Assembly: GCF_016481275.1 (NCBI RefSeq)
Contig: NZ_JAEMNW010000003.1
Coordinates: 1-64,000 of the forward strand
DNA from: Antrihabitans auranticaus
GTDB lineage: Bacteria; Actinomycetota; Actinomycetes; Mycobacteriales; Mycobacteriaceae
Direction: 5' to 3'
DNA length: 64,000 bases
Part shown: in pieces, positions 1 to 64,000 of the stretch
How the letters are laid out: each line of letters starts with the position of its first letter
How positions within the stretch are numbered: the stretch's first letter is position 1
The notes under the pieces: model-generated
The model's input: only the letters and a program-made list of their open reading frames with translations
What the model was told of the DNA's origin: nothing
The model's database searches: none
Made by a program: the position numbers and the translations under genes

Positions 1-208
1 CCGACACCTCACCCAAATCACCCCGATACTCAGGTGTCTCGTCGAGGCAGCGTTGCAACACCACCGCCGCATACGCATGCTTGCGGGCACAGACCGCAGC
101 CTCGAACCGGTGCAACACCCCCGAGGCGGTGACCGAGTCGGCAGTGGGTGCCACGCCGGGGTCGGGGAGTCCGGCACTGGTGAGTGCCTGCAACAGTTGC
201 TCGAACAT
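1..208 (-). CDS. 13E12 repeat / DUF222 family protein, N-terminal part (partial)
   Basis: Reading the minus strand from the ATG at 208 gives an open frame to the window edge. It starts MFEQLLQALTSAGL and continues through HRFEAAVCARKHAYAAVVLQ. The pattern of a short leader followed by a helical segment rich in Ala, Arg and Glu is typical of the N-terminus of actinobacterial 13E12/DUF222 proteins, which usually carry a C-terminal HNH nuclease domain. That domain would lie outside the window, so intactness cannot be judged. The function of the family is unknown. A second member, complete and of a different subfamily, lies at 49140-50822. Confidence 0.6.
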   Translation of the reverse strand, partial: MFEQLLQALTSAGLPDPGVAPTADSVTASGVLHRFEAAVCARKHAYAAVVLQRCLDETPEYRGDLGEVS

Positions 209-256
209 GTTATCGAGTCTACCCGAATGTTGTTGCCATAGATAGGGTTACAACTG

Positions 257-290
257 GCTGAAAGGTGTGCGAAGTAAACGGATTTGGATG
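257..290 (+). repeat. 34-bp imperfect direct repeat, left copy
   Basis: This copy begins GCTGAAAGGTGTGCGAAGTA and matches the copy at 761-794 with 4 mismatches in 34 positions. In the right copy the sequence spans the transposase stop codon, so both copies look like the tail of the same type of insertion sequence. The interval 209-476 holds no convincing gene; it reads as degraded IS sequence. Confidence 0.75.
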
Positions 291-476
291 GTGATCATGC
301 GGTCTCGTCAAAAACGGGTCCCCCGCCGAATGTCGAGTCCGGGCGGTGCCGGCAATCCTCACTGGCACGGAAATCGCGCGACGTTACCCAGGTCACCGAG
401 GTCACTGGAACGCCAAGTTCCTCGACGCCGACTGCCCGCGCGGCGGCGTCCCTGTCCCGATCGCGGTCGTATCCGA

Positions 477-776
477 CACGGCCCCAGCTTCCGCGGCACC
501 GTCTACGCCACCGCGTTCGCGAGCGCCGACCCGCAAACCAACGGACTGGTCGAGCGATTCTTCGGCACCCTCAAATACGAACAACTTTATCGGGCCGGCG
601 TCCCCGACGGTGACGCACTCACGGTCGAGGTCGCCTGGTGCCGGCAGATCTACAACACCGTCAGGCCCCACCTAGCCCTCCACGACCGAACCACCCAGCA
701 AAACCTGCCAGAACCTTTACTCAAGACACGAATCCCGCAACCATGGACAGGGACGATTCTGCTGAAAGATATGTGA
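477..776 (+). pseudogene. Transposase remnant, C-terminal integrase-core fragment (IS3-like)
   Basis: The translation from about 477 contains FRGTVYATAFA, then PQTNGLVERFFGTLKYEQL, then YNTVRPHLALHDRTT, ending at 776. This is the C-terminal part of an rve-type (DDE) integrase core, with NGxVERFFGTLKYE and YNTxRPHxAL as the recognisable motifs. From memory of the family, a stretch of about 15 residues expected between TAFA and PQTNG is missing. The upstream half (267-476) stays open but reads as Arg/Pro-rich noise. I find no intact N-terminal HTH domain and no complete catalytic triad, so the element is dead. Only the imperfect direct repeats at 257-290 and 761-794 mark its limits. Confidence 0.75.
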
Positions 777-794
777 AGTAAACAGATTTGGATG
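761..794 (+). repeat. 34-bp imperfect direct repeat, right copy
   Basis: This is the right partner of 257-290 (30 of 34 identical). It starts GCTGAAAGATATGTGAAGTA and includes the TGA that ends the transposase fragment. The two copies probably come from two related IS tails rather than a target-site duplication, because one copy lies inside the coding end. Confidence 0.75.
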
Positions 795-820
795 CACAAG
801 GACGGGCTGAAGAAGGCTCG

Positions 821-1213
821 CTAACCACTCACCCGCGAAGCAATCTCCCCTGCACGCACACCCGCTGCCGCCTCACCGGCAATGAACCAATTGACCGGGT
901 CGACTTCGATAATCTGCCCCCGGACCGCTGAGCGAGGCGCACCCAGGATGTCCACCACCAGATCCGTGAACCGCGCCGCCAATTCTTGGCGCTGTGCAAC
1001 AGGTCTGCCTGCCAACACAATGGCCGTGAAATACGGTGCAAACAAACCAGATACCGCAACATCCGAGGCTGAGTACCTGACCACGAACGCCCGGACCCGC
1101 TCGATCGGCGAATCGAGCACTTCCGAGTAACACGTACTCGCCTCGACCAGCAGGCGGCGCGTCTGGTCCGCAGAGTAGGCACCGTCGACTAGATGAAAAT
1201 GCGCTATGGGCAT
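821..1213 (-). CDS. Tautomerase superfamily protein (4-oxalocrotonate tautomerase / cis-CaaD-like)
   Basis: A 130-residue protein starting MPIAHFHLVDGAYS. The ATG at 1213 was chosen because it puts the family's catalytic Pro directly after Met and is preceded by a GGGAG ribosome site. The length matches the double-length tautomerases (cis-CaaD/MSAD/Cg10062 type), not the 62-residue 4-OT. In a meta-cleavage pathway such an enzyme ketonises 2-hydroxymuconate-type enols using the N-terminal Pro as general base. It is the last gene of the minus-strand catabolic operon, 11 bp after the SDR stop. The role is inferred from context, and other tautomerase substrates are possible. Confidence 0.72.
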   Translation of the reverse strand: MPIAHFHLVDGAYSADQTRRLLVEASTCYSEVLDSPIERVRAFVVRYSASDVAVSGLFAPYFTAIVLAGRPVAQRQELAARFTDLVVDILGAPRSAVRGQIIEVDPVNWFIAGEAAAGVRAGEIASRVSG

Positions 1214-1224
1214 CAGAGACTCCC

Positions 1225-1977
1225 CTACTGGATTCCGTGCCGAGTTCCAGCGTCGACATTCAACACAGAGCCGTGCAGCACGTCCGCCTCTGGAGCCAGC
1301 AAAAGCTCTACTACCCAACCAATTTCGGCTAAGGTCGGCAGCCGTCCGAGCGTCGTCTTCGCCCGGTACCGTTCCCAGATCTCCGATGGCTCCCGACCGG
1401 TCTCCGCCGCCTCTGCCTCGACGAAAGCACGCAGCCGCGGCGTGTCCACGGGTCCTGGTGCGATGGTATGGGTTGTCACGCCGCTCGGTCCGTACAGTGC
1501 GCTCAACTGCCGCATCAGGTTGAACACCGCCGCGTTGACTGTGCCCGGTGCGGCGTCCAGAGGTCCGGGTTCGAGGCCCAACGACCCGGCAATCGTGACG
1601 AACCTCGAGCCGGGCACGAGACGGTCCCGTACCGCGTGCAGCAGCCGAACCAGTCCCCCGACCTTGATGTTCACCCCAATCGCAAAGTCGCCCGGCGCGA
1701 TGGAGTCTGCGGACCCGCGCACCGGCAGACCTGCTGCGAAGACCACCATGCGAACCGGCGAATCCAGTTGTGCAGCAATCGCATCGATAGCTGCGTCGTC
1801 CGCGATGTCGGCCACACAGGGCACCACCCGCGAGTCACATACCGCCAGCTTCTCCAACTCGTCAGCGCTACGCGCTACCGCCAGCACCCGTAACCCACGT
1901 CGAGCCAGGCGCAACGTGATCTCGCTGCCCATCGCTCCGGTGGCACCTACGACGACGCACAGCTCAGGTGTACTCAT
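1225..1977 (-). CDS. Short-chain dehydrogenase-like protein with atypical active site
   Basis: A 250-residue Rossmann protein. GATGAMG near residues 11-17 is the NAD(P)-binding glycine motif, FAAG fills the NNAG position, and the C-terminus ends in GSVLNVDAGT as in classical SDRs. Where the catalytic YxxxK should be, the sequence reads PLDAAPGTVNAAVFN, with neither Tyr nor Lys in register. The protein may therefore not be a normal oxidoreductase. Its start overlaps the aldehyde dehydrogenase stop by 4 bp (ATGA), and the tautomerase follows 11 bp later, so it is co-expressed with meta-cleavage enzymes. Its substrate is unknown. Confidence 0.75.
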   Translation of the reverse strand: MSTPELCVVVGATGAMGSEITLRLARRGLRVLAVARSADELEKLAVCDSRVVPCVADIADDAAIDAIAAQLDSPVRMVVFAAGLPVRGSADSIAPGDFAIGVNIKVGGLVRLLHAVRDRLVPGSRFVTIAGSLGLEPGPLDAAPGTVNAAVFNLMRQLSALYGPSGVTTHTIAPGPVDTPRLRAFVEAEAAETGREPSEIWERYRAKTTLGRLPTLAEIGWVVELLLAPEADVLHGSVLNVDAGTRHGIQ

Positions 1978-3425
1978 CCCCGCAACCTGATCGTGACAGC
2001 CCGCGGTTCGGTGAAGAAGTCCCGCGAGTACTGACCGCCCTCGCGACCGAGCCCGCTGGACCCTTCGCCACCGAACGGCAGACGCAGATCACGCTCGAAG
2101 AACGTGTTGATCCACACTGTGCCCGCACGCCACCGCGCCGCCATCCGATGTGCTCGATTCAGGTTCTCGGTGAACAACATTCCCGCCAGACCGTACGGAG
2201 AGTCGTTCGCGATCCGGAGCGCTTCCTCCTCGGTGTCGAAGCCGAGCACGGTCTCCACAGGTCCGAAGATTTCCTCGCGCGCTGCCCGTGCCGAGTTCGT
2301 CAATCCCGTGATGATCGTCGGCGGATAGTAGAAGCCCTGTGCGCGAGCAGCATCCGTCAATCGCTCGCCGCCGGTGACGACCTTGCCACCCTCCTCCTGC
2401 GCGAGCTCGACATAGCTGTGCACCTTCTCCAGGTGCCGCTGTTCGATCAGTGGTCCGAGGAAGTTCGACGCATCCTTCGGATCGCCGACAGCGAGTTTCT
2501 CGGCTTCGGCAACGAATCGCTCCAGGAACTCGTCCATGATCGAGTTCTGCACCAGCAGACGCGATCCCGCGAGGCACACTTGACCGTTGCCTGCAAAGAT
2601 CGCGCGGATCGACATCGGTACCGCCACATCGAGATCGGCGTCGGCGAAGACGATGTTGGCAGACTTGCCACCCATCTCCGCGGAAACAGGCGTGTGGTTG
2701 ACGGCGGCCGACTGAAGAATGCGAACACCGGTCGCACTCGACCCCGTGAAGGTGATCCGGTCCACCCGCGGATCGGAGGTCAGCGGGCCGGCAACAGCCT
2801 CGCCGCCGAACCCGTGCACAACGTTCAACACGCCCTCGGGCAGTCCGGCCTCCAGAGCCAGTTCCGCGAACCGGTGTGCGGTCAGCGGCGTCTGCGGCGC
2901 CGGTTTCAAGATCGCAGTGTTGCCGAATGCCAACGCGGGCGCGATCTTCCACGTTGCGAGCATCAACGGCGCGTTCCACGGACTGATCGCCGAGACAACG
3001 CCCGCCGGTGGGTACAGCACGTAGGACAGCAGGTCGCCGTCTGGGTAAGCCTCGTTCGCGGCCATGGAGACGTAGTCGGCGAAGAAGCGCAGGTTGTGCG
3101 CGACCCGTGGAATCTCCGCGTGCAGAGATTGGTTGATTCCCTTTCCGCCGTCACGTGTTTCGAGCAACGCAAGCTCCTCGCGATGCTCGTCCACCTTGTC
3201 CGCTACTGCGTGGAGAATCTTCGCGCGCTCCTTGGGAGACAGCCGCGGCCACGGACCTTCGTCAAAAGCGTGGCGAGCAGCACTGATTGCCGCTACGCCA
3301 TCCTCGGCTGTGCCCCGCGCCACGGTAGCCAGCAGCGAATTATCATGTGGATCGCGGGTTTCGAACGTTGCGCCATCGAACGCAGGACGCCATTCTCCAC
3401 CGATCAGATGCAGTACCTCGGTCAC
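1974..3425 (-). CDS. Aldehyde dehydrogenase (2-hydroxymuconic semialdehyde dehydrogenase type)
   Basis: A 483-residue NAD-dependent aldehyde dehydrogenase of full family length. Visible residues are SPWNAP (Asn151), the catalytic base Glu250 in AEMGGKSANIVF and the nucleophile Cys284 in GQVCLAGSR. The sequence style is that of HpaE/HpcC and XylG/DmpC enzymes, which oxidise the ring-fission semialdehyde to the dienoic acid (oxidative branch of catechol meta-cleavage). It lies 11 bp after the aldolase gene and overlaps the SDR by 4 bp. Exact substrate (plain, 5-alkyl or carboxymethyl semialdehyde) cannot be told from sequence. Confidence 0.88.
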   Translation of the reverse strand: MTEVLHLIGGEWRPAFDGATFETRDPHDNSLLATVARGTAEDGVAAISAARHAFDEGPWPRLSPKERAKILHAVADKVDEHREELALLETRDGGKGINQSLHAEIPRVAHNLRFFADYVSMAANEAYPDGDLLSYVLYPPAGVVSAISPWNAPLMLATWKIAPALAFGNTAILKPAPQTPLTAHRFAELALEAGLPEGVLNVVHGFGGEAVAGPLTSDPRVDRITFTGSSATGVRILQSAAVNHTPVSAEMGGKSANIVFADADLDVAVPMSIRAIFAGNGQVCLAGSRLLVQNSIMDEFLERFVAEAEKLAVGDPKDASNFLGPLIEQRHLEKVHSYVELAQEEGGKVVTGGERLTDAARAQGFYYPPTIITGLTNSARAAREEIFGPVETVLGFDTEEEALRIANDSPYGLAGMLFTENLNRAHRMAARWRAGTVWINTFFERDLRLPFGGEGSSGLGREGGQYSRDFFTEPRAVTIRLRG

Positions 3426-3436
3426 AGCTGTCTCCT

Positions 3437-4462
3437 TCAGACGCCGACGGGAACTTCGTACGACCGACCCGCCAATTCGGAAGCGACGTCGATGATCATG
3501 TCTTCCTGGCCGCCGATAACGCCGCGCCGCCCGAGTTCGAGCAGGATGTCGCGCGTCGGCACGCCGAACTTCTTCGAGGCACGTTTAGTGGGATGGAAGA
3601 ATGTCGAGTACACACCCGCGTAGCCGAGAACCAGTGCGGTCTCGTCGACGATCTGCGGTTCTTTCATCAGCGGCGCCACAATATGTTCGGCCGTATCGAT
3701 GAGCGGGAAGAGGTCGACGCCCGTGTCCCAGCCCGCACGTTCGAACGCTGCGGCCAGCACCTCGGTCTGGGCGTTGCCTGCACTCGCGCCGAGCCCGCGC
3801 AAGGACCCATCGATGAACGTCGCACCGTTCTCGGCCGCGGTCAAGGCGTTGGCGATTCCGACGCCCAGGTTGTTGTGCGCGTGAAAGCCGATGTCCGCAG
3901 AGATCGCATCGCGTAGTGCGGCAACCCGCGCACCCGCGTGGTCGGGCACCATCGCCCCCGCCGAATCGACGACGTATACGACGTCGGCGCCGTACGAATC
4001 GAGCTTGCGCGCCTGCTCTGCCAGCGGCGCCGGCTCCAGCTTGTGGCTCATCATCAGGAACGTCATGACGTTGAGGCCCTTGGACTTTGCCCACTCTATC
4101 GGCTGCTGGCCGCAGTCGGCTTCGGTGCAGTGCACTGCTACCCGGACCGTTTTGATACCCGCATCGATTGCGCCCTGCAACTCGGCCAATGTTGCAATGC
4201 CCGGGACGTACAGGACGGCGATATCTGCGTTCGCCACGGCATCGACTGCGGCACGGACATATTCGGGGTCGGTGGCAGCCGCGAAACCGTATTGAAGCGA
4301 AGACGCACCCAGGCCGATACCGTGCGCCACCTCGATTGTCGAAATGCCTGCCCGATCGAGACCGCGAGCGATGTCCGCGACGTTCTGTGGCGTGAACTGA
4401 TGTGAAACGCTGGACATTCCGTCGCGCAGCGTGGTGTCGACGAGTGTGACCTGCTTACTCAT
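3437..4462 (-). CDS. 4-hydroxy-2-oxovalerate aldolase
   Basis: A 341-residue member of the DmpG/BphI/HsaF family, which cleaves 4-hydroxy-2-oxoacids to pyruvate and an aldehyde. DTTLRDG (residues 9-15) and HAHNN (His194, His196) are the divalent-metal and catalytic motifs; His21 is the likely acid/base. It overlaps the acetaldehyde dehydrogenase gene by 4 bp (4459-4462). This is usual, because the two proteins form a complex that channels the aldehyde. Paralogy with the sterol-pathway HsaF is possible, but the neighbours point to catechol catabolism. Confidence 0.93.
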
Positions 4463-5337
4463 TTGGCTACTCCCTGAACAAGGTTCTGCTGTGCCATGAC
4501 ATCCGCAACTTGCACTGCGGCCGCAGTGATGATGTCGAGATTGCCTGCGTACGTTGGTAGGAAGTCGCCTGCACCGACGACTTCCAGCATCACAGTGACG
4601 AGATCGCCTTCGACGTCGACGAGTCGCAGCGCGTAGCCCGGCACGTACTGCTGGACCTTCGCCACCATGTCGACGACCGCGCGCTCGATCGTGTTGCGGT
4701 CAGGATTGCGGACCTTCGCATACACGGTGTCGCGCATGTTCATCGGCGGCTCGGCAGGATTGATCACCGAGATCGCCTTCGCCCGGTCGGCGCCCGCGAC
4801 AGCAGCCAGCGCCCGGCCGGTCTTTTCGCTGAACTCGCTGAGGTTCTGACGGGTGCCCGGGCCGGCACTCTTGGACGCGATCGCAGCGACGATCTCGCCA
4901 TACGAGACGTCAGCAACCGTGTTGATGGCGTACAGAATCGGAATCGTCGCCTGCCCCGCGCAACTCACCATGTTCACGTTCGGCGCGTCCAGGTGCTCGG
5001 TCAGGTTCACCGCGGGCACCACGTACGGGCCAACGGAAGCAGGCGTCAGATCTATTGCCGTGATCCCCGCCTCCGCATACAGCGGAGCTGCGGCCGCATG
5101 CACCTTCGCCGACGTCGCCTCGAACACGAAGTCCGGCTTGTCAGCCTGTGCGAGGAGCCATTCGACGCCGCCCGACGACGCTTCGATACCCGCCTGTCGC
5201 GCACGCTCGAGACCTTCGCTCGCTGGGTCGATACCGACCATGTACACCGGTTCGACGTGCTGGGACCGGAGGAGTTTGTACATCAGATCCGTTCCGATGT
5301 TTCCGGATCCGACGATCGCGGCTGTCAATCGACTCAT
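4459..5337 (-). CDS. Acetaldehyde dehydrogenase (acylating)
   Basis: A 292-residue DmpF/BphJ/HsaG-type enzyme converting acetaldehyde or propanal to the acyl-CoA. The N-terminus [15 protein letters not shown] is a Rossmann NAD site. Cys126 in MVSCAGQAT is the acylation nucleophile. The frame is open further upstream, but the ATG at 5337 has a good GGAAGG ribosome site 7 bases away and the family N-terminus. It is the first gene of the minus-strand operon, which reads acetaldehyde dehydrogenase, aldolase, semialdehyde dehydrogenase, SDR, tautomerase. It shares a 198-bp divergent promoter region with the dioxygenase gene. Confidence 0.93.
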
Positions 5338-5445
5338 CTCGAGGGCCTTCCCTGACTCGCTGGTGATGTCGTCGACGCTAAGGAAGATCAGCTGGTAGGT
5401 GGCCGGCGTCCAGCGGTGCCGGACAGAGCGGCCCATACCTGGCGC

Positions 5446-5468
5446 GGTGTTCGGCTATTACGAACACC
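5446..5468. promoter_or_regulatory. Inverted repeat in the divergent promoter of the meta-cleavage cluster
   Basis: GGTGTTCG and CGAACACC form perfect 8-bp arms separated by 7 bp. The repeat is 108 bp from the acetaldehyde dehydrogenase start and 68 bp from the dioxygenase start, between two diverging genes. This is the right place for an operator controlling both. No regulator gene lies in the visible part of the cluster, so the binding protein is unknown. Confidence 0.45.
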
Positions 5469-5535
5469 CACTCTGACGTCGGCAGAACTGGTCCACGCTC
5501 GTGACATCGACCACAGCCGGAGATCGGAGAATCGA

Positions 5536-6591
5536 ATGACCGAGTTCAGCCCCCGCCACGAGATCGCGCACCTGGCGCGCGTGGAACTGTTCAGCCCGAA
5601 GCCACAAGAAACCGAAGACTTCTTCACGAAGTTTCTCGGTATGTACGTGACCCGGCGCGAAGGTCAATCGGTGTACCTGCGCGGGTACGAGGACCCCTAC
5701 CAGTGGAGCCTGAAGATCACCGAGTCCCGCCAGTCAGGCATGGGCCATGCGGCGCTGCGCGCAAGTTCGGCCGACGCGCTGGAGCGCCGGGCAAAGTCGC
5801 TCACCCAGGGCAACGTCGCGGGCCGGTGGAGTGAGGACGAATTCGGCTTCGGCAAGACGTTCGGCTTCCAGTCGCCGGACGGCCACAACCTTCAATTGCT
5901 CTGGGAAGCAGAGAAATACGTTGCACCTGCCGATCTTCAGAGCAAAATCTTGAGCCGACCGTCACGCAAGCCGCTGCAAGGCATTCCGGTCAAGCGCATC
6001 GATCACCTGAACCTCATGGCGTCCGACGTAACCGCCGTCAAGACCTCCTTCGAGCGGCACCTCGGCTTCCACACCACCGAACGCGTCGTCGATGGCGAGG
6101 TCGAGATCGGGGCCTGGATGAGCTCCAACATCCTCGGCCACGAGGTCGCGTGCATGCGCGACATGACAGGCGGCCGCGGCAAGATGCACCACGTCGCGTT
6201 CTACTACGGCACCGGCCAGCACCTCGCCGACGCGGTAGAGATGTTCCGCGAGTACGACATTCGTATCGAGGCCGGTCCGGACAAGCACGGCATCACCCAG
6301 GGTCAGTTCCTGTACGTCTTCGAGCCCGGGGGCAATCGCATCGAATTGTTCGGTGAGGCAGGGTATTTGCACCTCGATCCCGACAGCGAAACCAAGACGT
6401 GGCAGATGTCGGATATCGACACGGGCCTCGCGATCGGCGGCGCAAAACTGCCGTGGGAAACGTACTTCACATACGGCACACCGAGCCCGCTGCAGCTCGA
6501 CCAGCACATCGAGCAGTTCGCCCATTTCGGACCGGGCGCGCCCGCGCCGGAAGTAGTTGCCGCGGAGGAACTTGCCGGGGCTCCTGCCTGA
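5536..6591 (+). CDS. Extradiol catechol 2,3-dioxygenase (type I)
   Basis: A 351-residue two-domain vicinal-oxygen-chelate dioxygenase. The Fe(II) ligands are recognisable: His157 in RIDHLNLM, His219 in MHHVAFYY and Glu270 in GNRIELFG. The N-terminal domain (about 10-125) has lost the metal site, as is normal. It opens the catechol ring next to the hydroxyls (meta-cleavage). I chose the ATG at 5536, which has CGGAGA 5 bases upstream, over the earlier in-frame ATG at 5416. The downstream phenol hydroxylase suggests catechol or a 4-alkylcatechol as substrate, resembling the alkylphenol (Aph) pathway described in rhodococci. 3,4-dihydroxyphenylacetate is an alternative. Confidence 0.9.
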   Translation: MTEFSPRHEIAHLARVELFSPKPQETEDFFTKFLGMYVTRREGQSVYLRGYEDPYQWSLKITESRQSGMGHAALRASSADALERRAKSLTQGNVAGRWSEDEFGFGKTFGFQSPDGHNLQLLWEAEKYVAPADLQSKILSRPSRKPLQGIPVKRIDHLNLMASDVTAVKTSFERHLGFHTTERVVDGEVEIGAWMSSNILGHEVACMRDMTGGRGKMHHVAFYYGTGQHLADAVEMFREYDIRIEAGPDKHGITQGQFLYVFEPGGNRIELFGEAGYLHLDPDSETKTWQMSDIDTGLAIGGAKLPWETYFTYGTPSPLQLDQHIEQFAHFGPGAPAPEVVAAEELAGAPA

Positions 6592-6606
6592 AGCACGCAG
6601 CTCGTC

Positions 6607-6650
6607 AGCTCCCACGGCGGATCGGAAGGTCCGCCGTGGGAGCTTTCTTC
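6607..6650 (+). terminator. Rho-independent terminator after the dioxygenase
   Basis: Arms AGCTCCCACGGCGGA (6607-6621) and TCCGCCGTGGGAGCT (6630-6644) form a perfect 15-bp stem with an 8-base loop, followed by TTCTTCGTTT. It lies 15 bp after the dioxygenase stop, so the hydroxylase genes downstream probably have their own promoter. Confidence 0.85.
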
Positions 6651-6681
6651 GTTTGAGGCAAACGCCCTGTATCACAATAAT

Positions 6682-6723
6682 TTTCGTTCGTCGCCAGTCA
6701 TCGTTTCGTTCGCCCGCAGTCAT
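6682..6723 (+). promoter_or_regulatory. 22-bp-spaced direct repeats upstream of the hydroxylase (activator site candidate)
   Basis: Two copies of a 20-base unit, TTTCGTTCGtcgccAGTCAT at 6682-6701 and TTTCGTTCGcccgcAGTCAT at 6704-6723, match at 17 of 20 positions and start 22 bp apart, two helical turns. Same-face direct repeats of this kind are typical of AraC/XylS-family activator sites. They lie about 80-120 bp before the hydroxylase ATG at 6804, after the terminator, in a 212-bp gap that otherwise has no gene. Confidence 0.5.
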
Positions 6724-6803
6724 GTCTACCCAGCACGCTCACGAATAGTGTTGCAGTTCACAGGCAATCACTGTTCCGTCCTTCGATTCCAGGAGTGCAT
6801 AAC

Positions 6804-8351
6804 ATGACCGCGACAATCGCCGACACCCGAAATGCTGTCCGCCCCATGACCGGCGACGAATACCTCGAATCCCTTCGCGACGGCCGCGAGATCTATATCC
6901 GCGGCGAACGAGTAGACGACGTCACGACGCACCCGGCATTCCGGAACTCCGCGCGATCTGTCGCGCGGATGTACGACGCCATGCACAAGCCGGAGGCACG
7001 CGGTGTTCTCGCCGTGCCGACGGATACCGGCAACGGCGGATTCACCCACCCGTTCTTCAAGACGGCCCACAGCGCCGAAGATCTCGTTCTGGCACGCGAT
7101 GCGATCGTGACCTGGCAGCGCGAGGTCTACGGCTGGCTGGGTCGCTCACCCGACTACAAGGCGTCGTTCCTCGGCACACTCGGTGCCAGTGCCGACTTCT
7201 ACGGCCCATACAAGGACAACGCCCTCCGCTGGTACAAGGAAGCACAGGAGCGCGTCCTGTACCTGAACCACGCCATCGTCAACCCGCCGATCGACAGGGA
7301 CAAGCCTGCCGACGAAACCGCGGATATCTGCGTGCACGTCGTCGACGAAACGGATGCTGGACTTATCGTTTCGGGTGCGAAAGTGGTGGCGACCGGTTCG
7401 GCAATCACCAACGCGAATTTCATCGCGCACTACGGATTACCGTTGCGTAAGAAGGAATACGGCCTGATCTTCACCGTACCGATGGACTCCAAGGGCCTGA
7501 AGTTGTTGTGCCGCACGTCCTACGAGATGAACGCCGCCGTGATGGGCACGCCTTTCGACTACCCCCTCTCCAGTCGGTTCGACGAGAACGACGCAATCAT
7601 GATCTTCGACCGAGTGCTCGTGCCGTGGGAGAACGTCTTCGCCTACGACGCCGACACCACGAACGGATTCGTGATGAGGTCAGGCTTCCTGCCGCGCTTC
7701 ATGTTCCACGGGTGCGCCCGTCTCGCCGTCAAACTCGACTTCATCGCAGGCTGCGTGATGAAGGCTGTCGAGGCAACCGGGACCGCCGGTTTCCGCGGGG
7801 TCCAGATGCAGGTCGGCGAGATCCTCAACTGGCGTGACGTCTTCTGGGGCCTCTCCGACGCAATGGCAAAGTCGCCCGAACCGTGGGTGGGCGGTGCGGT
7901 CCAGCCGAACACCAACTACGGCCTTGCCTATCGCACCTTCATGGGCGTCGGCTACCCGCGAATCAAGGAAATCATCCAGCAAACGCTCGGCAGCGGGCTG
8001 ATCTATCTGAATTCGCATGCGAGCGACTGGCACAACCCCGACATCCGGCCCTACCTGGATCAGTACGTCCGCGGCTCCAACGGCATCCCCGCGATCGATC
8101 GCGTCCAACTGCTCAAGCTGCTTTGGGATGCGGTCGGCACAGAGTTCGGCGGCAGGCACGAGTTGTACGAGCGCAACTACGGTGGCGACCACGAGGCGGT
8201 CCGCTTCCAGACGTTGCTCGCATACCAGGCCAGCGGCCAGGACACGGCGCTCAAGGGCTTCGCCGAGCAGTGCATGTCGGAGTACAACGTCGACGGCTGG
8301 ACCCGACCGGACCTGATCTCGAACGACGATCTCACGATCGTCCGGCGCTAG
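6804..8351 (+). CDS. FADH2-dependent phenol monooxygenase, large component (HpaB family)
   Basis: A 515-residue member of the 4-hydroxyphenylacetate 3-hydroxylase / phenol 2-hydroxylase (HpaB, PheA1) family, group D flavin monooxygenases that use reduced flavin from a partner reductase. Length and the central acyl-CoA-dehydrogenase-like fold are typical, with segments such as [15 protein letters not shown] and the start [18 protein letters not shown]. The ATG at 6804 is chosen over the GTG at 6795 because AGGAG (6791-6795) is 8 bases before it. The reductase follows after 9 bp. With the catechol dioxygenase upstream, the likely reaction is ortho-hydroxylation of phenol or an alkylphenol; 4-hydroxyphenylacetate is possible. 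Confidence 0.88.
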
Positions 8352-8360
8352 GCCGCCGTC

Positions 8361-8861
8361 ATGGTCACCGCACTGCACATGCGAAAAGCACTGGGCCGGT
8401 TCGTCAGTGGGGTCACAATCGTGACGACTGCGGAGTGTGAGGACAACGACTCGGTGCACGGAATGACCGCGAACGCGTTCACGTCGGTGTCGCTCGATCC
8501 ACCGCTCGTGCTCGTGTCGACGTCGACACGCGCCAAGATGGACAGCCGCATCAAGGAGTGCGGGCGCTACGGCGTCTCCATTCTGGCGTGTGACCAGGAG
8601 CCGTTGTCACTGCACTTCGCAGGCGCGGCGAACCAGCCCGACCTTGTGAGGTTCGTCTGGCGCAAAGGCGTGCCGCTGCTGGAGGGCGCGCTGGTGCATC
8701 TCGCGTGCACCGTCGTCGACAGTCATCCCGCAGGCGATCACACGCTGCACGTGGGACGCGTCGACCAGCTCTGGTACGACGACGGGAATCCGCTCGTCTT
8801 CTACACGGGCAGCTTCCGCTCGCTGGAACTGCTCGGCAGGGACGACCACATGGGCTTTTGA
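8361..8861 (+). CDS. Flavin reductase (HpaC-like component of the monooxygenase)
   Basis: A 166-residue flavin reductase-like (FMN-binding split barrel) protein. The N-terminal run FVSGVTIVTT, then GMTANAFTSVSLDPPLVLV, is diagnostic of HpaC/PheA2/HsaB-type NADH:flavin oxidoreductases. It supplies FADH2 to the monooxygenase whose gene ends 9 bp upstream, and the two are almost certainly one transcript. A second, diverged member of the family is hsaB at the right end. Confidence 0.9.
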   Translation: MVTALHMRKALGRFVSGVTIVTTAECEDNDSVHGMTANAFTSVSLDPPLVLVSTSTRAKMDSRIKECGRYGVSILACDQEPLSLHFAGAANQPDLVRFVWRKGVPLLEGALVHLACTVVDSHPAGDHTLHVGRVDQLWYDDGNPLVFYTGSFRSLELLGRDDHMGF

Positions 8862-8882
8862 GCAACGGCATATTGTCGACGC

Positions 8883-9308
8883 ATGGCCTCCGTTTTCAGC
8901 GCGATCATTGCCGGCGACATTCCTGGTCGATTCGTTTGGGAGGACGACGACGTGGTCGCGTTCCTCACCATCGCACCGGTCACTCCCGGGCACACACTCG
9001 TTGTGCCGCGCAAGGAGATCGACCAGTGGCAGGACGTGCCGCCGGAAGTATTCGCGAAGCTCACGACAGTTGCACAGGTGATCGGGCAAGGCGTCCGTAA
9101 AGCATTCGACGCCCCGCGAGCGGGATTGCTGATCGCGGGGCTCGAGGTGCCGCATCTGCACCTGCACGTCTTTCCCGCGTACGACATGGGGAACTTCGAC
9201 ATCTCGGGCGCAGATACCAACCCTTCGAGTGAGTCCATGGACGAGGCGGCGAGCTCACTGAAGGAAGCGCTGCGCGAGTTGGGTTACGGCGCAACCGTTC
9301 CCGACTGA
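8883..9308 (+). CDS. HIT family nucleotide hydrolase
   Basis: A 141-residue histidine-triad protein. His91, His93 and His95 lie in the motif HLHLHVF, and the N-terminal half carries [17 protein letters not shown], typical of bacterial HIT proteins. Family members hydrolyse AMP-linked phosphoramidates or dinucleoside polyphosphates, and the exact substrate is unknown. It follows the flavin reductase by 21 bp in the same direction. Its 3' end overlaps the 3' end of phoR by 25 bp (convergent), so no separate terminator fits between them. Confidence 0.92.
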
Positions 9309-10708
9309 TCGATCTGGACGAGGCGCGGTAACGCCACGGTGAACGTTGCGCCTCGGCCAGGTTCGCTCTCGACAGTCACGACACCACCGTGCGCTGTCAC
9401 CAGAGCGGACACGATCGACAGCCCCAACCCAGCCCCGCCGCTTTCGCGAGTGCGGGACGCGTCTGTCCGGAAGAACCGCTCGAAAACCTTGTCGACGTCG
9501 TCGGGCGGCAAACCCGGTCCGGTGTCGGTGACTTGCAGAATCGCGTCCTTGTCGGACGTCGTGACGCGGACCCCGATGAGCGCGTCCGGTGGCGTATGGG
9601 TCAGCGCATTGCCGACGAGGTTGGACAGCACCTGCCGCAGGCGCGCTTCGTCCCCGAGCACTTCGGGAGTTCCCGGCCCGTCGATCACTTCAAGATCGAT
9701 CGTGCGCTTGGGGGCGACCGCGCGGGCGTCGTGCACGGCGTCGCTGGCCAGGCCCAGCAAATCGACCGGCTTCTTGTCGAGCGGACGCTGCGCATCCATC
9801 CGTGCGAGCGTGAGGAGATCTTCGACCAGCCCGCCCATCCGGGCCGCTTCGCTTTCGATCCTGTCCATCACCATCGTCGTGTCCGTCGCCGCACCCTGCC
9901 GGAACAGTTCCGCGAATCCCCGGATGGTCGTCAGCGGCGTGCGCAGCTCATGGCTCGCGTCGGCGACGAACCGGCGCATCTTGCGCTCCGACCGGCGGGC
10001 AGCTTCCTCGGACGCTTCGGTCGAGGCGAACGCATTCTGAATCTGGGCGAGCATGCCGTTGAGCGCAATCGACAGCCGGTCCACTTCGGTGTTGTTTCCC
10101 CGGACCGGCACCCGCCTATGCAGGTCCCCGTTCGCGATCGCCGCCGCCGTTCCCTCGACTTCGACGAGCGGACGCAAGCTCCGCCGAATGACGAAGTACG
10201 CGGCAAAGCCCAGCGCGATCAGCACGGCGATACCGATGCCCGTCTGCAGCACGATCAGCCGGTCGACCGTCTCCTGGTTCTCGGTCAACTTGATTGCGAC
10301 GGTCGTGGTGCCCTCGGGTGTCGTCGTTGTCAGCGAACGCCATTCGACGTCCGAATCGCCGACCGATCCCACCGTTGTCGGACGTGAACTCGGATCGGAC
10401 GGCAGCGCGGGTTCAGCAGACCCATCGTTGATCACCAGCAGCATCTGCCCGGTCACCGCTTGCACCCTGACGTAGAACTGACTCGGTGGGCGTCCTGGAC
10501 TCGGCCGGTCCGGCGGCTCGAAGCGAAGCGGGCGCGGTTTCGCCCAGCCGTTCGCCGCTTCGCGCAGCTGCTGGTCGGTGCGGTCGAGCAGTGACTTCTC
10601 GATCGCCGACGTCACCGCGATGCCGGACGCAACGAGCCCCAGTGCCGCCATGATGACGAGCGCGGCCACCAGTGTGAACCGCAGCGGAACACCCGCCAGC
10701 TTTCTCAC
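9284..10708 (-). CDS. phoR: Sensor histidine kinase PhoR
   Basis: A 474-residue membrane sensor kinase. In order: TM1 (about 11-35), an extracytoplasmic loop (36-150), TM2 (152-173), HAMP (174-227), phospho-acceptor His253 in [15 protein letters not shown], and an HATPase domain with [18 protein letters not shown] and GAGLGLSIV. The overall sequence, including [16 protein letters not shown] and [18 protein letters not shown], closely follows M. tuberculosis PhoR. It overlaps phoP by 4 bp. In mycobacteria PhoPR controls acid/chloride and lipid-related responses. The signal here is inferred only. Confidence 0.93.
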
Positions 10709-11418
10709 CGCGGCTCGCGCATCACGTACCCGACACCACGCAGCGTGTGAATGAGTCTGGTGTCCCCCGTGTCGACCTTCCTGCGCAGGTACGAGACGTA
10801 GGACTCCACGACTCCCACTTCACCGCCGAAGTCGTAGCGCCACACATGGTCGAGAATCCGCGGCTTGCTGAGCACCGTTCCGGCATTGACGATGAAATAG
10901 CGCAACAGGGTGAACTCGGTGGGCGACAACGCCACGGGCTCGCCTGCCTTCCAGACCTCATGCGTGTCATCGTCGAGTTCGATATCGGCGAACACCATCC
11001 GCGGCGACTTGACCTCTTCGGAGTTGCGCCCCGCGCGCCGGAGAATGACGCGCAGCCGGGCGACGACCTCCTCCAGGCTGAACGGCTTCGTCACATAGTC
11101 GTCCGCGCCGAGGGTGAGCCCGGTGATCTTGTCCTCGACCTCGTCGCGCGCGGTCAGAAACAGCACCGGCGCGTCGACGCCGTCTGCCCGCAGCCGCCGG
11201 AGCAGGCCGAAACCGTCCATGCCGGGCATCATCACGTCGATGATCAGCGCGTCGGGCCGGAAGCTGCGCGCCTTGTCCAAGCCTTCGGCACCGTTCGCCG
11301 CGGTTGCCACCTCGAAGCCCTGAAATCGAAGGCTCACCGACAACAGCTCGACGATCATCGGCTCGTCATCGATGACGAGCACTTTCGCCTCGGGATTCGC
11401 ATGTGTCACGTCTGACAT
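10705..11418 (-). CDS. phoP: DNA-binding response regulator PhoP
   Basis: A 237-residue OmpR-family regulator. The receiver domain holds phospho-acceptor Asp61 in DVMMPGMDGFG and Lys in YVTKPFS. The C-terminal winged helix contains EVWKAGEPVALSPTEFTLLRYF and HVWRYDFGGEV, nearly identical to M. tuberculosis PhoP. The ATG at 11418 is chosen over the upstream in-frame start at 11490 because the family start is short (MSDVTHANPEAKVLV). phoR follows with a 4-bp overlap. The 139-bp gap to the divergent gene at 11558 should hold the promoter; I see no clear PhoP direct repeat there. Confidence 0.95.
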   Translation of the reverse strand: MSDVTHANPEAKVLVIDDEPMIVELLSVSLRFQGFEVATAANGAEGLDKARSFRPDALIIDVMMPGMDGFGLLRRLRADGVDAPVLFLTARDEVEDKITGLTLGADDYVTKPFSLEEVVARLRVILRRAGRNSEEVKSPRMVFADIELDDDTHEVWKAGEPVALSPTEFTLLRYFIVNAGTVLSKPRILDHVWRYDFGGEVGVVESYVSYLRRKVDTGDTRLIHTLRGVGYVMREPR

Positions 11419-11557
11419 ATTCTTTCGCTCACCTCGAGCGCACCTGGGCAGTACCTGCGAGTTTCCTGTGAAACCTAACGGCCGACGCACTCAGTACACC
11501 ACCGCGGCGACCGCGCACGAGGCGCACATCCCGGGCCGGACAAATTAGAGTGACGCG

Positions 11558-12283
11558 GTGCCCATAACGACTATCGCGCTCTTTCCCGTGAAAGCTGCGT
11601 TCGCAGTTGTCGATTCGGCACTCGTCATTGCCGAGGGATCGATTCATGTCGCGCGGTCGGCAGTGGCAGTGCAGGCATCTGCCTTCACTTCGGGACCGCC
11701 CGCCGTATCGGCACAGCTGATGCTTGCCGGCCGGATGGCGACGCTGCTCGAAGACGAACGCGCGCTCGGCCAGGCGTTGCGGCCCGGCGGACCACTCGAC
11801 CGAGCCCTGCAACGCGGCGGCATCGCCGACCGCCTGACCGTCCGAGGCGGACCGCTGGACCGCTTGCTCGCCGTCGACGGACCGGTCGAGCGGCTGTTCG
11901 CACCTGGCGGCATCGTCGAGGTCGCGTTGGAGCCGGGCGGACTGGTCGACCGCATCGTCGCACCGAACGGACCGCTCGAGCGATTCATGGCGCGCGGCGG
12001 AATCGCAGACCGCTTGCTCGAGGAAGGCGGCATCCTCGATTCCCTCGTCGCCGAGCAGAGCGCGATCGAGCGGATCGTCACCCCGGGGGGCCCGCTGGAC
12101 CAGGTGGTTTCGCTCTCGTCGACACTCTCAGCGCTCGTCTCGAATCTCGACCAGTTCGGCCGGACGGTCGACGTGCTTCAGGAAACGACGGCACGGCTCG
12201 GTTCCGCGGTCGGTGCGCTCACCGAGATCGCCGGTCGGCCGGGCCGGTGGCTGCGCCGCGCACCAGCCGAAACTCAGGCCTGA
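11558..12283 (+). CDS. Decapeptide-repeat protein of unknown function, divergent from phoP
   Basis: A 241-residue protein that I cannot assign to a named family. Residues 1-60 are hydrophobic and Ala/Val-rich (MPITTIALFPVKAAFAVVDS), and could bind a membrane. Residues 77-186 are eleven uninterrupted 10-residue units of the form GG-P/I-L/V-D/E-R-L-L-A-x, for example GGPLDRALQR, GGIADRLTVR and GGPLDRLLAV. A weaker unit lies at 67-76. The tail (190-241) is helical and ends basic. It starts with GTG and lies divergent from phoP with 139 bp between. In M. tuberculosis an unknown gene (Rv0756c, from memory) occupies the equivalent place, so orthology is likely but untested. Confidence 0.8.
   Translation: MPITTIALFPVKAAFAVVDSALVIAEGSIHVARSAVAVQASAFTSGPPAVSAQLMLAGRMATLLEDERALGQALRPGGPLDRALQRGGIADRLTVRGGPLDRLLAVDGPVERLFAPGGIVEVALEPGGLVDRIVAPNGPLERFMARGGIADRLLEEGGILDSLVAEQSAIERIVTPGGPLDQVVSLSSTLSALVSNLDQFGRTVDVLQETTARLGSAVGALTEIAGRPGRWLRRAPAETQA
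11786..12115 (+). repeat. Eleven 30-bp coding repeats (10-residue units)
   Basis: The repeats encode residues 77-186 of the protein at 11558-12283. All units are exactly 30 bp, with no indels. Glycine pairs (GGCGGA/GGCGGC) recur every 30 bases, while the other codons have diverged. This indicates old, selected protein repeats, not recent DNA amplification. Confidence 0.85.
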
Positions 12284-12975
12284 TCGCCACCGAGGTGCGT
12301 GCCGAAGAAAGCGAACACACGTTGCCACGCGTCGGCCGAAACCTCGGGGTCGTAGTTGAAGCCCGCGATCTTCAGTAGCGGACCGCCAGGGTATTTGTTC
12401 GCGAAGCTGTGTCCGACACCGTCGTAGGTCTTGACGTCGTGCGGAATACCTTTGCGTTCCAGCGTCGCTTCCAGCTTCGGCCCGGCACCGCGAAGGACCG
12501 GATCGCGCTTACCGAAACTCGCGACGATCGGGCAGGCCCCTTCGACGAGGTCGTCGTATTTGGGCGGCAGCGATGGGTAGAACGGTGCCGCGGCGTCGAA
12601 ACCTCGCGGCGCCAGCACGAGCGCAAAGCCGCCGCCCATGCAGAATCCCGCAATTCCGATCGCACCGGTGCAGTCGGCTCGAGTAGCGAGAACTTCACGT
12701 GCGGCGAGGAGGTCGTCGATCGACCGGCCCTCGTGCGCCCACAGTTCCTTGATCACCCGGCGCACGCAACGGATCGTCCCGCCGCGCGAGTACAGATTCG
12801 GTGCGATCGCCAGGTAGCCCTGGTCGGCGATCATCCGGGTTATCTTCCTGATGTCGTCGGACAACGAAACCATGTCGTGGACGACCACCACCCCGGGCCA
12901 CGGGCCTTCGCCTTCCGGAACTTCGAGAACGGCTTCTATCTGTCCGGCGGGTGTGTCGACCGACATCGTTGTCAT
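12274..12975 (-). CDS. Dienelactone hydrolase family protein
   Basis: A 233-residue alpha/beta hydrolase. Cys112 in IAGFCMGGGFA is the family nucleophile, and the His in GVGHSFAN and the Asp in KRDPVL complete the Cys-Asp-His triad of dienelactone hydrolases. A start at the second ATG (MSVDTPAGQ, 12966) is equally possible. The family opens dienelactones from chlorocatechol pathways, but many actinobacterial members have other ester substrates, and nothing adjacent fixes the role. Its 3' end overlaps the repeat-protein gene by 10 bp (convergent). Confidence 0.85.
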   Translation of the reverse strand: MTTMSVDTPAGQIEAVLEVPEGEGPWPGVVVVHDMVSLSDDIRKITRMIADQGYLAIAPNLYSRGGTIRCVRRVIKELWAHEGRSIDDLLAAREVLATRADCTGAIGIAGFCMGGGFALVLAPRGFDAAAPFYPSLPPKYDDLVEGACPIVASFGKRDPVLRGAGPKLEATLERKGIPHDVKTYDGVGHSFANKYPGGPLLKIAGFNYDPEVSADAWQRVFAFFGTHLGGDQA

Positions 12976-12978
12976 AGC

Positions 12979-13527
12979 TCACGAATGTAGCTGCGCCCGT
13001 CCAGAAATGCTCGACGACGTAGCGGCAGCAAACGGCTCGCGGGCGTTGTGCCCGAATGCCCGCGCTGCGACGCTGGCAGGCATCGTCGTCACGAGCCTGT
13101 TGTACGAGCGCACAGCGTCGTTGAAGTACTGCCGGGCGTAAGCGATTCGGTTCTCGGTGTCGGTCAGCTGCCCACGCAGGTGCCGGTAACGCCGATTGCT
13201 GTTCAGGCGTGGATCGCGCTCGATGACGCCGAGCGCGCGATCCAACTCGACAGTGAGTTGTTCCTCGGCTTCGGCCCGGGCGGAGGGGCCGACAGCGAAT
13301 TCGGCGGCAACCTGCGCACGCACGACCGGATCGAACACGGGACGCCTGCCCGCGACATGCACGAGCGCGGAAATCAGCTCGTGCCTACGGCTCAGATGTG
13401 CCCCGACGGTCTGCCACGAACTCTCGATCGAGTCGCGTTTGCGGACCAACCTGTGCCCAATACCGATCGCGACGGCCACCGCCGCCACCCCGATGCAGGC
13501 AAGCGCGACCACGACGAGAACGCCCAC
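12979..13527 (-). CDS. LemA family membrane-anchored protein
   Basis: A 182-residue protein with one N-terminal transmembrane helix (residues 2-23) followed by a helical domain. It carries the LemA features: RKRDSIESSWQTVGAHLSRR after the helix, and TENRIAYARQYFNDAVRSYN near residue 130. The start is GTG at 13527 with AAGGA upstream. The function of LemA proteins is not settled. The dienelactone hydrolase gene begins 3 bp after its stop, so the two are probably cotranscribed. Confidence 0.85.
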   Translation of the reverse strand: MGVLVVVALACIGVAAVAVAIGIGHRLVRKRDSIESSWQTVGAHLSRRHELISALVHVAGRRPVFDPVVRAQVAAEFAVGPSARAEAEEQLTVELDRALGVIERDPRLNSNRRYRHLRGQLTDTENRIAYARQYFNDAVRSYNRLVTTMPASVAARAFGHNAREPFAAATSSSISGRAQLHS

Positions 13528-13637
13528 TCTTGGTCCTTGCTCCTCGAATCGAACTCGATATCCGGAACAAGTGTGGGCGTTGCGAGCACGCGAAAGTAGT
13601 CACCCCGAGGGTGAAGTCGAGGCACCCTAGGGTTAGC

Positions 13638-13922
13638 TCAGCGGTCTGCTCGCGCCAACCGGATTAGCAATTTGCCCAACGACTGCCCGGCCTGGCCAAG
13701 AGACGCGAAATGGGCAATGACGTCCTCTTCACGACGTTGCGAATCACTCGGGCCGGCACCGGCTTCGGCAGCGTTGAGAACCCGCGCCAGCTCGGTCCGT
13801 CGCTCGACCGCGGAAAGAATAGCCGCGTCGATGCCGTCGATGCTGTTCATCAACTCGAGGGCATCCAGCTCACCCTGGCGCGACCGGTCTCGTGTGCGAT
13901 CCACGTCGACGGTGTAAGTCAT
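13638..13922 (-). CDS. Chorismate mutase-like (AroQ fold) protein
   Basis: A 94-residue all-helical protein. ELMNSIDGIDAAILSAVERR and REEDVIAHFASLGQ align with the small secreted/cytosolic AroQ mutases such as M. tuberculosis Rv0948c. The Lys and Arg expected in the helix after the first RR (GKAR in the mycobacterial enzyme) read NAAE here, so key substrate-binding charges appear to be missing. It may be inactive, or it may need a partner enzyme as actinobacterial mutases often do with DAHP synthase. A strong AGGAGG site precedes the ATG at 13922. It stands alone, 111 bp from lemA. Confidence 0.65.
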   Translation of the reverse strand: MTYTVDVDRTRDRSRQGELDALELMNSIDGIDAAILSAVERRTELARVLNAAEAGAGPSDSQRREEDVIAHFASLGQAGQSLGKLLIRLARADR

Positions 13923-14160
13923 CGATACCTCCTGGCACCAGGCTCGGTCACTGACGACGACGTCGCTGTCGATGTCGAAACACGCTATTGACCGAACGAC
14001 CCTCTCACCCGCGTAGTCCGCTACTCGAATAAGTGCGGACGTGCATTTAGTCGTTCGCAGGCACCTTCAGCGTTACGCATGAATTTTGGGCGAACCTTCG
14101 AGGCTACTGGGAGGTTCCTGAAAGTCGGCGGCGACAGGCCGGGGCGGGGGCGGAAACTCG

Positions 14161-14232
14161 AGCCTCCTGTCAGGATTGAACTGACGACCTTTCGCTTACA
14201 AGGCGAGTGCTCTACCACTGAGCTAAGGAGGC
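14161..14232 (-). tRNA. tRNA-Thr (anticodon TGT)
   Basis: A 72-base cloverleaf on the minus strand. The acceptor arms are GCCTCCT and AGGAGGC, the D stem is GCTC/GAGC, the anticodon loop is CTTGTAA (anticodon TGT, reads ACA), and the T arm is GTCAG-TTCAATC-CTGAC. CCA is not encoded. The gap from 13923 to 14160 holds no other gene. Confidence 0.95.
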
Positions 14233-14293
14233 GTTGGAAATCGCTGCAATCATACCGGCTACCGATTTGCGCCCGACGAAGTAGGTTGCAGGG

Positions 14294-14668
14294 GTGAGCA
14301 CATCGGAGGTCGCAACGGTCCTGGCATGGCATGACGCGCTCAACGACAACGACGTGGATACCCTGCTCGAACTGTCCAGCGACGACATCGAAGTCGGCGG
14401 GCAAGAGGGCGCCGCACAGGGTCTGCGCGCACTTCGCGAGTGGGCGACGACCGCCGGTGTGACGCTGGTCCCGGGCCGGATGTTCGCGTTCGAGGGTGTC
14501 GTCGTCGTCGAGCAGGAGGCCACATGGTCAGGAAAAGCCGACGAAACCTCTACGGTTGCGTCGGCTTTCCGCGTGGTTCACGACCAGGTGACCGCCGTCT
14601 TTCGGCATCCAGACCTGGAGTCGGCGCTCGAAGCGACCGACCTCAGCGAGGATGACCTCGTCGACTGA
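14294..14668 (+). CDS. NTF2/SnoaL-like small protein
   Basis: A 124-residue protein beginning VSTSEVATVLAWHDALNDND (GTG start). A helix followed by LLELSSDDIEVGG, then GLRALREWA and several beta strands, is the typical layout of the SnoaL/NTF2-like cone fold. Such proteins bind small hydrophobic ligands or act as isomerases, but no catalytic Asp pair is obvious. It lies beside tRNA-Thr and converges on the mbtH-type gene with a 1-bp gap. The function is unknown. Confidence 0.65.
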   Translation: MSTSEVATVLAWHDALNDNDVDTLLELSSDDIEVGGQEGAAQGLRALREWATTAGVTLVPGRMFAFEGVVVVEQEATWSGKADETSTVASAFRVVHDQVTAVFRHPDLESALEATDLSEDDLVD

Positions 14669-14669
14669 G

Positions 14670-14915
14670 CTAGTTCCCTGCTGCCTTCGCGCGTGCCTCT
14701 TCGTCTGCCGCCATGGCCTCACGCAGGCTCTTCGGCCGCATGTCGGTCCAGTTCGTCTCGACGTACTCGACGCACGCCGCGCGGCTTTCCTCACCGAAAA
14801 CGACGCGCCAGCCGGCCGGAACCTCGGCGAACGTCGGCCACAGTGAATGCTGGTCCTCGTCGTTCACGAGCACGTAGAAGCGGCCATCTTCGTCATCGAA
14901 CGGATTGGTGCTCAT
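14670..14915 (-). CDS. MbtH-like protein
   Basis: An 81-residue protein with the complete MbtH signature: [33 protein letters not shown], and [13 protein letters not shown]. MbtH proteins bind and activate adenylation domains of non-ribosomal peptide synthetases. No NRPS gene lies anywhere in this window, so this is a stand-alone copy that would have to serve an NRPS elsewhere. GAGGTGAG precedes the ATG at 14915. Confidence 0.95.
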
Positions 14916-15053
14916 CTCACCTCACTGGTTACAAACGTATATGTGGAAGTTCTTCGCCCCACGATCGTCACGTGCTGCGATGTCGACCCTAGCAAGGCAA
15001 GCGTTACAACGGTGACGTGCAACCCCAACTGACCGACCGGCGAGGAGCACCCG

Positions 15054-15869
15054 ATGGACATGATCGAAGGGACGATGGAGCACGCTCTGCCCTTCTATTC
15101 ATTCGGAGCAGGTGAGCCGTTGGTTGTGCTGCGCTGGTTCACCGTCGATCACGCCAATCCGCATGGTCTCGAACGGCATGCGGAATTGCGTGTGCTTTCG
15201 CCGCTGGCCGCGCACCGCGAGGTATTCGCGATCAACCGCGCGCCCGATATGCCTGCTGGAACGACGATGTCGGATATCGCTCGCGAGCATGCCGAGGCAT
15301 TGGACGCATTCTTCGGCAAGCCGGTCGACGTGCTCGGAATGTCTTCGGGCGGGTCACTGGCGTTGCAGCTCGCGGCCGAGCATCCGAGGGTCGTTCGAAG
15401 GCTCGTCATTGCCGGGGCCGCGTACACGTTGACCGAACAGACGCGCGACGCTCAACGCGACTACACCGCGGCGATCGCTGCCGGCAAACGCGGTGCACAT
15501 CATCAGGTGCCGATCACCGTCCGCAATCCGCTTCTGCAGACGCTGCTGACGCCGATCTTGTGGCTGAGCGATCCGTTGCTACGGCCCGAAAACCCGCTGG
15601 ACATGCTGCATTTTGCGCAGGCCGAGGACACGTTCGACGTCGCCGACCGCCTGGCGACGATCACCGCACCGACCCTGGTCATCGGTGGTGCCGACGACCT
15701 CGCCTACACGCCCGAGTTGTTCCAGGCCACCGCCGACGGAATTCCGGGTGGGCGGCTCATCAGCTATCCGGGGACCGGTCACATGTCGACGTTCAGTTCG
15801 AAACGCTTCGCGACCGACATCCTCGAATTTCTCGACGCCCCCGGCTCAGGCGCCGATGAAGTCGATTAG
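15054..15869 (+). CDS. Alpha/beta hydrolase
   Basis: A 271-residue alpha/beta hydrolase. The nucleophile Ser is in GMSSGGSLALQLA, the Asp in GGADDLAYT and the His in GTGHMS, so the triad is complete. AGGAG precedes the ATG at 15054 by 6 bases. The 3' end overlaps that of the opposite-strand hydrolase by 24 bp. No neighbour indicates a substrate. Confidence 0.82.
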   Translation: MDMIEGTMEHALPFYSFGAGEPLVVLRWFTVDHANPHGLERHAELRVLSPLAAHREVFAINRAPDMPAGTTMSDIAREHAEALDAFFGKPVDVLGMSSGGSLALQLAAEHPRVVRRLVIAGAAYTLTEQTRDAQRDYTAAIAAGKRGAHHQVPITVRNPLLQTLLTPILWLSDPLLRPENPLDMLHFAQAEDTFDVADRLATITAPTLVIGGADDLAYTPELFQATADGIPGGRLISYPGTGHMSTFSSKRFATDILEFLDAPGSGADEVD

Positions 15870-16649
15870 GACCTTGTTCACAGCTTCGGGACGCTCGAGG
15901 TAGCCGTAGTGACCGGCATCGGGGATCTCGATGTACTTGGCGCCGGGGATCACGTCGGCGATCTCGCGGGAAAGATACGGCGGAATCATCCGGTCGTCGG
16001 CGAACCCCATCGACAGGCACGGGACCTTGATGTCGCGGTAGGCCTCGACTCGATCGAAGTCGTGGTCCATTTTTCGCTGCGCCCGGATTCCGGGTGTGAC
16101 CGCGCCGCCGGTGAATTCGAACAGATCGAGCCAGTCGCGCGCGGCATGTGTGTCCGCAAGAGTCGCGGGCGACAGGTTCATGACGGCAGTGACTGCCGCT
16201 TCGTACTTCGGCGGGAGCGTCACACCGCTCGCGTCGAGTTCGTGCTCACCGAGCGACAGCGTCTTCTGGAATTGGTCTAGCCTGCCGTGCCCTGCCATGA
16301 AGACGGCCTTCGACACCAACTGGGGCCGCCGCAACGCGAGTTCCTGGGCGACGCGCGCGCCCATCGACGTACCGACGACAACGGCCGGACCACCACCGAG
16401 AAATTCGATGAGGCCCGCGGTATCGGCGACAAGATCCTCGATACGCATTCCCTGCGCACTTTCGAAAGACGGCGCAATTCCGCGGTTGTCGAATGTCACT
16501 ACGCGATATCCCGCATCCAATAGCGCGGGGACTTGGTGAAGGGCCCAAACCCTGCCCGGACTGCCTGTTCCCATGATAAGAACAACAAGCTGTCCGGTTC
16601 CCTTGACCTGATAGTTCAGTGAAATCCCGTTAACCGTAGCCAGCGGCAC
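15846..16649 (-). CDS. Alpha/beta hydrolase (haloperoxidase/esterase-like)
   Basis: A 267-residue alpha/beta hydrolase starting MPLATVNGISLNYQVKGTGQ. The Ser nucleophile is in VVGTSMGARVAQELALRRP, the acid Asp in FADDRMIPP and the His in DAGHYGYLERPE. The style is that of the 3-oxoadipate enol-lactonase / haloperoxidase group. It converges on the previous hydrolase with a 24-bp overlap. The gap from 16650 to 16811 holds the promoter for this gene and for the small ORF at 16812. Confidence 0.82.
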   Translation of the reverse strand: MPLATVNGISLNYQVKGTGQLVVLIMGTGSPGRVWALHQVPALLDAGYRVVTFDNRGIAPSFESAQGMRIEDLVADTAGLIEFLGGGPAVVVGTSMGARVAQELALRRPQLVSKAVFMAGHGRLDQFQKTLSLGEHELDASGVTLPPKYEAAVTAVMNLSPATLADTHAARDWLDLFEFTGGAVTPGIRAQRKMDHDFDRVEAYRDIKVPCLSMGFADDRMIPPYLSREIADVIPGAKYIEIPDAGHYGYLERPEAVNKVLIDFIGA

Positions 16650-16811
16650 CGGCCACCTCCTACCCCATTCGCACGACCGCGTTCTGCTCGAACGTCTCGC
16701 TGGCCAACGCTAGTGCACCGCAACGGCAACTGGCGCCCGGGCGACGGGTTCTCATAGAGTCGACGACAGGGACAGCTGCTCACGTCGAGCAGACAAGCCG
16801 GGAGGAGCATC

Positions 16812-16985
16812 ATGGCCACGAAGACGACCAGCGCAAACGACATCACCGACGACGAGTTGGAACCGTTGGCCGACGAGACTGCCCGCCAGGCGCAACGCGT
16901 CGTCGCCGCATACGCGACCGATGCTGACGAATGCCGGATGCTGCTGTCGATGCTGGGCATCGGCCCGATCAATCGGATCGACTGA
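16812..16985 (+). CDS. 57-residue small protein of unknown function
   Basis: A short ORF with a strong GGAGGAG ribosome site directly upstream and high-GC codon use. It begins MATKTTSANDITDDELEPLA and ends CRMLLSMLGIGPINRID. The acidic first half and conserved-looking ECRMLLSMLGIG core suggest a real protein, possibly a small helical partner. I do not recognise a family. It ends 33 bp before otsA in the same direction, so the two may be coexpressed. Confidence 0.65.
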   Translation: MATKTTSANDITDDELEPLADETARQAQRVVAAYATDADECRMLLSMLGIGPINRID

Positions 16986-17018
16986 CATCGCGACCTCCGA
17001 GGCAAACCAAGGACAATT

Positions 17019-18482
17019 GTGGCTGACCTAGGCTCGGACTTCGTGGTGGTTGCCAACCGGCTGCCTGTGGACCTCGAAACCCTGCCCGACGGGTCCACTC
17101 GCTGGAAGCGCAGCCCCGGCGGCCTGGTCACCGCGCTGGAGCCGATCCTGCGTAGCAACAAGGGGGCGTGGGTCGGGTGGCCCGGTGTTCCCGACGCGAA
17201 TCCGGACCCGATCATCCAGGACGGCGTCGAACTGCACTCGGTTCCGCTGAGTGCGCGGGAGATCGAGGACTACTACGAGGGTTTCTCGAACGCGACGCTG
17301 TGGCCGCTCTACCACGACGTCATCGTCAAACCCGTGTACGACCGCGAGTGGTGGACCGCGTACGTCGCGGTCAACCGCAAGTTCACCGAGGCGACGGCGG
17401 ATGTCGCCGCGCAGGGTGCGACGGTCTGGATCCAGGACTACCAGCTCCAGCTTGTTCCGAAGATGCTGCGGATGTTGCGCCCGGACCTCACGATCGGCTT
17501 CTTCCAGCACATCCCTTTCCCCCCGGTCGAGCTGTTCATGCAATTGCCCTGGCGCACAGAGATAGTCGAAGGTCTGCTCGGCGCGGACCTGATCGGCTTC
17601 CATCTGCCCGGTGGCGCACAGAACTTCCTGTATCTCGCACGACGCCTGGCCGGTCAGTCGACGTCGCGCGGAAGCGTCGGTGTGCGTTCGAAACTCGGTG
17701 TCGTACAAGTGGGATTCCGCACAGTCCGCGTCGGCGCGTTCCCTATTTCGATCGATTCCGGGCAACTCGACGAGATGTCGAAGCGCAAGGATATTCGCGA
17801 CCGCGCCAAACAGATCCGGAAAGAACTCGGTAATCCGAAGCGGATAATGCTCGGCGTCGACCGCCTCGATTACACGAAAGGCATCGACGTTCGCCTCAAT
17901 GCCTTGATGGAATTGTTCGAAGAAAGCCGGATCGATCCCGAAGAAACGGTGATGGTCCAGCTCGCAACGCCCAGTCGGGAGCGCGTCGAGAGTTATGTGC
18001 GCCTACGCAGCGACATCGAGCAGGTCGTCGGCCGGATCAATGGCGAATACGCTCGTGTCGGGCACGGTGTGCTGCATTACCTGCATCGGCCGATCCCGCG
18101 CGAAGAGCTGATCGCCTTCTTCGTTGCAGCCGACGTCATGCTGGTCACGCCCTTTCGCGACGGCATGAACCTCGTCGCCAAGGAATACGTTGCGTGCCGG
18201 AGCGATCTCGGCGGCGCGTTGGTGCTGAGCGAATTCACCGGTGCCGCAGCCGAATTGCGCCAAGCGTACCTGTGCAACCCGCACGATCTCGAGGACCTCA
18301 AGGGCTCGATCATCGCCGCGCTCGAGCAGGACCGCGAAACCGGACGCAAGAAGATGCGAGCCCTACGGCGGCAAGTACTTACACACGACGTTGATCGCTG
18401 GGCAAAGTCGTTCCTCAACGCGCTGAGCCACGGCGGCGTCGCGGGTTCCGCGCTGCTCGAAGACGACGACGTCAGACTTTGA
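17019..18482 (+). CDS. otsA: Trehalose-6-phosphate synthase OtsA
   Basis: A 487-residue GT20 glycosyltransferase making trehalose 6-phosphate from UDP/ADP-glucose and glucose 6-phosphate. It shows [10 protein letters not shown] at the start, [11 protein letters not shown] for the acceptor site, [11 protein letters not shown] for the donor site, and a C-terminal half with [16 protein letters not shown] and [10 protein letters not shown]. It starts with GTG at 17019, with AAGGA 5 bases upstream. Trehalose is a compatible solute and the precursor of mycolate carriers in mycolic-acid bacteria. The 3' end overlaps hsd4A by 11 bp (convergent), so this gene is the left border of the sterol locus. 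Confidence 0.96.
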
Positions 18483-19392
18483 GTTTCGAGTCGAGCGTCA
18501 GAAGGTCCGAGGCGGAGAACGTCCGCCCGGGCTCGCGATCAGCGAAGTAGCCGCCGATCTCGCTTGCCAGCGCTGCGGCGTCCCACTGGTCGCCGGCAGC
18601 GTCGAATCGTTGCTCGACGACGGGTGCGGCCATCAGCGCGACCATCGGACCGTAGACGACGAACACCTGTCCGTTGACGTGGTCGGCTGCCGGCGACGCA
18701 AGGTAGGCGACCAATGTGCCGACGTGTTCGGGTGACAGTGGATCGATCCCGTCTTCGGGTGCGGCCCCGAAGACGTTCTCCGTCATGGACGTTCGGGCCC
18801 GCGGGCAGATAGCGTTTGCGCGGACTCCGTACCGCGAGAGACCGCGAGCGGCCGACAGCGTGAGTGACGTGATGCCCGCCTTCGCGGCGCCGTAGTTCGC
18901 CTGCCCCTCGGGTCCGAGCAATCCGGCTTCCGACGAGGTGTTGATCAAGCGGCCGTACACGGGTGCGCCTGCGGCCTTCGACGTGCCGCGCCAATACGCC
19001 GCGGCATTGCGGCTGAGCAGGAAGTGCCCGCGGAGGTGGACCCGCAACACCAGATCCCAGTCGTCGTCGGACATGTTGAACAGCATCCGATCCCGCACGA
19101 CCCCGGCGTTGTTGACCACGATATCGAGGCCGCCCAGGCGCGTGGTCGCCGCTTCGAGCAAACCGTCCGCGGTGGATCGTTCGCCGACGTCGCCGGCGAC
19201 GAATTCGCACGCGACACCGATACCGCGGATTTCGTCCATCGTCGCCGTGACGTTGTCGTTCTCGGATAGATCGTTGACGACGACCGCCGCGCCGGCCCGG
19301 GCCAGCGCGATCGCCTCCGATCGGCCGAGTCCCGAACCCGCTCCGGTGACGATTGCTACCTTGCCGTCGAGCCGCACATTCTGTTCGCTCAC
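18472..19392 (-). CDS. hsd4A: Hydroxyacyl-CoA dehydrogenase of sterol side-chain oxidation, Hsd4A-like (SDR)
   Basis: A 306-residue classical SDR. It has GAGSGLG for NAD binding, [11 protein letters not shown], the catalytic Ser in NTSSEAG and Tyr/Lys in YGAAKAG, plus a C-terminal extension. It matches the Rv3502c type, which oxidises the 22/24-hydroxyacyl-CoA in sterol side-chain beta-oxidation and has 17beta-HSD activity. The GTG at 19392 gives the family start ([17 protein letters not shown]), although the frame is open further upstream. A KstR-type box lies 11 bp upstream. The order hsd4A, fdxD, fadE26, fadE27 equals Rv3502c-Rv3505. Confidence 0.85.
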
Positions 19393-19403
19393 GGGCGCAA
19401 CTT

Positions 19404-19417
19404 TAGAACGTGTTCTT
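19404..19417. promoter_or_regulatory. KstR-type operator upstream of hsd4A
   Basis: TAGAACGTGTTCTT fits the KstR consensus TnnAACnnGTTnnA at all positions but the last. It lies 11 bp before the hsd4A start, between fdxD and hsd4A, so it can repress hsd4A separately from fdxD. Confidence 0.85.
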
Positions 19418-19435
19418 GTTATCGGCAACGACGGG

Positions 19436-19627
19436 TCACCGTTTCTCGAACAAGGCCGCCTTCGGACACTGCGCGATCGCGTCGCGAACATCCTCGACGC
19501 GGTCCGCCGGCACCTCGCCACCGGCGACGATGAGCTCGTCATCGTCGTTGAGGTCGAAAATGTCGGGCGCAATCCCCACACAGATGCCGTTTGCCTCACA
19601 TTGATCGAAGTCGACGCCGACCTCCAT
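19436..19627 (-). CDS. fdxD: Ferredoxin, 3Fe-4S type (FdxD-like)
   Basis: A 63-residue ferredoxin, MEVGVDFDQCEANGICVGIA, with cysteines in C-x5-C and a later CP. One of the four cysteines of a 4Fe-4S site is absent, as in actinobacterial 3Fe-4S ferredoxins that feed P450s or dehydrogenases. The ATG at 19627 is preferred over an upstream in-frame ATG because it gives the usual short family start. Its place next to hsd4A and fadE26 matches Rv3503c. It may supply electrons to Cyp125 or to another oxygenase; that is inference. Confidence 0.88.
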   Translation of the reverse strand: MEVGVDFDQCEANGICVGIAPDIFDLNDDDELIVAGGEVPADRVEDVRDAIAQCPKAALFEKR

Positions 19628-19707
19628 GGCTACTTCCTCTCCACGCTGTTCTGTCGCGATGGCAGGGGGACGGCGCTCCCGCATCGTCCCTTCAACGAGT
19701 GTATTAC

Positions 19708-19721
19708 TAGAACATGTTCCA
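19708..19721. promoter_or_regulatory. KstR-type operator, fdxD/fadE26 divergent promoter
   Basis: TAGAACATGTTCCA fits TnnAACnnGTTnnA exactly. It is 81 bp from the fdxD start and 45 bp from the fadE26 start, between diverging genes, so one repressor site can serve both. Confidence 0.88.
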
Positions 19722-19765
19722 CCTAATATGTCATCATCGAACCGGGTGCAGAAGAGAGGTGCAAG

Positions 19766-20959
19766 ATGCGGATTGCATACACGGCGGAGCAGCGCGCGCT
19801 ACAGGAAGAGCTACGGGCATACTTCGCGCGGTTGATCACGCCGGAGCGCCGAGAGGCCCTCAGCGCGCAGACCGGTGAATTCGGTACGGGGAACGTCTAC
19901 CGGGACGTCGTCCGCGAGATGGGCCACGACGGTTGGCTCACGCTCGGCTGGCCTAAGGAGTACGGCGGGCAGGAACGGTCGATGATCGACCAGCTCATCT
20001 TCACCGACGAGGCCGCGATCGCAGGCGCGCCCGTTCCGTTCCTCACTATCAACTCGGTGGCCCCGACGATCATGCATTTCGGAACCGAGGAGCAGAAGCG
20101 CTTCTTCCTGCCGAAGATCTCGGCCGGCGAACTGCACTTCTCGATCGGCTATTCCGAACCCGGTGCGGGCACGGACCTCGCGAGCCTGCGCACGACCGCG
20201 GTCCGCGACGGCGACGACTGGGTCATCAACGGACAGAAAATGTGGACGAGCCTGATCGCATACGCCGATTACATCTGGCTCGCATGCCGAACCGACCCGA
20301 ACGTGAAGAAGCACAAAGGCATCAGCATGTTCATCGTCCCGGCGACCGCGGAGGGATTCTCCTGGACGCCGGTGCACACGATGGCCGGACCCGACACGAG
20401 TGCGACCTACTACCAAGACGTGCGGGTGCCGTCGACGGCAGTAGTCGGCGAGGTCAACGGCGGTTGGCCGCTGGTCACGAACCAGCTCAATCACGAGCGC
20501 GTCGCACTGACGTCAGCGGCGCCGTTGCAGCACTCGCTGCGGCAGGTCGTCGAGTGGGCGCAGAACACGAAGGCTGCCGACGGATCGCGCGTGATCGATC
20601 GCGAGTGGGTGCAGATCAACCTCGCCCGGGTCCACGCGAAGGTGGAGTACCTCAAACTCATGAACTGGGAAGTTGCCTGGGGCGCGAGCGCCGGCGGCGG
20701 CCACTCGCCGAGCAAGTGGGACGCATCGGCGTGCAAGGTCTACGGCACCGAGCTTGCGACGGAGGCATACCGGCTCCTGATGGAAGTTCTCGGACCGGTC
20801 GCGTATCTGCGCCAGGACTCCCCCGGTGCGGCTCTGCGCGGACGCATCGAGCGGATGCACCGGGCAGCACTGATTCTGACCTTCGGTGGCGGCACCAACG
20901 AGGTCCAGCGCGACATCATCGCGATGACCGCCCTCCGCCAACCACCCGCCAAGCGCTGA
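19766..20959 (+). CDS. fadE26: Acyl-CoA dehydrogenase FadE26 (ChsE4-like subunit)
   Basis: A 397-residue acyl-CoA dehydrogenase: N-terminal helical domain, beta-domain with YSEPGAGTDLASLRTTA and the GQKMWTS loop, and a C-terminal helical domain ending FGGGTNEVQRDIIAMTAL. In M. tuberculosis FadE26 and FadE27 form an alpha2beta2 complex that introduces the double bond in the C27 steroid-26-oyl-CoA. The adjacent second dehydrogenase gene (21 bp downstream) fits this. A KstR box lies 45 bp upstream. Confidence 0.88.
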   Translation: MRIAYTAEQRALQEELRAYFARLITPERREALSAQTGEFGTGNVYRDVVREMGHDGWLTLGWPKEYGGQERSMIDQLIFTDEAAIAGAPVPFLTINSVAPTIMHFGTEEQKRFFLPKISAGELHFSIGYSEPGAGTDLASLRTTAVRDGDDWVINGQKMWTSLIAYADYIWLACRTDPNVKKHKGISMFIVPATAEGFSWTPVHTMAGPDTSATYYQDVRVPSTAVVGEVNGGWPLVTNQLNHERVALTSAAPLQHSLRQVVEWAQNTKAADGSRVIDREWVQINLARVHAKVEYLKLMNWEVAWGASAGGGHSPSKWDASACKVYGTELATEAYRLLMEVLGPVAYLRQDSPGAALRGRIERMHRAALILTFGGGTNEVQRDIIAMTALRQPPAKR

Positions 20960-20980
20960 CCCCTTCGAAAGGGCCCACAG

Positions 20981-22093
20981 ATGGACTTCACACCGACCGA
21001 GGCGCAGCAGGACCTCGAACAGTTGACCCGCGATATCGCCACCAAACTCGTCACGCCGGAGCGGCAGCGCGAACTCGACGCCGCCGCGGAACGCCTCGAC
21101 GAACCGCTGTGGCACGCGCTATCGGACGCAGGCGTCCTCGCGGCGGCATTGCCGGACGCCGTCGGTGGCGGCGGCTTCGGCGTGCTCGAGCAGTGCACGA
21201 TCCTGCGCGAACTCGGCCGAACCCTCGGCGCCGTCCCGTACTTGCCATCGGTCGTTCTCGCGGCCGGCGCGCTCGCCGAGTTCGGTACACCCGCCCAGCA
21301 GGAATTTGCCCAACGTGCCGCCTCCGGCGAGATCCTCACCGTGGCACTGGCCGAAGAGAACAACGACGAACCCGCTCGACCGGTTACGGCTGTCGCGCAA
21401 CATGATTCGGGCTGGGCGCTGACCGGCGCCAAGATAGCCGTCCCGGTGGCGAATCGCGCTGTGCGGATGCTCGTGCCTGCGGCGACGCCCGACGGTGTTG
21501 CCGTCTTCCTCGTCGACCCGAAGGCTGCGGGCGTGACGGTCGTCGCGCAACAGGTCGTCGACAACAGCGTCGAGTGCCTCGTGGGATTCGACGAGGTCCA
21601 GCTGTCGGCGGACGACCTACTGGGTTCGCTGGAGACGGGCGCCGACGTCGTTTCGTGGCTGCTCACCCGGGCTGCGCTCGGGCTCGCGGCAAGCCAGCTC
21701 GGCACGCTGGAGCGCGCATTGGAACTCGTGTCCGACTACGCCCGAGAGCGCGTGCAATTCGAACGACCGATCGGCAGTTTCCAAGCTGTTGCGCAACGGC
21801 TCGCCGACGCGTACATCGACGTCAAGGGCGTGCGCCTGACCGTCCTGCAGGCGGCGTGGCAGCTCAGCGAAGGCCTGCCTGCAGCTGCCGAAGTGCGGGC
21901 CGCAAAGTTCTGGGCAGCCGACGCGGGCCACCGCGTCGCACACACGCTCGTGCACGTTCACGGCGGCGTCGGCCTCGACACGGACCACATCGCGCACCGA
22001 TACTTCCTCGCGGCGAAGCACAACGAGTTCGCACTCGGTTCTGCGACCGATCAACTTCGGCATTTGGGAGCCATCCTCGCAGTGAGCGCCTGA
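20981..22093 (+). CDS. fadE27: Acyl-CoA dehydrogenase FadE27 (ChsE5-like subunit)
   Basis: A 370-residue, shorter and more diverged acyl-CoA dehydrogenase. It keeps ERVQFERPIGSFQAVAQRLAD and VHVHGGVGLDTDHIAHRYFL, but the middle domain is degenerate, as expected for the partner subunit of a heteromeric sterol dehydrogenase. It lies 21 bp after fadE26 in the same operon. Assignment to FadE27 rests on order and subunit type. Confidence 0.86.
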   Translation: MDFTPTEAQQDLEQLTRDIATKLVTPERQRELDAAAERLDEPLWHALSDAGVLAAALPDAVGGGGFGVLEQCTILRELGRTLGAVPYLPSVVLAAGALAEFGTPAQQEFAQRAASGEILTVALAEENNDEPARPVTAVAQHDSGWALTGAKIAVPVANRAVRMLVPAATPDGVAVFLVDPKAAGVTVVAQQVVDNSVECLVGFDEVQLSADDLLGSLETGADVVSWLLTRAALGLAASQLGTLERALELVSDYARERVQFERPIGSFQAVAQRLADAYIDVKGVRLTVLQAAWQLSEGLPAAAEVRAAKFWAADAGHRVAHTLVHVHGGVGLDTDHIAHRYFLAAKHNEFALGSATDQLRHLGAILAVSA

Positions 22094-22145
22094 CACCTGG
22101 CATAAGCTTCGGCTTGTTTCTGCAGCGTCGCAGAAGGAGGACCGG

Positions 22146-23114
22146 ATGATTGCGTCTGACGTCGGCAACTCGGGCATGCGCAATCCCAGGATCGTGTATC
22201 GCAGCGGCGGCAGCGTGCGTTCGCGCATCGCCGTGGCGCCGATGCGGGTTGCCCGTGCAGTCGGCGAAGTCTGGCCGATGTCACCCTGGACGCTCACGAT
22301 TCTCGATCTGTGCGGCTCCGGGGTCGGGCGTCTGCTCGCCCGGACACCGGTCGAAAAGCTGGACGCGAACGGTGTCACGGCGGTGCGGGTACGCGCGAAG
22401 TCAGTCACGCAGCCCCGGCAAACCATCCTGTACGTCCACGGCGGCGGGTTCACGTTCGGTACGCCGGACATGTACCGCGCGGCGGCGGTACGGCTCTCTG
22501 CGGCTACGAACTCCGATGTGCTGCTCTTCGATTACCGCCACCCGCCGTTCGCTCCCGTGGCCTCGATGACAGCCGATTGCGACACGGTGTATCGCTGGGC
22601 CGTGTCGCAGTATCCGACGGACCGCTTGATCCTCATGGGCGACTCCGCCGGCGGCAATCTCGCTGTCGGCATGCTGATCCGGGCGCGAGCGGAGGGTCTG
22701 CCGCAACCCGCTGGCCTCGCGATCCTGTCGGCGTGGCTCGACCTCACCTACCGGCATTCGAAGGGCGCGCAACGCGACGCCTTCTTCGCGCTGCGGTACG
22801 CCCGACGTGCCGCCGCACTGTGCAGCGACGGGAACGGCCCACTACCGGAGGTCCGGCCGCTCGACTTCGACCTCGCCGGTCTGCCGCCCACACTCATCCA
22901 GATCGGCTCGACGGAGCCGCTGGTGCCCGGCAACCGGGAACTCGCCGGCGGCCTTGCGCGCGCCGGCGTGCCCGTCGAATTGCAGCTGTGGAAAGACCAG
23001 GTCCACGTTTTCCAGCTGTTTTTGAGCTTTCTGCCCGAAAGTCGCTCCGCGCTCAAGGAGATCGCGCGCTTCATCGAGCACGCGACACGGCGCGAAGCGA
23101 AACTGACCGGTTAG
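22146..23114 (+). CDS. Hormone-sensitive-lipase-type esterase
   Basis: A 322-residue alpha/beta hydrolase-3 (HSL/LipN group) protein. HGGGF forms the oxyanion hole, GDSAGGN holds the nucleophile Ser, and the His is in DQVHVFQLF. The acid position reads STEPLV, so Glu may replace the usual Asp. It starts 52 bp after fadE27 with AGGAGG upstream and may belong to the same transcript. It could release sterols or steroids from esters; that is inference. The 3' end overlaps the next gene by 4 bp (convergent). Confidence 0.8.
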   Translation: MIASDVGNSGMRNPRIVYRSGGSVRSRIAVAPMRVARAVGEVWPMSPWTLTILDLCGSGVGRLLARTPVEKLDANGVTAVRVRAKSVTQPRQTILYVHGGGFTFGTPDMYRAAAVRLSAATNSDVLLFDYRHPPFAPVASMTADCDTVYRWAVSQYPTDRLILMGDSAGGNLAVGMLIRARAEGLPQPAGLAILSAWLDLTYRHSKGAQRDAFFALRYARRAAALCSDGNGPLPEVRPLDFDLAGLPPTLIQIGSTEPLVPGNRELAGGLARAGVPVELQLWKDQVHVFQLFLSFLPESRSALKEIARFIEHATRREAKLTG

Positions 23115-24238
23115 CCGCGCCCGCCCGCGCCCGCTATTCGCGCTGCGGCAGCGTCGAATTCGGCCAGCAGATCTGCCATCACGTCGGCGACCGGACGAAT
23201 GTCGTTCATGCGACCGACGATTTGGCCGACCGGCATAGCCACGACCTCCGGATCCGACGACAGTGCGATTCGCTGATGCGCTTCGCTGACGAGGATGTTC
23301 TGCAACGGCATCGGAAGTGGTTGCGGCGCATCGGGTCTGGCCCATGCCTCCGTCCACTTGGTCTTCAGCAGCCGAGCCGGTTTGCCGGAGAAGATCCGCG
23401 TCCGGACCGTATCTGCCGAACTCGCGGCAAGCAGCGCACGCTGGACGACGGACGGCCCCGCGCTGTCCTTCGCCGTACCCAGTCGGTACTCCGCGCAGGT
23501 GAGCCAGTACGAGCCCATCCAGACGCCCTGCGCACCGAGTGCGAGGGCCGCGGCGACCTGCCGTCCGCTGCCGATTCCGCCGGCCGCCAGCACGACTGCA
23601 TCGTCGCCGACCGCGTCGACGATCTCGGGCCAGAGCACCATCGAGCCGATTTCACCGGTGTGCCCACCTGCCTCGTAGCCCTGCGCGATGACGATGTCCA
23701 CACCGTTGTCGATATGACTCCGTGCATGCGACACCGCGCCGGCCAGCGCCGCAACGGGTACCCCTGCGGCGTGCGCCTGGTCGATCACGTCCTTGGGCGG
23801 TGAGCCCAGCGCGTTGGCGATCAGTTTGATCGGATGCTTCAGCGACACATCGACGTGCGAGCGCGCCACCGAATGCAGCCAGCCGAGGACGCCGACCGCG
23901 TGTTCGTGGCCGGTCGCGAGCGGCGGCACACCGAGGTCGTTCAACGTCCGGTCGACGAACGCGCGGTGCTCGGGCGGAATCATTGCCTCGAGGTCGATCG
24001 ACGTACCTTCGGTCGGAATCTTCGCCGGCATCACGATGTCGACGCCGTAGGGCTTTCCGTCGGTGTTCGCGTCCATCCAGTCTAGGACGGCGTCGAGCTC
24101 TTCCGGATCGTTGAATCGGACGCACCCGAGCACGCCCAGCCCGCCGGCCCTGGTTATCGCCGCGGCTACGTGCTCGGACGGTGTGAAACCGAAGATCGGA
24201 TATTCGATGCCGAACTTGTCGCAGAGATCTGTCCGCAT
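23111..24238 (-). CDS. NPD/2-nitropropane-dioxygenase-like flavoprotein
   Basis: A 375-residue TIM-barrel flavoprotein of the nitronate monooxygenase / enoyl-reductase-like family. FGIEYPIFGF at the start, IAQGYEAGGHTGEIGSMVLW and AAGGIGSGRQVAAALALGAQ for FMN phosphate binding, and MGSYWLTCAEY are visible. The start ATG overlaps the fadD19 stop (TGATG), so it is translated with fadD19. The related IpdC at 45079 is a steroid carboxyl-CoA reductase. This protein may likewise act on a sterol acyl-CoA rather than a nitronate, but there is no direct evidence. Confidence 0.8.
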   Translation of the reverse strand: MRTDLCDKFGIEYPIFGFTPSEHVAAAITRAGGLGVLGCVRFNDPEELDAVLDWMDANTDGKPYGVDIVMPAKIPTEGTSIDLEAMIPPEHRAFVDRTLNDLGVPPLATGHEHAVGVLGWLHSVARSHVDVSLKHPIKLIANALGSPPKDVIDQAHAAGVPVAALAGAVSHARSHIDNGVDIVIAQGYEAGGHTGEIGSMVLWPEIVDAVGDDAVVLAAGGIGSGRQVAAALALGAQGVWMGSYWLTCAEYRLGTAKDSAGPSVVQRALLAASSADTVRTRIFSGKPARLLKTKWTEAWARPDAPQPLPMPLQNILVSEAHQRIALSSDPEVVAMPVGQIVGRMNDIRPVADVMADLLAEFDAAAARIAGAGGRG

Positions 24239-25887
24239 CAGCTTGCACTCCCGGCTACGGCAGGAGCGAGATGTTCGTCGGCTTCCCTGAGCGTGGTTTG
24301 TTCCTTCGCCCAACGGTAGTCCGGCTTGCCTGCCGGTGACCGTTTGATCTCGTCGACGAACCACACACTGCGCGGAACCTTGTACGCCGCCAATTGCACA
24401 CGGCAGGCGTCGGAAAGCTCCTGCAGGCTCGGCCGGTGACCCGTCCGCGACTGCACGACGGCCGCGACCCGTTCGCCGAAGCGCTCGTCCGGGACACCGA
24501 CGACGAGCGCGTCGAAGACGTCCGGATGCGACTTGAGTTCGCCCTCGACCTCTTCGGGGAACACCTTTTCACCACCGGTGTTGATCGACATCGACCCGCG
24601 GCCCAGCATCGTCACCGTGCCGTCCGCTTCCACGCGGGCATAGTCGCCGGGGATCGAGTAGCGCACACCGTGGTACTCCACGAACGTCGCCTTGGTCTTC
24701 GCCTCGTCCTTGTAGTAGCCGAGCGGAATGTGGCCCTTTCGCGCGATGAGACCGATCTGATCCGAGCCGGGCTCGATCGGGTTGCCCTCGTCGTCGATCA
24801 CCGTCGTCGAGGCGTCGATCTTCACGCGCGGGCCACCCTCGTGCGCCGCGCCCTTGGTGACCGCGCTGAGGCCACCGAAGCCGGTCTCGGAACTGCCGAT
24901 CGAGTCGGTGATCATGCGGTTCGGCAGCAGCTCACAGAACTTGTCCTTGATGCTCGGCGAGAACAATGCCGCGCTGCTGGCGATCACCCACATCGTCGAA
25001 AGGTCATAGGGCTTACCAGTTTCCGGGTTGCCTTCGATCAGGGCGTCGAGCATCGGCCGCGCCATTGCGTCACCGGTGATAAAGATCAGGTTGACCCCGA
25101 GCTGATCGATGACCCGCCACACCGTGTGACCGCTGAACTCCGGGTACATCACGGTCTTGCCACCGGCGAAGAGGCTTTGGAACGTTGCCCACTGGGCGCC
25201 GCCGTGAATCATCGGCGGGATCGGGTATCGGGTCATCGCGGGGTTTGCGGCGCCGCCGTTGGCGAGTTCCCATTCGTCCTTGACGTACTCACCGGTCATG
25301 AAATTGATGCCACCGCCGAGCACTCGCCAGACGTCCTCCTGCCGCCACATGACGCCCTTCGGCTTACCCGTGGTGCCGCCGGTGTAGAGCATGTACAGGT
25401 CGTCGGGACTGCGCTCGCCGAAGTTGCGCTCGGGTGATCCAGCCGCCAGCGCAGCCTCGTACTCGGTGCCGCTGTACTCGAGATCCGTTCCGTCTTCGAC
25501 GACGACGAACGACTTCAGGTTCGGCGTCCTCGGTGCGGTCGCCGCCACCTTGTCGGAGTACCGGCGCTCGTGGATGAGCGCGACCATGTCGGAGTTCTCG
25601 AAGATGTACTGGAGCTCGCTGGGCACGTAGCGGTAGTTGACGTTCACCATCACGGCGCGGAGCTTGAAGACGGCGATCATCGCCTCCACGGCCTCGATCG
25701 TGTTCCGCGAGTAGACGCCGACTTTGTCGCCGGCCTTCACCCCGTTGTCGGCGAGGTAGTGCGCGAGGCGATTCGCGCGATCTTCCAATTGCGCATAGGT
25801 GACCTCGCGGCGGTCGTCCAGTAGCGCAACGCGCTCGGGCATCAGATCGACGGCATGCTCGACGAGGTCGGCGATGTTGTAAGCCAT
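24238..25887 (-). CDS. fadD19: Steroid/acyl-CoA synthetase FadD19
   Basis: A 549-residue AMP-forming ligase. YTGGTTGKPKGVMW is the P-loop-like motif, GSSETGFGG the ATP motif, and GRGSMSINTGGEKVFPEEVE the hinge. Length and sequence follow the Rv3515c type, which activates C26/C27 steroid acids and is needed for C24-branched sterols. It is divergent from echA19 with a KstR box between them, the same arrangement as Rv3515c/Rv3516. The downstream NPD-like gene is translationally coupled. Confidence 0.88.
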   Translation of the reverse strand: MAYNIADLVEHAVDLMPERVALLDDRREVTYAQLEDRANRLAHYLADNGVKAGDKVGVYSRNTIEAVEAMIAVFKLRAVMVNVNYRYVPSELQYIFENSDMVALIHERRYSDKVAATAPRTPNLKSFVVVEDGTDLEYSGTEYEAALAAGSPERNFGERSPDDLYMLYTGGTTGKPKGVMWRQEDVWRVLGGGINFMTGEYVKDEWELANGGAANPAMTRYPIPPMIHGGAQWATFQSLFAGGKTVMYPEFSGHTVWRVIDQLGVNLIFITGDAMARPMLDALIEGNPETGKPYDLSTMWVIASSAALFSPSIKDKFCELLPNRMITDSIGSSETGFGGLSAVTKGAAHEGGPRVKIDASTTVIDDEGNPIEPGSDQIGLIARKGHIPLGYYKDEAKTKATFVEYHGVRYSIPGDYARVEADGTVTMLGRGSMSINTGGEKVFPEEVEGELKSHPDVFDALVVGVPDERFGERVAAVVQSRTGHRPSLQELSDACRVQLAAYKVPRSVWFVDEIKRSPAGKPDYRWAKEQTTLREADEHLAPAVAGSAS

Positions 25888-25897
25888 GACCCAAAAG

Positions 25898-25911
25898 TAG
25901 AACGTGTTATC
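25898..25911. promoter_or_regulatory. KstR-type operator, fadD19/echA19 divergent promoter
   Basis: TAGAACGTGTTATC keeps the TnnAACnnGTT core; only the outer right base deviates. It is 11 bp from the fadD19 start and 54 bp from the echA19 start. Confidence 0.82.
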
Positions 25912-25964
25912 GTTTCTGACAAGACCTGATCGAGACCCAGCTCACACCACGTGGAGTACGAACC

Positions 25965-26765
25965 GTGACAACGTCGACCGAAACCGCTCATTGCCTCGTC
26001 GAAAAGCGCGGGCACGTACTCATCGTCACGATGAATCGGCCCGAAGCGCGCAACGCCCTGTCGGGCGAAATGATGGCGATCATGCGGGACGCCTGGGACC
26101 AGGTGGATGCGGATCCCGAAATTCGAGTCGCAATTTTGACGGGCGCGGGCGGTGCGTTCTGTGCTGGTGCGGACCTGAAAGCCATGACATCGAGCCATCC
26201 GGGCGATTCGTTCTCCGGCGGCGGCTGGGATCTTTCGCGAATCGACGCACTTCTGAAAGGTCGCAGGCTGACGAAGCCGTTGATCGCCGCCGTCGAAGGG
26301 CCGGCCATTGCGGGCGGGACCGAGATTCTGCAGGGCACCGACATCCGTGTCGCGGGCGAGAGCGCGAAATTCGGCGTCTCCGAGGCAAAGTGGGGATTGT
26401 TCCCGTTGGGCGGGTCCGCGGTTCGGCTCGTACGCCAGATTCCGTACACGATCGCAGCCGACATTCTCCTGACCGGTCGGCACATCCGCGCCGCCGAGGC
26501 GAAGGACATCGGCCTCATCGGGCATGTGGTCCCGGACGGCCAGGCACTGACGAAGGCCCTCGAACTTGCCGACCTGATCGCCGCCAACGGCCCCCTCGCG
26601 GTCCAGGCGATTCTGCGGACCATTCGCGAAACCGAAGGGTTGCACGAGGAAGAGGCGTTCAAGATCGACGCCCGCCTCGGCGTCGAGGTCTTCAAATCGA
26701 AAGACGCCAAAGAAGGTCCGCGCGCGTTCGCCGCCAAGCGGGCGCCGGTCTTCGAAGGGCAATAA
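25965..26765 (+). CDS. echA19: Enoyl-CoA hydratase EchA19
   Basis: A 266-residue crotonase. [17 protein letters not shown] and [20 protein letters not shown] are the two oxyanion-hole motifs, and [16 protein letters not shown] carries the catalytic Glu region. It starts with GTG at 25965. Divergence from fadD19 around a KstR box matches Rv3516, a hydratase acting on cholesterol side-chain enoyl-CoAs. It supplies the hydration step between FadE26-FadE27 and Hsd4A. Confidence 0.88.
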
Positions 26766-26774
26766 GGGGCTGCG

Positions 26775-26823
26775 CCCCTGTGCGCGGTTAGCGAGTCCAT
26801 GGACTCCCTAACCGCGCACGGGG
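26775..26823. terminator. Long convergent hairpin between echA19 and the acyl-CoA synthetase
   Basis: GTGCGCGGTTAG (26780-26791) pairs with CTAACCGCGCAC (26808-26819). CCCC and GGGG extend the base around a one-base bulge, and the inner palindrome GAGTCCATGGACTC extends the top, giving over 20 paired bases. It fills the 60-bp gap between two convergent genes. There is no T-run, so it may act in both directions without classical U-tract termination. Confidence 0.65.
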
Positions 26824-26825
26824 TG

Positions 26826-28388
26826 TCAGATCGCCCGCTCCTTATCAGCCCAGTAGGGCTGCCGCAGCTTGCGCTTGTACAGCTTGCCGTTGGGGTCGCG
26901 CGGCAATTCCTCGATGTAGTCGATCGATCTGGGCAACTTGAACTTGGCCAGCCGCTCCCGGGCATACTCGAGCAACTCCGCAGTGAGCGCCTCGTCGCCG
27001 ACCACGCCGTCGACCGGCTGCACCACGGCCTTTACTTCCTCGCCCCAGTCGGTGTGGGGCACACCGAACACAGCGACATCCGCGACCTTGGGATGCACCG
27101 CCAGTTCGCCCTCGATCTCGGCGGGGTAGATGTTCACGCCGCCGGAAATAATCATGTCCGACTTGCGATCGCACAGATACAGGTAGCCGTCCTCGTCGAG
27201 ATATCCGACATCGCCGAGCGTGAAAAGGTCTCCGACGCGCGATGATTCGGTCTTTGCTTTGTCATGGTGATACTCGAACGACGAGCCACCCATCCGCATG
27301 TAGACCTGGCCAGGCTCCCGAACCGGCAGCTCTGCGCCGTCGTCGCCGAGCACCTTGACGACCGACCACGGCCAGGGCTTACCGACCGAACCGGGCTTCC
27401 GAATCCATTCCTCGCCCGAAATCACCGTTCCCCCACCCTCGGTGGCGGCGTAGTACTCGGTGACGACCGGCCCCCACCATTCGAGCATTTGCCGCTTGAT
27501 CTCGAGTGGGCACGGCGCGGCGCCGTGAATCATCACGCGCAGAGACGACACGTCGTAGCGGTTTCGTACCTCTTCCGGCAGGGCCAGCAGACGGTGGAAC
27601 TGCGTTGGCACCATGTGACTGTGCGTCACCCGCTGCTCTTGGATGAGCCGCAACATCTCCTCCGGATCCCACCGATCCATGAGGACGACCTTGTGCCCCA
27701 ACTGAAGCGAGATGACAACGAAGTTCAAGACGGCGGTGTGGTAGAGCGGCGAACCACAGATGTGTACGTGATCGTCGAACGGTCCGATACCGAAGATGCC
27801 GAAGAATCCGGCCGACGCGACCGGCACCTCGTCGGGATCGTTGCCGGTCAGCGGACGACGAACGCCCTTGGGGCGCCCCGTCGTTCCGGACGTGTACAGC
27901 ATCGGCGCGCCGGCAGTTCGGACATCTGGGCGACCGGATTCGCCGGCACCGAGATCGGCCAGCGGTGTGAATCCAGGGATGTCACCAACCGAAAAGCGCG
28001 ACAGGGGTGGAATTCCCGCCTCGTTCGCGGCAGTGGTCGCCGCCTCGCCGAATCGACCGCTGGCGACGAACGCCTTCGCCTCGCTATCCTTCAGGATGTA
28101 GGCAACCTCGGGTCCGGTGAGGTGCCAATTGACCGCGACGATGTACAGACCCGTCTGGTACGCCGCGAAGTAGAACGCGACCGTATCGATCGAGTTGTGC
28201 AACATCATCACGATCGCGTCGCCCGGCTTCAGGCCCATCGCCTGTAAGCCGCGACCGTAGCGGTCGGCCGCGGCGGTCAGTTCCCCGTAGGTCACCGACC
28301 TGCCATCCGCGTCGACGACGGCGGTCCGCTCGGGATCGCTTTTCGCGATGTTCCACAACCCAGGTGTCATTACTTCGGTATCGCCCAC
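26826..28388 (-). CDS. AMP-dependent acyl-CoA synthetase (FadD type, KstR-controlled)
   Basis: A 520-residue ligase with MLYTSGTTGRPKGVRR, YYAATEGGG, and the hinge region LGDVGYLDEDGYLYLCDRKS followed by GGVNIYPAEIE. It does not look like Rv3506 FadD17 or FadD19; the style is closer to the FadD4/FadD12 group, so I give no symbol. A perfect KstR palindrome lies 11 bp upstream of its start, indicating a role in sterol or side-chain acid activation. A start at the second Met (MTPGLWNIAKS, 28370) is possible. Confidence 0.86.
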   Translation of the reverse strand: MGDTEVMTPGLWNIAKSDPERTAVVDADGRSVTYGELTAAADRYGRGLQAMGLKPGDAIVMMLHNSIDTVAFYFAAYQTGLYIVAVNWHLTGPEVAYILKDSEAKAFVASGRFGEAATTAANEAGIPPLSRFSVGDIPGFTPLADLGAGESGRPDVRTAGAPMLYTSGTTGRPKGVRRPLTGNDPDEVPVASAGFFGIFGIGPFDDHVHICGSPLYHTAVLNFVVISLQLGHKVVLMDRWDPEEMLRLIQEQRVTHSHMVPTQFHRLLALPEEVRNRYDVSSLRVMIHGAAPCPLEIKRQMLEWWGPVVTEYYAATEGGGTVISGEEWIRKPGSVGKPWPWSVVKVLGDDGAELPVREPGQVYMRMGGSSFEYHHDKAKTESSRVGDLFTLGDVGYLDEDGYLYLCDRKSDMIISGGVNIYPAEIEGELAVHPKVADVAVFGVPHTDWGEEVKAVVQPVDGVVGDEALTAELLEYARERLAKFKLPRSIDYIEELPRDPNGKLYKRKLRQPYWADKERAI

Positions 28389-28398
28389 CCCCTGAATC

Positions 28399-28412
28399 TA
28401 GAACGTGTTCTA
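28399..28412. promoter_or_regulatory. KstR-type operator (perfect palindrome) upstream of the acyl-CoA synthetase
   Basis: TAGAACGTGTTCTA is a perfect 14-bp palindrome and a full match to TnnAACnnGTTnnA. It overlaps the stop codon region of the upstream LLM gene, and it is 11 bp before the acyl-CoA synthetase start at 28388. That promoter must therefore lie inside the LLM coding sequence. Confidence 0.88.
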
Positions 28413-29456
28413 CCGCTCGGCAAGGCCGACCACCGAAGCGAGTCGACGCAATTGCTCCCCGTCGCCACAAGTCACCAGCAGCATGGACACTCCGGACCGC
28501 TCCCACACGTCGATTTCGGAGCGCACACGGTCTTCGTCGCCGATGATCATCGTCTCGGTGACCATCTCGTCGGGCACGGCCGCAGCAGCCTCCTCCTTGC
28601 GCCCGTCGCGGAAGAGACGACCGATCTCGTCGACGGCCTCGCCGTAACCCATGCGGCGGTAGACCTGAGCATGGAAGTTCAATTCGGGCGCACCCATGCC
28701 GCCGACGTACAACGCCAGGACCGGCTTGATCCGCTCGATCTGGCCCGCCCTGTCGTCGGTGATCATCACCTGGCAACTGGCGGCAATCTCGAAGTCCGCC
28801 CTGCTCCGACGCGCGCCGGCGCGGGCGAATCCCTCGTCGAGCCACTCGTTGTACATCGGCGCCAACCGCGGCGAGTAGTAGATCGCGAGCCAGCCGTCGG
28901 CGATTTCCGCAGTCAGCGCAACGTTTTTCGGGCCTTCGGCACCCAGCCAGATCGGAATGTCCGAGCGTAACGGGTGCGTGATCGGCTTGAGCGGCTTGCC
29001 CAATCCGGTCGCCCCGGGACCCTGATATGGCAGCGGGTAATGCGGACCGTCGTTGCGCACCGGCGCCTCACGGGCGAGCACCTGCCGCACGATCGAGACG
29101 TATTCGCGGGTGCGCGCGAGCGGCTTCTCGAACGGCTGGCCGTACCAGCCCTCGACCACCTGCGGTCCCGAAACGCCCAACCCGAGGACCATGCGGCCGT
29201 TACTCAAGTGATCGAGCGTCAGCGCGTGCATCGCGCAACTGGTCGGCGTCCGAGCAGACAGTTGGACGACCGAGGTACCGAGCCGGACGCGCGACGTCGA
29301 CGATCCCCACCACGCCAGCGGACCGAACGCATCAGACCCCCACGATTCGGCAGCGAACACGGCATCGAAGCCCGCCGCCTCGGCAGCGCTCACCAGTTCC
29401 CCGTGGTTGGCGGGCGGACCCGCACCCCAATACCCGAGTTGCAACCCAAGCTTCAT
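28410..29456 (-). CDS. LLM-class F420-dependent oxidoreductase (Rv3520c-like)
   Basis: A 348-residue luciferase-like barrel starting MKLGLQLGYWGAGPPANHGE, with VRLGTSVVQLSARTP and MVLGLGVSGPQVVEGWYG typical of the mycobacterial F420 branch. Neighbours (acyl-CoA synthetase, DUF35-ltp4-ltp3) equal the Rv3520c context. It diverges from the DUF35 gene across a KstR box at 29507. F420 as cofactor is family-based inference. The reaction in sterol catabolism is not established. Confidence 0.82.
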   Translation of the reverse strand: MKLGLQLGYWGAGPPANHGELVSAAEAAGFDAVFAAESWGSDAFGPLAWWGSSTSRVRLGTSVVQLSARTPTSCAMHALTLDHLSNGRMVLGLGVSGPQVVEGWYGQPFEKPLARTREYVSIVRQVLAREAPVRNDGPHYPLPYQGPGATGLGKPLKPITHPLRSDIPIWLGAEGPKNVALTAEIADGWLAIYYSPRLAPMYNEWLDEGFARAGARRSRADFEIAASCQVMITDDRAGQIERIKPVLALYVGGMGAPELNFHAQVYRRMGYGEAVDEIGRLFRDGRKEEAAAAVPDEMVTETMIIGDEDRVRSEIDVWERSGVSMLLVTCGDGEQLRRLASVVGLAER

Positions 29457-29506
29457 CGGTTACCTCCGCATCGCTAGTGGTCACAAGTCGTACTTGCCAC
29501 CAGAAT

Positions 29507-29520
29507 AAGAACCTGTTCTA
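29507..29520. promoter_or_regulatory. KstR-type operator, LLM/DUF35 divergent promoter
   Basis: AAGAACCTGTTCTA keeps AACnnGTTnnA; the first base is A instead of T. It ends only 9 bp before the GTG at 29530 of the DUF35 gene and is 51 bp from the LLM start. It leaves almost no room for a leader on the DUF35 side. Confidence 0.82.
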
Positions 29521-29529
29521 CTCGACTTC

Positions 29530-30534
29530 GTGGGCATTGTGAACAGTACGACAACCAAGACTGCACCCAAGACTGCACCCAGGACTGCACCACTGAGCGC
29601 TCCGCTGAACCTGAAGTTCGACTACACGAGGTCCGTCGGTCCTACGATCGGCGGCTTCCTGTCGGCGCTTTGTGACCGCCGTGTGGTCGGCGTGCGCGGT
29701 TCGGATGGGCGAGTGCTGGTGCCGCCGCCGGAATACGACTCGCGAACCTTCGAGCCGTTGACCGACTTCGTCGACGTCGCGCCGAACGGCACCGTCACGT
29801 CGTGGACCTGGGAGGACAATCCGCTACCCGGCCAACCGCTGACGCACCCGTTCGCGTGGGCGTTCATCAAGCTCGATGGCGCAGACACCGCGTTGCTGCA
29901 CGTGGTGGACGCGGGTTCCGCCGACACGATGCAGACCGGCATGCGGGTCCACGTTCACTGGGCAGAACAAACGGTCGGAAGCATTCTCGACATCGCATAC
30001 TTCCTGCCGGGCGATGGACCTGCCGAAACACCCGCTGCCCCTGAGACTCCCGCCGAGATCTCGATGATCACGACGCCGGTTCGGCTGAGCTACAACCACT
30101 CCGCGTCGCACGAGGAGAGCTTCTACCTGCGCGGTATCGCCGAAGGAAAGCTGCTCGGCGGACGAACGCAGGATGGCAGACAGGTTTACATCCCGCCCCG
30201 CAGCGCAAGCCCCACCGATGGGCTACCCACGGCAGAGCCTGTGGAACTACCGGACAAGGGCACCGTCACCACCTTCTGTGTCGTCAACGTCCCGTTCATG
30301 GGGCAGCGGATCAAGCCGCCCTACATTGCGGCCTACATCCTGCTCGACGGCGCGGACATCGCGTTTCTACATCTGGTACTCGAGTGCGACGCAGCCGATG
30401 TGCGCATGGGCATGCGCGTCGAAGCTGTGTGGAAACCCCAGGAGGAGTGGGGATTCACGCTCGAGAACATCGATCACTTCAGACCTTCCGGCGAACCTGA
30501 CGCCGACTTCGACAGCTACAAGAATCATCTGTGA
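29530..30534 (+). CDS. Tandem DUF35 / OB-fold protein, partner of Ltp4-Ltp3 (Rv3521-like)
   Basis: A 334-residue protein made of two DUF35 OB-fold units (about 28-165 and 178-325). Each has the pattern GG..DGR..VPPR/PE, then a strand pair with F..VN/W, then AYILLDGAD or AFIKLDGAD. Single DUF35 proteins such as ChsH2 bind acyl-CoA for a partner SCP2-thiolase or aldolase (Ltp2). Here the fused double unit directly precedes ltp4 and ltp3. The N-terminus carries a short TAP repeat (KTAPKTAPRTAPLSAP). Start GTG at 29530 or 29539. No Zn-ribbon cysteines are visible. Confidence 0.8.
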   Translation: MGIVNSTTTKTAPKTAPRTAPLSAPLNLKFDYTRSVGPTIGGFLSALCDRRVVGVRGSDGRVLVPPPEYDSRTFEPLTDFVDVAPNGTVTSWTWEDNPLPGQPLTHPFAWAFIKLDGADTALLHVVDAGSADTMQTGMRVHVHWAEQTVGSILDIAYFLPGDGPAETPAAPETPAEISMITTPVRLSYNHSASHEESFYLRGIAEGKLLGGRTQDGRQVYIPPRSASPTDGLPTAEPVELPDKGTVTTFCVVNVPFMGQRIKPPYIAAYILLDGADIAFLHLVLECDAADVRMGMRVEAVWKPQEEWGFTLENIDHFRPSGEPDADFDSYKNHL

Positions 30535-30547
30535 GGAGCAACCGACG

Positions 30548-31576
30548 ATGACCGACGTAGCAGTAGTCGGATTTGCGCACGCACCACATGTGCGCGCGAC
30601 CGACGGCACCACCAACGGTGTCGAAATGCTAGTGCCATGTTTTCAGCAGCTGTACTCCGAACTCGGCATTACCAAGGCCGACATCGGGTTCTGGTGCTCC
30701 GGATCTTCCGATTACCTTGCCGGACGCGCGTTCTCGTTCATCTCGGCAATCGACGCCGTCGGGGCAGTGCCGCCGATCAACGAGTCGCATGTGGAAATGG
30801 ATGCAGCCTGGGCGTTGTACGAGGCATACATCAAGCTCCTGACCGGGGAGGTCGAGACCGCTCTCGTCTACGGCTTCGGCAAGTCGTCCGCCGGCAGCCT
30901 TCGGCAGGTGCTGACCATGCAACTCGACCCCTACGTGGTCGCGCCGCTGTGGCCGGATTCGTTGGCACTGGCCGGTTTACAGGCCCGCGCCGGAATCGAT
31001 GCAGGCAAATGGACCGAACGCACGATGGCCGAGGTCGCCGCGGCGCGCTCGACCGGCCCGGTGGACATCGACGCACTGCTTGCGACGCCATTCGTCGCGA
31101 ATCCGCTGCGCAAGCACGACTGCGCACCCATCACCGACGGCGCGTCGGCGATCATCCTTGCCTCCGGCGATCGCGCGCGCGAACTGTGCAAGAACCCGGC
31201 GTGGATCACAGGCATCGAGCACCGCATCGACTCCCCCAACCTCGGCGCCCGCGACCTCACGATCTCGCCGTCGACCGCCGCTGCCGCAGCAGCTGCAACC
31301 AAGGGCGACAACAGCTTCGACGTCGCTGAACTTTATGCCCCGTTCACACATCAGGAGTTGATACTCAGGGAGGCGATCGGATTGCGCCCCGAAACGGCGA
31401 TCAGCCCGTCGGGCGGGCCACTGACCGCTAACCCCATGTTCTCCGCGGGTCTCGAGCGGATCGGCTTCGCGGCAGAGCACATCATCTCGGGCAAGGCGGG
31501 CCGCGTGCTGGCGCATGCCACCAGCGGCCCTGTGCTGCAACAGAATCTGGTCGCGGTTATGGAGGCTGGCCGATGA
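30548..31576 (+). CDS. ltp4: Lipid-transfer-type thiolase/aldolase Ltp4
   Basis: A 342-residue SCP2-thiolase-like protein. The N-terminal MTDVAVVGFAHAPHVRATDG, FWCSGSSDYLAGRAF and the C-terminal GRVLAHATSGPVLQQ are present, but the thiolase Cys-His-Cys set is not, so aldol-lyase or scaffold chemistry fits better than thiolysis. ltp3 and ltp4 have been reported as needed for C24-branched sterol side chains in a Rhodococcus. It overlaps ltp3 by 4 bp and follows the DUF35 gene by 13 bp. Confidence 0.84.
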   Translation: MTDVAVVGFAHAPHVRATDGTTNGVEMLVPCFQQLYSELGITKADIGFWCSGSSDYLAGRAFSFISAIDAVGAVPPINESHVEMDAAWALYEAYIKLLTGEVETALVYGFGKSSAGSLRQVLTMQLDPYVVAPLWPDSLALAGLQARAGIDAGKWTERTMAEVAAARSTGPVDIDALLATPFVANPLRKHDCAPITDGASAIILASGDRARELCKNPAWITGIEHRIDSPNLGARDLTISPSTAAAAAAATKGDNSFDVAELYAPFTHQELILREAIGLRPETAISPSGGPLTANPMFSAGLERIGFAAEHIISGKAGRVLAHATSGPVLQQNLVAVMEAGR

Positions 31577-32757
31577 GCAAGCAACTGGCGGCAGTGATCG
31601 GCACCGGCCAAACGCACTACGTCGCCAAACGGCACGACGTGACTATGTCCGGACTTTGCCGGGAGGCGATCGACCGCGCAATGGCCGACGCCGAGGTCAC
31701 GTGGGACGACATCGACGCAGTCGTGGTCGGCAAAGCACCCGACCTGTTCGAGGGTGTCATGATGCCGGAACTCTTCATGGCGGACGCACTCGGCGCGACC
31801 GGTAAACCACTGATCCGCGTGCACACCGCCGGTTCGGTCGGCGGTTCGACCGGCGTGGTCGCCGCGAGCCTCGTGCAGTCGGGTGTCCACAAGCGCGTGC
31901 TGGCAGTGGCGTGGGAGAAGCAGTCCGAGTCGAATGCCATGTGGGCGTTGTCGATTCCGATTCCGTTCCACATGCCCGTCGGCGCCGGTGCGGGCGGTTA
32001 CTTCGCGCCGCACGTACGCTCTTACATTCGCCGCTCCGGTGCGCCGACGCACATCGGCGCGATGGTCGCTGCGAAAGATCGGCGCAACGGCAGCATCAAT
32101 CCGTTGGCCCACCTCAAGCAGCCAGACATAACAGTCGAGTCCGTGCAGGCATCGCAGATGCTCTGGGACCCGATCCGCTACGACGAAACCTGCCCGTCCT
32201 CAGACGGCGCGTGCGCCATCGTGATCGGTGACGAGGAGACTGCCAGTCGCGTCGAAGCAAGCGGCAAGCAGGTCGCCTGGGTCCACGCGACCGCCATGCG
32301 AACCGAGCCGACCACGTTCGCCGAACGCGACCAGGTCAATCCCCAGGCAGGTCGCGATGCTGCCGCTGCGCTGTGGAAGGCAGCGGGAATCGTCGATCCA
32401 CTCGAGGAGATCGACGCAGCCGAAATCTACGTGCCGTTCTCATGGTTCGAGCCGATGTGGCTCGAAAACCTCGGCTTCGTTGCCGAAGGCGAAGGCTGGA
32501 AGTTGACCGAATCCGGTGAAACCGAGATCGGCGGACGGCTTCCCGTGAACGCATCGGGCGGGGTCCTGTCGTCGAATCCGATCGGCGCATCAGGCCTGAT
32601 CCGCTTCGCCGAGGCCGCGATGCAGGTGATGGGCCGCGCCGGCGACCACCAGGTAAAGAACGCCCGCAAAGCGCTCGGCCACGCGTACGGCGGTGGTTCC
32701 CAATACTTTTCGATGTGGGTCGTCGGCACCGACCGCCCCGAACGCCAGGAGAAGTAG
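31573..32757 (+). CDS. ltp3: Lipid-transfer-type thiolase/aldolase Ltp3
   Basis: A 394-residue thiolase-superfamily protein: AAVIGTGQTHYVAKRHDVTM, IRVHTAGSVGGSTGVVAA at the position of the nucleophile loop, and GGRLPVNASGGVLSSNPIGA near the C-terminus. The nucleophile Cys of thiolases is replaced (THTAGSVGG-like loop), as in Ltp2-type aldolases. It is coupled to ltp4 (ATGA). The pair with the DUF35 protein probably forms a retro-aldol complex releasing the branched C24 side-chain piece. Confidence 0.85.
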   Translation: MSKQLAAVIGTGQTHYVAKRHDVTMSGLCREAIDRAMADAEVTWDDIDAVVVGKAPDLFEGVMMPELFMADALGATGKPLIRVHTAGSVGGSTGVVAASLVQSGVHKRVLAVAWEKQSESNAMWALSIPIPFHMPVGAGAGGYFAPHVRSYIRRSGAPTHIGAMVAAKDRRNGSINPLAHLKQPDITVESVQASQMLWDPIRYDETCPSSDGACAIVIGDEETASRVEASGKQVAWVHATAMRTEPTTFAERDQVNPQAGRDAAAALWKAAGIVDPLEEIDAAEIYVPFSWFEPMWLENLGFVAEGEGWKLTESGETEIGGRLPVNASGGVLSSNPIGASGLIRFAEAAMQVMGRAGDHQVKNARKALGHAYGGGSQYFSMWVVGTDRPERQEK

Positions 32758-33620
32758 TGAAATTCACCCTCGGGGTCGCGATGAGCCCGCTCGACCAGCT
32801 GTCCGAACTCGCGAAAACTGCCGAGGAGTGCGGCTTTTCGTCGATCGCGCTGCCGGACTCGTTGTTCTATATGGAGACCGCCGCCGAGAAGTACCCGTAC
32901 ACACCCGACGGCTCCCGAATGTGGAACGAGGAAACTCCGTGGGCCGATCCGCTTATCGCTGCGGCGTCGATGGCGGCGGTCACGAGCCGGATCCATTTCT
33001 ACACGAACGTCCTCAAGCTGGGGTCACGAAACCCGCTACTGCTCGCGCGGCAAGTCGGGACGGTCGCAAACCTCACGGGCAACCGCTTCGGTTTCGGAGT
33101 CGGGATCGGCTGGGCACCTGAGGAATTCCTCTGGTGCGGCGCACCCTACGAACGGCGCGGGGCGCGTGTCGACGAGATGATCGAGATCATCAAGCTCGTC
33201 CTGGCAGGCGGAATGGCCGAATTCCATGGTGAGTTCTTCGATTTCGACAAGTTGCAGATGAGTCCCGCGCCGTCGCAACCGGTCCCGTTCTACGTTGGCG
33301 GGCACACGAAGCCCGCCCTGCGCCGCGCGGCCCGGGTCGGTGACGGCTGGTGCTCGGCGATGATGAAATTCGACGACCTCGTGTCGACGATGGCGGAGCT
33401 CGACAAGCTTCGCGCCGAATACGGCCGCGCGGACGAGCCTTTCGAAATCCAAGCGGTGTGCATCGACCGGTTCGGTAAGCACGGATACGAGGAGATGGCA
33501 GCTGCCGGCATCACCGACGCCATCGTCGTCCCTTGGATCTTCGACGGCATCGGCTTCGACGGCGAACTTGCAGCAAAGCAGGATTCGCTACGAAAGTTCG
33601 CTGCAGAGAACATCAACTGA
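32757..33620 (+). CDS. LLM-class F420-dependent oxidoreductase
   Basis: A 287-residue luciferase-like protein beginning with GTG inside the ltp3 stop (TAGTG), with AGGAGAA 3-9 bases upstream. VKFTLGVAMSPLDQLSELAK, SRIHFYTNVLKLGSRNPLLL and GNRFGFGVGIGWAPEEF are clear family motifs. It is the second LLM enzyme of the sterol locus and, by coupling to ltp3, part of the side-chain operon. Its substrate is unknown. Confidence 0.84.
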   Translation: MKFTLGVAMSPLDQLSELAKTAEECGFSSIALPDSLFYMETAAEKYPYTPDGSRMWNEETPWADPLIAAASMAAVTSRIHFYTNVLKLGSRNPLLLARQVGTVANLTGNRFGFGVGIGWAPEEFLWCGAPYERRGARVDEMIEIIKLVLAGGMAEFHGEFFDFDKLQMSPAPSQPVPFYVGGHTKPALRRAARVGDGWCSAMMKFDDLVSTMAELDKLRAEYGRADEPFEIQAVCIDRFGKHGYEEMAAAGITDAIVVPWIFDGIGFDGELAAKQDSLRKFAAENIN

Positions 33621-33638
33621 CCCACCAGGAGCCACGCT

Positions 33639-34055
33639 GTGCCCGCAGATACCGACCACCCCGCCCGTGTTGCCGGCCGCGCCTCGCAGACGGCCGTACG
33701 AGCGCGTGACAAAGAGCAATGGCTCGACCTGTTCGCGGCAGATGGCTGGGTCGAGGACCCGGTCGGGAAGTCCGGCTTCGACCCCGAAGGCAAAGGGCAT
33801 CACGGCCGCGAGGCAATTGCCGCCTTCTGGGACAAAGCGATCGCGCAGACAGACTCGATCGAGTTTCGGTTCCACGACTCGTTCGCCTGCGGCAACGAGG
33901 TCGTTTTCGTCGGCATGATTCGGTCGATCGTCGGCGGCATGCAGATCGACGCGGAGGGTGTCTTTACCTACCGGGTAAACGACGAAGGCAAAATTCTTGC
34001 CCTACGGGCATTCTGGGAAACCGATCGCGCCATGCGGACCGCACAGAAGATCTGA
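33639..34055 (+). CDS. Ketosteroid isomerase-like protein (SnoaL/NTF2 fold)
   Basis: A 138-residue NTF2-fold protein with LFAADGWVEDPVGKSGFDPE. The VEDPVG motif, with Asp40, is the same as around the catalytic base of bacterial delta5-3-ketosteroid isomerase. The second acid and the oxyanion Tyr cannot be placed with certainty. It starts with GTG after AGGAG and is the last gene of the DUF35-ltp4-ltp3-LLM operon, before a strong terminator. A double-bond isomerase acting on a steroid acyl-CoA or ketosteroid would fit the context. Confidence 0.75.
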   Translation: MPADTDHPARVAGRASQTAVRARDKEQWLDLFAADGWVEDPVGKSGFDPEGKGHHGREAIAAFWDKAIAQTDSIEFRFHDSFACGNEVVFVGMIRSIVGGMQIDAEGVFTYRVNDEGKILALRAFWETDRAMRTAQKI

Positions 34056-34067
34056 GAGCCCGAACAA

Positions 34068-34102
34068 AAGAGCCCGGCGTGGTCGACGCCGGGCTCTTTC
34101 GT
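34068..34102. terminator. Bidirectional terminator between the KSI-like gene and cyp125
   Basis: AAGAGCCCGGCGT (34068-34080) and ACGCCGGGCTCTT (34086-34098) form a perfect 13-bp stem with a 5-base loop. The left flank is A-rich and the right T-rich, so it can stop both convergent transcripts. Confidence 0.92.
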
Positions 34103-34110
34103 GTCTCGCG

Positions 34111-35355
34111 CTAGTGGGCTACCGGACAAGTCCCGTAGTCGACCTGGAACTCCTTGATGCCGTTGAGCCATCCCGACCGCAGCCGGCGCTCGGGACCGAC
34201 CTTCGTGATGTCGGGGAGGTGGTCGGCAATGGCGTTGAAGATGAGGTCGATTTCCAGGCGGGCGAGGTTGGCGCCGAGGCAGAAGTGCGCTCCTGTGCCA
34301 CCGAACGAGAGGTGCGGGTTCGGGTTACGCAAGATGTCGAACTTCGACGGGTTGTCGAAGACGTCTTCGTCGAAGTTCGCGGAGCTGTACATCATGACGA
34401 CGCGCTGCCCCTTCTTGATCTGCACACCACTCAGCTCGACGTCTCGCAGCGCAGTCCGCTGGAAGCTCGTGATGGGCGAGGCCCACCGGATGATTTCGTC
34501 GGCCGCCGTGGCGGGGCGATCGCGCTTGAAAAGCTCCCACTGTTCGGGATTCTCGATGAATGCTGCCATGCCGTGCGTGATGGCGTTGCGTGTCGTCTCG
34601 TTGCCTGCAACGGCAAGAAGAATGACGAAGAACCCGAACTCTTCCGGTGAAAGCTCGTTGCCATCGACGTCGGCTTCGATAAGCGCGGTGATGATGTCGT
34701 CGGCCGGGCACTTCTTGCGCTCCGCCGCCATTTGATACGCGTAACCGAGAATTTCCATCGACGCCAGCTGCGGATCCGCGGTGCTCTCCGGATCGTCGTA
34801 GGAGGTCATCTGGTTCGACCACTCGAACATCTTTCTGCGGTCTTCCTGCGGCACACCGATCAGTTCCGCAATCGCCTGCAGTGGGAGCTCGCAGGCCACC
34901 TGCGTGACGAAATCGCCGCGCCCGGACTCCGCTGCCTCCCGCACTATCTTCTCGGCACGGTCACTCAGCCGCTGCCGGAGACCGTTGACCGCCCTGGGCG
35001 TGAAGCCGCGGGAAACGAGCTTGCGCAGTTTCGTGTGCTCGGGCGCGTCCTTGTTCAGGAGAATCACCCGCTGCATGTCTATGTTCTCGCGCGGCATGTC
35101 GTCGTTGAACCGCGGGATCGCGGTGTTCTCGTGCGACGAGAAAACGTCGCTGTGTCGCGACACTTCCATGACGTCGTGATGGCGACTGATCACCCAGAAC
35201 CCGCCGTCGCCGAAACCGCCCACGTCGGTCGATTGCGGATTCCACCAGATCGGCGCAGTTTTGCGCAGTTCTGCGTACTCCTTGAAAGGAATCCGTTCGG
35301 CGTAGATATCTGGGTCTGTGAAATCGAATCCCTCGGGAAGGTTGGGCTCTGACAC
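34111..35355 (-). CDS. cyp125: Cytochrome P450 Cyp125 (sterol C26/27 monooxygenase)
   Basis: A 414-residue P450 very close to M. tuberculosis CYP125. PNLPEGFDFTDPDIYAERIP is at the N-terminus, AVAGNETTRNAITHGM in the I helix (oxygen activation), an ExxR motif in EIIRWASP, and FGGTGAHFCLGANLAR holds the haem Cys ligand. It oxidises the terminal methyl of cholestenone to the acid that FadD19 activates. I prefer the GTG at 35355 because AGGAG lies 5 bases upstream; the ATGs at 35361 and 35370 are alternatives. It is divergent from fadA5 with two KstR boxes. Confidence 0.95.
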   Translation of the reverse strand: MSEPNLPEGFDFTDPDIYAERIPFKEYAELRKTAPIWWNPQSTDVGGFGDGGFWVISRHHDVMEVSRHSDVFSSHENTAIPRFNDDMPRENIDMQRVILLNKDAPEHTKLRKLVSRGFTPRAVNGLRQRLSDRAEKIVREAAESGRGDFVTQVACELPLQAIAELIGVPQEDRRKMFEWSNQMTSYDDPESTADPQLASMEILGYAYQMAAERKKCPADDIITALIEADVDGNELSPEEFGFFVILLAVAGNETTRNAITHGMAAFIENPEQWELFKRDRPATAADEIIRWASPITSFQRTALRDVELSGVQIKKGQRVVMMYSSANFDEDVFDNPSKFDILRNPNPHLSFGGTGAHFCLGANLARLEIDLIFNAIADHLPDITKVGPERRLRSGWLNGIKEFQVDYGTCPVAH

Positions 35356-35426
35356 CGGCATCTCCTGCATTCGCGACCACGTCTTTGGGGCGTGTCCACT
35401 CGTCGTAGAAATTACGTGAAGCAATG

Positions 35427-35440
35427 TGGAACACGTTCTA
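35427..35440. promoter_or_regulatory. KstR-type operator upstream of cyp125
   Basis: TGGAACACGTTCTA fits TnnAACnnGTTnnA. It lies 72 bp before the cyp125 start, in the 190-bp cyp125/fadA5 gap. Confidence 0.85.
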
Positions 35441-35503
35441 CATGCATTCAAGCACAGCCGTCCAGGCTTGGAAAGAAACCGCTGGTAGAAGGTTGCAGAT
35501 AGC

Positions 35504-35517
35504 GGGAACGTGTTCTA
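35504..35517. promoter_or_regulatory. KstR-type operator upstream of fadA5
   Basis: GGGAACGTGTTCTA keeps AACnnGTTnnA; the first base is G. It is 28 bp before fadA5. With the cyp125 box the two sites are 77 bp apart, so each gene has its own. Confidence 0.83.
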
Positions 35518-35518
35518 G

Positions 35519-36709
<1,191 letters not shown>

Positions 36710-36743
36710 CGTCGCCGTTACGCGATCGCAGCCTGCAGCTGGG

Positions 36744-37058
36744 TCACTGCCGCATATGTTCGCCGACGACCAGGGCGACGACCCGCATGACGACTACCTG
36801 TGATTCCGCGTCGAGCCAGGGGTGAGTGACCCTCAAGCACACCCAACCCGGCAGAAACGAGACACTCGCCGAGCATCCGCCGACCAGCGAATGTGCGTGC
36901 CCGAGGCGAGCGTGCAGGGCGTCGTCGACGGCGGCCCGGACTCTGGCGAGCACTCGATCCCAGAAGGCAGACGTCACGCGTGCCACGGTTGTCAGCGAAG
37001 GATCCGGCGGCTGCGCGGTCGGGTCCACACGCCAATGCAACGAAAACTGCTCGACCAC
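36744..37058 (-). CDS. Hypothetical protein
   Basis: A 104-residue ORF starting with GTG (GGAG 7 bases upstream) and reading VEQFSLHWRVDPTAQPPDPS, then two amphipathic helices and SVSFLPGWVCLRVTHPWLDA. Third codon positions are mostly G or C, as in real genes here, and no other frame looks better. I recognise no family. It converges on fadA5 with a 34-bp gap. Confidence 0.5.
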   Translation of the reverse strand: MVEQFSLHWRVDPTAQPPDPSLTTVARVTSAFWDRVLARVRAAVDDALHARLGHAHSLVGGCSASVSFLPGWVCLRVTHPWLDAESQVVVMRVVALVVGEHMRQ

Positions 37059-37548
37059 AACGGCGCTCCGCGCTACAAAGAACGAAAGTCAGCGAAGGGG
37101 TGGACAGTGCGCGCAATGATGCCCCGGTCGGTCGCCCCGAGCCGGGCATCCGGCGTGCGACATGAGCCGCTGGTCCCGCCGCACTCGGCACGTCCGGCAA
37201 CATCTGCATCCGCGCGCGACACGCGACCCCCTCGTGTTCCTCGACACAAATCACGACGACCCTCGCAACCCAGTAGAACGCATCAGCAACTTTTCGGCAA
37301 CCGGGCAAATCGATCATGTAAATCCTTTCAATGCCCGATTAGCACGCATGGACAGGCGACCAGTCACGGCCATCCGAATCCGGCATCCTGGCGCCGTGCA
37401 GTAGCTATCCATTCCGGACCGAGCGGTCTTCTCGCACGAATCGCACCCCGAATGTAGGAATTCAGTTACTGAGCCGCTAATATCAAAGGCAAACGATTGT
37501 CCAGATGTATGTATCGATTTTCGGCGAAGGGATGTGGGGCGGCTTACT
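37059..37548. other. About 490 bp with no supported gene
   Basis: Short frames exist on both strands (for example + 37162-37404) but have mixed, Arg/His/Pro-rich composition and no ribosome sites. From 37440 the base composition becomes more AT-rich, which fits the promoter region of the HTH gene at 37549. No hairpin or operator was recognised. Confidence 0.5.
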
Positions 37549-37965
37549 ATGGCTGATTTTGCTGCACGGCTGAACAAGCTGTTCGAGACCGTGCATCCGC
37601 CTGGGCGCAAACCGCACACCAACGCCGAGGTCGCAGCTGCACTGACCGAATCGGGCCATCCGATTTCGAAGCCCTACCTGTCGCAGTTGCGCTCCGGGCA
37701 GCGGACAAACCCGTCCGATGAGACCGTCGCCGCACTGGCAAAGTTCTTCAAGGTCAAGTCCGACTACTTCTTCAACGACATCTACGCAGCCAAGATCGAC
37801 CATGACCTCGAGCTGTTGTCTCAGCTCCAGGGCTATGGCCTACGCAGGCTGTCGAGTCGGGCGTTCGATCTGTCGGAAGAGTCGCAGAATCTGCTGACCT
37901 CCATGGCCGAGAAGCTTCGCGCCAGCGAGGGCCTGCCCGAGATTCCGCCCGACGGCACCGAATAG
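37549..37965 (+). CDS. EspR-like helix-turn-helix regulator
   Basis: A 138-residue protein starting MADFAARLNKLFETVHPPGR, followed by KPHTNAEVAAALTESGHPIS, PYLSQLRSGQRTNPS, ALAKFFKVKSDYFFND. This is the same layout as M. tuberculosis EspR (FAARLNRLFDTVYPPGR... PYLSQLRSGNRTNPS). It has an XRE-type HTH in the N-terminal half and a C-terminal dimerising helix region. The ATG at 37549 was chosen by alignment to EspR; the ribosome site is weak. It converges on the membrane-protein gene with a 6-bp gap. The same kind of HTH protein often accompanies ImmA/IrrE genes, as here. Confidence 0.82.
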   Translation: MADFAARLNKLFETVHPPGRKPHTNAEVAAALTESGHPISKPYLSQLRSGQRTNPSDETVAALAKFFKVKSDYFFNDIYAAKIDHDLELLSQLQGYGLRRLSSRAFDLSEESQNLLTSMAEKLRASEGLPEIPPDGTE

Positions 37966-37971
37966 CCTGAG

Positions 37972-38958
37972 TTACTTTTCGCCGACTTTGTCGTAGGCGG
38001 CCGCGATGTCGCCTACCCACCGGCGTGTCGACATGCCCGCAGGTGGCGCAATCCACTGTGTGTCTACAGGGTCGGCGTTCAGCGGGTCGTGAACCCACGC
38101 CGCAACAGCACTCGCTCGTCGCGGGCCATCCGGCGGCGGTGCAGTAGGCAGCGGTGCGATTCCGCCGCCGCCGGCCTGCAAGTACAGAGCGTCCATGATC
38201 TGCGCGACCTGGTCGGATGCTTTCAGCACAGTCGTCGAGTGTTCCGGATCATCGTTGGCGACCTCAGGGAATCGCTTCGTGAGGTCCGCGTGTAATTGCC
38301 TTACGCGGCGCATGAGCAATCGTGCACGAAACCAGACCTCGACGAGAATCCACACCGCTCCGACAGACACGAGCAGTGCAGCCAGCGACCACGCCCAGGT
38401 AGGACCCGGGTGTTGCGCCTCCTCCCGGCCGCGAATCAGCGACGCTGCACGGCCCGCCGCAAGGACCGCGATTATCGTCGTGCCCGCCGTGAAGAGAGCG
38501 ACTCCGCGACCCAGAGGCGTCCAGTCGACCGAGCGCAATCCGGTGATCATGATGAAGGCGGTCGCGAGGAGAAGTGCGATCCACCCAACGATCGTGGTGG
38601 CAAACAGCGTTGCGAGACCGACGACGAGCCCGCCCGAGTAAATTGCAGCAGCCTTGCGCCGCAAGCGATTTCGCGAGGTGATCGGCCACGCCGCGGCTGC
38701 GACAACCGATCCCCCGGCAGCGAACACCACCCACATCGCGAGCTGCAGGCGTGCCGACAATTCGTGACCGTCGCGGGCGAACTCCACGCGGTCGACTGTC
38801 ACAGCGACCTCTGGGATAGCGATGGTGACGGCCGCCGCGACAGCTGCGACCGCCACGACGATCGCCAACCGCACAGTCGTCGCAGGCCGCACCAGCACAC
38901 GTCCGACTCTCGCGCCGGCTGCGATCCACACTGCCAGCGCGGTCAACCAGAAACTCAC
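37972..38958 (-). CDS. Multi-pass membrane protein with cytoplasmic tail, unknown function
   Basis: A 328-residue protein with about six transmembrane segments in residues 1-220 (for example LAIVVAVAAVAAAVTIAI, LQLAMWVVFAAGGSVVAAAA, WIALLLATAFIMITGL, WSLAALLVSVGAVWILVEV). A cytoplasmic tail contains RLLMRRVRQLHADLTKRFPE. The layout recalls MAB_1171c/DUF6545-type putative transporters, which also occur next to EspR-like and ImmA/IrrE genes, but identity is not certain. The GTG start overlaps the protease stop (GTGA). Confidence 0.72.
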   Translation of the reverse strand: MSFWLTALAVWIAAGARVGRVLVRPATTVRLAIVVAVAAVAAAVTIAIPEVAVTVDRVEFARDGHELSARLQLAMWVVFAAGGSVVAAAAWPITSRNRLRRKAAAIYSGGLVVGLATLFATTIVGWIALLLATAFIMITGLRSVDWTPLGRGVALFTAGTTIIAVLAAGRAASLIRGREEAQHPGPTWAWSLAALLVSVGAVWILVEVWFRARLLMRRVRQLHADLTKRFPEVANDDPEHSTTVLKASDQVAQIMDALYLQAGGGGIAPLPTAPPPDGPRRASAVAAWVHDPLNADPVDTQWIAPPAGMSTRRWVGDIAAAYDKVGEK

Positions 38959-39470
38959 CCGAGAGCCTCGTCCAGCCGAAGGACGGATACCCCGGTGCCG
39001 CGGTTACCGAAAACCCGCAGCCTGGTGAGCAGCATGCTCGAAAACGTCTCGGCCTCCCACTCGGCGAGTTCGTCGGCACCATCGTCGACGATCTGCTGGT
39101 AGGACCGCTGACTCAGCATGTACGCGATCAGATCGTCGCTCGCCTCGAGCATGACCTCGCGAGCCGGTTGGCCATCGTGCTTGAAGACGATGTGGCCGAG
39201 TTCGTGAGCCAGGGTCCGCTCGCGACTCGGCAGGCGCGATGCCAGAACGATGACATCGCGATCCGGGTACGCCCGTCTCTGACCACAGACTCCCGGTCCC
39301 AGTTCGGCCGCGGCGATTTCGATCGGACGCTTTCGCTCTGCTGCCACCGCGGCGACGACCTCGTCGAGCGTCACCGAATCCGAATCAGCAGCAAGCGCAC
39401 ACACCGCATCTACCGCAGCGGCCACGCGCCGGTAGGGCCGCGCGGCTTTCTTGTCAGTTTCGGAGACCAT
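38955..39470 (-). CDS. ImmA/IrrE-type metallopeptidase
   Basis: A 171-residue zinc protease-like protein. HELGH (in ERTLAHELGHIVFKH) supplies two His ligands and the catalytic Glu, and the Glu in EWEAETFSSMLL is the likely third ligand. ImmA/IrrE proteases typically cleave an XRE-family repressor. I chose the ATG at 39470 because GAGGA lies 5 bases upstream; the GTG at 39482 is the alternative. It is the middle gene of the operon surface protein, protease, membrane protein. The EspR-like HTH protein next door is a candidate substrate. Confidence 0.82.
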   Translation of the reverse strand: MVSETDKKAARPYRRVAAAVDAVCALAADSDSVTLDEVVAAVAAERKRPIEIAAAELGPGVCGQRRAYPDRDVIVLASRLPSRERTLAHELGHIVFKHDGQPAREVMLEASDDLIAYMLSQRSYQQIVDDGADELAEWEAETFSSMLLTRLRVFGNRGTGVSVLRLDEALG

Positions 39471-39478
39471 CTGTGTCC

Positions 39479-40690
39479 TCACGCACCCGTGCCAAAGAAT
39501 TCAGCGCGAGCTGATGCCACTCGAGCTTGGCTCAAGTTGGCGTTGTTGTAACTGATCGCACCGGCAGCACCGCCCGCGAGGGCAAGTGCGATGAGACCGC
39601 CGAGCACACCCAACGCATTCGGGAGCGGCTTCGAAGCATTCGTGTTCACGAAATCCGGCGGGGGCGTGTTTTCTGCCTCAACCGCGGGCGGTGCCGTGAC
39701 CGCAGGAATCGCTTCGGGCGCCTGCTCGGCGACTACCTCCGGCACCGACTCTGCCGCAACCAGCGTTTCGACTTGCGGCAGCACAAGCGGGACGAGGTCC
39801 GAGGGCGGAAGCACGATGGACGAAACCACCGGCGGCAGCCCGGGCGACACCGGCGCCACGTCGAGCGGCACGCTGATGAACGGACGAATCGGAGTCTGAC
39901 GCTGATGGGGCAGGGTGCCGCCGCCATGAGCGCCGACGGAAGGAACAGCCGGGATCGGCGGGACCTCGACTTCGTCGCAGTCGTCGTCGGGGTCGCTCAG
40001 ATTGTTGAGCTGGGTGTGATTGGGCTGCACGTGGTTAGGCAGCGTGTGGTTGTTCGTGAAGGGGTTGTGCAGAGAGTTGTTCGACAGGGGGTTGTTCGGA
40101 CCCGGGTTGTTCGGGATGGGGTGCTGAACCGAAGGGTTTCCGTTGCCGCCGCCCGGCCCATGACCCGACAGCCCGTTGTTGGTCGAGCCGCCGTGCGAGC
40201 CGTTCCCGGAGAGTCCGTTGTTCGTCGAACCACCGTGCAACCCGTTGCTCGGTTGGCCGTAACCCGGACCGTTGCCCGGACCGCTGCCCGACGACCCGTG
40301 GCCGTTGTTGGAAGGGCCGTTGTTCGACGGACTGTTGTTGGAAGGGCCGTTGTTCGACGGGCTGTTGTTCTGTTGGCCGTTGTTGTTCTGGCCATTGTTG
40401 TTCGAACCCGACGAACCGCCGTTCGAATGTCCCTGACCGCCGCCACCACCACCGCCATTGCTGTGGCCGCCGCCGTTATTACCGCCGCCGTTATTGCCGT
40501 GGCCGCCGCCGCCACCGTTACCACCGCCACCGCCGCCGTTCCCGCCGCCGGGGTGTTGCGCGAAGTGACTGGATTGCGTGGCGGCACCGTCGAACTGCGA
40601 ACCGGCACCTGCAGTCGGAGGTACGAGCAGGGCAAAGAAGACAGCCGCGCCGACAGTTGCTGCCGCGCGAGTGACGCGAACATTCGCCAT
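39479..40690 (-). CDS. Secreted Gly/Asn-rich cell-surface protein
   Basis: A 403-residue protein, not recognised as a known family. In order: a signal peptide (MANVRVTRAAATVGAAVFFA... cleavage near AGA/GS, about 29), a low-complexity region from about 47 to 235 made of GGGN, NNG, PSNN and GLSG units, an acidic patch DPDDDCDEVE, a Pro/Val-rich spacer, and a C-terminal hydrophobic helix (about 358-381) with a short charged tail. This suggests a wall-spanning, membrane-anchored surface protein. A strong GGGAGGA precedes the ATG at 40690. The protease gene starts 8 bp after it. Confidence 0.75.
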   Translation of the reverse strand: MANVRVTRAAATVGAAVFFALLVPPTAGAGSQFDGAATQSSHFAQHPGGGNGGGGGGNGGGGGHGNNGGGNNGGGHSNGGGGGGGQGHSNGGSSGSNNNGQNNNGQQNNSPSNNGPSNNSPSNNGPSNNGHGSSGSGPGNGPGYGQPSNGLHGGSTNNGLSGNGSHGGSTNNGLSGHGPGGGNGNPSVQHPIPNNPGPNNPLSNNSLHNPFTNNHTLPNHVQPNHTQLNNLSDPDDDCDEVEVPPIPAVPSVGAHGGGTLPHQRQTPIRPFISVPLDVAPVSPGLPPVVSSIVLPPSDLVPLVLPQVETLVAAESVPEVVAEQAPEAIPAVTAPPAVEAENTPPPDFVNTNASKPLPNALGVLGGLIALALAGGAAGAISYNNANLSQARVASARAEFFGTGA

Positions 40691-40894
40691 GTGTCCTCCC
40701 CCCTGCTCGAGTACGCCTCGCCGGTTGCGCCTCGAAAGACAGGCGGACGCACCGGCCACACCGATGATAGCCGTCCGATTGCTTGGACACCTAGTAGAAC
40801 GATCCGCCGGAATTGCCGACCAGTTCGGGGACCCTGGCCGACAATTCCTTTGTCTTAGTGACCTACCTGCGGATTCTTTGTTGTATTGCGAGCG

Positions 40895-41803
40895 TCACGC
40901 GGTGCCATAAACGGGCACCGGCGGAACTGCCGTCGCAATCAATTTGTGTACGACTTCGCCCAGTTCTGTGGGATTCCACCGTGCACCTTTATCGACGACC
41001 TCACCGTGCCGCCAGCCGTCGGCAACCGAGACTTTGCCGCCTTCGACCTCGAAGACGCGACCGGTGACGTCTGCGGACTCGGTGCTACCGAGCCAGACCA
41101 CCAGTGGCGAGACGTTTTCCGGCGCCATCGCGTCGAATCCCGCATCCGGCTTCGCCATCGTTTCCGCAAATGCGGCTTCCGTCATCCGTGTTCGGGCCGC
41201 CGGCGCGATCGCGTTGACCGTCACGCCGTACCGGCCGAATTCCGCTGCCGCATTCAATGTCAGACCGGCGATTCCAGCCTTTGCAGCGGCGTAATTCCCT
41301 TGCCCGATACTGCCGGCGAGCCCGGCGCCCGAACTCGTATTGATAATTCTTCCGGCGACGGGCTTTCCTGCTTTGGATTGCCCTCGCCAATACTCGATTG
41401 CGTGCCGCATCGGCGCGAAGTGGCCCTTCAGATGCACCCGAATTACAGCATCCCACTCGTCTTCACTCAGGTTTGCCAACATTCGGTCGCGCAGGAAGCC
41501 GGCGTTGTTTACCAGCACATCCAGCGTTCCGAAGTTCTCGAGCGCTGTGGCGATGAGATCCTTTGCGCCGGACCAGTCTGCGACGTCGGCACCGTTGACG
41601 ACGGCTTGACCACCGGCTGCGACGATCTCGTCGACAACCTCCTGGGCAGGATCGCTCGACGACGCCGAACCATCCAGGCCCGCACCGAGATCGTTGACGA
41701 CGACCTTGGCTCCCTCGGCCGCGAATGCCAGCGCGTGCGCTCGCCCGATTCCTCGCCCCGCGCCCGTCACGATCACGACGCGCCCATCACACAAACCTGA
41801 CAC
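40895..41803 (-). CDS. SDR oxidoreductase of the KstR2 locus (Rv3548c-like)
   Basis: A 302-residue classical SDR: GAGRGIG, VNNAGFLRDRM, Ser in NTSSGAG, YAAAKAG, and a C-terminal extension (WLGSTESADVTGRVFEVEGG...). It resembles Hsd4A in design. The GTG at 41803 has AGGAG 6 bases upstream; a long upstream in-frame extension is rejected. It follows the other SDR by 2 bp. Position opposite echA20 corresponds to Rv3548c, whose step in HIP breakdown is not settled. Confidence 0.85.
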   Translation of the reverse strand: MSGLCDGRVVIVTGAGRGIGRAHALAFAAEGAKVVVNDLGAGLDGSASSSDPAQEVVDEIVAAGGQAVVNGADVADWSGAKDLIATALENFGTLDVLVNNAGFLRDRMLANLSEDEWDAVIRVHLKGHFAPMRHAIEYWRGQSKAGKPVAGRIINTSSGAGLAGSIGQGNYAAAKAGIAGLTLNAAAEFGRYGVTVNAIAPAARTRMTEAAFAETMAKPDAGFDAMAPENVSPLVVWLGSTESADVTGRVFEVEGGKVSVADGWRHGEVVDKGARWNPTELGEVVHKLIATAVPPVPVYGTA

Positions 41804-41805
41804 TG

Positions 41806-42600
41806 CTACTCCTTGTTCGAACTTGCGAGGTGTTGTTCGGCAGCGGCGAGAAATGCCGGACGTTCGCCGCCGCCGTGGACTGTGAGCGTGCTTCCGCTTA
41901 TGTAGGAAGCAAGGGGGGACGCCAAAAATGCTGCGCAACGGCCGATATCGGCCGGCTGTGCCATGCGGCCGAGCGGCACGGTTTCTGCGACGGCCGCGAC
42001 GCCCGCGCTGTCCCCGTAGTGCAAGTGACTGGCCTCCGTCTCGACCAGGCCGACGACTATCGAGTTGATCCGGACTTTCGGCGCCCACTCGACGGCCAAG
42101 CTGGAGACGAGGCTGTCGATTCCTGCCTTTGCGGCGCCGTATGCGGCTGTCCCGGGTGATGGCCTTCGGCCACTGACACTCGAGATCATCACAATCGAGC
42201 CGCCCGTTTGCTGACTTTGCATGACGGCGTTCGCAGCCTGCGAAACCAGCAGTGGCGCGAGCAGATTCAGCTCGATGATCTTCGAGTGAAAATTCGCGCT
42301 CGCGTCGGCGGCCAGCGCGAACGGGGCTCCGCCGGCGTTGTTCACGACGGTGTCGAGTTGGCCGTGCCGCGCAACGATGCGATCGACGAGAGCCGCGACC
42401 GCATTGGGATCGCGGACATCGCAGCTCTCGAATTCGAGTCTGCGATCCCCGAACTCGATCGGCTCCGGCGAGTTCCGCCGGGCACATGCGACGACGGTCG
42501 CACCCGCTTCGAGGAACACCCTGCTGATTCCCGCACCGACGCCACGTACACCGCCGGTCACGAGGACCACGGAATTGTCCAAAGCAAGGTTGATACTCAC
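41806..42600 (-). CDS. SDR oxidoreductase of the KstR2 locus (Rv3549c-like)
   Basis: A 264-residue SDR with GGVRGVGAGIS for cofactor binding, NNAGGAPFA, the catalytic Ser in ISSVSG and YGAAKAG. It is the first gene of the leftward unit and is divergent from echA20 across an inverted repeat like the KstR2 site. Order equals Rv3549c/Rv3550. Its substrate is likely a C/D-ring intermediate acyl-CoA. Confidence 0.86.
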   Translation of the reverse strand: MSINLALDNSVVLVTGGVRGVGAGISRVFLEAGATVVACARRNSPEPIEFGDRRLEFESCDVRDPNAVAALVDRIVARHGQLDTVVNNAGGAPFALAADASANFHSKIIELNLLAPLLVSQAANAVMQSQQTGGSIVMISSVSGRRPSPGTAAYGAAKAGIDSLVSSLAVEWAPKVRINSIVVGLVETEASHLHYGDSAGVAAVAETVPLGRMAQPADIGRCAAFLASPLASYISGSTLTVHGGGERPAFLAAAEQHLASSNKE

Positions 42601-42611
42601 CGTGCTAACCT

Positions 42612-42629
42612 ACCAAGCAATCGCTTGGT
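42612..42629. promoter_or_regulatory. KstR2-like operator (variant spacing), SDR/echA20 divergent promoter
   Basis: ACCAAGC and GCTTGGT are perfect 7-bp arms separated by AATC. The half-site and the 14 bases TAACCTACCAAGCA are identical to the KstR2 box at 54609, but the CAAG/CTTG cores are 6 bp apart instead of 2. On the minus strand it is followed by TAGGTTA, a possible -10 element, as at the other site. Confidence 0.72.
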
Positions 42630-42681
42630 TTGGCGACTGGTTCCGGCCGTCGCCCCGAAAACACTCACGTTAGGAATCACG

Positions 42682-43452
42682 ATGGGGATCAGTTCCCAGT
42701 CCGACGGCGCGGGAGTCGCGGTCGTGACGATCGACTACCCACCGGTCAATGCTTTTCCGACCAAGGGCTGGTTCGACCTCGCCGATGCGGTCAGAACCGC
42801 GGGCCGCGATCAGGACAACCGGGTCGTCGTCATCAGAGCCGAAGGCCGCGGTTTTTGCGCGGGCGTCGACATCAAGGAGATCCAGCGCAACCCGGGCCAC
42901 CAGAGCCTGATCGATGCCAATCGTGGCTGTGCCGAAGTCTTCTCGGCGGTCTATGACTGCCAGGTTCCCGTTATCAGCGCGGTCAACGGGTTCTGCCTCG
43001 GCGGCGGGATCGGCATAGTCGGCAATTCCGACGTCGTCGTCGCGTCCGACGACGCCACGTTCGGATTGCCGGAGGTCGACCGCGGTGCCCTCGGTGCCGC
43101 GACCCACCTCGCCCGACTCGTGCCGCAACACTTGATGCGGACCCTGTTCTTCACGGCACGCACGATCACCGCGCAGGAACTGCACCACCACGGATCCGTC
43201 TACAAGGTCGTCCCGCGTTCCGAACTCGACGCGGCGGCTCTGGATGTCGCTCGCGACATCGCCGCCAAGGATGGACGCGTCATCCGGGCCGCGAAAGAAG
43301 CCTTGAACGGGATCGATCTACAGAACGTCCACCGCAGCTACCGGTACGAACAGGGCTTCACCTTCGAGCTGAATCTGTCCGGCGCGTCGGACGAGATTCG
43401 CGAACGATTCGAAGACGACCTCGCGAAGCAGCGCGCAGGAAAGGCAGGCTAG
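42682..43452 (+). CDS. echA20: Crotonase EchA20 (C/D-ring hydrolase)
   Basis: A 256-residue crotonase. IRAEGRGFCAGVDIKEIQRN and SAVNGFCLGGGIGIVGNSDV are its two oxyanion motifs. EchA20 opens a ring of the HIEC-CoA intermediate by hydrolysis in the HIP pathway (known from M. tuberculosis/Rhodococcus work). The ATG at 42682, with AGGAA upstream, is used; the frame is open far upstream but antisense to the SDR. ipdA starts 2 bp after its stop. Order equals Rv3550-Rv3553. Confidence 0.9.
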   Translation: MGISSQSDGAGVAVVTIDYPPVNAFPTKGWFDLADAVRTAGRDQDNRVVVIRAEGRGFCAGVDIKEIQRNPGHQSLIDANRGCAEVFSAVYDCQVPVISAVNGFCLGGGIGIVGNSDVVVASDDATFGLPEVDRGALGAATHLARLVPQHLMRTLFFTARTITAQELHHHGSVYKVVPRSELDAAALDVARDIAAKDGRVIRAAKEALNGIDLQNVHRSYRYEQGFTFELNLSGASDEIRERFEDDLAKQRAGKAG

Positions 43453-43454
43453 GA

Positions 43455-44336
43455 GTGCGCGACAAGAGAATGACCCTCGACGACGTCGTGGCGCAGCTAC
43501 GCAGCGGAATGACGATCGGCATCGGCGGCTGGGGTTCGCGCCGAAAGCCGATGGCTCTCATCCGCGCAATTCTGCGCTCCGACCTCACGGACCTCACCGT
43601 TGTCACCTACGGCGGACCCGACCTGGGCCTGCTGTGCTCTGCCGGAAAGGTGAAGAAGGTCTACTACGGCTTCGTCTCGCTGGACTCGGCACCGTTCTAC
43701 GACCCGTGGTTCGCCAAGGCCCGGACGACCGGAGCTATCGAGTCCCGCGAGATGGACGAAGGCATGGTCAAGTGCGGCCTCGAAGCCGCTGCGGCTCGAT
43801 TGCCTTTCCTCCCGATCCGCGCCGGGCTCGGTTCCGACGTCCTCAATTTCTGGGGCGACGAGCTCAAAACCGTTGTGTCCCCGTATCCGGACGAGTCCGG
43901 CACCCCCGAGACGCTGGTCGCGATGCCGGCGTTGAAACTCGATGCCGCACTGGTTCATCTGAACATCGGCGACAAGCACGGCAACGCCGCTTACACGGGC
44001 GTCGACCCCTACTTCGACGACCTGTTCTGCATGGCCGCAACTCAGCGGTTCGTCAGCGTCGAGCGGATCGTCGAGACGGACGAACTGGTGAAAGCCGTTC
44101 CGCTGCAAGCTCTTCTGCTAAACCGAATGCTGGTCGACGGCGTAGTCGAAGCGCCCGGCGGAGCGCATTTCACCCTCGCCGGAGACAGCTACGGTCGCGA
44201 CGAGAAGTTCCAGCGTCACTACGCGGAATCCGCGAAGGACCCCGAGTCGTGGCAACAGTTCGTCGACACCTATCTGTCGGGTAGTGAAGAGGACTACCAG
44301 GCAGCAGTCGCACGGTTTACGGAGGCGAACTCATGA
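43455..44336 (+). CDS. ipdA: IpdA, alpha subunit of COCHEA-CoA hydrolase
   Basis: A 293-residue class I CoA-transferase-like subunit: IGIGGWGSRRKPMALIRAIL and VVTYGGPDLGLLCSAGKVKK. Glu102 in SREMDEGM is the candidate catalytic acid, corresponding to the Glu reported in the M. tuberculosis enzyme. With IpdB it hydrolyses the last steroid ring of COCHEA-CoA; it is not a true transferase. It starts with GTG at 43455 and overlaps ipdB by 4 bp. Confidence 0.92.
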   Translation: MRDKRMTLDDVVAQLRSGMTIGIGGWGSRRKPMALIRAILRSDLTDLTVVTYGGPDLGLLCSAGKVKKVYYGFVSLDSAPFYDPWFAKARTTGAIESREMDEGMVKCGLEAAAARLPFLPIRAGLGSDVLNFWGDELKTVVSPYPDESGTPETLVAMPALKLDAALVHLNIGDKHGNAAYTGVDPYFDDLFCMAATQRFVSVERIVETDELVKAVPLQALLLNRMLVDGVVEAPGGAHFTLAGDSYGRDEKFQRHYAESAKDPESWQQFVDTYLSGSEEDYQAAVARFTEANS

Positions 44337-45082
44337 GCACGGCTACTCGCGCGGAGATCTGCGCCATCGCCTGCGCCGAAATATTCAGCGGCGCCGGCGA
44401 AATAATGGCAAGTCCAATGGCCCCGATGGCGTCGATCGGCGCCCGCCTCGCGCGCCTCACAACTGAACCCGACCTGCTCCTCTCCGACGGCGAAGCGCTG
44501 CTTCTGGCAGACACTCCCGCACTGGGCGCGAAGGCACCGATCGAAGGATGGATCCCTTTCCGGAAGGTGTTCGACGTGGTCGCTTCCGGGCGCCGCCACG
44601 TCGTCATGGGCGCGAACCAGATCGACCGGCACGGTAACCAGAACCTCTCCGCTTTCGGTCCGTTGCAGCATCCGACCCGCCAGATGTTCGGCGTCCGCGG
44701 GGCGCCCGGAAACACGATCAACCACGCGACCAGTTATTGGGTGCCAAAGCATTCCGCACGAATCTTCTGCAACCAAGTCGACATTGTCTCCGGTGTCGGC
44801 TACGACAAGGTCGATCCGGCGAACCCCGCATTCAAGTACCTGAACGTGCATCGCGTCGTCAGCAACCTCGGCGTTTTCGACTTCGGCGGACCCGACAAAA
44901 CCATGCGCGCGCTGTCTTTGCACCCGGGCGTCGAAGCGGACGAGGTCGCGCAGAACACCGGATTCGAAATCACCGGATTGGCCGAGGCGGGCAAGACACG
45001 GCAACCTACCGACGAAGAACTGCGACTTATCCGCGAGGTCATCGACCCTCGCAGCGTCCGTGATCGAGAGGTACCGGCATGA
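44333..45082 (+). CDS. ipdB: IpdB, beta subunit of COCHEA-CoA hydrolase
   Basis: A 249-residue CoA-transferase beta-like subunit with CAIACAEIFSGAGEIMASPM, VMGANQIDRHGNQNLSAFG and RGAPGNTINHATSYWVPKHS. It forms the heteromer with IpdA and overlaps both ipdA and ipdC by 4 bp, giving one coupled unit. Confidence 0.92.
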   Translation: MSTATRAEICAIACAEIFSGAGEIMASPMAPMASIGARLARLTTEPDLLLSDGEALLLADTPALGAKAPIEGWIPFRKVFDVVASGRRHVVMGANQIDRHGNQNLSAFGPLQHPTRQMFGVRGAPGNTINHATSYWVPKHSARIFCNQVDIVSGVGYDKVDPANPAFKYLNVHRVVSNLGVFDFGGPDKTMRALSLHPGVEADEVAQNTGFEITGLAEAGKTRQPTDEELRLIREVIDPRSVRDREVPA

Positions 45083-46161
45083 CTGAGTTACGCACTGCCC
45101 TAACAGAGTTGGTGGGAATCAAGCATCCGGTCGTCCAGACCGGCATGGGTTGGGTCGCGGGGCCACGACTTGTCGCAGCCACGGCTAATGCCGGTGGTCT
45201 GGGAATTCTTGCATCGGCGACAATGACTTTCGACGAACTCGAAGCTGCCGTCGCCAAGACGAAGACGCTCACCGACAAGCCGTTCGGCGTCAACATCCGA
45301 GCCGACGCAACAGATGCCCGTGCGCGGATCGATTTATTGATACGTGAACAGGTTCGCGTCGCCTCGTTCGCACTGGCGCCCAAGGCCGATCTGATTTCGC
45401 GACTCAAAGACGCTGGTGTAGTGGTGGTCCCGTCGATCGGTGCAGCAAAGCACGCGGTCAAGGTTGCGTCCTGGGGCGCAGATGCGGTGATCGTGCAGGG
45501 CGGCGAAGGCGGCGGGCACACCGGACCGGTGGCGACGACACTTCTGCTTCCTTCGGTTCTCGATGCCGTCGACATTCCGGTCGTCGCGGCCGGCGGATTC
45601 TTCGACGGTCGCGGGCTGGCCGCCGCACTCGCTTACGGGGCGGCAGGCGTGGCGATGGGCACCCGGTTCTTACTGACGCAGGAGAGCACCGTCCCGGATT
45701 CGGTGAAGCAGGAGTACCTCGCGCGGGGCCTGCAGGACACGACCGTCACCCGCAAGGTCGACGGTATTCCGCACCGCGTGCTCAACACCGAACTGGTCGA
45801 AAAGCTGGAGCACTCGGGCAGCACGCGCGGACTCGTCGCCGCGGTGGGGAATGCGGCCAAGTTCAAGAAGATGACCAAGATGAAGTGGACGAACATCGTC
45901 CGCGACGGATTGGCCATGCGAAAAGGCAAGGAGCTCACCTGGTCCCAGGTCGTGATGGCTGCCAACACGCCGATGTTGCTGCGGGCTGGACTCGTCGAGG
46001 GCAATACCCACGCCGGTGTACTGGCGTCCGGACAGGTCGTCGGCATGCTGGACGACCTGCCGTCGTGCCACGACCTGATCGAAGGAATCGTCGCCGACGC
46101 CGTCGAGCGAATCGAGCAAATGCAGCAGACGATCGCGGAGTCGCGCACAATTGCGCCATGA
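45079..46161 (+). CDS. ipdC: IpdC, NPD-type carboxyl-CoA reductase of the HIP pathway
   Basis: A 360-residue flavin TIM barrel: IKHPVVQTGMGWVAGPRLVA, IVQGGEGGGHTGPVATTLLL, AAGGFFDGRGLAAALAYGAA and MGTRFLLTQES. The annotation as nitronate monooxygenase would be misleading; IpdC is the reductase acting in ring D/C opening. Its stop overlaps the start of the next gene by 4 bp. The paralogue at 23111-24238 lies in the fadD19 unit. Confidence 0.88.
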   Translation: MTELRTALTELVGIKHPVVQTGMGWVAGPRLVAATANAGGLGILASATMTFDELEAAVAKTKTLTDKPFGVNIRADATDARARIDLLIREQVRVASFALAPKADLISRLKDAGVVVVPSIGAAKHAVKVASWGADAVIVQGGEGGGHTGPVATTLLLPSVLDAVDIPVVAAGGFFDGRGLAAALAYGAAGVAMGTRFLLTQESTVPDSVKQEYLARGLQDTTVTRKVDGIPHRVLNTELVEKLEHSGSTRGLVAAVGNAAKFKKMTKMKWTNIVRDGLAMRKGKELTWSQVVMAANTPMLLRAGLVEGNTHAGVLASGQVVGMLDDLPSCHDLIEGIVADAVERIEQMQQTIAESRTIAP

Positions 46162-46823
46162 AGGTACTGCTCTTCGGTGGCACGGGAATGGTCGGTCAGG
46201 GCGCGCTTCGGGAATGCTTGGTCGATGACCGAGTGACGGATGTGCTCGCGGTCGGCCGGTCACCGGTCGACCAGAACCATGCCAAGCTGCATCAGCTGCT
46301 CCACAAGGACCTGCTGGACCTCACGGCTATCGAGAGCGACCTCGCAGGCTACGACGCGTGCCTGTTCTGCCTGGGCATTTCGTCGTTCAGAATGTCCGAA
46401 GACGACTATCGTCGCGTCACGTACGAGTACGCACTGTCCGTCGCGCGTACGTTGACAAAGTTGAACCCGGGCAGCGTCTTCGAGTACGTCTCCGGCGCCG
46501 GCACCGATAGTTCCGAGTCGGGCCGCCAGATGTGGGCAAGGGTCAAAGGCAAAACCGAGAACGATCTGCTCGCACTGTCGTTGGACGCGTACATGCTCCG
46601 GCCCGGAATTATCCAGCCGCAGAACGGCATCAAGTCCAAGACCCGTCTGTACAGCGCGGCCTACACGGCAGCCAAGCCCCTACTGGGTGTACTGAAGCGT
46701 GTCTCGCCCAACACCGTCATCACCAACGAAGAACTCGGTCGGGCGATGATCGCGATCGCCGCCTACGGCGCGCCTGAACGAGTACTGGAGATGAAGGACC
46801 TCCGCGCCGTCATCGCGCGATGA
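46158..46823 (+). CDS. NAD(P)-binding Rossmann protein (NmrA/epimerase-like)
   Basis: A 221-residue protein. MKVLLFGGTGMVGQGALREC is an atypical-SDR nucleotide site, and FEYVSGAGTDSSESGRQMWARVKGKTEN keeps the Ser and Lys of the active site. It overlaps ipdC and the following phosphoesterase by 4 bp each, so it is translated with the HIP operon. I see no direct sign of a steroid role; it may be a passenger. Confidence 0.8.
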   Translation: MKVLLFGGTGMVGQGALRECLVDDRVTDVLAVGRSPVDQNHAKLHQLLHKDLLDLTAIESDLAGYDACLFCLGISSFRMSEDDYRRVTYEYALSVARTLTKLNPGSVFEYVSGAGTDSSESGRQMWARVKGKTENDLLALSLDAYMLRPGIIQPQNGIKSKTRLYSAAYTAAKPLLGVLKRVSPNTVITNEELGRAMIAIAAYGAPERVLEMKDLRAVIAR

Positions 46824-47965
46824 TCCGATTTCTCGGCTTTGCGATCGTTCTTGCCGCTGTCCACTATTGGCTGCATCGGCGGTTGGTGCGCGCCACCGAG
46901 TTGCAAGGCCGCCCGAAGCTGCTAGCCGATGGCGCACTCATCGTGCTATGGCTGCTCGCCGTCGTAGGTGTCGGCAGTGGCGAGGTGTTTTCCACGGCGT
47001 GGGCACGACCGCCGGGGTTTGTCGGTTGGGTATGGCTGGCCGCGGTGTTCTATCTCGTACTCGGTAGCGCGGTTGTCGGCCTGATTGTGTTGGGCGCGAG
47101 GTTAGCTCGCGTGCAGGCAGTGAGCCCGACCGATCCGCGACGACGGACGATTCTGCGCGCAGCCGGAGCAGGTGTCGTCGTATCAGCCTTGGCAGCAATG
47201 GGATACGGCGTCTGGGAAGCCGCCACGCCACGGGTCGTTCGCGCTCGAATCCCTCTCGCTCGGCTCCCAGAGGAGTTCAGCGGCTTACGGATTGCGCTCA
47301 TTTCGGATTTGCACGTAGGCCCGGCTCGGGGACGCGGATTCACCGAAAAGGTTGTGCGGTTGGTCAACTCGGAACACCCGGACTTGATCGCGATCGCAGG
47401 TGACCTGGTCGACGGCACTGTCGCGAAGGTCGGGCGCGACCTGGAGCCGCTGGCCGACTTGGTTGCACCGCTGGGTGTCTACGGGGTCGCGGGCAATCAT
47501 GAGTTCTACGCCGACGACGGTGGGGCGTGGATGAATTTCTGGGAGACCCTCGGCGTTGAGCCGCTTCGAAATTCGCGAGCCGAAGTGGTCCGAAACGGAG
47601 CCGTCATCGATATCGCCGGCGTCTACGACATCACCGCCCCGGCACCGTACGAGCCGGACATGGATGCGGCGCTAGCCGGGCGCGATGACAATCGCTTCGT
47701 GATCCTGCTGGCGCACCAACCGTTGCACGTCGAGGAAGCGTCGGAGCACAACGTCGACCTGCAACTGTCCGGACACACGCACGGCGGTCAAATGTGGCCG
47801 TTGCGAACAGTTGTGGCGCTGGTTCAGCCGACGGTGTCCGGGCTCGACCGCATCGGCAATACGGTCATCTACACGACCATCGGGGCCGGCGCGTGGGGAC
47901 CGCCGGTCCGAGTCGGCGCGCCACCGGAGATTGCGATCCTCACACTCGTGCGCGCCGTCGACTGA
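46820..47965 (+). CDS. Membrane-anchored metallophosphoesterase
   Basis: A 381-residue protein. The first 130 residues hold about four hydrophobic segments (for example LLADGALIVLWLLAVVGVGS, VWLAAVFYLVLGSAVVGLIV). The C-terminal domain (from about 155) is a calcineurin-like phosphoesterase with ISDLHVG, AGDLVDG, GNHEFY and GHTHGGQ metal motifs. This is the YkuE/YaeI-type architecture, active on lipid or nucleotide phosphates at the membrane. It ends the operon. Its stop is followed by 40 bp before a convergent gene. Confidence 0.88.
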   Translation: MIRFLGFAIVLAAVHYWLHRRLVRATELQGRPKLLADGALIVLWLLAVVGVGSGEVFSTAWARPPGFVGWVWLAAVFYLVLGSAVVGLIVLGARLARVQAVSPTDPRRRTILRAAGAGVVVSALAAMGYGVWEAATPRVVRARIPLARLPEEFSGLRIALISDLHVGPARGRGFTEKVVRLVNSEHPDLIAIAGDLVDGTVAKVGRDLEPLADLVAPLGVYGVAGNHEFYADDGGAWMNFWETLGVEPLRNSRAEVVRNGAVIDIAGVYDITAPAPYEPDMDAALAGRDDNRFVILLAHQPLHVEEASEHNVDLQLSGHTHGGQMWPLRTVVALVQPTVSGLDRIGNTVIYTTIGAGAWGPPVRVGAPPEIAILTLVRAVD

Positions 47966-48005
47966 TTCTGCGTCTCATATAGCGCGCGTCACATATGGCG
48001 CTGCA

Positions 48006-48551
48006 TCACATACCGATCGAGGTGCCACCGATCGGTGCGTCCTGGCCCCAGGTCGCCGCGATCTCGTCGAAGGTGGCGCCTTCCTTCGAGACGACCATCA
48101 GATAGTCCTCGAGCGTGCTCGACTCGAAGGTGATGAACACGACCGTGCCGCCATCGGCATTGGCGAGCTCGTAGTAGGTGTAGTAGCTGCCGTCGTCGAG
48201 CGTTGCCTCGGTCGGCGCCGTGAGATCCAGTGTGGCAAGAGCATTCTCGATGCCGCGCGGGTTGATGTAGGCGAAGACGTCGACGTAGACGTCGTCCGAG
48301 TCGACGCAGTTGATCGCAACATTTGCACCGCTGTCCTGCGACGGGTTGGTGTCGGCCGAGCACGATGCGCCGTGGTAGCCGAGGCTGGACGGCGAGGTCG
48401 GGAGCAGCTCCGGGAAGGCGTCGACGATCTCCTGAGCCTCACCCCAGGGAGCGCGCGGCGCGGCGTTCGCGACGCCGACGGTCGTGACTGCGGTGGCGCC
48501 GATGATGGCGGCGGCGACTGCGGAGCGGACGAGATTGCGGGTGGTGATCAT
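48006..48551 (-). CDS. Secreted protein of unknown function
   Basis: A 181-residue exported protein with a Sec signal peptide (MITTRNLVRSAVAAAIIGAT... ending VANA, cleavage about residue 30). The mature part has two Cys (SCSADTNP and INCVDSDD) that could form a disulfide, and mixed strands with an acidic surface. Serine-rich PTSPSSLGYHGASC recalls small actinobacterial secreted proteins. AGAGAGG lies 7 bases before the ATG. No family recognised. Confidence 0.75.
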   Translation of the reverse strand: MITTRNLVRSAVAAAIIGATAVTTVGVANAAPRAPWGEAQEIVDAFPELLPTSPSSLGYHGASCSADTNPSQDSGANVAINCVDSDDVYVDVFAYINPRGIENALATLDLTAPTEATLDDGSYYTYYELANADGGTVVFITFESSTLEDYLMVVSKEGATFDEIAATWGQDAPIGGTSIGM

Positions 48552-48721
48552 TGGGGATGCCTCTCTGGGGCTTTGTTCTTGCTGTTGAGAGAAGCTTCGT
48601 GTGAGGCCCTGATTCGACCCTTAACAAATGCTTAATGACCCGATGTAACGCCGGCTCCGTTCTTTGCGAACCGTTAAACGGAATCCGCCTGCGCGCGGAA
48701 TTGGGGAAGCTGGGGGTAGCC

Positions 48722-49096
48722 GTGCCGTACGTTCTTGTCGGGCTCATAACGCTTGCGCTGTGGGTGTATTGCGTTGTCGACGTCATCACGTGTCCCGAAC
48801 ACGCGACCAGGAATCTGCCGAAGATCGCGTGGCTGATCGTCGTCTTGATCATCCCGACGATCGGATCGATCCTGTGGCTCGTCGCTGGGCGACCGGTCGG
48901 CGGTCAGCGCATGTCCAACACCCGCTTCGGCGAATACGACCGGCCAGGTCGGCAGGTTGCGCAGAACCCCGAGGACGACGAGGCGTTCCTGCGGCGCCTA
49001 CGCGAACGCGCCGAATCACAGCGCCGCGAAGCCCAGCGGCAAGAGGAGCAGCGCCAGCGTGACCAAGAGCGGCGGTGGAACAGCGGGGAGGGCTAG
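48722..49096 (+). CDS. Small membrane protein with PLDc_N-type domain
   Basis: A 124-residue protein with two transmembrane helices (VPYVLVGLITLALWVYCVVDV and IAWLIVVLIIPTIGSILWLV) joined by ITCPEHATRNLPK. This is the phospholipase D/cardiolipin-synthase N-terminal (PLDc_N) pattern, followed by a charged Arg/Glu/Gln coiled tail. The GTG at 48722 is chosen over an upstream ATG because it puts the first helix at the N-terminus. The gap 48552-48721 holds only promoters. Confidence 0.8.
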   Translation: MPYVLVGLITLALWVYCVVDVITCPEHATRNLPKIAWLIVVLIIPTIGSILWLVAGRPVGGQRMSNTRFGEYDRPGRQVAQNPEDDEAFLRRLRERAESQRREAQRQEEQRQRDQERRWNSGEG

Positions 49097-49139
49097 GAGC
49101 TAAGCATTTCTGTCGGTACCCGCACCTATAGTCGAACAC

Positions 49140-50822
49140 ATGAGCGAGGGCGGGGTGTGGGGGGCGGTGCGGGATGTGGAGTTGCTGGATGTCCTGCGTG
49201 ATCGGCACCGGTCGGCGGCGATCGCTCAGTGCGGTGAGGTGGACGCGGTCACCGAGCTGTATCGGCGTCGCGTGGTGTGGGACCGCAACCGCGGGGTGAA
49301 CGCCCGCGATGCCGGGGAAACCGCGGGGGTGGAAGCGGCGGCGGCGTTGCGGGTGACGGAGGGAGTGGCGAATTCGTTCATCGATGTCGGGTTGGCGTTG
49401 CAGGGGTTGCCGCTGACGCGGGCAGCGTTCGCGGTCGGGGATATCGATCTGGCGCGGGTGCGGGTGCTGGTGGAGTTGACGATGAACCTGTCGGCGGAGT
49501 TGATCGCCCGGTTGGAGGGACGGTTGGTGGATGCGGCGCGGTCGTCGAATCCGGGCCGGTTGCGGGTCAACGGGCGACGTTGGATCGCGGCGGCGGATCC
49601 GTCGGGGGAGAAGGGCCGCCGGGAGCGGCGGGTCGAGGATCGGGATGTGCGGGTGCGGGCCACCACGGATGGGATGGCGTTTCCGGACGGGTTGTTACCG
49701 GTCGGGGGTGCGCAGACGGTGGCGGCGCGGTTGGTGGAGTTGGCACAGGAGGTGTGTGGGAAGGATCCGCGGTCGTTTGCGCAGCGGCGCGCTGATGCGT
49801 TGGTGGTGTTGGCGGACGGGTCGGGCCGGTTGGTGTGTGGGTGTGGGCAGGGGGTGTCGTGTCCGGTGGCGGGGGTTGAGCCGGGTCCGGCGCGGAAGCC
49901 GTTGATTCAGGTGGGGGTGTCGGTGGAGACGTTGCTCGGGTTGCGGGAGTGGCCGGGGTATGTCGCGGGGTTGGGTGTGGTGGATGCGGATCTGGCGCGG
50001 ATGTTGGCTGTGGACGGTCGGTGGGAATGGGTGATGGCGGCCATCGACGCGGCGGTGGAGCAGGAACGCACCGCCGGCGACCGCGCGGATTCGGTGAGAC
50101 CAGCCACGGCGTGCGAGGACGCGACTCCCGCCGCACCGGCTGATCCGGTTCCGCAACCAGCGCGTCCGCGGACCGCTGCGGGCCGGGCGGTGGCGGCGGT
50201 CGGTTCGTGTGCGGGTTCGGGGGTGTGGGACGACCCGGAGTCACCGGGGGCGTTGCGGTACGAGTGGAGTGCCGGGTTGGCTCGCTGGATCCGGGCCCGC
50301 GATGGGACGTGCCGGTTCCCGGGATGCGTGGTGGCCGCGGCGCGGTGCGATATCGATCATTGCGAGCGGTACAACCACCGTCGGCCTCGCGCGGGTGGTC
50401 GCACGATCCGCAGCAACGGGGCGTGTTTGTGTCGTCGTCATCATCGGTTGAAGACCGCGGGTGAGAACGGGGGTAACGGGTGGCGGGTCCGTCAACTCGG
50501 TGACGGACGGTTGGAGTGGACGACCCCGACCGGTGAACTGATTGCGACCGAACCGACCGGGGCCGGGTTTCTCTGGCCGACAACAGAGATCGGTGAGGTC
50601 TGTCCGAAACCAGTCGAGGTGCCGGCAGCCGTGGGTGGCTGGGTCGTATGCTCCGACCCGACCTTGCTGCAGGAAATGAACCGGACCGGTATCACCGTGG
50701 AGGAGCAGCTGCGGTTCATGCTCGAGGTGGCGGGGGTGCAGGTGCGCCGCACACGCGTACAGCCCCAACCACCTACACCGGCAGAGGACCCACCCGACCC
50801 CGACGAACCCCCACCGTTCTAG
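49140..50822 (+). CDS. DUF222/13E12 protein with HNH nuclease domain
   Basis: A 560-residue protein. The DUF222 domain is at the N-terminus, then a Pro/Ala-rich linker. Around residues 383-435 lies an HNH fold: ARDGTCRFPGCVVAAARCDI, DHCERYNH, and NGACLCRRHHRLKT with the metal ligands. The coding strand is unusually G-rich (TTG, GTG, GGG, GCG codons preferred), unlike the C-ending codons of its neighbours, which suggests separate origin. It lies between the two KstR2-controlled blocks, and its end overlaps fadA6 by 4 bp (convergent). The biological role of the family is unknown. Confidence 0.9.
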   Translation: MSEGGVWGAVRDVELLDVLRDRHRSAAIAQCGEVDAVTELYRRRVVWDRNRGVNARDAGETAGVEAAAALRVTEGVANSFIDVGLALQGLPLTRAAFAVGDIDLARVRVLVELTMNLSAELIARLEGRLVDAARSSNPGRLRVNGRRWIAAADPSGEKGRRERRVEDRDVRVRATTDGMAFPDGLLPVGGAQTVAARLVELAQEVCGKDPRSFAQRRADALVVLADGSGRLVCGCGQGVSCPVAGVEPGPARKPLIQVGVSVETLLGLREWPGYVAGLGVVDADLARMLAVDGRWEWVMAAIDAAVEQERTAGDRADSVRPATACEDATPAAPADPVPQPARPRTAAGRAVAAVGSCAGSGVWDDPESPGALRYEWSAGLARWIRARDGTCRFPGCVVAAARCDIDHCERYNHRRPRAGGRTIRSNGACLCRRHHRLKTAGENGGNGWRVRQLGDGRLEWTTPTGELIATEPTGAGFLWPTTEIGEVCPKPVEVPAAVGGWVVCSDPTLLQEMNRTGITVEEQLRFMLEVAGVQVRRTRVQPQPPTPAEDPPDPDEPPPF

Positions 50823-51967
50823 AGGCGCTCAATGATCGTCGCGTTGGCGGTGCCGCCGCCCTCACAGATGGTGAGCAGTCCGTACCTGCCGCCAACCCGC
50901 TCGAGTTCGCTGAGCAAGCTGGCGAACAGCTTCGCGCCCGTGGCACCGAGAGGGTGACCGAGCGCAATGGCACCGCCGTTGACGTTGACCCGATCCGGAT
51001 CTGCGCCAGTCTCTTTCAGCCACGCCAACACAACGGGCGCGAAGGCTTCGTTGATTTCGATGACGTCCATGTCGTCGATCGACAGACCGGTCTTGGCTAG
51101 CGCGTACTGGGTGGCGGGAATCGGCGCGCTCAGCATGAAGATCGGGTCGGCTCCACGCGCGCTCAGATGATGAATCCGCCCCCGAGGCGTCAGTCCATGA
51201 TCCTTGACGGCCTGCTCGGACGCCAGCAGAGTCGTACTCGCACCGTCCGAAATCTGGCTCGCCACAGCAGCAGTCAACCGCCCACCTTCGACGAGAACCT
51301 TCAGGCCCGCCATCTTCTCCAACGTTGTTTCACGTGGACCCTCATCGGTGCGGAACTCCCCCACCGACACGATTTCCCGCTCGAAGCGACCTTCCCCTAT
51401 GGCATTTCGCGCGCGATCGTGACTCCGAAACGCCCATCGCTCCATGTCCTCGCGGCTGATGTCCCACTTCTCTGCGATCATCTCGGCGCCGCGGAACTGC
51501 GAAACCTCTTGATCTCCATAGCGTTCGAGCCAGCCAACAGAACCTTTGGTCGGCGTCTCGAACCCGTACTGCTTGCCGACCACCATCGCGGACGCGATCG
51601 GAATCTGGCTCATGTTCTGCACACCACCGGCGAGGATCAGGTCGGCGGTGCCGCTCATGATCGCTTGCGCACCGAAGTGAATTGCCTGCTGGCTGGACCC
51701 GCACTGCCGGTCGACGGTGACACCGGGGATCTCTTCGGGCAGACCCGCCGCCAACCACGCCGTTCGGGCAATGTTCCCTGCCTGGGGTCCGATGTTGTCG
51801 ACGCAGCCGAACACGACGTCATCGACCGCATTGGGGTCCAGCTGATTTCGGTCGATCACGCCGCGCAGAATGGTCGCGCCGAGGTCCGCCGGATGGACCG
51901 TCGACAAGGCGCCGCCCCGTTTACCTACCGCCGTACGTGCCGCGTCGACTATGAATGCTTCGGCCAT
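50819..51967 (-). CDS. fadA6: Acetyl-CoA acetyltransferase FadA6
   Basis: A 382-residue thiolase. The nucleophile Cys is in VDRQCGSSQQAIHFG, with NEAFAP and GHPLGATGAK for the His residues and ICEGGGTANATIIERL at the C-terminus. FadA6 (Rv3556c) performs thiolysis in the late HIP pathway. It is the last gene of the leftward operon fadE30-ipdF-kstR2-fadA6, 11 bp after kstR2. Confidence 0.9.
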   Translation of the reverse strand: MAEAFIVDAARTAVGKRGGALSTVHPADLGATILRGVIDRNQLDPNAVDDVVFGCVDNIGPQAGNIARTAWLAAGLPEEIPGVTVDRQCGSSQQAIHFGAQAIMSGTADLILAGGVQNMSQIPIASAMVVGKQYGFETPTKGSVGWLERYGDQEVSQFRGAEMIAEKWDISREDMERWAFRSHDRARNAIGEGRFEREIVSVGEFRTDEGPRETTLEKMAGLKVLVEGGRLTAAVASQISDGASTTLLASEQAVKDHGLTPRGRIHHLSARGADPIFMLSAPIPATQYALAKTGLSIDDMDVIEINEAFAPVVLAWLKETGADPDRVNVNGGAIALGHPLGATGAKLFASLLSELERVGGRYGLLTICEGGGTANATIIERL

Positions 51968-51978
51968 GAGTTCATCTC

Positions 51979-52608
51979 CTACTTCGAACTTGTTTGTCGC
52001 AGATCAGTTTTAGCTACAGCGGGATTGGACAGCCCGTCCAACACGATTTCCAGGTATTGCTTCGCCACGGTCTGTGCGTTGAACGAGCCACCGGGCCGGT
52101 ACCACCGGACCGCCACCCACACGGTGTCGCGGAGGAAGCGGTACACGAGTTCGACGTCGATGTCCGGGCGGAAGCTGCCGTCGCCCGCGCCGGTTTCCAG
52201 TACACCGAGCCACATCAAACGGAACTCGACGTTTCGCTCGTCGATGTAGGCGAATCGTTCGGAGTTGCGCAGTCGCTTCGCTTCCTCCTGGTAGATCGCC
52301 ACCGCGGAATGCGACGCGTCGATCGCCTCGAACGACGCGACGACGAGTGCCTCCAACGTGTCGCGGGCACTTCGCCCCGATGCGACGATTTCTCGGTAGT
52401 TCGCGAACAGATCGTCAAGGAATCCGCGCAGGATCTCGTCGACCATCGACTCCTTCGAATCGAAGTGGTGATAGAGACTGCCGGACAGGATGCCGGCGGC
52501 GTCCGCGATGTCACGCACCGTAGTTGCGCGCATGCCACGCTCGGCGAACAGGCGCGCGGCGAGGTCGAGCAATTCGTCGCGCCTACTGGGAGTTTCGCTC
52601 ACTGTCAT
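51979..52608 (-). CDS. kstR2: TetR-family repressor KstR2
   Basis: A 209-residue TetR regulator. The HTH is TTVRDIADAAGILSGSLYHH (about 28-47) and the ligand domain follows. KstR2 represses the HIP (C/D-ring) genes and is released by HIP-CoA. Position inside the operon (overlapping the SDR by 4 bp, then fadA6) and the KstR2 box at 54609 support autoregulation. Order equals Rv3556c-Rv3560c. Confidence 0.93.
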   Translation of the reverse strand: MTVSETPSRRDELLDLAARLFAERGMRATTVRDIADAAGILSGSLYHHFDSKESMVDEILRGFLDDLFANYREIVASGRSARDTLEALVVASFEAIDASHSAVAIYQEEAKRLRNSERFAYIDERNVEFRLMWLGVLETGAGDGSFRPDIDVELVYRFLRDTVWVAVRWYRPGGSFNAQTVAKQYLEIVLDGLSNPAVAKTDLRQTSSK

Positions 52609-53402
52609 GCCCTTTGACTGCTGATCGAGACCACTTCGCCCGTCAGATAACTTGTGTAATCACTGGCGAGCATCGCAATAGTCGCCGCGACCTCCCACGG
52701 TTGCGCCGCCCGCCCGAATGCCTCGTCTGCCGACAACCGGTCCAGCAGCTCTTCGGACGTCACCTTCGCCAAGAACGCGTGCTTCGCGATACTGGGCGCA
52801 ACCGCGTTGATGCGGACACCGTATTCGGCGGCTTCTATTGCGCTACAACGTGTCAGCGCCATCACGCCCGCTTTGGCCGCCGCGTAGTGGGCCTGACTGT
52901 GCTGCGCGCGCCACCCGAGAACGCTCGCATTGTTGACGATCACGCCGCCATGTTCGACGCCGCGGAAGTACTTCAATGCCGCACGCGTGCAACGGAACGT
53001 GCCGTTGAGCGTGATGTCGATGACGCGGTCCCATTGCTCGTCGGTCATGTCGACAATGGGTGTTTCCCCGCCCAGTCCAGCGTTGTTGACGACGATGTCG
53101 ACCCGGCCGAGCGCGTCGACCGCACCGTCGATGAGGCCGGCAACCTGTGCGGAGTCCGACACATCGCATGGCACAGCGGCAACACGTCGATCGGGAAAGC
53201 GCTCCACCAGTTCGGCACGCGTCGCCTCCAATCGCCTTTCATGCCAGTCGGATACGACTACGTCGGCACCCTCTGCAAGCATGCGTCGCGCCGTCGCCGA
53301 ACCGATGCCGGTGCCCGCAGCGGCCGTAACCACGGCGACCCGGCCGGTAAGCAGGCCGTGCCCGGACGGTTCGTTGGGCGGAATCGACAGCGGACCGCTC
53401 AC
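52605..53402 (-). CDS. ipdF: SDR dehydrogenase IpdF (Rv3559c-like)
   Basis: A 265-residue SDR. TAAAGTGIG for the cofactor, VNNAGLGGETPI, the Ser in NNASVLG and YAAAKAG are clear. IpdF interconverts the 5-hydroxy and 5-oxo forms of HIP-CoA-type intermediates. The GTG at 53402 overlaps the fadE30 stop (GTGA). The much longer upstream-open frame runs antisense-like through fadE30 and is rejected. Confidence 0.88.
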   Translation of the reverse strand: MSGPLSIPPNEPSGHGLLTGRVAVVTAAAGTGIGSATARRMLAEGADVVVSDWHERRLEATRAELVERFPDRRVAAVPCDVSDSAQVAGLIDGAVDALGRVDIVVNNAGLGGETPIVDMTDEQWDRVIDITLNGTFRCTRAALKYFRGVEHGGVIVNNASVLGWRAQHSQAHYAAAKAGVMALTRCSAIEAAEYGVRINAVAPSIAKHAFLAKVTSEELLDRLSADEAFGRAAQPWEVAATIAMLASDYTSYLTGEVVSISSQRA

Positions 53403-54586
53403 ACTCTCACCTCTCTGGGAAGTCCGAGCACCCGCTCGGCAATGATGTTGCGCTGCACCTCGTTCGATCCGCCGTAGATCGTGTCGGCGCGGGTGAACAG
53501 GTACAACCGTTGCAATTCTTGCAGACCGCCGTTGTCGGCAGCGCCGTCGGCGATGAGCGACGACGCGCCCATCACCTCCATCGCAAGTTCGCCGAGACCG
53601 CGATGCCAGTTGGCCCACAACAACTTCGACACCGAAGCCGGACCTCCGCTGGTGCCAGCATCCACGTCGGCGAGTGTCCGCATCGCGTGTGCACGCATGA
53701 CTCGCAGCCCGATCCACGCACGCGTCAATTTCGATCTGATCACGGGATCGTCGGCCGCCCCGTTTCTTTCCGCGAGCTCGACGATTTCCGACAGCTCTCG
53801 CGCGAACCCGATCTGCTGACCGAGCGTCGACACACCACGCTCGAAAGTCAATGTGCCCATCGCAATTCGCCAGCCATCGCCGGGATCGCCGACAACCAGG
53901 TCGGCGTCGGTGTGCGCGCCATCGAAGAAGACTTCGTTGAACTCCGACGTTCCGGTGAGTTGCACGATCGGCCGGATGTCCACGCCCGGCTGCCGCATCG
54001 GTACGAGCAAGTAGGACAGACCCTTGTGCCGGACGGATCCCGGTTCGGTGCGGGCGACCACGAAGCACCAGTCGGCGACGTGCGCCAGCGAGGTCCACAC
54101 CTTTTGGCCATGGATCGTCCACTGGTCGCCGTCCAACCGGGCGGACGTCGATACCGCCGCGAGATCGGAGCCGGCGCCCGGTTCGGAATAGCCTTGGCAC
54201 CACAGCTCCGACACAGACTTGATGCCGGGTAGGAACCTCTGCTTCTGCGCCTCGGTACCGAAGGCAATGAGTGTTGCTCCGAGCAGTTCCTCGCCCACGT
54301 GCGACACACGGGCCGGGGCGTTCGCCTTCGCGTACTCCTCGTGGAACAGCACCTGCTGACTCAAGGTCGCTTCGCGTCCGCCGTATTCCTTTGGCCAACC
54401 GAGACACGTCCACCCCGCAGCTGCGAGGTGCCTATCCCAGGCCAACCGGTCGTCGTGCGCCTCGTGCTCGCGACCCGGCCCACCCAGCCCACGTAGTTTC
54501 GCGAACTCGCCGGTGAGGTTGTCGGCGAGCCACTCGCGTATTGCCCTGGCGAATTCTTCGTCCGCACTCGGGCTGTCCTGGCTCAT
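53399..54586 (-). CDS. fadE30: Acyl-CoA dehydrogenase FadE30
   Basis: A 395-residue acyl-CoA dehydrogenase with LGWPKEYGGREATLSQQVLF, GYSEPGAGSDLAAVSTSA, GQKVWTSLAHVADWCF and IYGGSNEVQRNIIAERVLGL. FadE30 dehydrogenates 5-OH-HIP-CoA. The ATG at 54586 has GGGGTGG upstream. It is the first gene of the leftward KstR2 operon, divergent from fadD3. Confidence 0.9.
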   Translation of the reverse strand: MSQDSPSADEEFARAIREWLADNLTGEFAKLRGLGGPGREHEAHDDRLAWDRHLAAAGWTCLGWPKEYGGREATLSQQVLFHEEYAKANAPARVSHVGEELLGATLIAFGTEAQKQRFLPGIKSVSELWCQGYSEPGAGSDLAAVSTSARLDGDQWTIHGQKVWTSLAHVADWCFVVARTEPGSVRHKGLSYLLVPMRQPGVDIRPIVQLTGTSEFNEVFFDGAHTDADLVVGDPGDGWRIAMGTLTFERGVSTLGQQIGFARELSEIVELAERNGAADDPVIRSKLTRAWIGLRVMRAHAMRTLADVDAGTSGGPASVSKLLWANWHRGLGELAMEVMGASSLIADGAADNGGLQELQRLYLFTRADTIYGGSNEVQRNIIAERVLGLPREVRV

Positions 54587-54608
54587 ATCCACCCCTGTAC
54601 GATAACCT

Positions 54609-54622
54609 ACCAAGCACTTGCT
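54609..54622. promoter_or_regulatory. KstR2 operator, fadE30/fadD3 divergent promoter
   Basis: ACCAAGCACTTGCT matches the KstR2 consensus AnCAAGnnCTTGnT exactly. It is 22 bp from the fadE30 start and 24 bp from the fadD3 start. On the minus strand the sequence continues TAGGTTATC, a possible -10 element, so the repressor would block the promoter directly. Confidence 0.92.
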
Positions 54623-54646
54623 TTGTAACACCGGCGAAGGAAGACC

Positions 54647-56215
54647 GTGACCGACAGCACCGCGCTGCAAACAACCGCGCCGCAAACAACCCCGGCGGCT
54701 CTGCACCGCGCTGCGACCGACTTCGGCGACGCGACAGCGATCGTCGACGGTCCAGTGCGGCTGACGTACGCCGAATTGCTCGACGAAGTGCGGGTGACAG
54801 CTCGCGCCCTGCTGGCACGCGGTATACGGCACGGCGACCGGATCGCCATCTGGGCGCCCAACACCCACCACTGGGTGATCGCCGCGCTCGCGACGCACTA
54901 CGTCGGCGCGACTCTCGTACCGATCAACACGCGATACACCGGCGCCGAAGCCTTCGATCTCATCGACCGGACCGATGCCAAAGCCCTCTTCGTGGCCGGC
55001 AACTTTCTTGGCAAGGATCGGCTCGCCGACCTCCGCAGCGTCGCTGCCGAGCTGGACGTCGACACCGTCATCCGGATACCGCTCGACGACGAGCTCGGCC
55101 AGAGCAGCGACCTCGCCTGGACCGACCTCGAACAGTTCGCCCGCGCTGTCTCGCCGACCGACGCGGATGCCCGCGCCGCTCAGGTGTCGCCTGACGACAT
55201 CGCCGACATCTTGTTCACATCCGGCACCACTGGGAAGAGCAAGGGCGCGATGTGCGCACACCGGCAGTCGCTCGGGGCATCGAAGGCATGGGCCGAATGC
55301 GGCCTTCTCGACGGCAACGACCGCTACCTCGTCATCAACCCGTTCTTCCACAGTTTCGGCTACAAGGCAGGCATTCTCGCGTGTCTCCAGACCGGAGCCG
55401 CGCTGTACCCACAGCTCGTCTACGACGTCGAGCAAGCGATGCGAACCGTGCAAGAGGCGCAGATTACTGTGCTGCCCGGTCCCCCGACGATCTATCAAAC
55501 GATCCTCGACCACCCGCGCCGTGGCGAGTTCGATCTCAGTTCAATGCGTTTCGCGGTAACCGGCGCGGCGGTCATTCCCGTCGTTCTCATCGAGCGAATG
55601 CAGCAGGAATTGGATATCGACGTCGTACTGACGGCGTATGGGCTGTCGGAGGGCTCCGGTTTCGGCACCATGTGCAGAGCCGACGACGACGCGGTGACGG
55701 TCGCAACCACCAGCGGGCGCCCGATCGCCGATTTCGAGGTGCGGATCGACGAGAGCGGCGAGGTCCTGATGCGCGGACCCAATGTCATGATCGGCTATTT
55801 GGACGACCCCGAAAACACCTCGAGAGCAATCGATTCCGACGGGTGGCTGCACACCGGAGACATCGGGAAACTCGATGATCGCGGCAATCTCACCATCACC
55901 GATCGACTCAAAGATATGTACATCTGCGGCGGCTTCAACGTCTATCCGGCAGAGATCGAACAGGCACTCGCTCGACTCGACGGCGTTGCAGAGTCTGCTG
56001 TCATCGGAGTTCCCGATGAGCGGCTAGGTGAGGTTGGCAAGGCGTTCGTCGTCCGGAAGTCTGGGAGCACTGTCACCTCCGAACAGGTGGTCGCCTTCGC
56101 CAAACAAACGCTCGCCAACTACAAGATTCCCCGGGCCGTCGAGTTCATCGACGCACTGCCGCGAAACGCCGGCGGCAAGGTCCTCAAACGTCAACTGCGA
56201 GAGGAAGCATCATGA
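54647..56215 (+). CDS. fadD3: HIP-CoA synthetase FadD3
   Basis: A 522-residue AMP-forming ligase: ILFTSGTTGKSKGAMC, AYGLSEGSGFGT, GWLHTGDIGKLDDRGNLTIT and DRLKDMYICGGFNVYPAEIE, ending with the KxxGGKVLKR lysine loop. FadD3 attaches CoA to HIP, the C/D-ring propionate, which starts the KstR2 pathway. It starts with GTG, with GGAAG upstream. The crotonase gene overlaps by 4 bp. Confidence 0.93.
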   Translation: MTDSTALQTTAPQTTPAALHRAATDFGDATAIVDGPVRLTYAELLDEVRVTARALLARGIRHGDRIAIWAPNTHHWVIAALATHYVGATLVPINTRYTGAEAFDLIDRTDAKALFVAGNFLGKDRLADLRSVAAELDVDTVIRIPLDDELGQSSDLAWTDLEQFARAVSPTDADARAAQVSPDDIADILFTSGTTGKSKGAMCAHRQSLGASKAWAECGLLDGNDRYLVINPFFHSFGYKAGILACLQTGAALYPQLVYDVEQAMRTVQEAQITVLPGPPTIYQTILDHPRRGEFDLSSMRFAVTGAAVIPVVLIERMQQELDIDVVLTAYGLSEGSGFGTMCRADDDAVTVATTSGRPIADFEVRIDESGEVLMRGPNVMIGYLDDPENTSRAIDSDGWLHTGDIGKLDDRGNLTITDRLKDMYICGGFNVYPAEIEQALARLDGVAESAVIGVPDERLGEVGKAFVVRKSGSTVTSEQVVAFAKQTLANYKIPRAVEFIDALPRNAGGKVLKRQLREEAS

Positions 56216-57063
56216 CTGTCCCCGACGAGGGCGAAGTGGTCACCTACGAGAAGCGGGGAAAGATCGCTCTCGTTTCGCTGAACCGGCCGGACTACCGAAA
56301 TGCGCAGAACTCGGTGATGACGTACGCGCTGGACGCTGCATTTCAACGCGCCGTCGACGATTCCGATGTCGCGGTAATCGTGCTGGCGGGCAACGGAAAG
56401 CATTTCAGCGCTGGCCACGACATCGGCACGCCGGGACGCGATCATCACGTCCACTACGACAACAAGGCGGTCATGTGGTGGGACCACGTCGACCGCCCCG
56501 GCGGCGATCAGCGGTACGCCCGCGAGATGGAGGTCTACCTCGGAATGTGCCGCCGCTGGCGGGAATTGCCGAAGCCTACGATCGCGATGGTTCAGGGCGC
56601 ATGTATAGCCGGGGGGCTGATGCTCGCGTGGGTGTGCGACATGATCGTCGCATCCGACGATGCTTTCTTCTCCGATCCTGTTGTACGGATGGGTATTCCG
56701 GGTGTCGAATATTTTGCGCACCCCTGGGTGCTGGGTCCGCGCGCAGCCAAGGAAATTCTCTTCACCGGCGATCGATTCTCGGCCCAACGGGCGTACGAAT
56801 GGGGCATGGTCAATCGTGTTGTGCCACGGGATGATCTAGAAACCGAGACCTTCGCGATCGCGGAGCGAGTCTCCGCCATGCCGCAATTCGGGCTCGCCCT
56901 GACCAAACGCGCCGTCAACCAGTGCGAAGACCAGATGGGCATGCGAAACGGAATGGATTCGGTATTCGGATTGCACCATCTCGCGCATGCGCACAACGCG
57001 GAAACAGGCGCCGATTCCCTCGGCGGCATGAACGCCAAGTCGATGAAAGATACTGCAAAATAA
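56212..57063 (+). CDS. Enoyl-CoA hydratase/crotonase family protein
   Basis: A 283-residue crotonase: VLAGNGKHFSAGHDIGTPGR and AMVQGACIAGGLMLAWVCDM are the oxyanion segments, and RMGIPGVEYFAHP the active-site loop. No crotonase is present at this place in the M. tuberculosis fadD3-fadE31 segment as I recall it, so this may be a rhodococcal addition that hydrates an enoyl-CoA of the HIP pathway. It is tightly coupled to fadD3 (ATGA) and to fadE31 (TAATG). Confidence 0.85.
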   Translation: MTVPDEGEVVTYEKRGKIALVSLNRPDYRNAQNSVMTYALDAAFQRAVDDSDVAVIVLAGNGKHFSAGHDIGTPGRDHHVHYDNKAVMWWDHVDRPGGDQRYAREMEVYLGMCRRWRELPKPTIAMVQGACIAGGLMLAWVCDMIVASDDAFFSDPVVRMGIPGVEYFAHPWVLGPRAAKEILFTGDRFSAQRAYEWGMVNRVVPRDDLETETFAIAERVSAMPQFGLALTKRAVNQCEDQMGMRNGMDSVFGLHHLAHAHNAETGADSLGGMNAKSMKDTAK

Positions 57064-58202
57064 TGAATCTCGATCTAGACGAGTCAACCGCCGCGTTTCG
57101 GAGCGAGGTTCGCGCGTTCCTTGCCGAGCACAAGCCAGCCACGCCGCTCCCGTCGATGGACACCCGGGCGGGGTTCGAGGCGCACCGCGAATGGGAACAC
57201 ACTCTCGCAGAAGCTCGGCTGTCGGTCGTCTCGTGGCCGAGCGAACTCGGCGGCAGAGACGCTTCACTGCTCGAATGGGTGCTGTTCGAGGAGGAGTACT
57301 ACGCCGCGCAGGCACCGGGCAGAGTGAGCCAGAATGGCATCTTTCTGCTCGCACCAACGCTTTTCGAGCACGGCACACCTGAGCAGCTCGAGCGATTCCT
57401 GCCCCGCATGGCACGCGCCGACGACATCTGGGCACAAGCGTGGTCCGAACCCGAAGCCGGCAGCGACCTCGCCGGTATCCGGTCGACCGCGACTCGAACC
57501 GACGGCGGGTGGTTGCTGCACGGCCAGAAGACGTGGAGCTCACGAGCGAGCTACGCGGACTGGGGATTCGGCCTGTTTCGCAGCGACCCCGCGGCCGAGC
57601 GCCATCGCGGCCTCACATACTTCATGTTCCCGTTGACGGCGGAAGGCGTTACCGTACGGCCGATTCCGCAGCTCGACGGCGAGCCCGGTTTCGCTGAACT
57701 CTTCTTCGAGAACGTCTTCGTTCCGGATTCGGACGTGATCGGCGCCGTCGACAACGGTTGGCGCGTCGCCATGAGCACTTCCAGCAATGAGCGCGGCCTG
57801 TCCCTCCGCAGTCCGGGACGCTTCAACGCCGCGGCAGACCGCCTCGTCGAATTATGGCGAGAGACAGCCGATCCCAGCGACACCGGGATGCGCGATCGAG
57901 TCGTCGACGCGTGGATCGGCGCGCAGGCATATCGACTTCACACCCTGGGAACGGTGACGAGGCTCAGCGAAGGCGGCCAACTCGGTGCCGAATCGTCGGT
58001 GAACAAGATCTTCTGGTCTGAACTCGACGTCGCCCTGCACGAAACCGCGCTCGACCTCATGGGTCCGGATGCAGAACTCGCGACGGCGTGGTCGAGCAGC
58101 TACTTCTTCTCGCTCTCGGGACCGATCTACGCGGGTACCAACGAAATTCAACGAAACATCATCGCCGAGCGGCTACTCGGACTACCGAAGGCGGACCGAT
58201 GA
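57063..58202 (+). CDS. fadE31: Acyl-CoA dehydrogenase FadE31
   Basis: A 379-residue acyl-CoA dehydrogenase with WSEPEAGSDLAGIRSTATRT, GQKTWSSRASYADWGF and IYAGTNEIQRNIIAERLLGL. The ATG at 57063 shares one base with the previous stop. It stands first of three consecutive dehydrogenases (FadE31-32-33) that act late in HIP breakdown, likely as heteromers. Confidence 0.88.
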   Translation: MNLDLDESTAAFRSEVRAFLAEHKPATPLPSMDTRAGFEAHREWEHTLAEARLSVVSWPSELGGRDASLLEWVLFEEEYYAAQAPGRVSQNGIFLLAPTLFEHGTPEQLERFLPRMARADDIWAQAWSEPEAGSDLAGIRSTATRTDGGWLLHGQKTWSSRASYADWGFGLFRSDPAAERHRGLTYFMFPLTAEGVTVRPIPQLDGEPGFAELFFENVFVPDSDVIGAVDNGWRVAMSTSSNERGLSLRSPGRFNAAADRLVELWRETADPSDTGMRDRVVDAWIGAQAYRLHTLGTVTRLSEGGQLGAESSVNKIFWSELDVALHETALDLMGPDAELATAWSSSYFFSLSGPIYAGTNEIQRNIIAERLLGLPKADR

Positions 58203-59188
58203 GATTTGCGCTCAGCGTCGAACAACGTGATTTCGCCGCAAGCCTGCGCGACCTCCTGGAGGGCGCAAAGACGCCGCAGGTGATTCGTGCGTGGGGCGGC
58301 GGCGACTCCGGACCGGGGCGAACTTTGCTTCGCCAACTCGCCGATGCCGGCGTGACGGGGCTTGCCGTCAACGAGGAACTCGGTGGCCTCGGCGCAACTG
58401 CTGTCGATCTCGCGGTCGCGTTCATCGAGGTCGGCCGAAGCGGTGCTCCGGGACCGCTGATCGAGACAGCTGCCGTCATACCTACTCTGTTGCAACAGCT
58501 TCCAGACGACACGCTGGCCCAGCGCTGGCTTCCTGAGATCGCGGAGGGGCGCGCGGTCGCTTCTGTTGCGCTACCGCCCCACGTCCCGCGGGCGTTGGAT
58601 GCCGACGTCGCCGACGTCGTCTTCCGTGTCGAGGGCGAGCAGCTGGAGGAGGTCGAACCCGACCTGTTGGAGCGGTCGGTCGATGCGGCGCGGCGGGTCT
58701 TTACGGTAACCGGAGCCCGCACCGTCGCCGAAGGAGTCGACAGCGCACCCGCATTCGACATGGGTGTCCTCGCCTGCGCTGCCCAACTCCTCGGCGCCGG
58801 GCACGCCATGCTGGACATGACGACCGACTACGCGAAGAACCGCGTGCAGTTCGGTCGGCCGATCGGGCAGTTCCAGGCGGTAAAGCATCATCTCGCGGAT
58901 GCCCTGGTCGGCATCGAGATGGCCACTCCGCTTCTCTACGGCGCGGCAATTGCATTGGGCAACAACGATCCCCATGCCAGCCGAGATGTGTCCTCGGCGA
59001 AAATTGCTTGCAGCGACGCCGCATACCTGGCAGCGCGCAAGGCCTTGCAAGTGCACGGCGCCATCGGCTACACAGCCGAGTACGACCTCTCACTCTGGCT
59101 GACGAAGGTCCGCGCACTTCAGGCTGCGTGGGGCACGGCGTCCGTGCACCGGGCACGCGTGGCGGAATCGCTGCGGAGTGTGTCATGA
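58199..59188 (+). CDS. fadE32: Acyl-CoA dehydrogenase FadE32
   Basis: A 329-residue, reduced acyl-CoA dehydrogenase. The N-terminal and C-terminal helical domains remain (NRVQFGRPIGQFQAVKHHLA, KALQVHGAIGYTAEYDLSLW), while the middle beta-domain is shortened. This is typical of the non-FAD or partner subunit in sterol-type heterotetramers. ATG at 58199 overlaps fadE31 by 4 bp. Confidence 0.86.
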   Translation: MRFALSVEQRDFAASLRDLLEGAKTPQVIRAWGGGDSGPGRTLLRQLADAGVTGLAVNEELGGLGATAVDLAVAFIEVGRSGAPGPLIETAAVIPTLLQQLPDDTLAQRWLPEIAEGRAVASVALPPHVPRALDADVADVVFRVEGEQLEEVEPDLLERSVDAARRVFTVTGARTVAEGVDSAPAFDMGVLACAAQLLGAGHAMLDMTTDYAKNRVQFGRPIGQFQAVKHHLADALVGIEMATPLLYGAAIALGNNDPHASRDVSSAKIACSDAAYLAARKALQVHGAIGYTAEYDLSLWLTKVRALQAAWGTASVHRARVAESLRSVS

Positions 59189-60285
59189 GCATCTTCTCGG
59201 AAGAGCAGTTGGAACTCGCCACTACCGTCCGCGGCTTGCTGGCGAAGCACTGCGGGCACGCGGCAGTACGGGCCACGATCGATTCCGATCTCGGCTACGA
59301 CGAGAAGCTGTGGAACCTGCTGTGCCGCCAGGTCGGAGTCGCCGCGCTGGCGATTCCGGAGGAGTTCGGCGGTATCGGCGCGGGGCAGATCGAATCCGAC
59401 CTCGTCATGGCAGAACTCGGCGCTGCCCTCGCGCCGACACCGATGCTCGGCTCGGTAATCCTCGGCGCGCAATCCATTCTGGCCATCGGCGACCACGAAT
59501 GTTGCGAACGGCTGCTACCCGGCATTGCGGACGGCACGACGATCGCTGCCCTGTGCTGGGCGGGGCCGGATGGCTGGTCGCGTCCGGGGGTCGAGATTGT
59601 GGGCGGAAAGCTTTCGGGTGCTGCTCATTTCGTGCTCGATGCAGAGAATGCGGATGTCCTTGTCACTGTTGCGCGAGACGGCGCTGAGATTGTGTTCTTC
59701 GAAGTCGACCCGGCAGCTTCGGGCGTGACCCGCAGAACCGCGCGCGGGATGGACCCGACCCGGCGGTTCGGTGTCGTTTCGTTCGACTCGGCCGAAGGTC
59801 GTCGACTGAGCACCGCAGATCCGGGGGCGGTGCTCGACCGGATACGCGACGTTGCCGTCACCGCCTTGGCCGCCGAACAGGTCGGCGCGGCGGCACGGTG
59901 CCTCGACGAGACAGTCGCGTACACGAAGTCTCGCGTCCAGTTCGGACGACCCATCGGAAGTTTTCAAGCCCTCAAGCATCGGATGGCCGACCTCTACACG
60001 CTCGTGGAGACGGCACGCTCTGCGTCTTATGCGGCGACGGTGTCGCTCGCGAACGGTTCGCCGACCGCACACGAGGACGCTACCGTCGCCAAGGTCTACT
60101 GCTCGGAGGCATTCACGCAGGTTGCCGCGGACTCGATCCAACTACACGGCGGAATCGCGATCACCTGGGAACACGACGCACACCTGTATTTCAAACGGGC
60201 ACACGGCGATTCGCAACTTTTCGGGCAGCCCGAGCAGTTCGTCCGCGCACATCAGCTCGGCCAGGTGCCGGCCGCCCAGGTCTGA
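59185..60285 (+). CDS. fadE33: Acyl-CoA dehydrogenase FadE33
   Basis: A 366-residue acyl-CoA dehydrogenase with IPEEFGGIGAGQIESDLVMA, TKSRVQFGRPIGSFQALKHR and SIQLHGGIAITWEHDAHLYF. It starts at 59185, overlapping fadE32 by 4 bp, and ends the fadD3 operon. Its 3' end overlaps the convergent SCO6745-family gene by 34 bp. Confidence 0.87.
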   Translation: MSIFSEEQLELATTVRGLLAKHCGHAAVRATIDSDLGYDEKLWNLLCRQVGVAALAIPEEFGGIGAGQIESDLVMAELGAALAPTPMLGSVILGAQSILAIGDHECCERLLPGIADGTTIAALCWAGPDGWSRPGVEIVGGKLSGAAHFVLDAENADVLVTVARDGAEIVFFEVDPAASGVTRRTARGMDPTRRFGVVSFDSAEGRRLSTADPGAVLDRIRDVAVTALAAEQVGAAARCLDETVAYTKSRVQFGRPIGSFQALKHRMADLYTLVETARSASYAATVSLANGSPTAHEDATVAKVYCSEAFTQVAADSIQLHGGIAITWEHDAHLYFKRAHGDSQLFGQPEQFVRAHQLGQVPAAQV

Positions 60286-61127
60286 CCGAACGCATCACGC
60301 GGGAACACTCCCGAATCGATGACGGCAGTGTGAAGCTGCTCGGCGATCTCGAGCAGTCGGTCGAAGCCGGACTCGCCCAATGCTTCCCAGGGTGCGAGGC
60401 CGAGGTCGTCGGTGAGGTCCTCAGCCGCGGCGCGAATCTCGGTGCCGAGTTCGGTGAGATCGCCGGACTCGTCGAGAATCTCGCGATCGCGGAGCCCGGC
60501 CGCGGCGTCGTCCCACTGCTCCTGCGACCAACCGCGACGCGTGCGGCCGAACTTCGCCGTGAAGCCCTTGCCGGTCGAAATGTGCGTCATGAGCGCTTCG
60601 ATGCCCGACAGCCCAACCACATTCAGAGCGATGATGTGGCCGTCGCCGCGATGCTCGCGCAGGAGCGTCATGGCGTGCCACAGCTGCAGGTGGGGCTCGT
60701 CCGGCCACGGGAGGTCCGCGTGCGCGGCAAAAAGTGGCCGGCCTTCGGGTTGGGCGGCGCGCGCTGCGATAGCGGCGAGGTCGGCAGCCTCGGCGAGGTC
60801 GGGAGATTCGATCTTGTCACCGAGCACTCGTCGGAGCACGGCATCGACGCCGCGATACCTCGCTTCGATGATGCGTTCCGGCGTGGCAAGGTCCCACGCG
60901 CGCGGGATGAAACCCCTGATCAGCTCCGGGTTGAAGTTGTAGAACGTAGCCGCCACGACGCTCGGCGCAACCCTGCCCATCGCGGCCGAGCGGGACGCGA
61001 AGTAGCACATCCCGCTCTTTTCGAGCCCGGCGTCGACGAGGCTGTCCGTCACCTCAGGGGCGAAATAGGACACGGCGTGCAGTGCATCGAGTGGCTTGGC
61101 ATAGCGTCCGACCGCTGTGGCGTCCAT
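60252..61127 (-). CDS. SCO6745-family protein
   Basis: A 291-residue protein starting MDATAVGRYAKPLDALHAVS, with FAPEVTDSLVDAGLEKSGMCY, FYNFNPELIRGFIPRAWDLA and LWHAMTLLREHRGDGHIIAL. These segments recur in the actinobacterial SCO6745 family, of unknown function, with some resemblance to HTH/winged proteins at the C-terminus (GRTRRGWSQEQWDDAAAGLR). It overlaps fadE33 at the 3' end and probably belongs outside the sterol regulon. Confidence 0.75.
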   Translation of the reverse strand: MDATAVGRYAKPLDALHAVSYFAPEVTDSLVDAGLEKSGMCYFASRSAAMGRVAPSVVAATFYNFNPELIRGFIPRAWDLATPERIIEARYRGVDAVLRRVLGDKIESPDLAEAADLAAIAARAAQPEGRPLFAAHADLPWPDEPHLQLWHAMTLLREHRGDGHIIALNVVGLSGIEALMTHISTGKGFTAKFGRTRRGWSQEQWDDAAAGLRDREILDESGDLTELGTEIRAAAEDLTDDLGLAPWEALGESGFDRLLEIAEQLHTAVIDSGVFPRDAFGQTWAAGTWPS

Positions 61128-61150
61128 GGTTGCACCGTACCCGCGGTCGG

Positions 61151-61534
61151 TCAGGCAGCCTGCTGACGCGGGTGCTGCGCCTCGTAGACGGCGCGCTCGG
61201 ACGCTCGCCGAGCGGTGGTGGTCGCGTCTTCGAGATCGACCGGAAGTCCATGCAGCGCAAGTCGATGCGCCCGGTTCTGGTTTCGATACGCACCGCAATA
61301 GAACAGGGCGAGCAGCAGGGCCAGTAGGGTCATCGCACCACGGAGCGCGAGCGGCCCCGGGAAGAGCATGAACACCACGAAGATCGGCGCGAACGGCACC
61401 ATGCCGCGAACGAGGTGTTTGGTGATCGCGAACCGGCCGGTCAGGTCGTTGCGGACCCAGTCGCGCATCTCGTCGGGCAACTTTCTCCCCCAGGCGTAGC
61501 CGAGCCATTGGATCGGGTTCGGGCGCTTGCTCAT
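61151..61534 (-). CDS. DUF5313-like small membrane protein
   Basis: A 127-residue protein: NPIQWLGYAWGRKLPDEMRD and WVRNDLTGRFAITKHLVRGM, then two transmembrane helices (APIFVVFMLFPGPLALRGAM, LLALLLALFYCGAYRNQNRA). The pattern is that of mycobacterial DUF5313 proteins, whose function is unknown. Its start overlaps the MarR gene stop by 4 bp, so regulator and membrane protein are cotranscribed. Confidence 0.75.
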   Translation of the reverse strand: MSKRPNPIQWLGYAWGRKLPDEMRDWVRNDLTGRFAITKHLVRGMVPFAPIFVVFMLFPGPLALRGAMTLLALLLALFYCGAYRNQNRAHRLALHGLPVDLEDATTTARRASERAVYEAQHPRQQAA

Positions 61535-61983
61535 TTCGGGGTCCTTCCTAATGCGGCGTTGTTGACGCGGGTGAGGACCGCGTGCAGCTCTTCCAGGTCC
61601 GCGAGACTGACGCCGAGTCGGTCGACTACTGCCGGCGGGATTTCGAGAGCCTTCTCGCGGAGGGCGGTGCCTGAATCGGTCAGGTCGATCTGGAGATTTC
61701 GCTCGTCGCTGTCGCTGCGGCGGCGGGTGATGTAGCCGGCCGATTCCAAGCGCTTGAGCAGCGGAGACAGCGTGGGGGAATCGAGCTGGACCGCCTCGCC
61801 GATCGCCTTCACCGACATCGGCGCTTCGCCCCAGAGCGCGAGCATCACCAAGTATTGCGGGTGCGTGAGGCCGAGAGGTTCGAGGAGGGGCCGGTAGATG
61901 CCGAGCACCGATCGATTCGCCACAGCGAGGGCAAAGCAGACCTGACGCTCGAGCTGGAGGGGGTCGTCTGTCGTCGTAACCAC
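61531..61983 (-). CDS. MarR-family regulator, OhrR-like
   Basis: A 150-residue MarR repressor. Cys16 in ERQVCFALAVANR sits at the position of the peroxide-sensing Cys of OhrR, and the winged helix runs through SVKAIGEAVQLDSPTLSPLL and RLESAGYITRRRSDSDERNL. It may sense organic hydroperoxides or other oxidants. A 22-bp inverted repeat lies 17 bp before its start, which suggests autoregulation. No ohr gene lies in the window; the cotranscribed DUF5313 protein is its only visible target. Confidence 0.85.
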   Translation of the reverse strand: MVTTTDDPLQLERQVCFALAVANRSVLGIYRPLLEPLGLTHPQYLVMLALWGEAPMSVKAIGEAVQLDSPTLSPLLKRLESAGYITRRRSDSDERNLQIDLTDSGTALREKALEIPPAVVDRLGVSLADLEELHAVLTRVNNAALGRTPK

Positions 61984-62000
61984 GGATTGAGGTTAGCACG

Positions 62001-62022
62001 AATAGTTAGTGCATTAACTATT
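62001..62022. promoter_or_regulatory. Palindromic operator upstream of the MarR regulator
   Basis: AATAGTTAG and TTAACTATT, separated by TGCA, form inverted arms matching at 8 of 9 bases. The AT-rich palindrome stands out in GC-rich DNA and lies 17 bp before the MarR start codon, the usual place for autorepression. Confidence 0.7.
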
Positions 62023-62043
62023 AACGTGGCAACCGTCACGAAA

Positions 62044-62090
62044 GTGCACTTGTCGTCGCGTTTACTCGACCGATGCGACGACAGGTGCAC
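62044..62090 (-). terminator. Long hairpin at the end of the hsa operon
   Basis: Arms of 16 bp (GTGCACTTGTCGTCGC at 62044-62059 and GCGACGACAGGTGCAC at 62075-62090) match with one mismatch around a 15-base loop. On the minus strand it is followed by TTTCG. It lies 28 bp after the hsaB stop and before the MarR operator, so it most likely ends the hsaDCB transcript. Confidence 0.72.
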
Positions 62091-62118
62091 ACTCGGCGGG
62101 ATGCGGACGCCCCGAGTG

Positions 62119-64000
<1,882 letters not shown>

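What the first reader, a model, noticed from the sequence alone, without database searches (positions are those of the whole stretch)
39479..40690. Extreme low-complexity Gly/Asn region between signal peptide and anchor
About 190 residues consist almost only of Gly, Asn, Ser, Pro and His, with repeated PSNNGPSNN and GGSTNNGLSG units, on DNA of repeated GTTGTT/GCCGCC tracts. Such DNA is prone to slippage, so length variation between strains and phase-like variation of a surface protein are possible.
Basis: seen in the sequence. Interest (0 to 1): 0.5.

Follow-up and report, generated by a model that had tools for sequence, protein, structure and literature searches.

The report
Variable disordered protein beside EspR
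The odd glycine/asparagine stretch is the fast-changing, floppy outer part of a membrane protein whose gene travels with a protease, a seven-helix membrane protein and the DNA-binding regulator EspR, which hints at a signalling route from cell envelope to genes in relatives of the tuberculosis bacterium.

Summary
Residues 46-210 of a 403-aa protein (window 40061-40555, minus strand) are 90% Gly/Asn/Ser/Pro/His with 15-nt in-frame repeats, between a signal peptide and a C-terminal membrane helix. The Gly/Asn stretch is lineage-specific: long, medium, short or absent in four Antrihabitans genomes. What is conserved is the architecture, the Gly/Ala-rich helix with a basic ARxxAARAEFF-like tail, and the company. 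The gene overlaps an M78 (ImmA/IrrE-type) metallopeptidase gene, which overlaps a seven-helix membrane protein gene, facing the genome's only espR. Of 89 family genomes with this peptidase (E <= 2e-40) I examined 80; all 63 with at least 4 kb in hand keep peptidase, membrane gene and an espR homologue together, in at least three different neighbourhoods. Tandem arrays occur in 61 of 64 anchor genes against 0 of 64 peptidase genes; lengths differ in 30 of 31 close pairs, by whole codons. So in-frame length change is supported between species (strains untested); on/off phase variation is not. Best reading: a disordered envelope-side arm of a module that acts on EspR through proteolysis. The linkage is shown; the mechanism is inferred. 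I found no description in the searches named.

The parts
39479..40690 (-). Anchor gene: signal peptide, low-complexity ectodomain, Pro-rich linker, membrane helix, basic tail (403 aa); no Pfam or NCBIfam family
   Evidence: homologues with the same architecture
40604..40690 (-). Signal-peptide-like N-terminus (aa 1-29)
   Evidence: read by eye; no signal-peptide program was available
40061..40555 (-). Gly/Asn low-complexity segment (aa 46-210)
40299..40403 (-). 15/30-nt tandem repeat array encoding SPSNNGPSNN-type units
39614..40060 (-). Linker (aa 211-359): Asn-rich end, acidic patch, Pro/Val-rich sequence
39554..39613 (-). Gly/Ala-rich membrane helix (aa 360-379)
39482..39553 (-). Conserved tail (aa 380-403), SYNNANLSQARVASARAEFFGTGA; two Arg present in 63 and 62 of 64 relatives
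38955..39482 (-). M78 (ImmA/IrrE-type) metallopeptidase gene; GTGA overlap with the anchor gene
37972..38958 (-). Seven-helix membrane protein with helical C-terminal part, distantly like the MAB_1171c family; GTGA overlap with the peptidase gene
37534..37965 (+). espR homologue, convergent with the operon, only match in the genome

Best explanation
The gene encodes the envelope-side arm of a conserved four-gene module: anchored low-complexity protein, M78 metallopeptidase, seven-helix membrane protein, and EspR. Shown: the architecture, the gene linkage, the conserved helix and tail, and in-frame repeat turnover of the ectodomain between species. Inferred: the ectodomain is a disordered tether whose exact sequence hardly matters; the helix and basic tail contact the seven-helix protein and/or the peptidase; an envelope state is relayed to the peptidase, which cleaves or inactivates EspR, as PprI does DdrO and ImmA does ImmR, and so changes EspR-bound gene expression. 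The Gly/Asn composition is one lineage's way to be long, soluble and unfolded; it is neither a specific binding sequence nor an on/off switch.
For: Linkage: 63 of 63 loci of 4 kb or more, from 11 genus labels, carry the seven-helix gene and an EspR homologue by the peptidase, with different surroundings in different genera. Coupling: start/stop overlaps of 1 or 4 nt at 25 of 64 anchor-peptidase junctions and 28 of 34 peptidase-membrane junctions. Anchor: the helix-and-tail model matches at 64 of 80 loci; tail Ala 64/64, Arg 63/64 and 62/64. In G033, where the anchor gene is missing from the locus, a stand-alone ORF of the same architecture lies about 1.5 Mb away. Peptidase: above Pfam's cut-off, HExxH and EWEAE invariant in 34 of 34, model nearest to CapP (E 4.8e-4) and PprI (E 0.016). 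Where three g6 genomes hold two EspR copies, the module sits by the copy less like the window's EspR, 3 of 3. Free ectodomain: arrays in 61 of 64 anchor genes against 0 of 64 and 7 of 64 for the two neighbours. Precedent: PprI cleaves DdrO (PMC10904395, abstract in the listing); ImmA is needed for ImmR inactivation (PMC2701414, passage).
Against: No cleavage, binding or phenotype is known for these proteins. EspR homologues are common without the module: 214 of 301 genomes match at E <= 1e-10, weak matches included, and 12 of 28 inferred mycobacteria have espR but no such peptidase within about 5 kb on either side. The anchor is dispensable: of 12 examined inferred mycobacterial loci with the module, seven have a diverged TM-plus-tail ORF and five have none; G017 shows none. 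EspR is described as a nucleoid-associated protein rather than a simple repressor (PMC3315491, title, abstract start and passages).
Confidence: 0.45

Rival explanations
1. Repeat-variable surface protein: the ectodomain is the working end (adhesion, biofilm, evasion), and slippage-driven change is selected for diversity; the downstream genes only regulate it.
For: Tandem arrays and rapid length change. A knockout of MAB_1171c, namesake of the family to which the membrane protein is distantly alike, lowered biofilm mass by about half in M. abscessus (PMC8707978, passages).
Against: No folded or recognisable binding domain; the conserved part is the helix and the tail that should face the inside; composition is exchanged wholesale between genera; linkage to espR is unexplained.
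Confidence: 0.15
2. Passive envelope spacer or scaffold: a disordered filler protein without a signalling role, its gene kept in the operon only for co-expression.
For: Low-complexity composition; anchor absent from some loci that keep the other genes.
Against: Strong conservation of helix and tail; the gene sits directly before the peptidase at most loci and is retained apart from it in G033.
Confidence: 0.2
3. Toxin-antitoxin-like or phage-defence control unit, the M78/HTH pair being the regulator and a membrane protein the effector.
For: M78 and Xre-type genes often pair in such units (PMC2701414, passages); the nearest solved fold of the peptidase is CapP, known to me (recalled) as a CBASS regulator.
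Against: One copy each of peptidase, EspR and anchor tail in the window's genome; stable linkage across the examined loci; no toxin domain by Pfam or NCBIfam. PADLOC and PHROGs were not searched.
Confidence: 0.08

Closest known systems
M78 peptidase plus HTH repressor pairs: PprI(IrrE)-DdrO, ImmA-ImmR, CapP-CapH
   Same: M78 peptidase with intact HExxH beside a helix-turn-helix DNA-binding protein; fold nearest to CapP and PprI
   Different: The HTH partner is EspR, a nucleoid-associated protein; two membrane proteins, one with a disordered ectodomain, belong to the unit; the signal and the cut are unknown
EspR (Rv3849) of Mycobacterium tuberculosis
   Same: Full-length homologue, E 1.5e-37 to 3r1f
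   Different: Here it faces an operon of anchor, peptidase and seven-helix genes; in M. tuberculosis rv3848 lies directly upstream of espR (PMC3315491, passage), as in the 12 module-less relatives
MAB_1171c family putative transporters (NF042915)
   Same: Multi-helix membrane protein; 8 of 34 aligned relatives match at E <= 0.01, best 2.2e-8
   Different: The window's protein scores 11 bits against a cut-off of 100
Single-pass envelope sensors such as the RsgI anti-sigma factors
   Same: Single-pass protein with a long outer part and a short inner part thought to control a regulator (general knowledge; listing only)
   Different: Signal peptide and opposite orientation, an inner tail of only 24 residues, no anti-sigma domain found; partners are a peptidase and EspR

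Membership tests
Peptidase M78 (ImmA/IrrE) | Pfam PF06114 match above the curated score | tested here: met
   27.5 bits against 22
Peptidase M78 (ImmA/IrrE) | HExxH zinc motif and downstream glutamate motif | tested here: met
   HExxH and EWEAE invariant in 34 of 34; which Glu binds zinc was not tested
Peptidase M78 (ImmA/IrrE) | Cleaves a partner HTH protein | not testable with these tools
   Inferred from linkage only
EspR | Homology over the HTH and the C-terminal part | tested here: met
   Residues 7-134 align to 6-133 of 3r1f, E 1.5e-37
EspR | Nucleoid-associated binding to many sites | not testable with these tools
   Known for the M. tuberculosis protein (PMC3315491)
MAB_1171c family (NF042915) | Score above the curated cut-off of 100 bits | tested here: not met
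   11 bits; no match at E <= 0.01 for this member
GPCR-like seven-helix fold | Significant structural match | tested here: inconclusive
   Z 13.6-16.7 over about 190-214 residues in the 50 rows shown, but no Foldseek match at E <= 0.001, and helical bundles reach about 14 by chance according to the tool
Phase-variable surface protein | Simple repeat whose length change shifts the frame | tested here: not met
   No homopolymer above 5 and no long frame-shifting repeat in the gene; 347 of 353 family arrays are multiples of 3
Phase-variable surface protein | Length or expression variation between strains | not testable with these tools
   One genome per species; close species differ in length in 30 of 31 pairs
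RsgI-type membrane anti-sigma factor | Cytoplasmic anti-sigma domain | tested here: not met
   No Pfam or NCBIfam match; inner tail of 24 residues
Toxin-antitoxin unit | Recognisable toxin component | tested here: inconclusive
   None by Pfam or NCBIfam; PADLOC not searched

The most novel reading that the evidence does not exclude
EspR, the nucleoid-associated virulence regulator of the tuberculosis bacterium, ancestrally belonged to a transmembrane relay not described so far: a disordered, repeat-evolving envelope arm and a receptor-like seven-helix protein control an M78 peptidase that disposes of EspR; part of the mycobacteria later lost the relay and kept EspR alone.
Probability: 0.33. 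Interest if true: 0.8.

Novelty: new variant of a known kind. Interest (0 to 1): 0.58.

Why it matters
As far as I know (recalled), what controls EspR activity is not settled. If espR was ancestrally paired with a membrane-linked peptidase, its control becomes directly testable in laboratory Rhodococcus strains, and the absence of the module from part of the mycobacteria becomes a question about how EspR was rewired. The anchor protein also offers a natural series for asking what a disordered envelope segment must keep when nearly all of its sequence is replaceable: 64 relatives with a near-constant helix and tail and ectodomains rich in Gly/Asn, Thr/Pro, Ala/Gly or Asp/Arg.

Tried and rejected
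Wrong frame or non-coding: rejected. Relatives keep this frame with N-terminal hydrophobic stretch, helix and tail.

Foreign island: G+C at the locus (0.63-0.66 per kb) is like the rest of the window, and the module lies in the same kind of surroundings in the Antrihabitans genomes examined.

Family names for the anchor: none in Pfam or NCBIfam. A profile of the peptidase against PDB sequences gave nothing at E <= 0.1; the fold search did.

Outside the family: 16 of 296 genomes of the class match the peptidase profile at E <= 1e-10, 15 of them in the window's own family, one weak outlier.

Anchor sought elsewhere in 17 genomes (12 g29 with module, 3 g29 without, G033, G017): 10 match at E <= 0.1, of which one is convincing (G033, 3.4e-19); the other nine (E 0.0019 to 0.072) are weak and were not counted.

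Literature. None of the papers listed links EspR to an M78 peptidase or describes this module, judging by titles, abstract starts and the passages I opened. One search was useless (its word-start terms matched unrelated words), and only 20 of 4,119 and 12 of 1,056 papers were listed. The library holds only openly licensed papers. Opened: passages of PMC3315491, PMC8707978, PMC2701414; for all others I saw the listing only.

Rows left out: of the 89 strong-match genomes, G183, G243, G095, G264, G132, G272, G176, G290 and G214 were not examined. Weaker matches were not examined. G164 is cut by its contig end; it is counted among the 64 but not in the range 174-501 aa (63 genes). G034's tail match is only E = 1 and was accepted for its place and sequence. 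The 58 pairs and the 31 are not independent. Anchor start codons were chosen by a simple rule of mine, so ectodomain lengths carry some error. Genus labels are the tool's; taking g29 as Mycobacterium is my inference from its EspR and its neighbours (Rv and sodA names recalled). Gene names of the steroid block and GlpR are recalled too.

Full report
What is there. The window belongs to the genus Antrihabitans by its nearest named relatives for the peptidase, A. stalagmiti (83%) and A. stalactiti (81%); the assembly has 6.5 Mb in 24 contigs. The gene at 39479-40690 on the minus strand encodes 403 residues: a signal-peptide-like start, a Gly/Asn-rich segment (aa 46-210, 90% G/N/S/P/H), a linker that becomes Pro/Val-rich, a Gly/Ala-rich membrane helix and a 24-residue tail with two Arg. 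The low complexity is far beyond chance. Its repeats are 15 and 30 nt, in frame.

Its neighbours. The stop codon overlaps by four bases a possible GTG start of an M78 metallopeptidase gene (PF06114, 27.5 bits against a cut-off of 22), whose stop overlaps by four bases the GTG start of a 328-residue membrane protein gene. Facing them is a full-length EspR homologue, E 1.5e-37 to the M. tuberculosis protein, the only match in the genome. HExxH and EWEAE are invariant in the 34 peptidases aligned, and the peptidase model (pLDDT 82) is nearest to CapP and then PprI in the PDB. The membrane protein model is confident (pLDDT 92): seven long helices, the seventh running on, and a helical C-terminal part. 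Structural alignment gives GPCR-like folds at Z 13.6-16.7, but Foldseek finds nothing at E <= 0.001, so I claim only seven-helix topology.

How conserved. A peptidase alignment was searched in 301 genomes of the family: 115 match at E <= 1e-10, 89 of them at E <= 2e-40. I examined 80 of the 89. In 63 of these the locus in hand is at least 4 kb, and all 63 have the seven-helix gene and an EspR homologue. The surroundings differ between genera: steroid-degradation-like genes (thiolase and/or dehydrogenases) here and in g19, g22 and g31; a GlpR-like gene in 7 of 9 g23 loci (g23 holds the named Rhodococcus loci); Rv3850-like genes in 12 of 12 g29 loci, with an Rv3848-like gene in 9. In g21 and g9 (eight loci) espR lies upstream on the same strand instead of facing the operon. 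In the three g6 genomes with the module there are two EspR copies, and the module lies by the copy less like the window's (73-76% against 82-87% identity). A unit that stays together while its surroundings change is the strongest evidence here for a joint function. In the class at large the peptidase type is nearly confined to this family.

The anchor protein. 64 of the 80 loci match a model of helix and tail. Of the 16 that do not, 12 are g29, two are cut by contig ends, G017 shows none, and G033 lacks the gene at this place. G033 nevertheless has a stand-alone ORF of 518 residues about 1.5 Mb away with N-terminal hydrophobic stretch, Ser/Gly/Thr-rich ectodomain, helix and tail. Of the 12 g29 loci, seven have a diverged TM-plus-tail ORF; five do not, one of these with what looks like a decayed remnant. 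Among the 64, one tail Ala is invariant and two Arg are present in 63 and 62, while the ectodomain ranges from 174 to 501 residues in the 63 complete genes. Its leading residues change by lineage: G/N/P/S here, P/S/G/N, P/N or plain Pro in the sister species, P/A/S/G/E or T/P/G in g23, A/G/P in most g22, P/D/R in one MAG. In the fourth Antrihabitans genome (L015) there is no Gly/Asn segment at all. All nine named loci have the architecture.

How it changes. Tandem arrays are found in 61 of 64 anchor genes (353 arrays in 69 kb), 0 of 64 peptidase genes (32 kb) and 7 of 64 membrane genes (64 kb) of the same loci; 347 of the 353 have periods divisible by three. Some such periodicity is expected in coding DNA, but the contrast with the neighbouring genes is not. 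In 31 close pairs the anchor gene differs in length in 30, always by whole codons, and its aligned DNA identity is below that of the peptidase gene in all 31. In G082, G096, G121, G154 and G244 an Asn/Gly array and a Thr/Glu/Pro array both differ between nearly identical flanks. So the idea of length change by repeat turnover is supported for close species; strain data are not held. On/off phase variation is not supported: no frame-switching tract, and no broken frame among the 63 complete genes, with the caveat that these were found as open frames; the decayed g29 remnant would look like gene loss, not switching.

How it may work. M78 peptidases beside HTH regulators can act on that regulator: ImmA is required for the inactivation of ImmR (PMC2701414, passage), and PprI cleaves DdrO (PMC10904395, abstract in the listing). 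By that precedent the peptidase here would act on EspR. The two membrane proteins would supply the trigger; the anchor's conserved parts lie in and behind the membrane, and its outside is long, presumably unfolded and replaceable. A tether or a tension or occupancy sensor spanning part of the envelope fits these facts best. Every step from 'linked' to 'acts on' is inference.

Against this reading. EspR-like genes are common without the module: 214 of 301 genomes match at E <= 1e-10. Of 28 g29 genomes with EspR, 16 have the peptidase and 12 do not; for those 12 no peptidase or membrane gene of this type was found within about 5 kb of espR. Some module carriers lack the anchor. No biochemical evidence is known to me, and EspR is described as nucleoid-associated rather than a simple repressor.

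Verdict. Taken alone, the low-complexity region is an ordinary disordered ectodomain. Its setting is not ordinary: a conserved unit, undescribed in the searches I made, that ties a membrane-anchored disordered protein and a peptidase to EspR. Odds were lowered from 0.5 to 0.45 for the full mechanism while weighing module-less EspR genomes and anchor-less modules.

Noticed in passing
window 35546-36709 (+), 40895-42600 (-), 42.7-43.45 kb (+), 43455-44336 (+): The module interrupts a block that looks like steroid-ring (cholesterol side-route) degradation: FadA6-like thiolase, two short-chain dehydrogenases, an EchA20-like and an IpdA-like gene (names recalled).
   Followed up: partly
window 49001-50000: Strongest GC skew of the window (+0.37) with 69% G+C.
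   Followed up: no
L168 1498-3054 (-): Stand-alone anchor gene in G033, far from the peptidase locus.
   Followed up: partly
L093, just upstream of the M78 gene: Possible remnant of the anchor helix (GGMLVVTGAGGL) in a decayed frame of an inferred mycobacterial genome.
   Followed up: partly
L139-L150: Twelve inferred mycobacterial genomes have espR without the module, one of them (L139) with sodA-, Rv3847-, Rv3848- and Rv3850-like neighbours.
   Followed up: partly
L042, L106, L041, L045, L043: Five g23 genomes carry an Asn/Gly-rich stretch of their own, followed by a variable Thr/Glu/Pro array; looks like convergence with the window's stretch.
   Followed up: partly
G054: Six matches to the MAB_1171c family in one genome of another genus, some beside M78 matches.
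   Followed up: no
L005, L018: The fourth Antrihabitans genome has a second, distant M78 gene.
   Followed up: no
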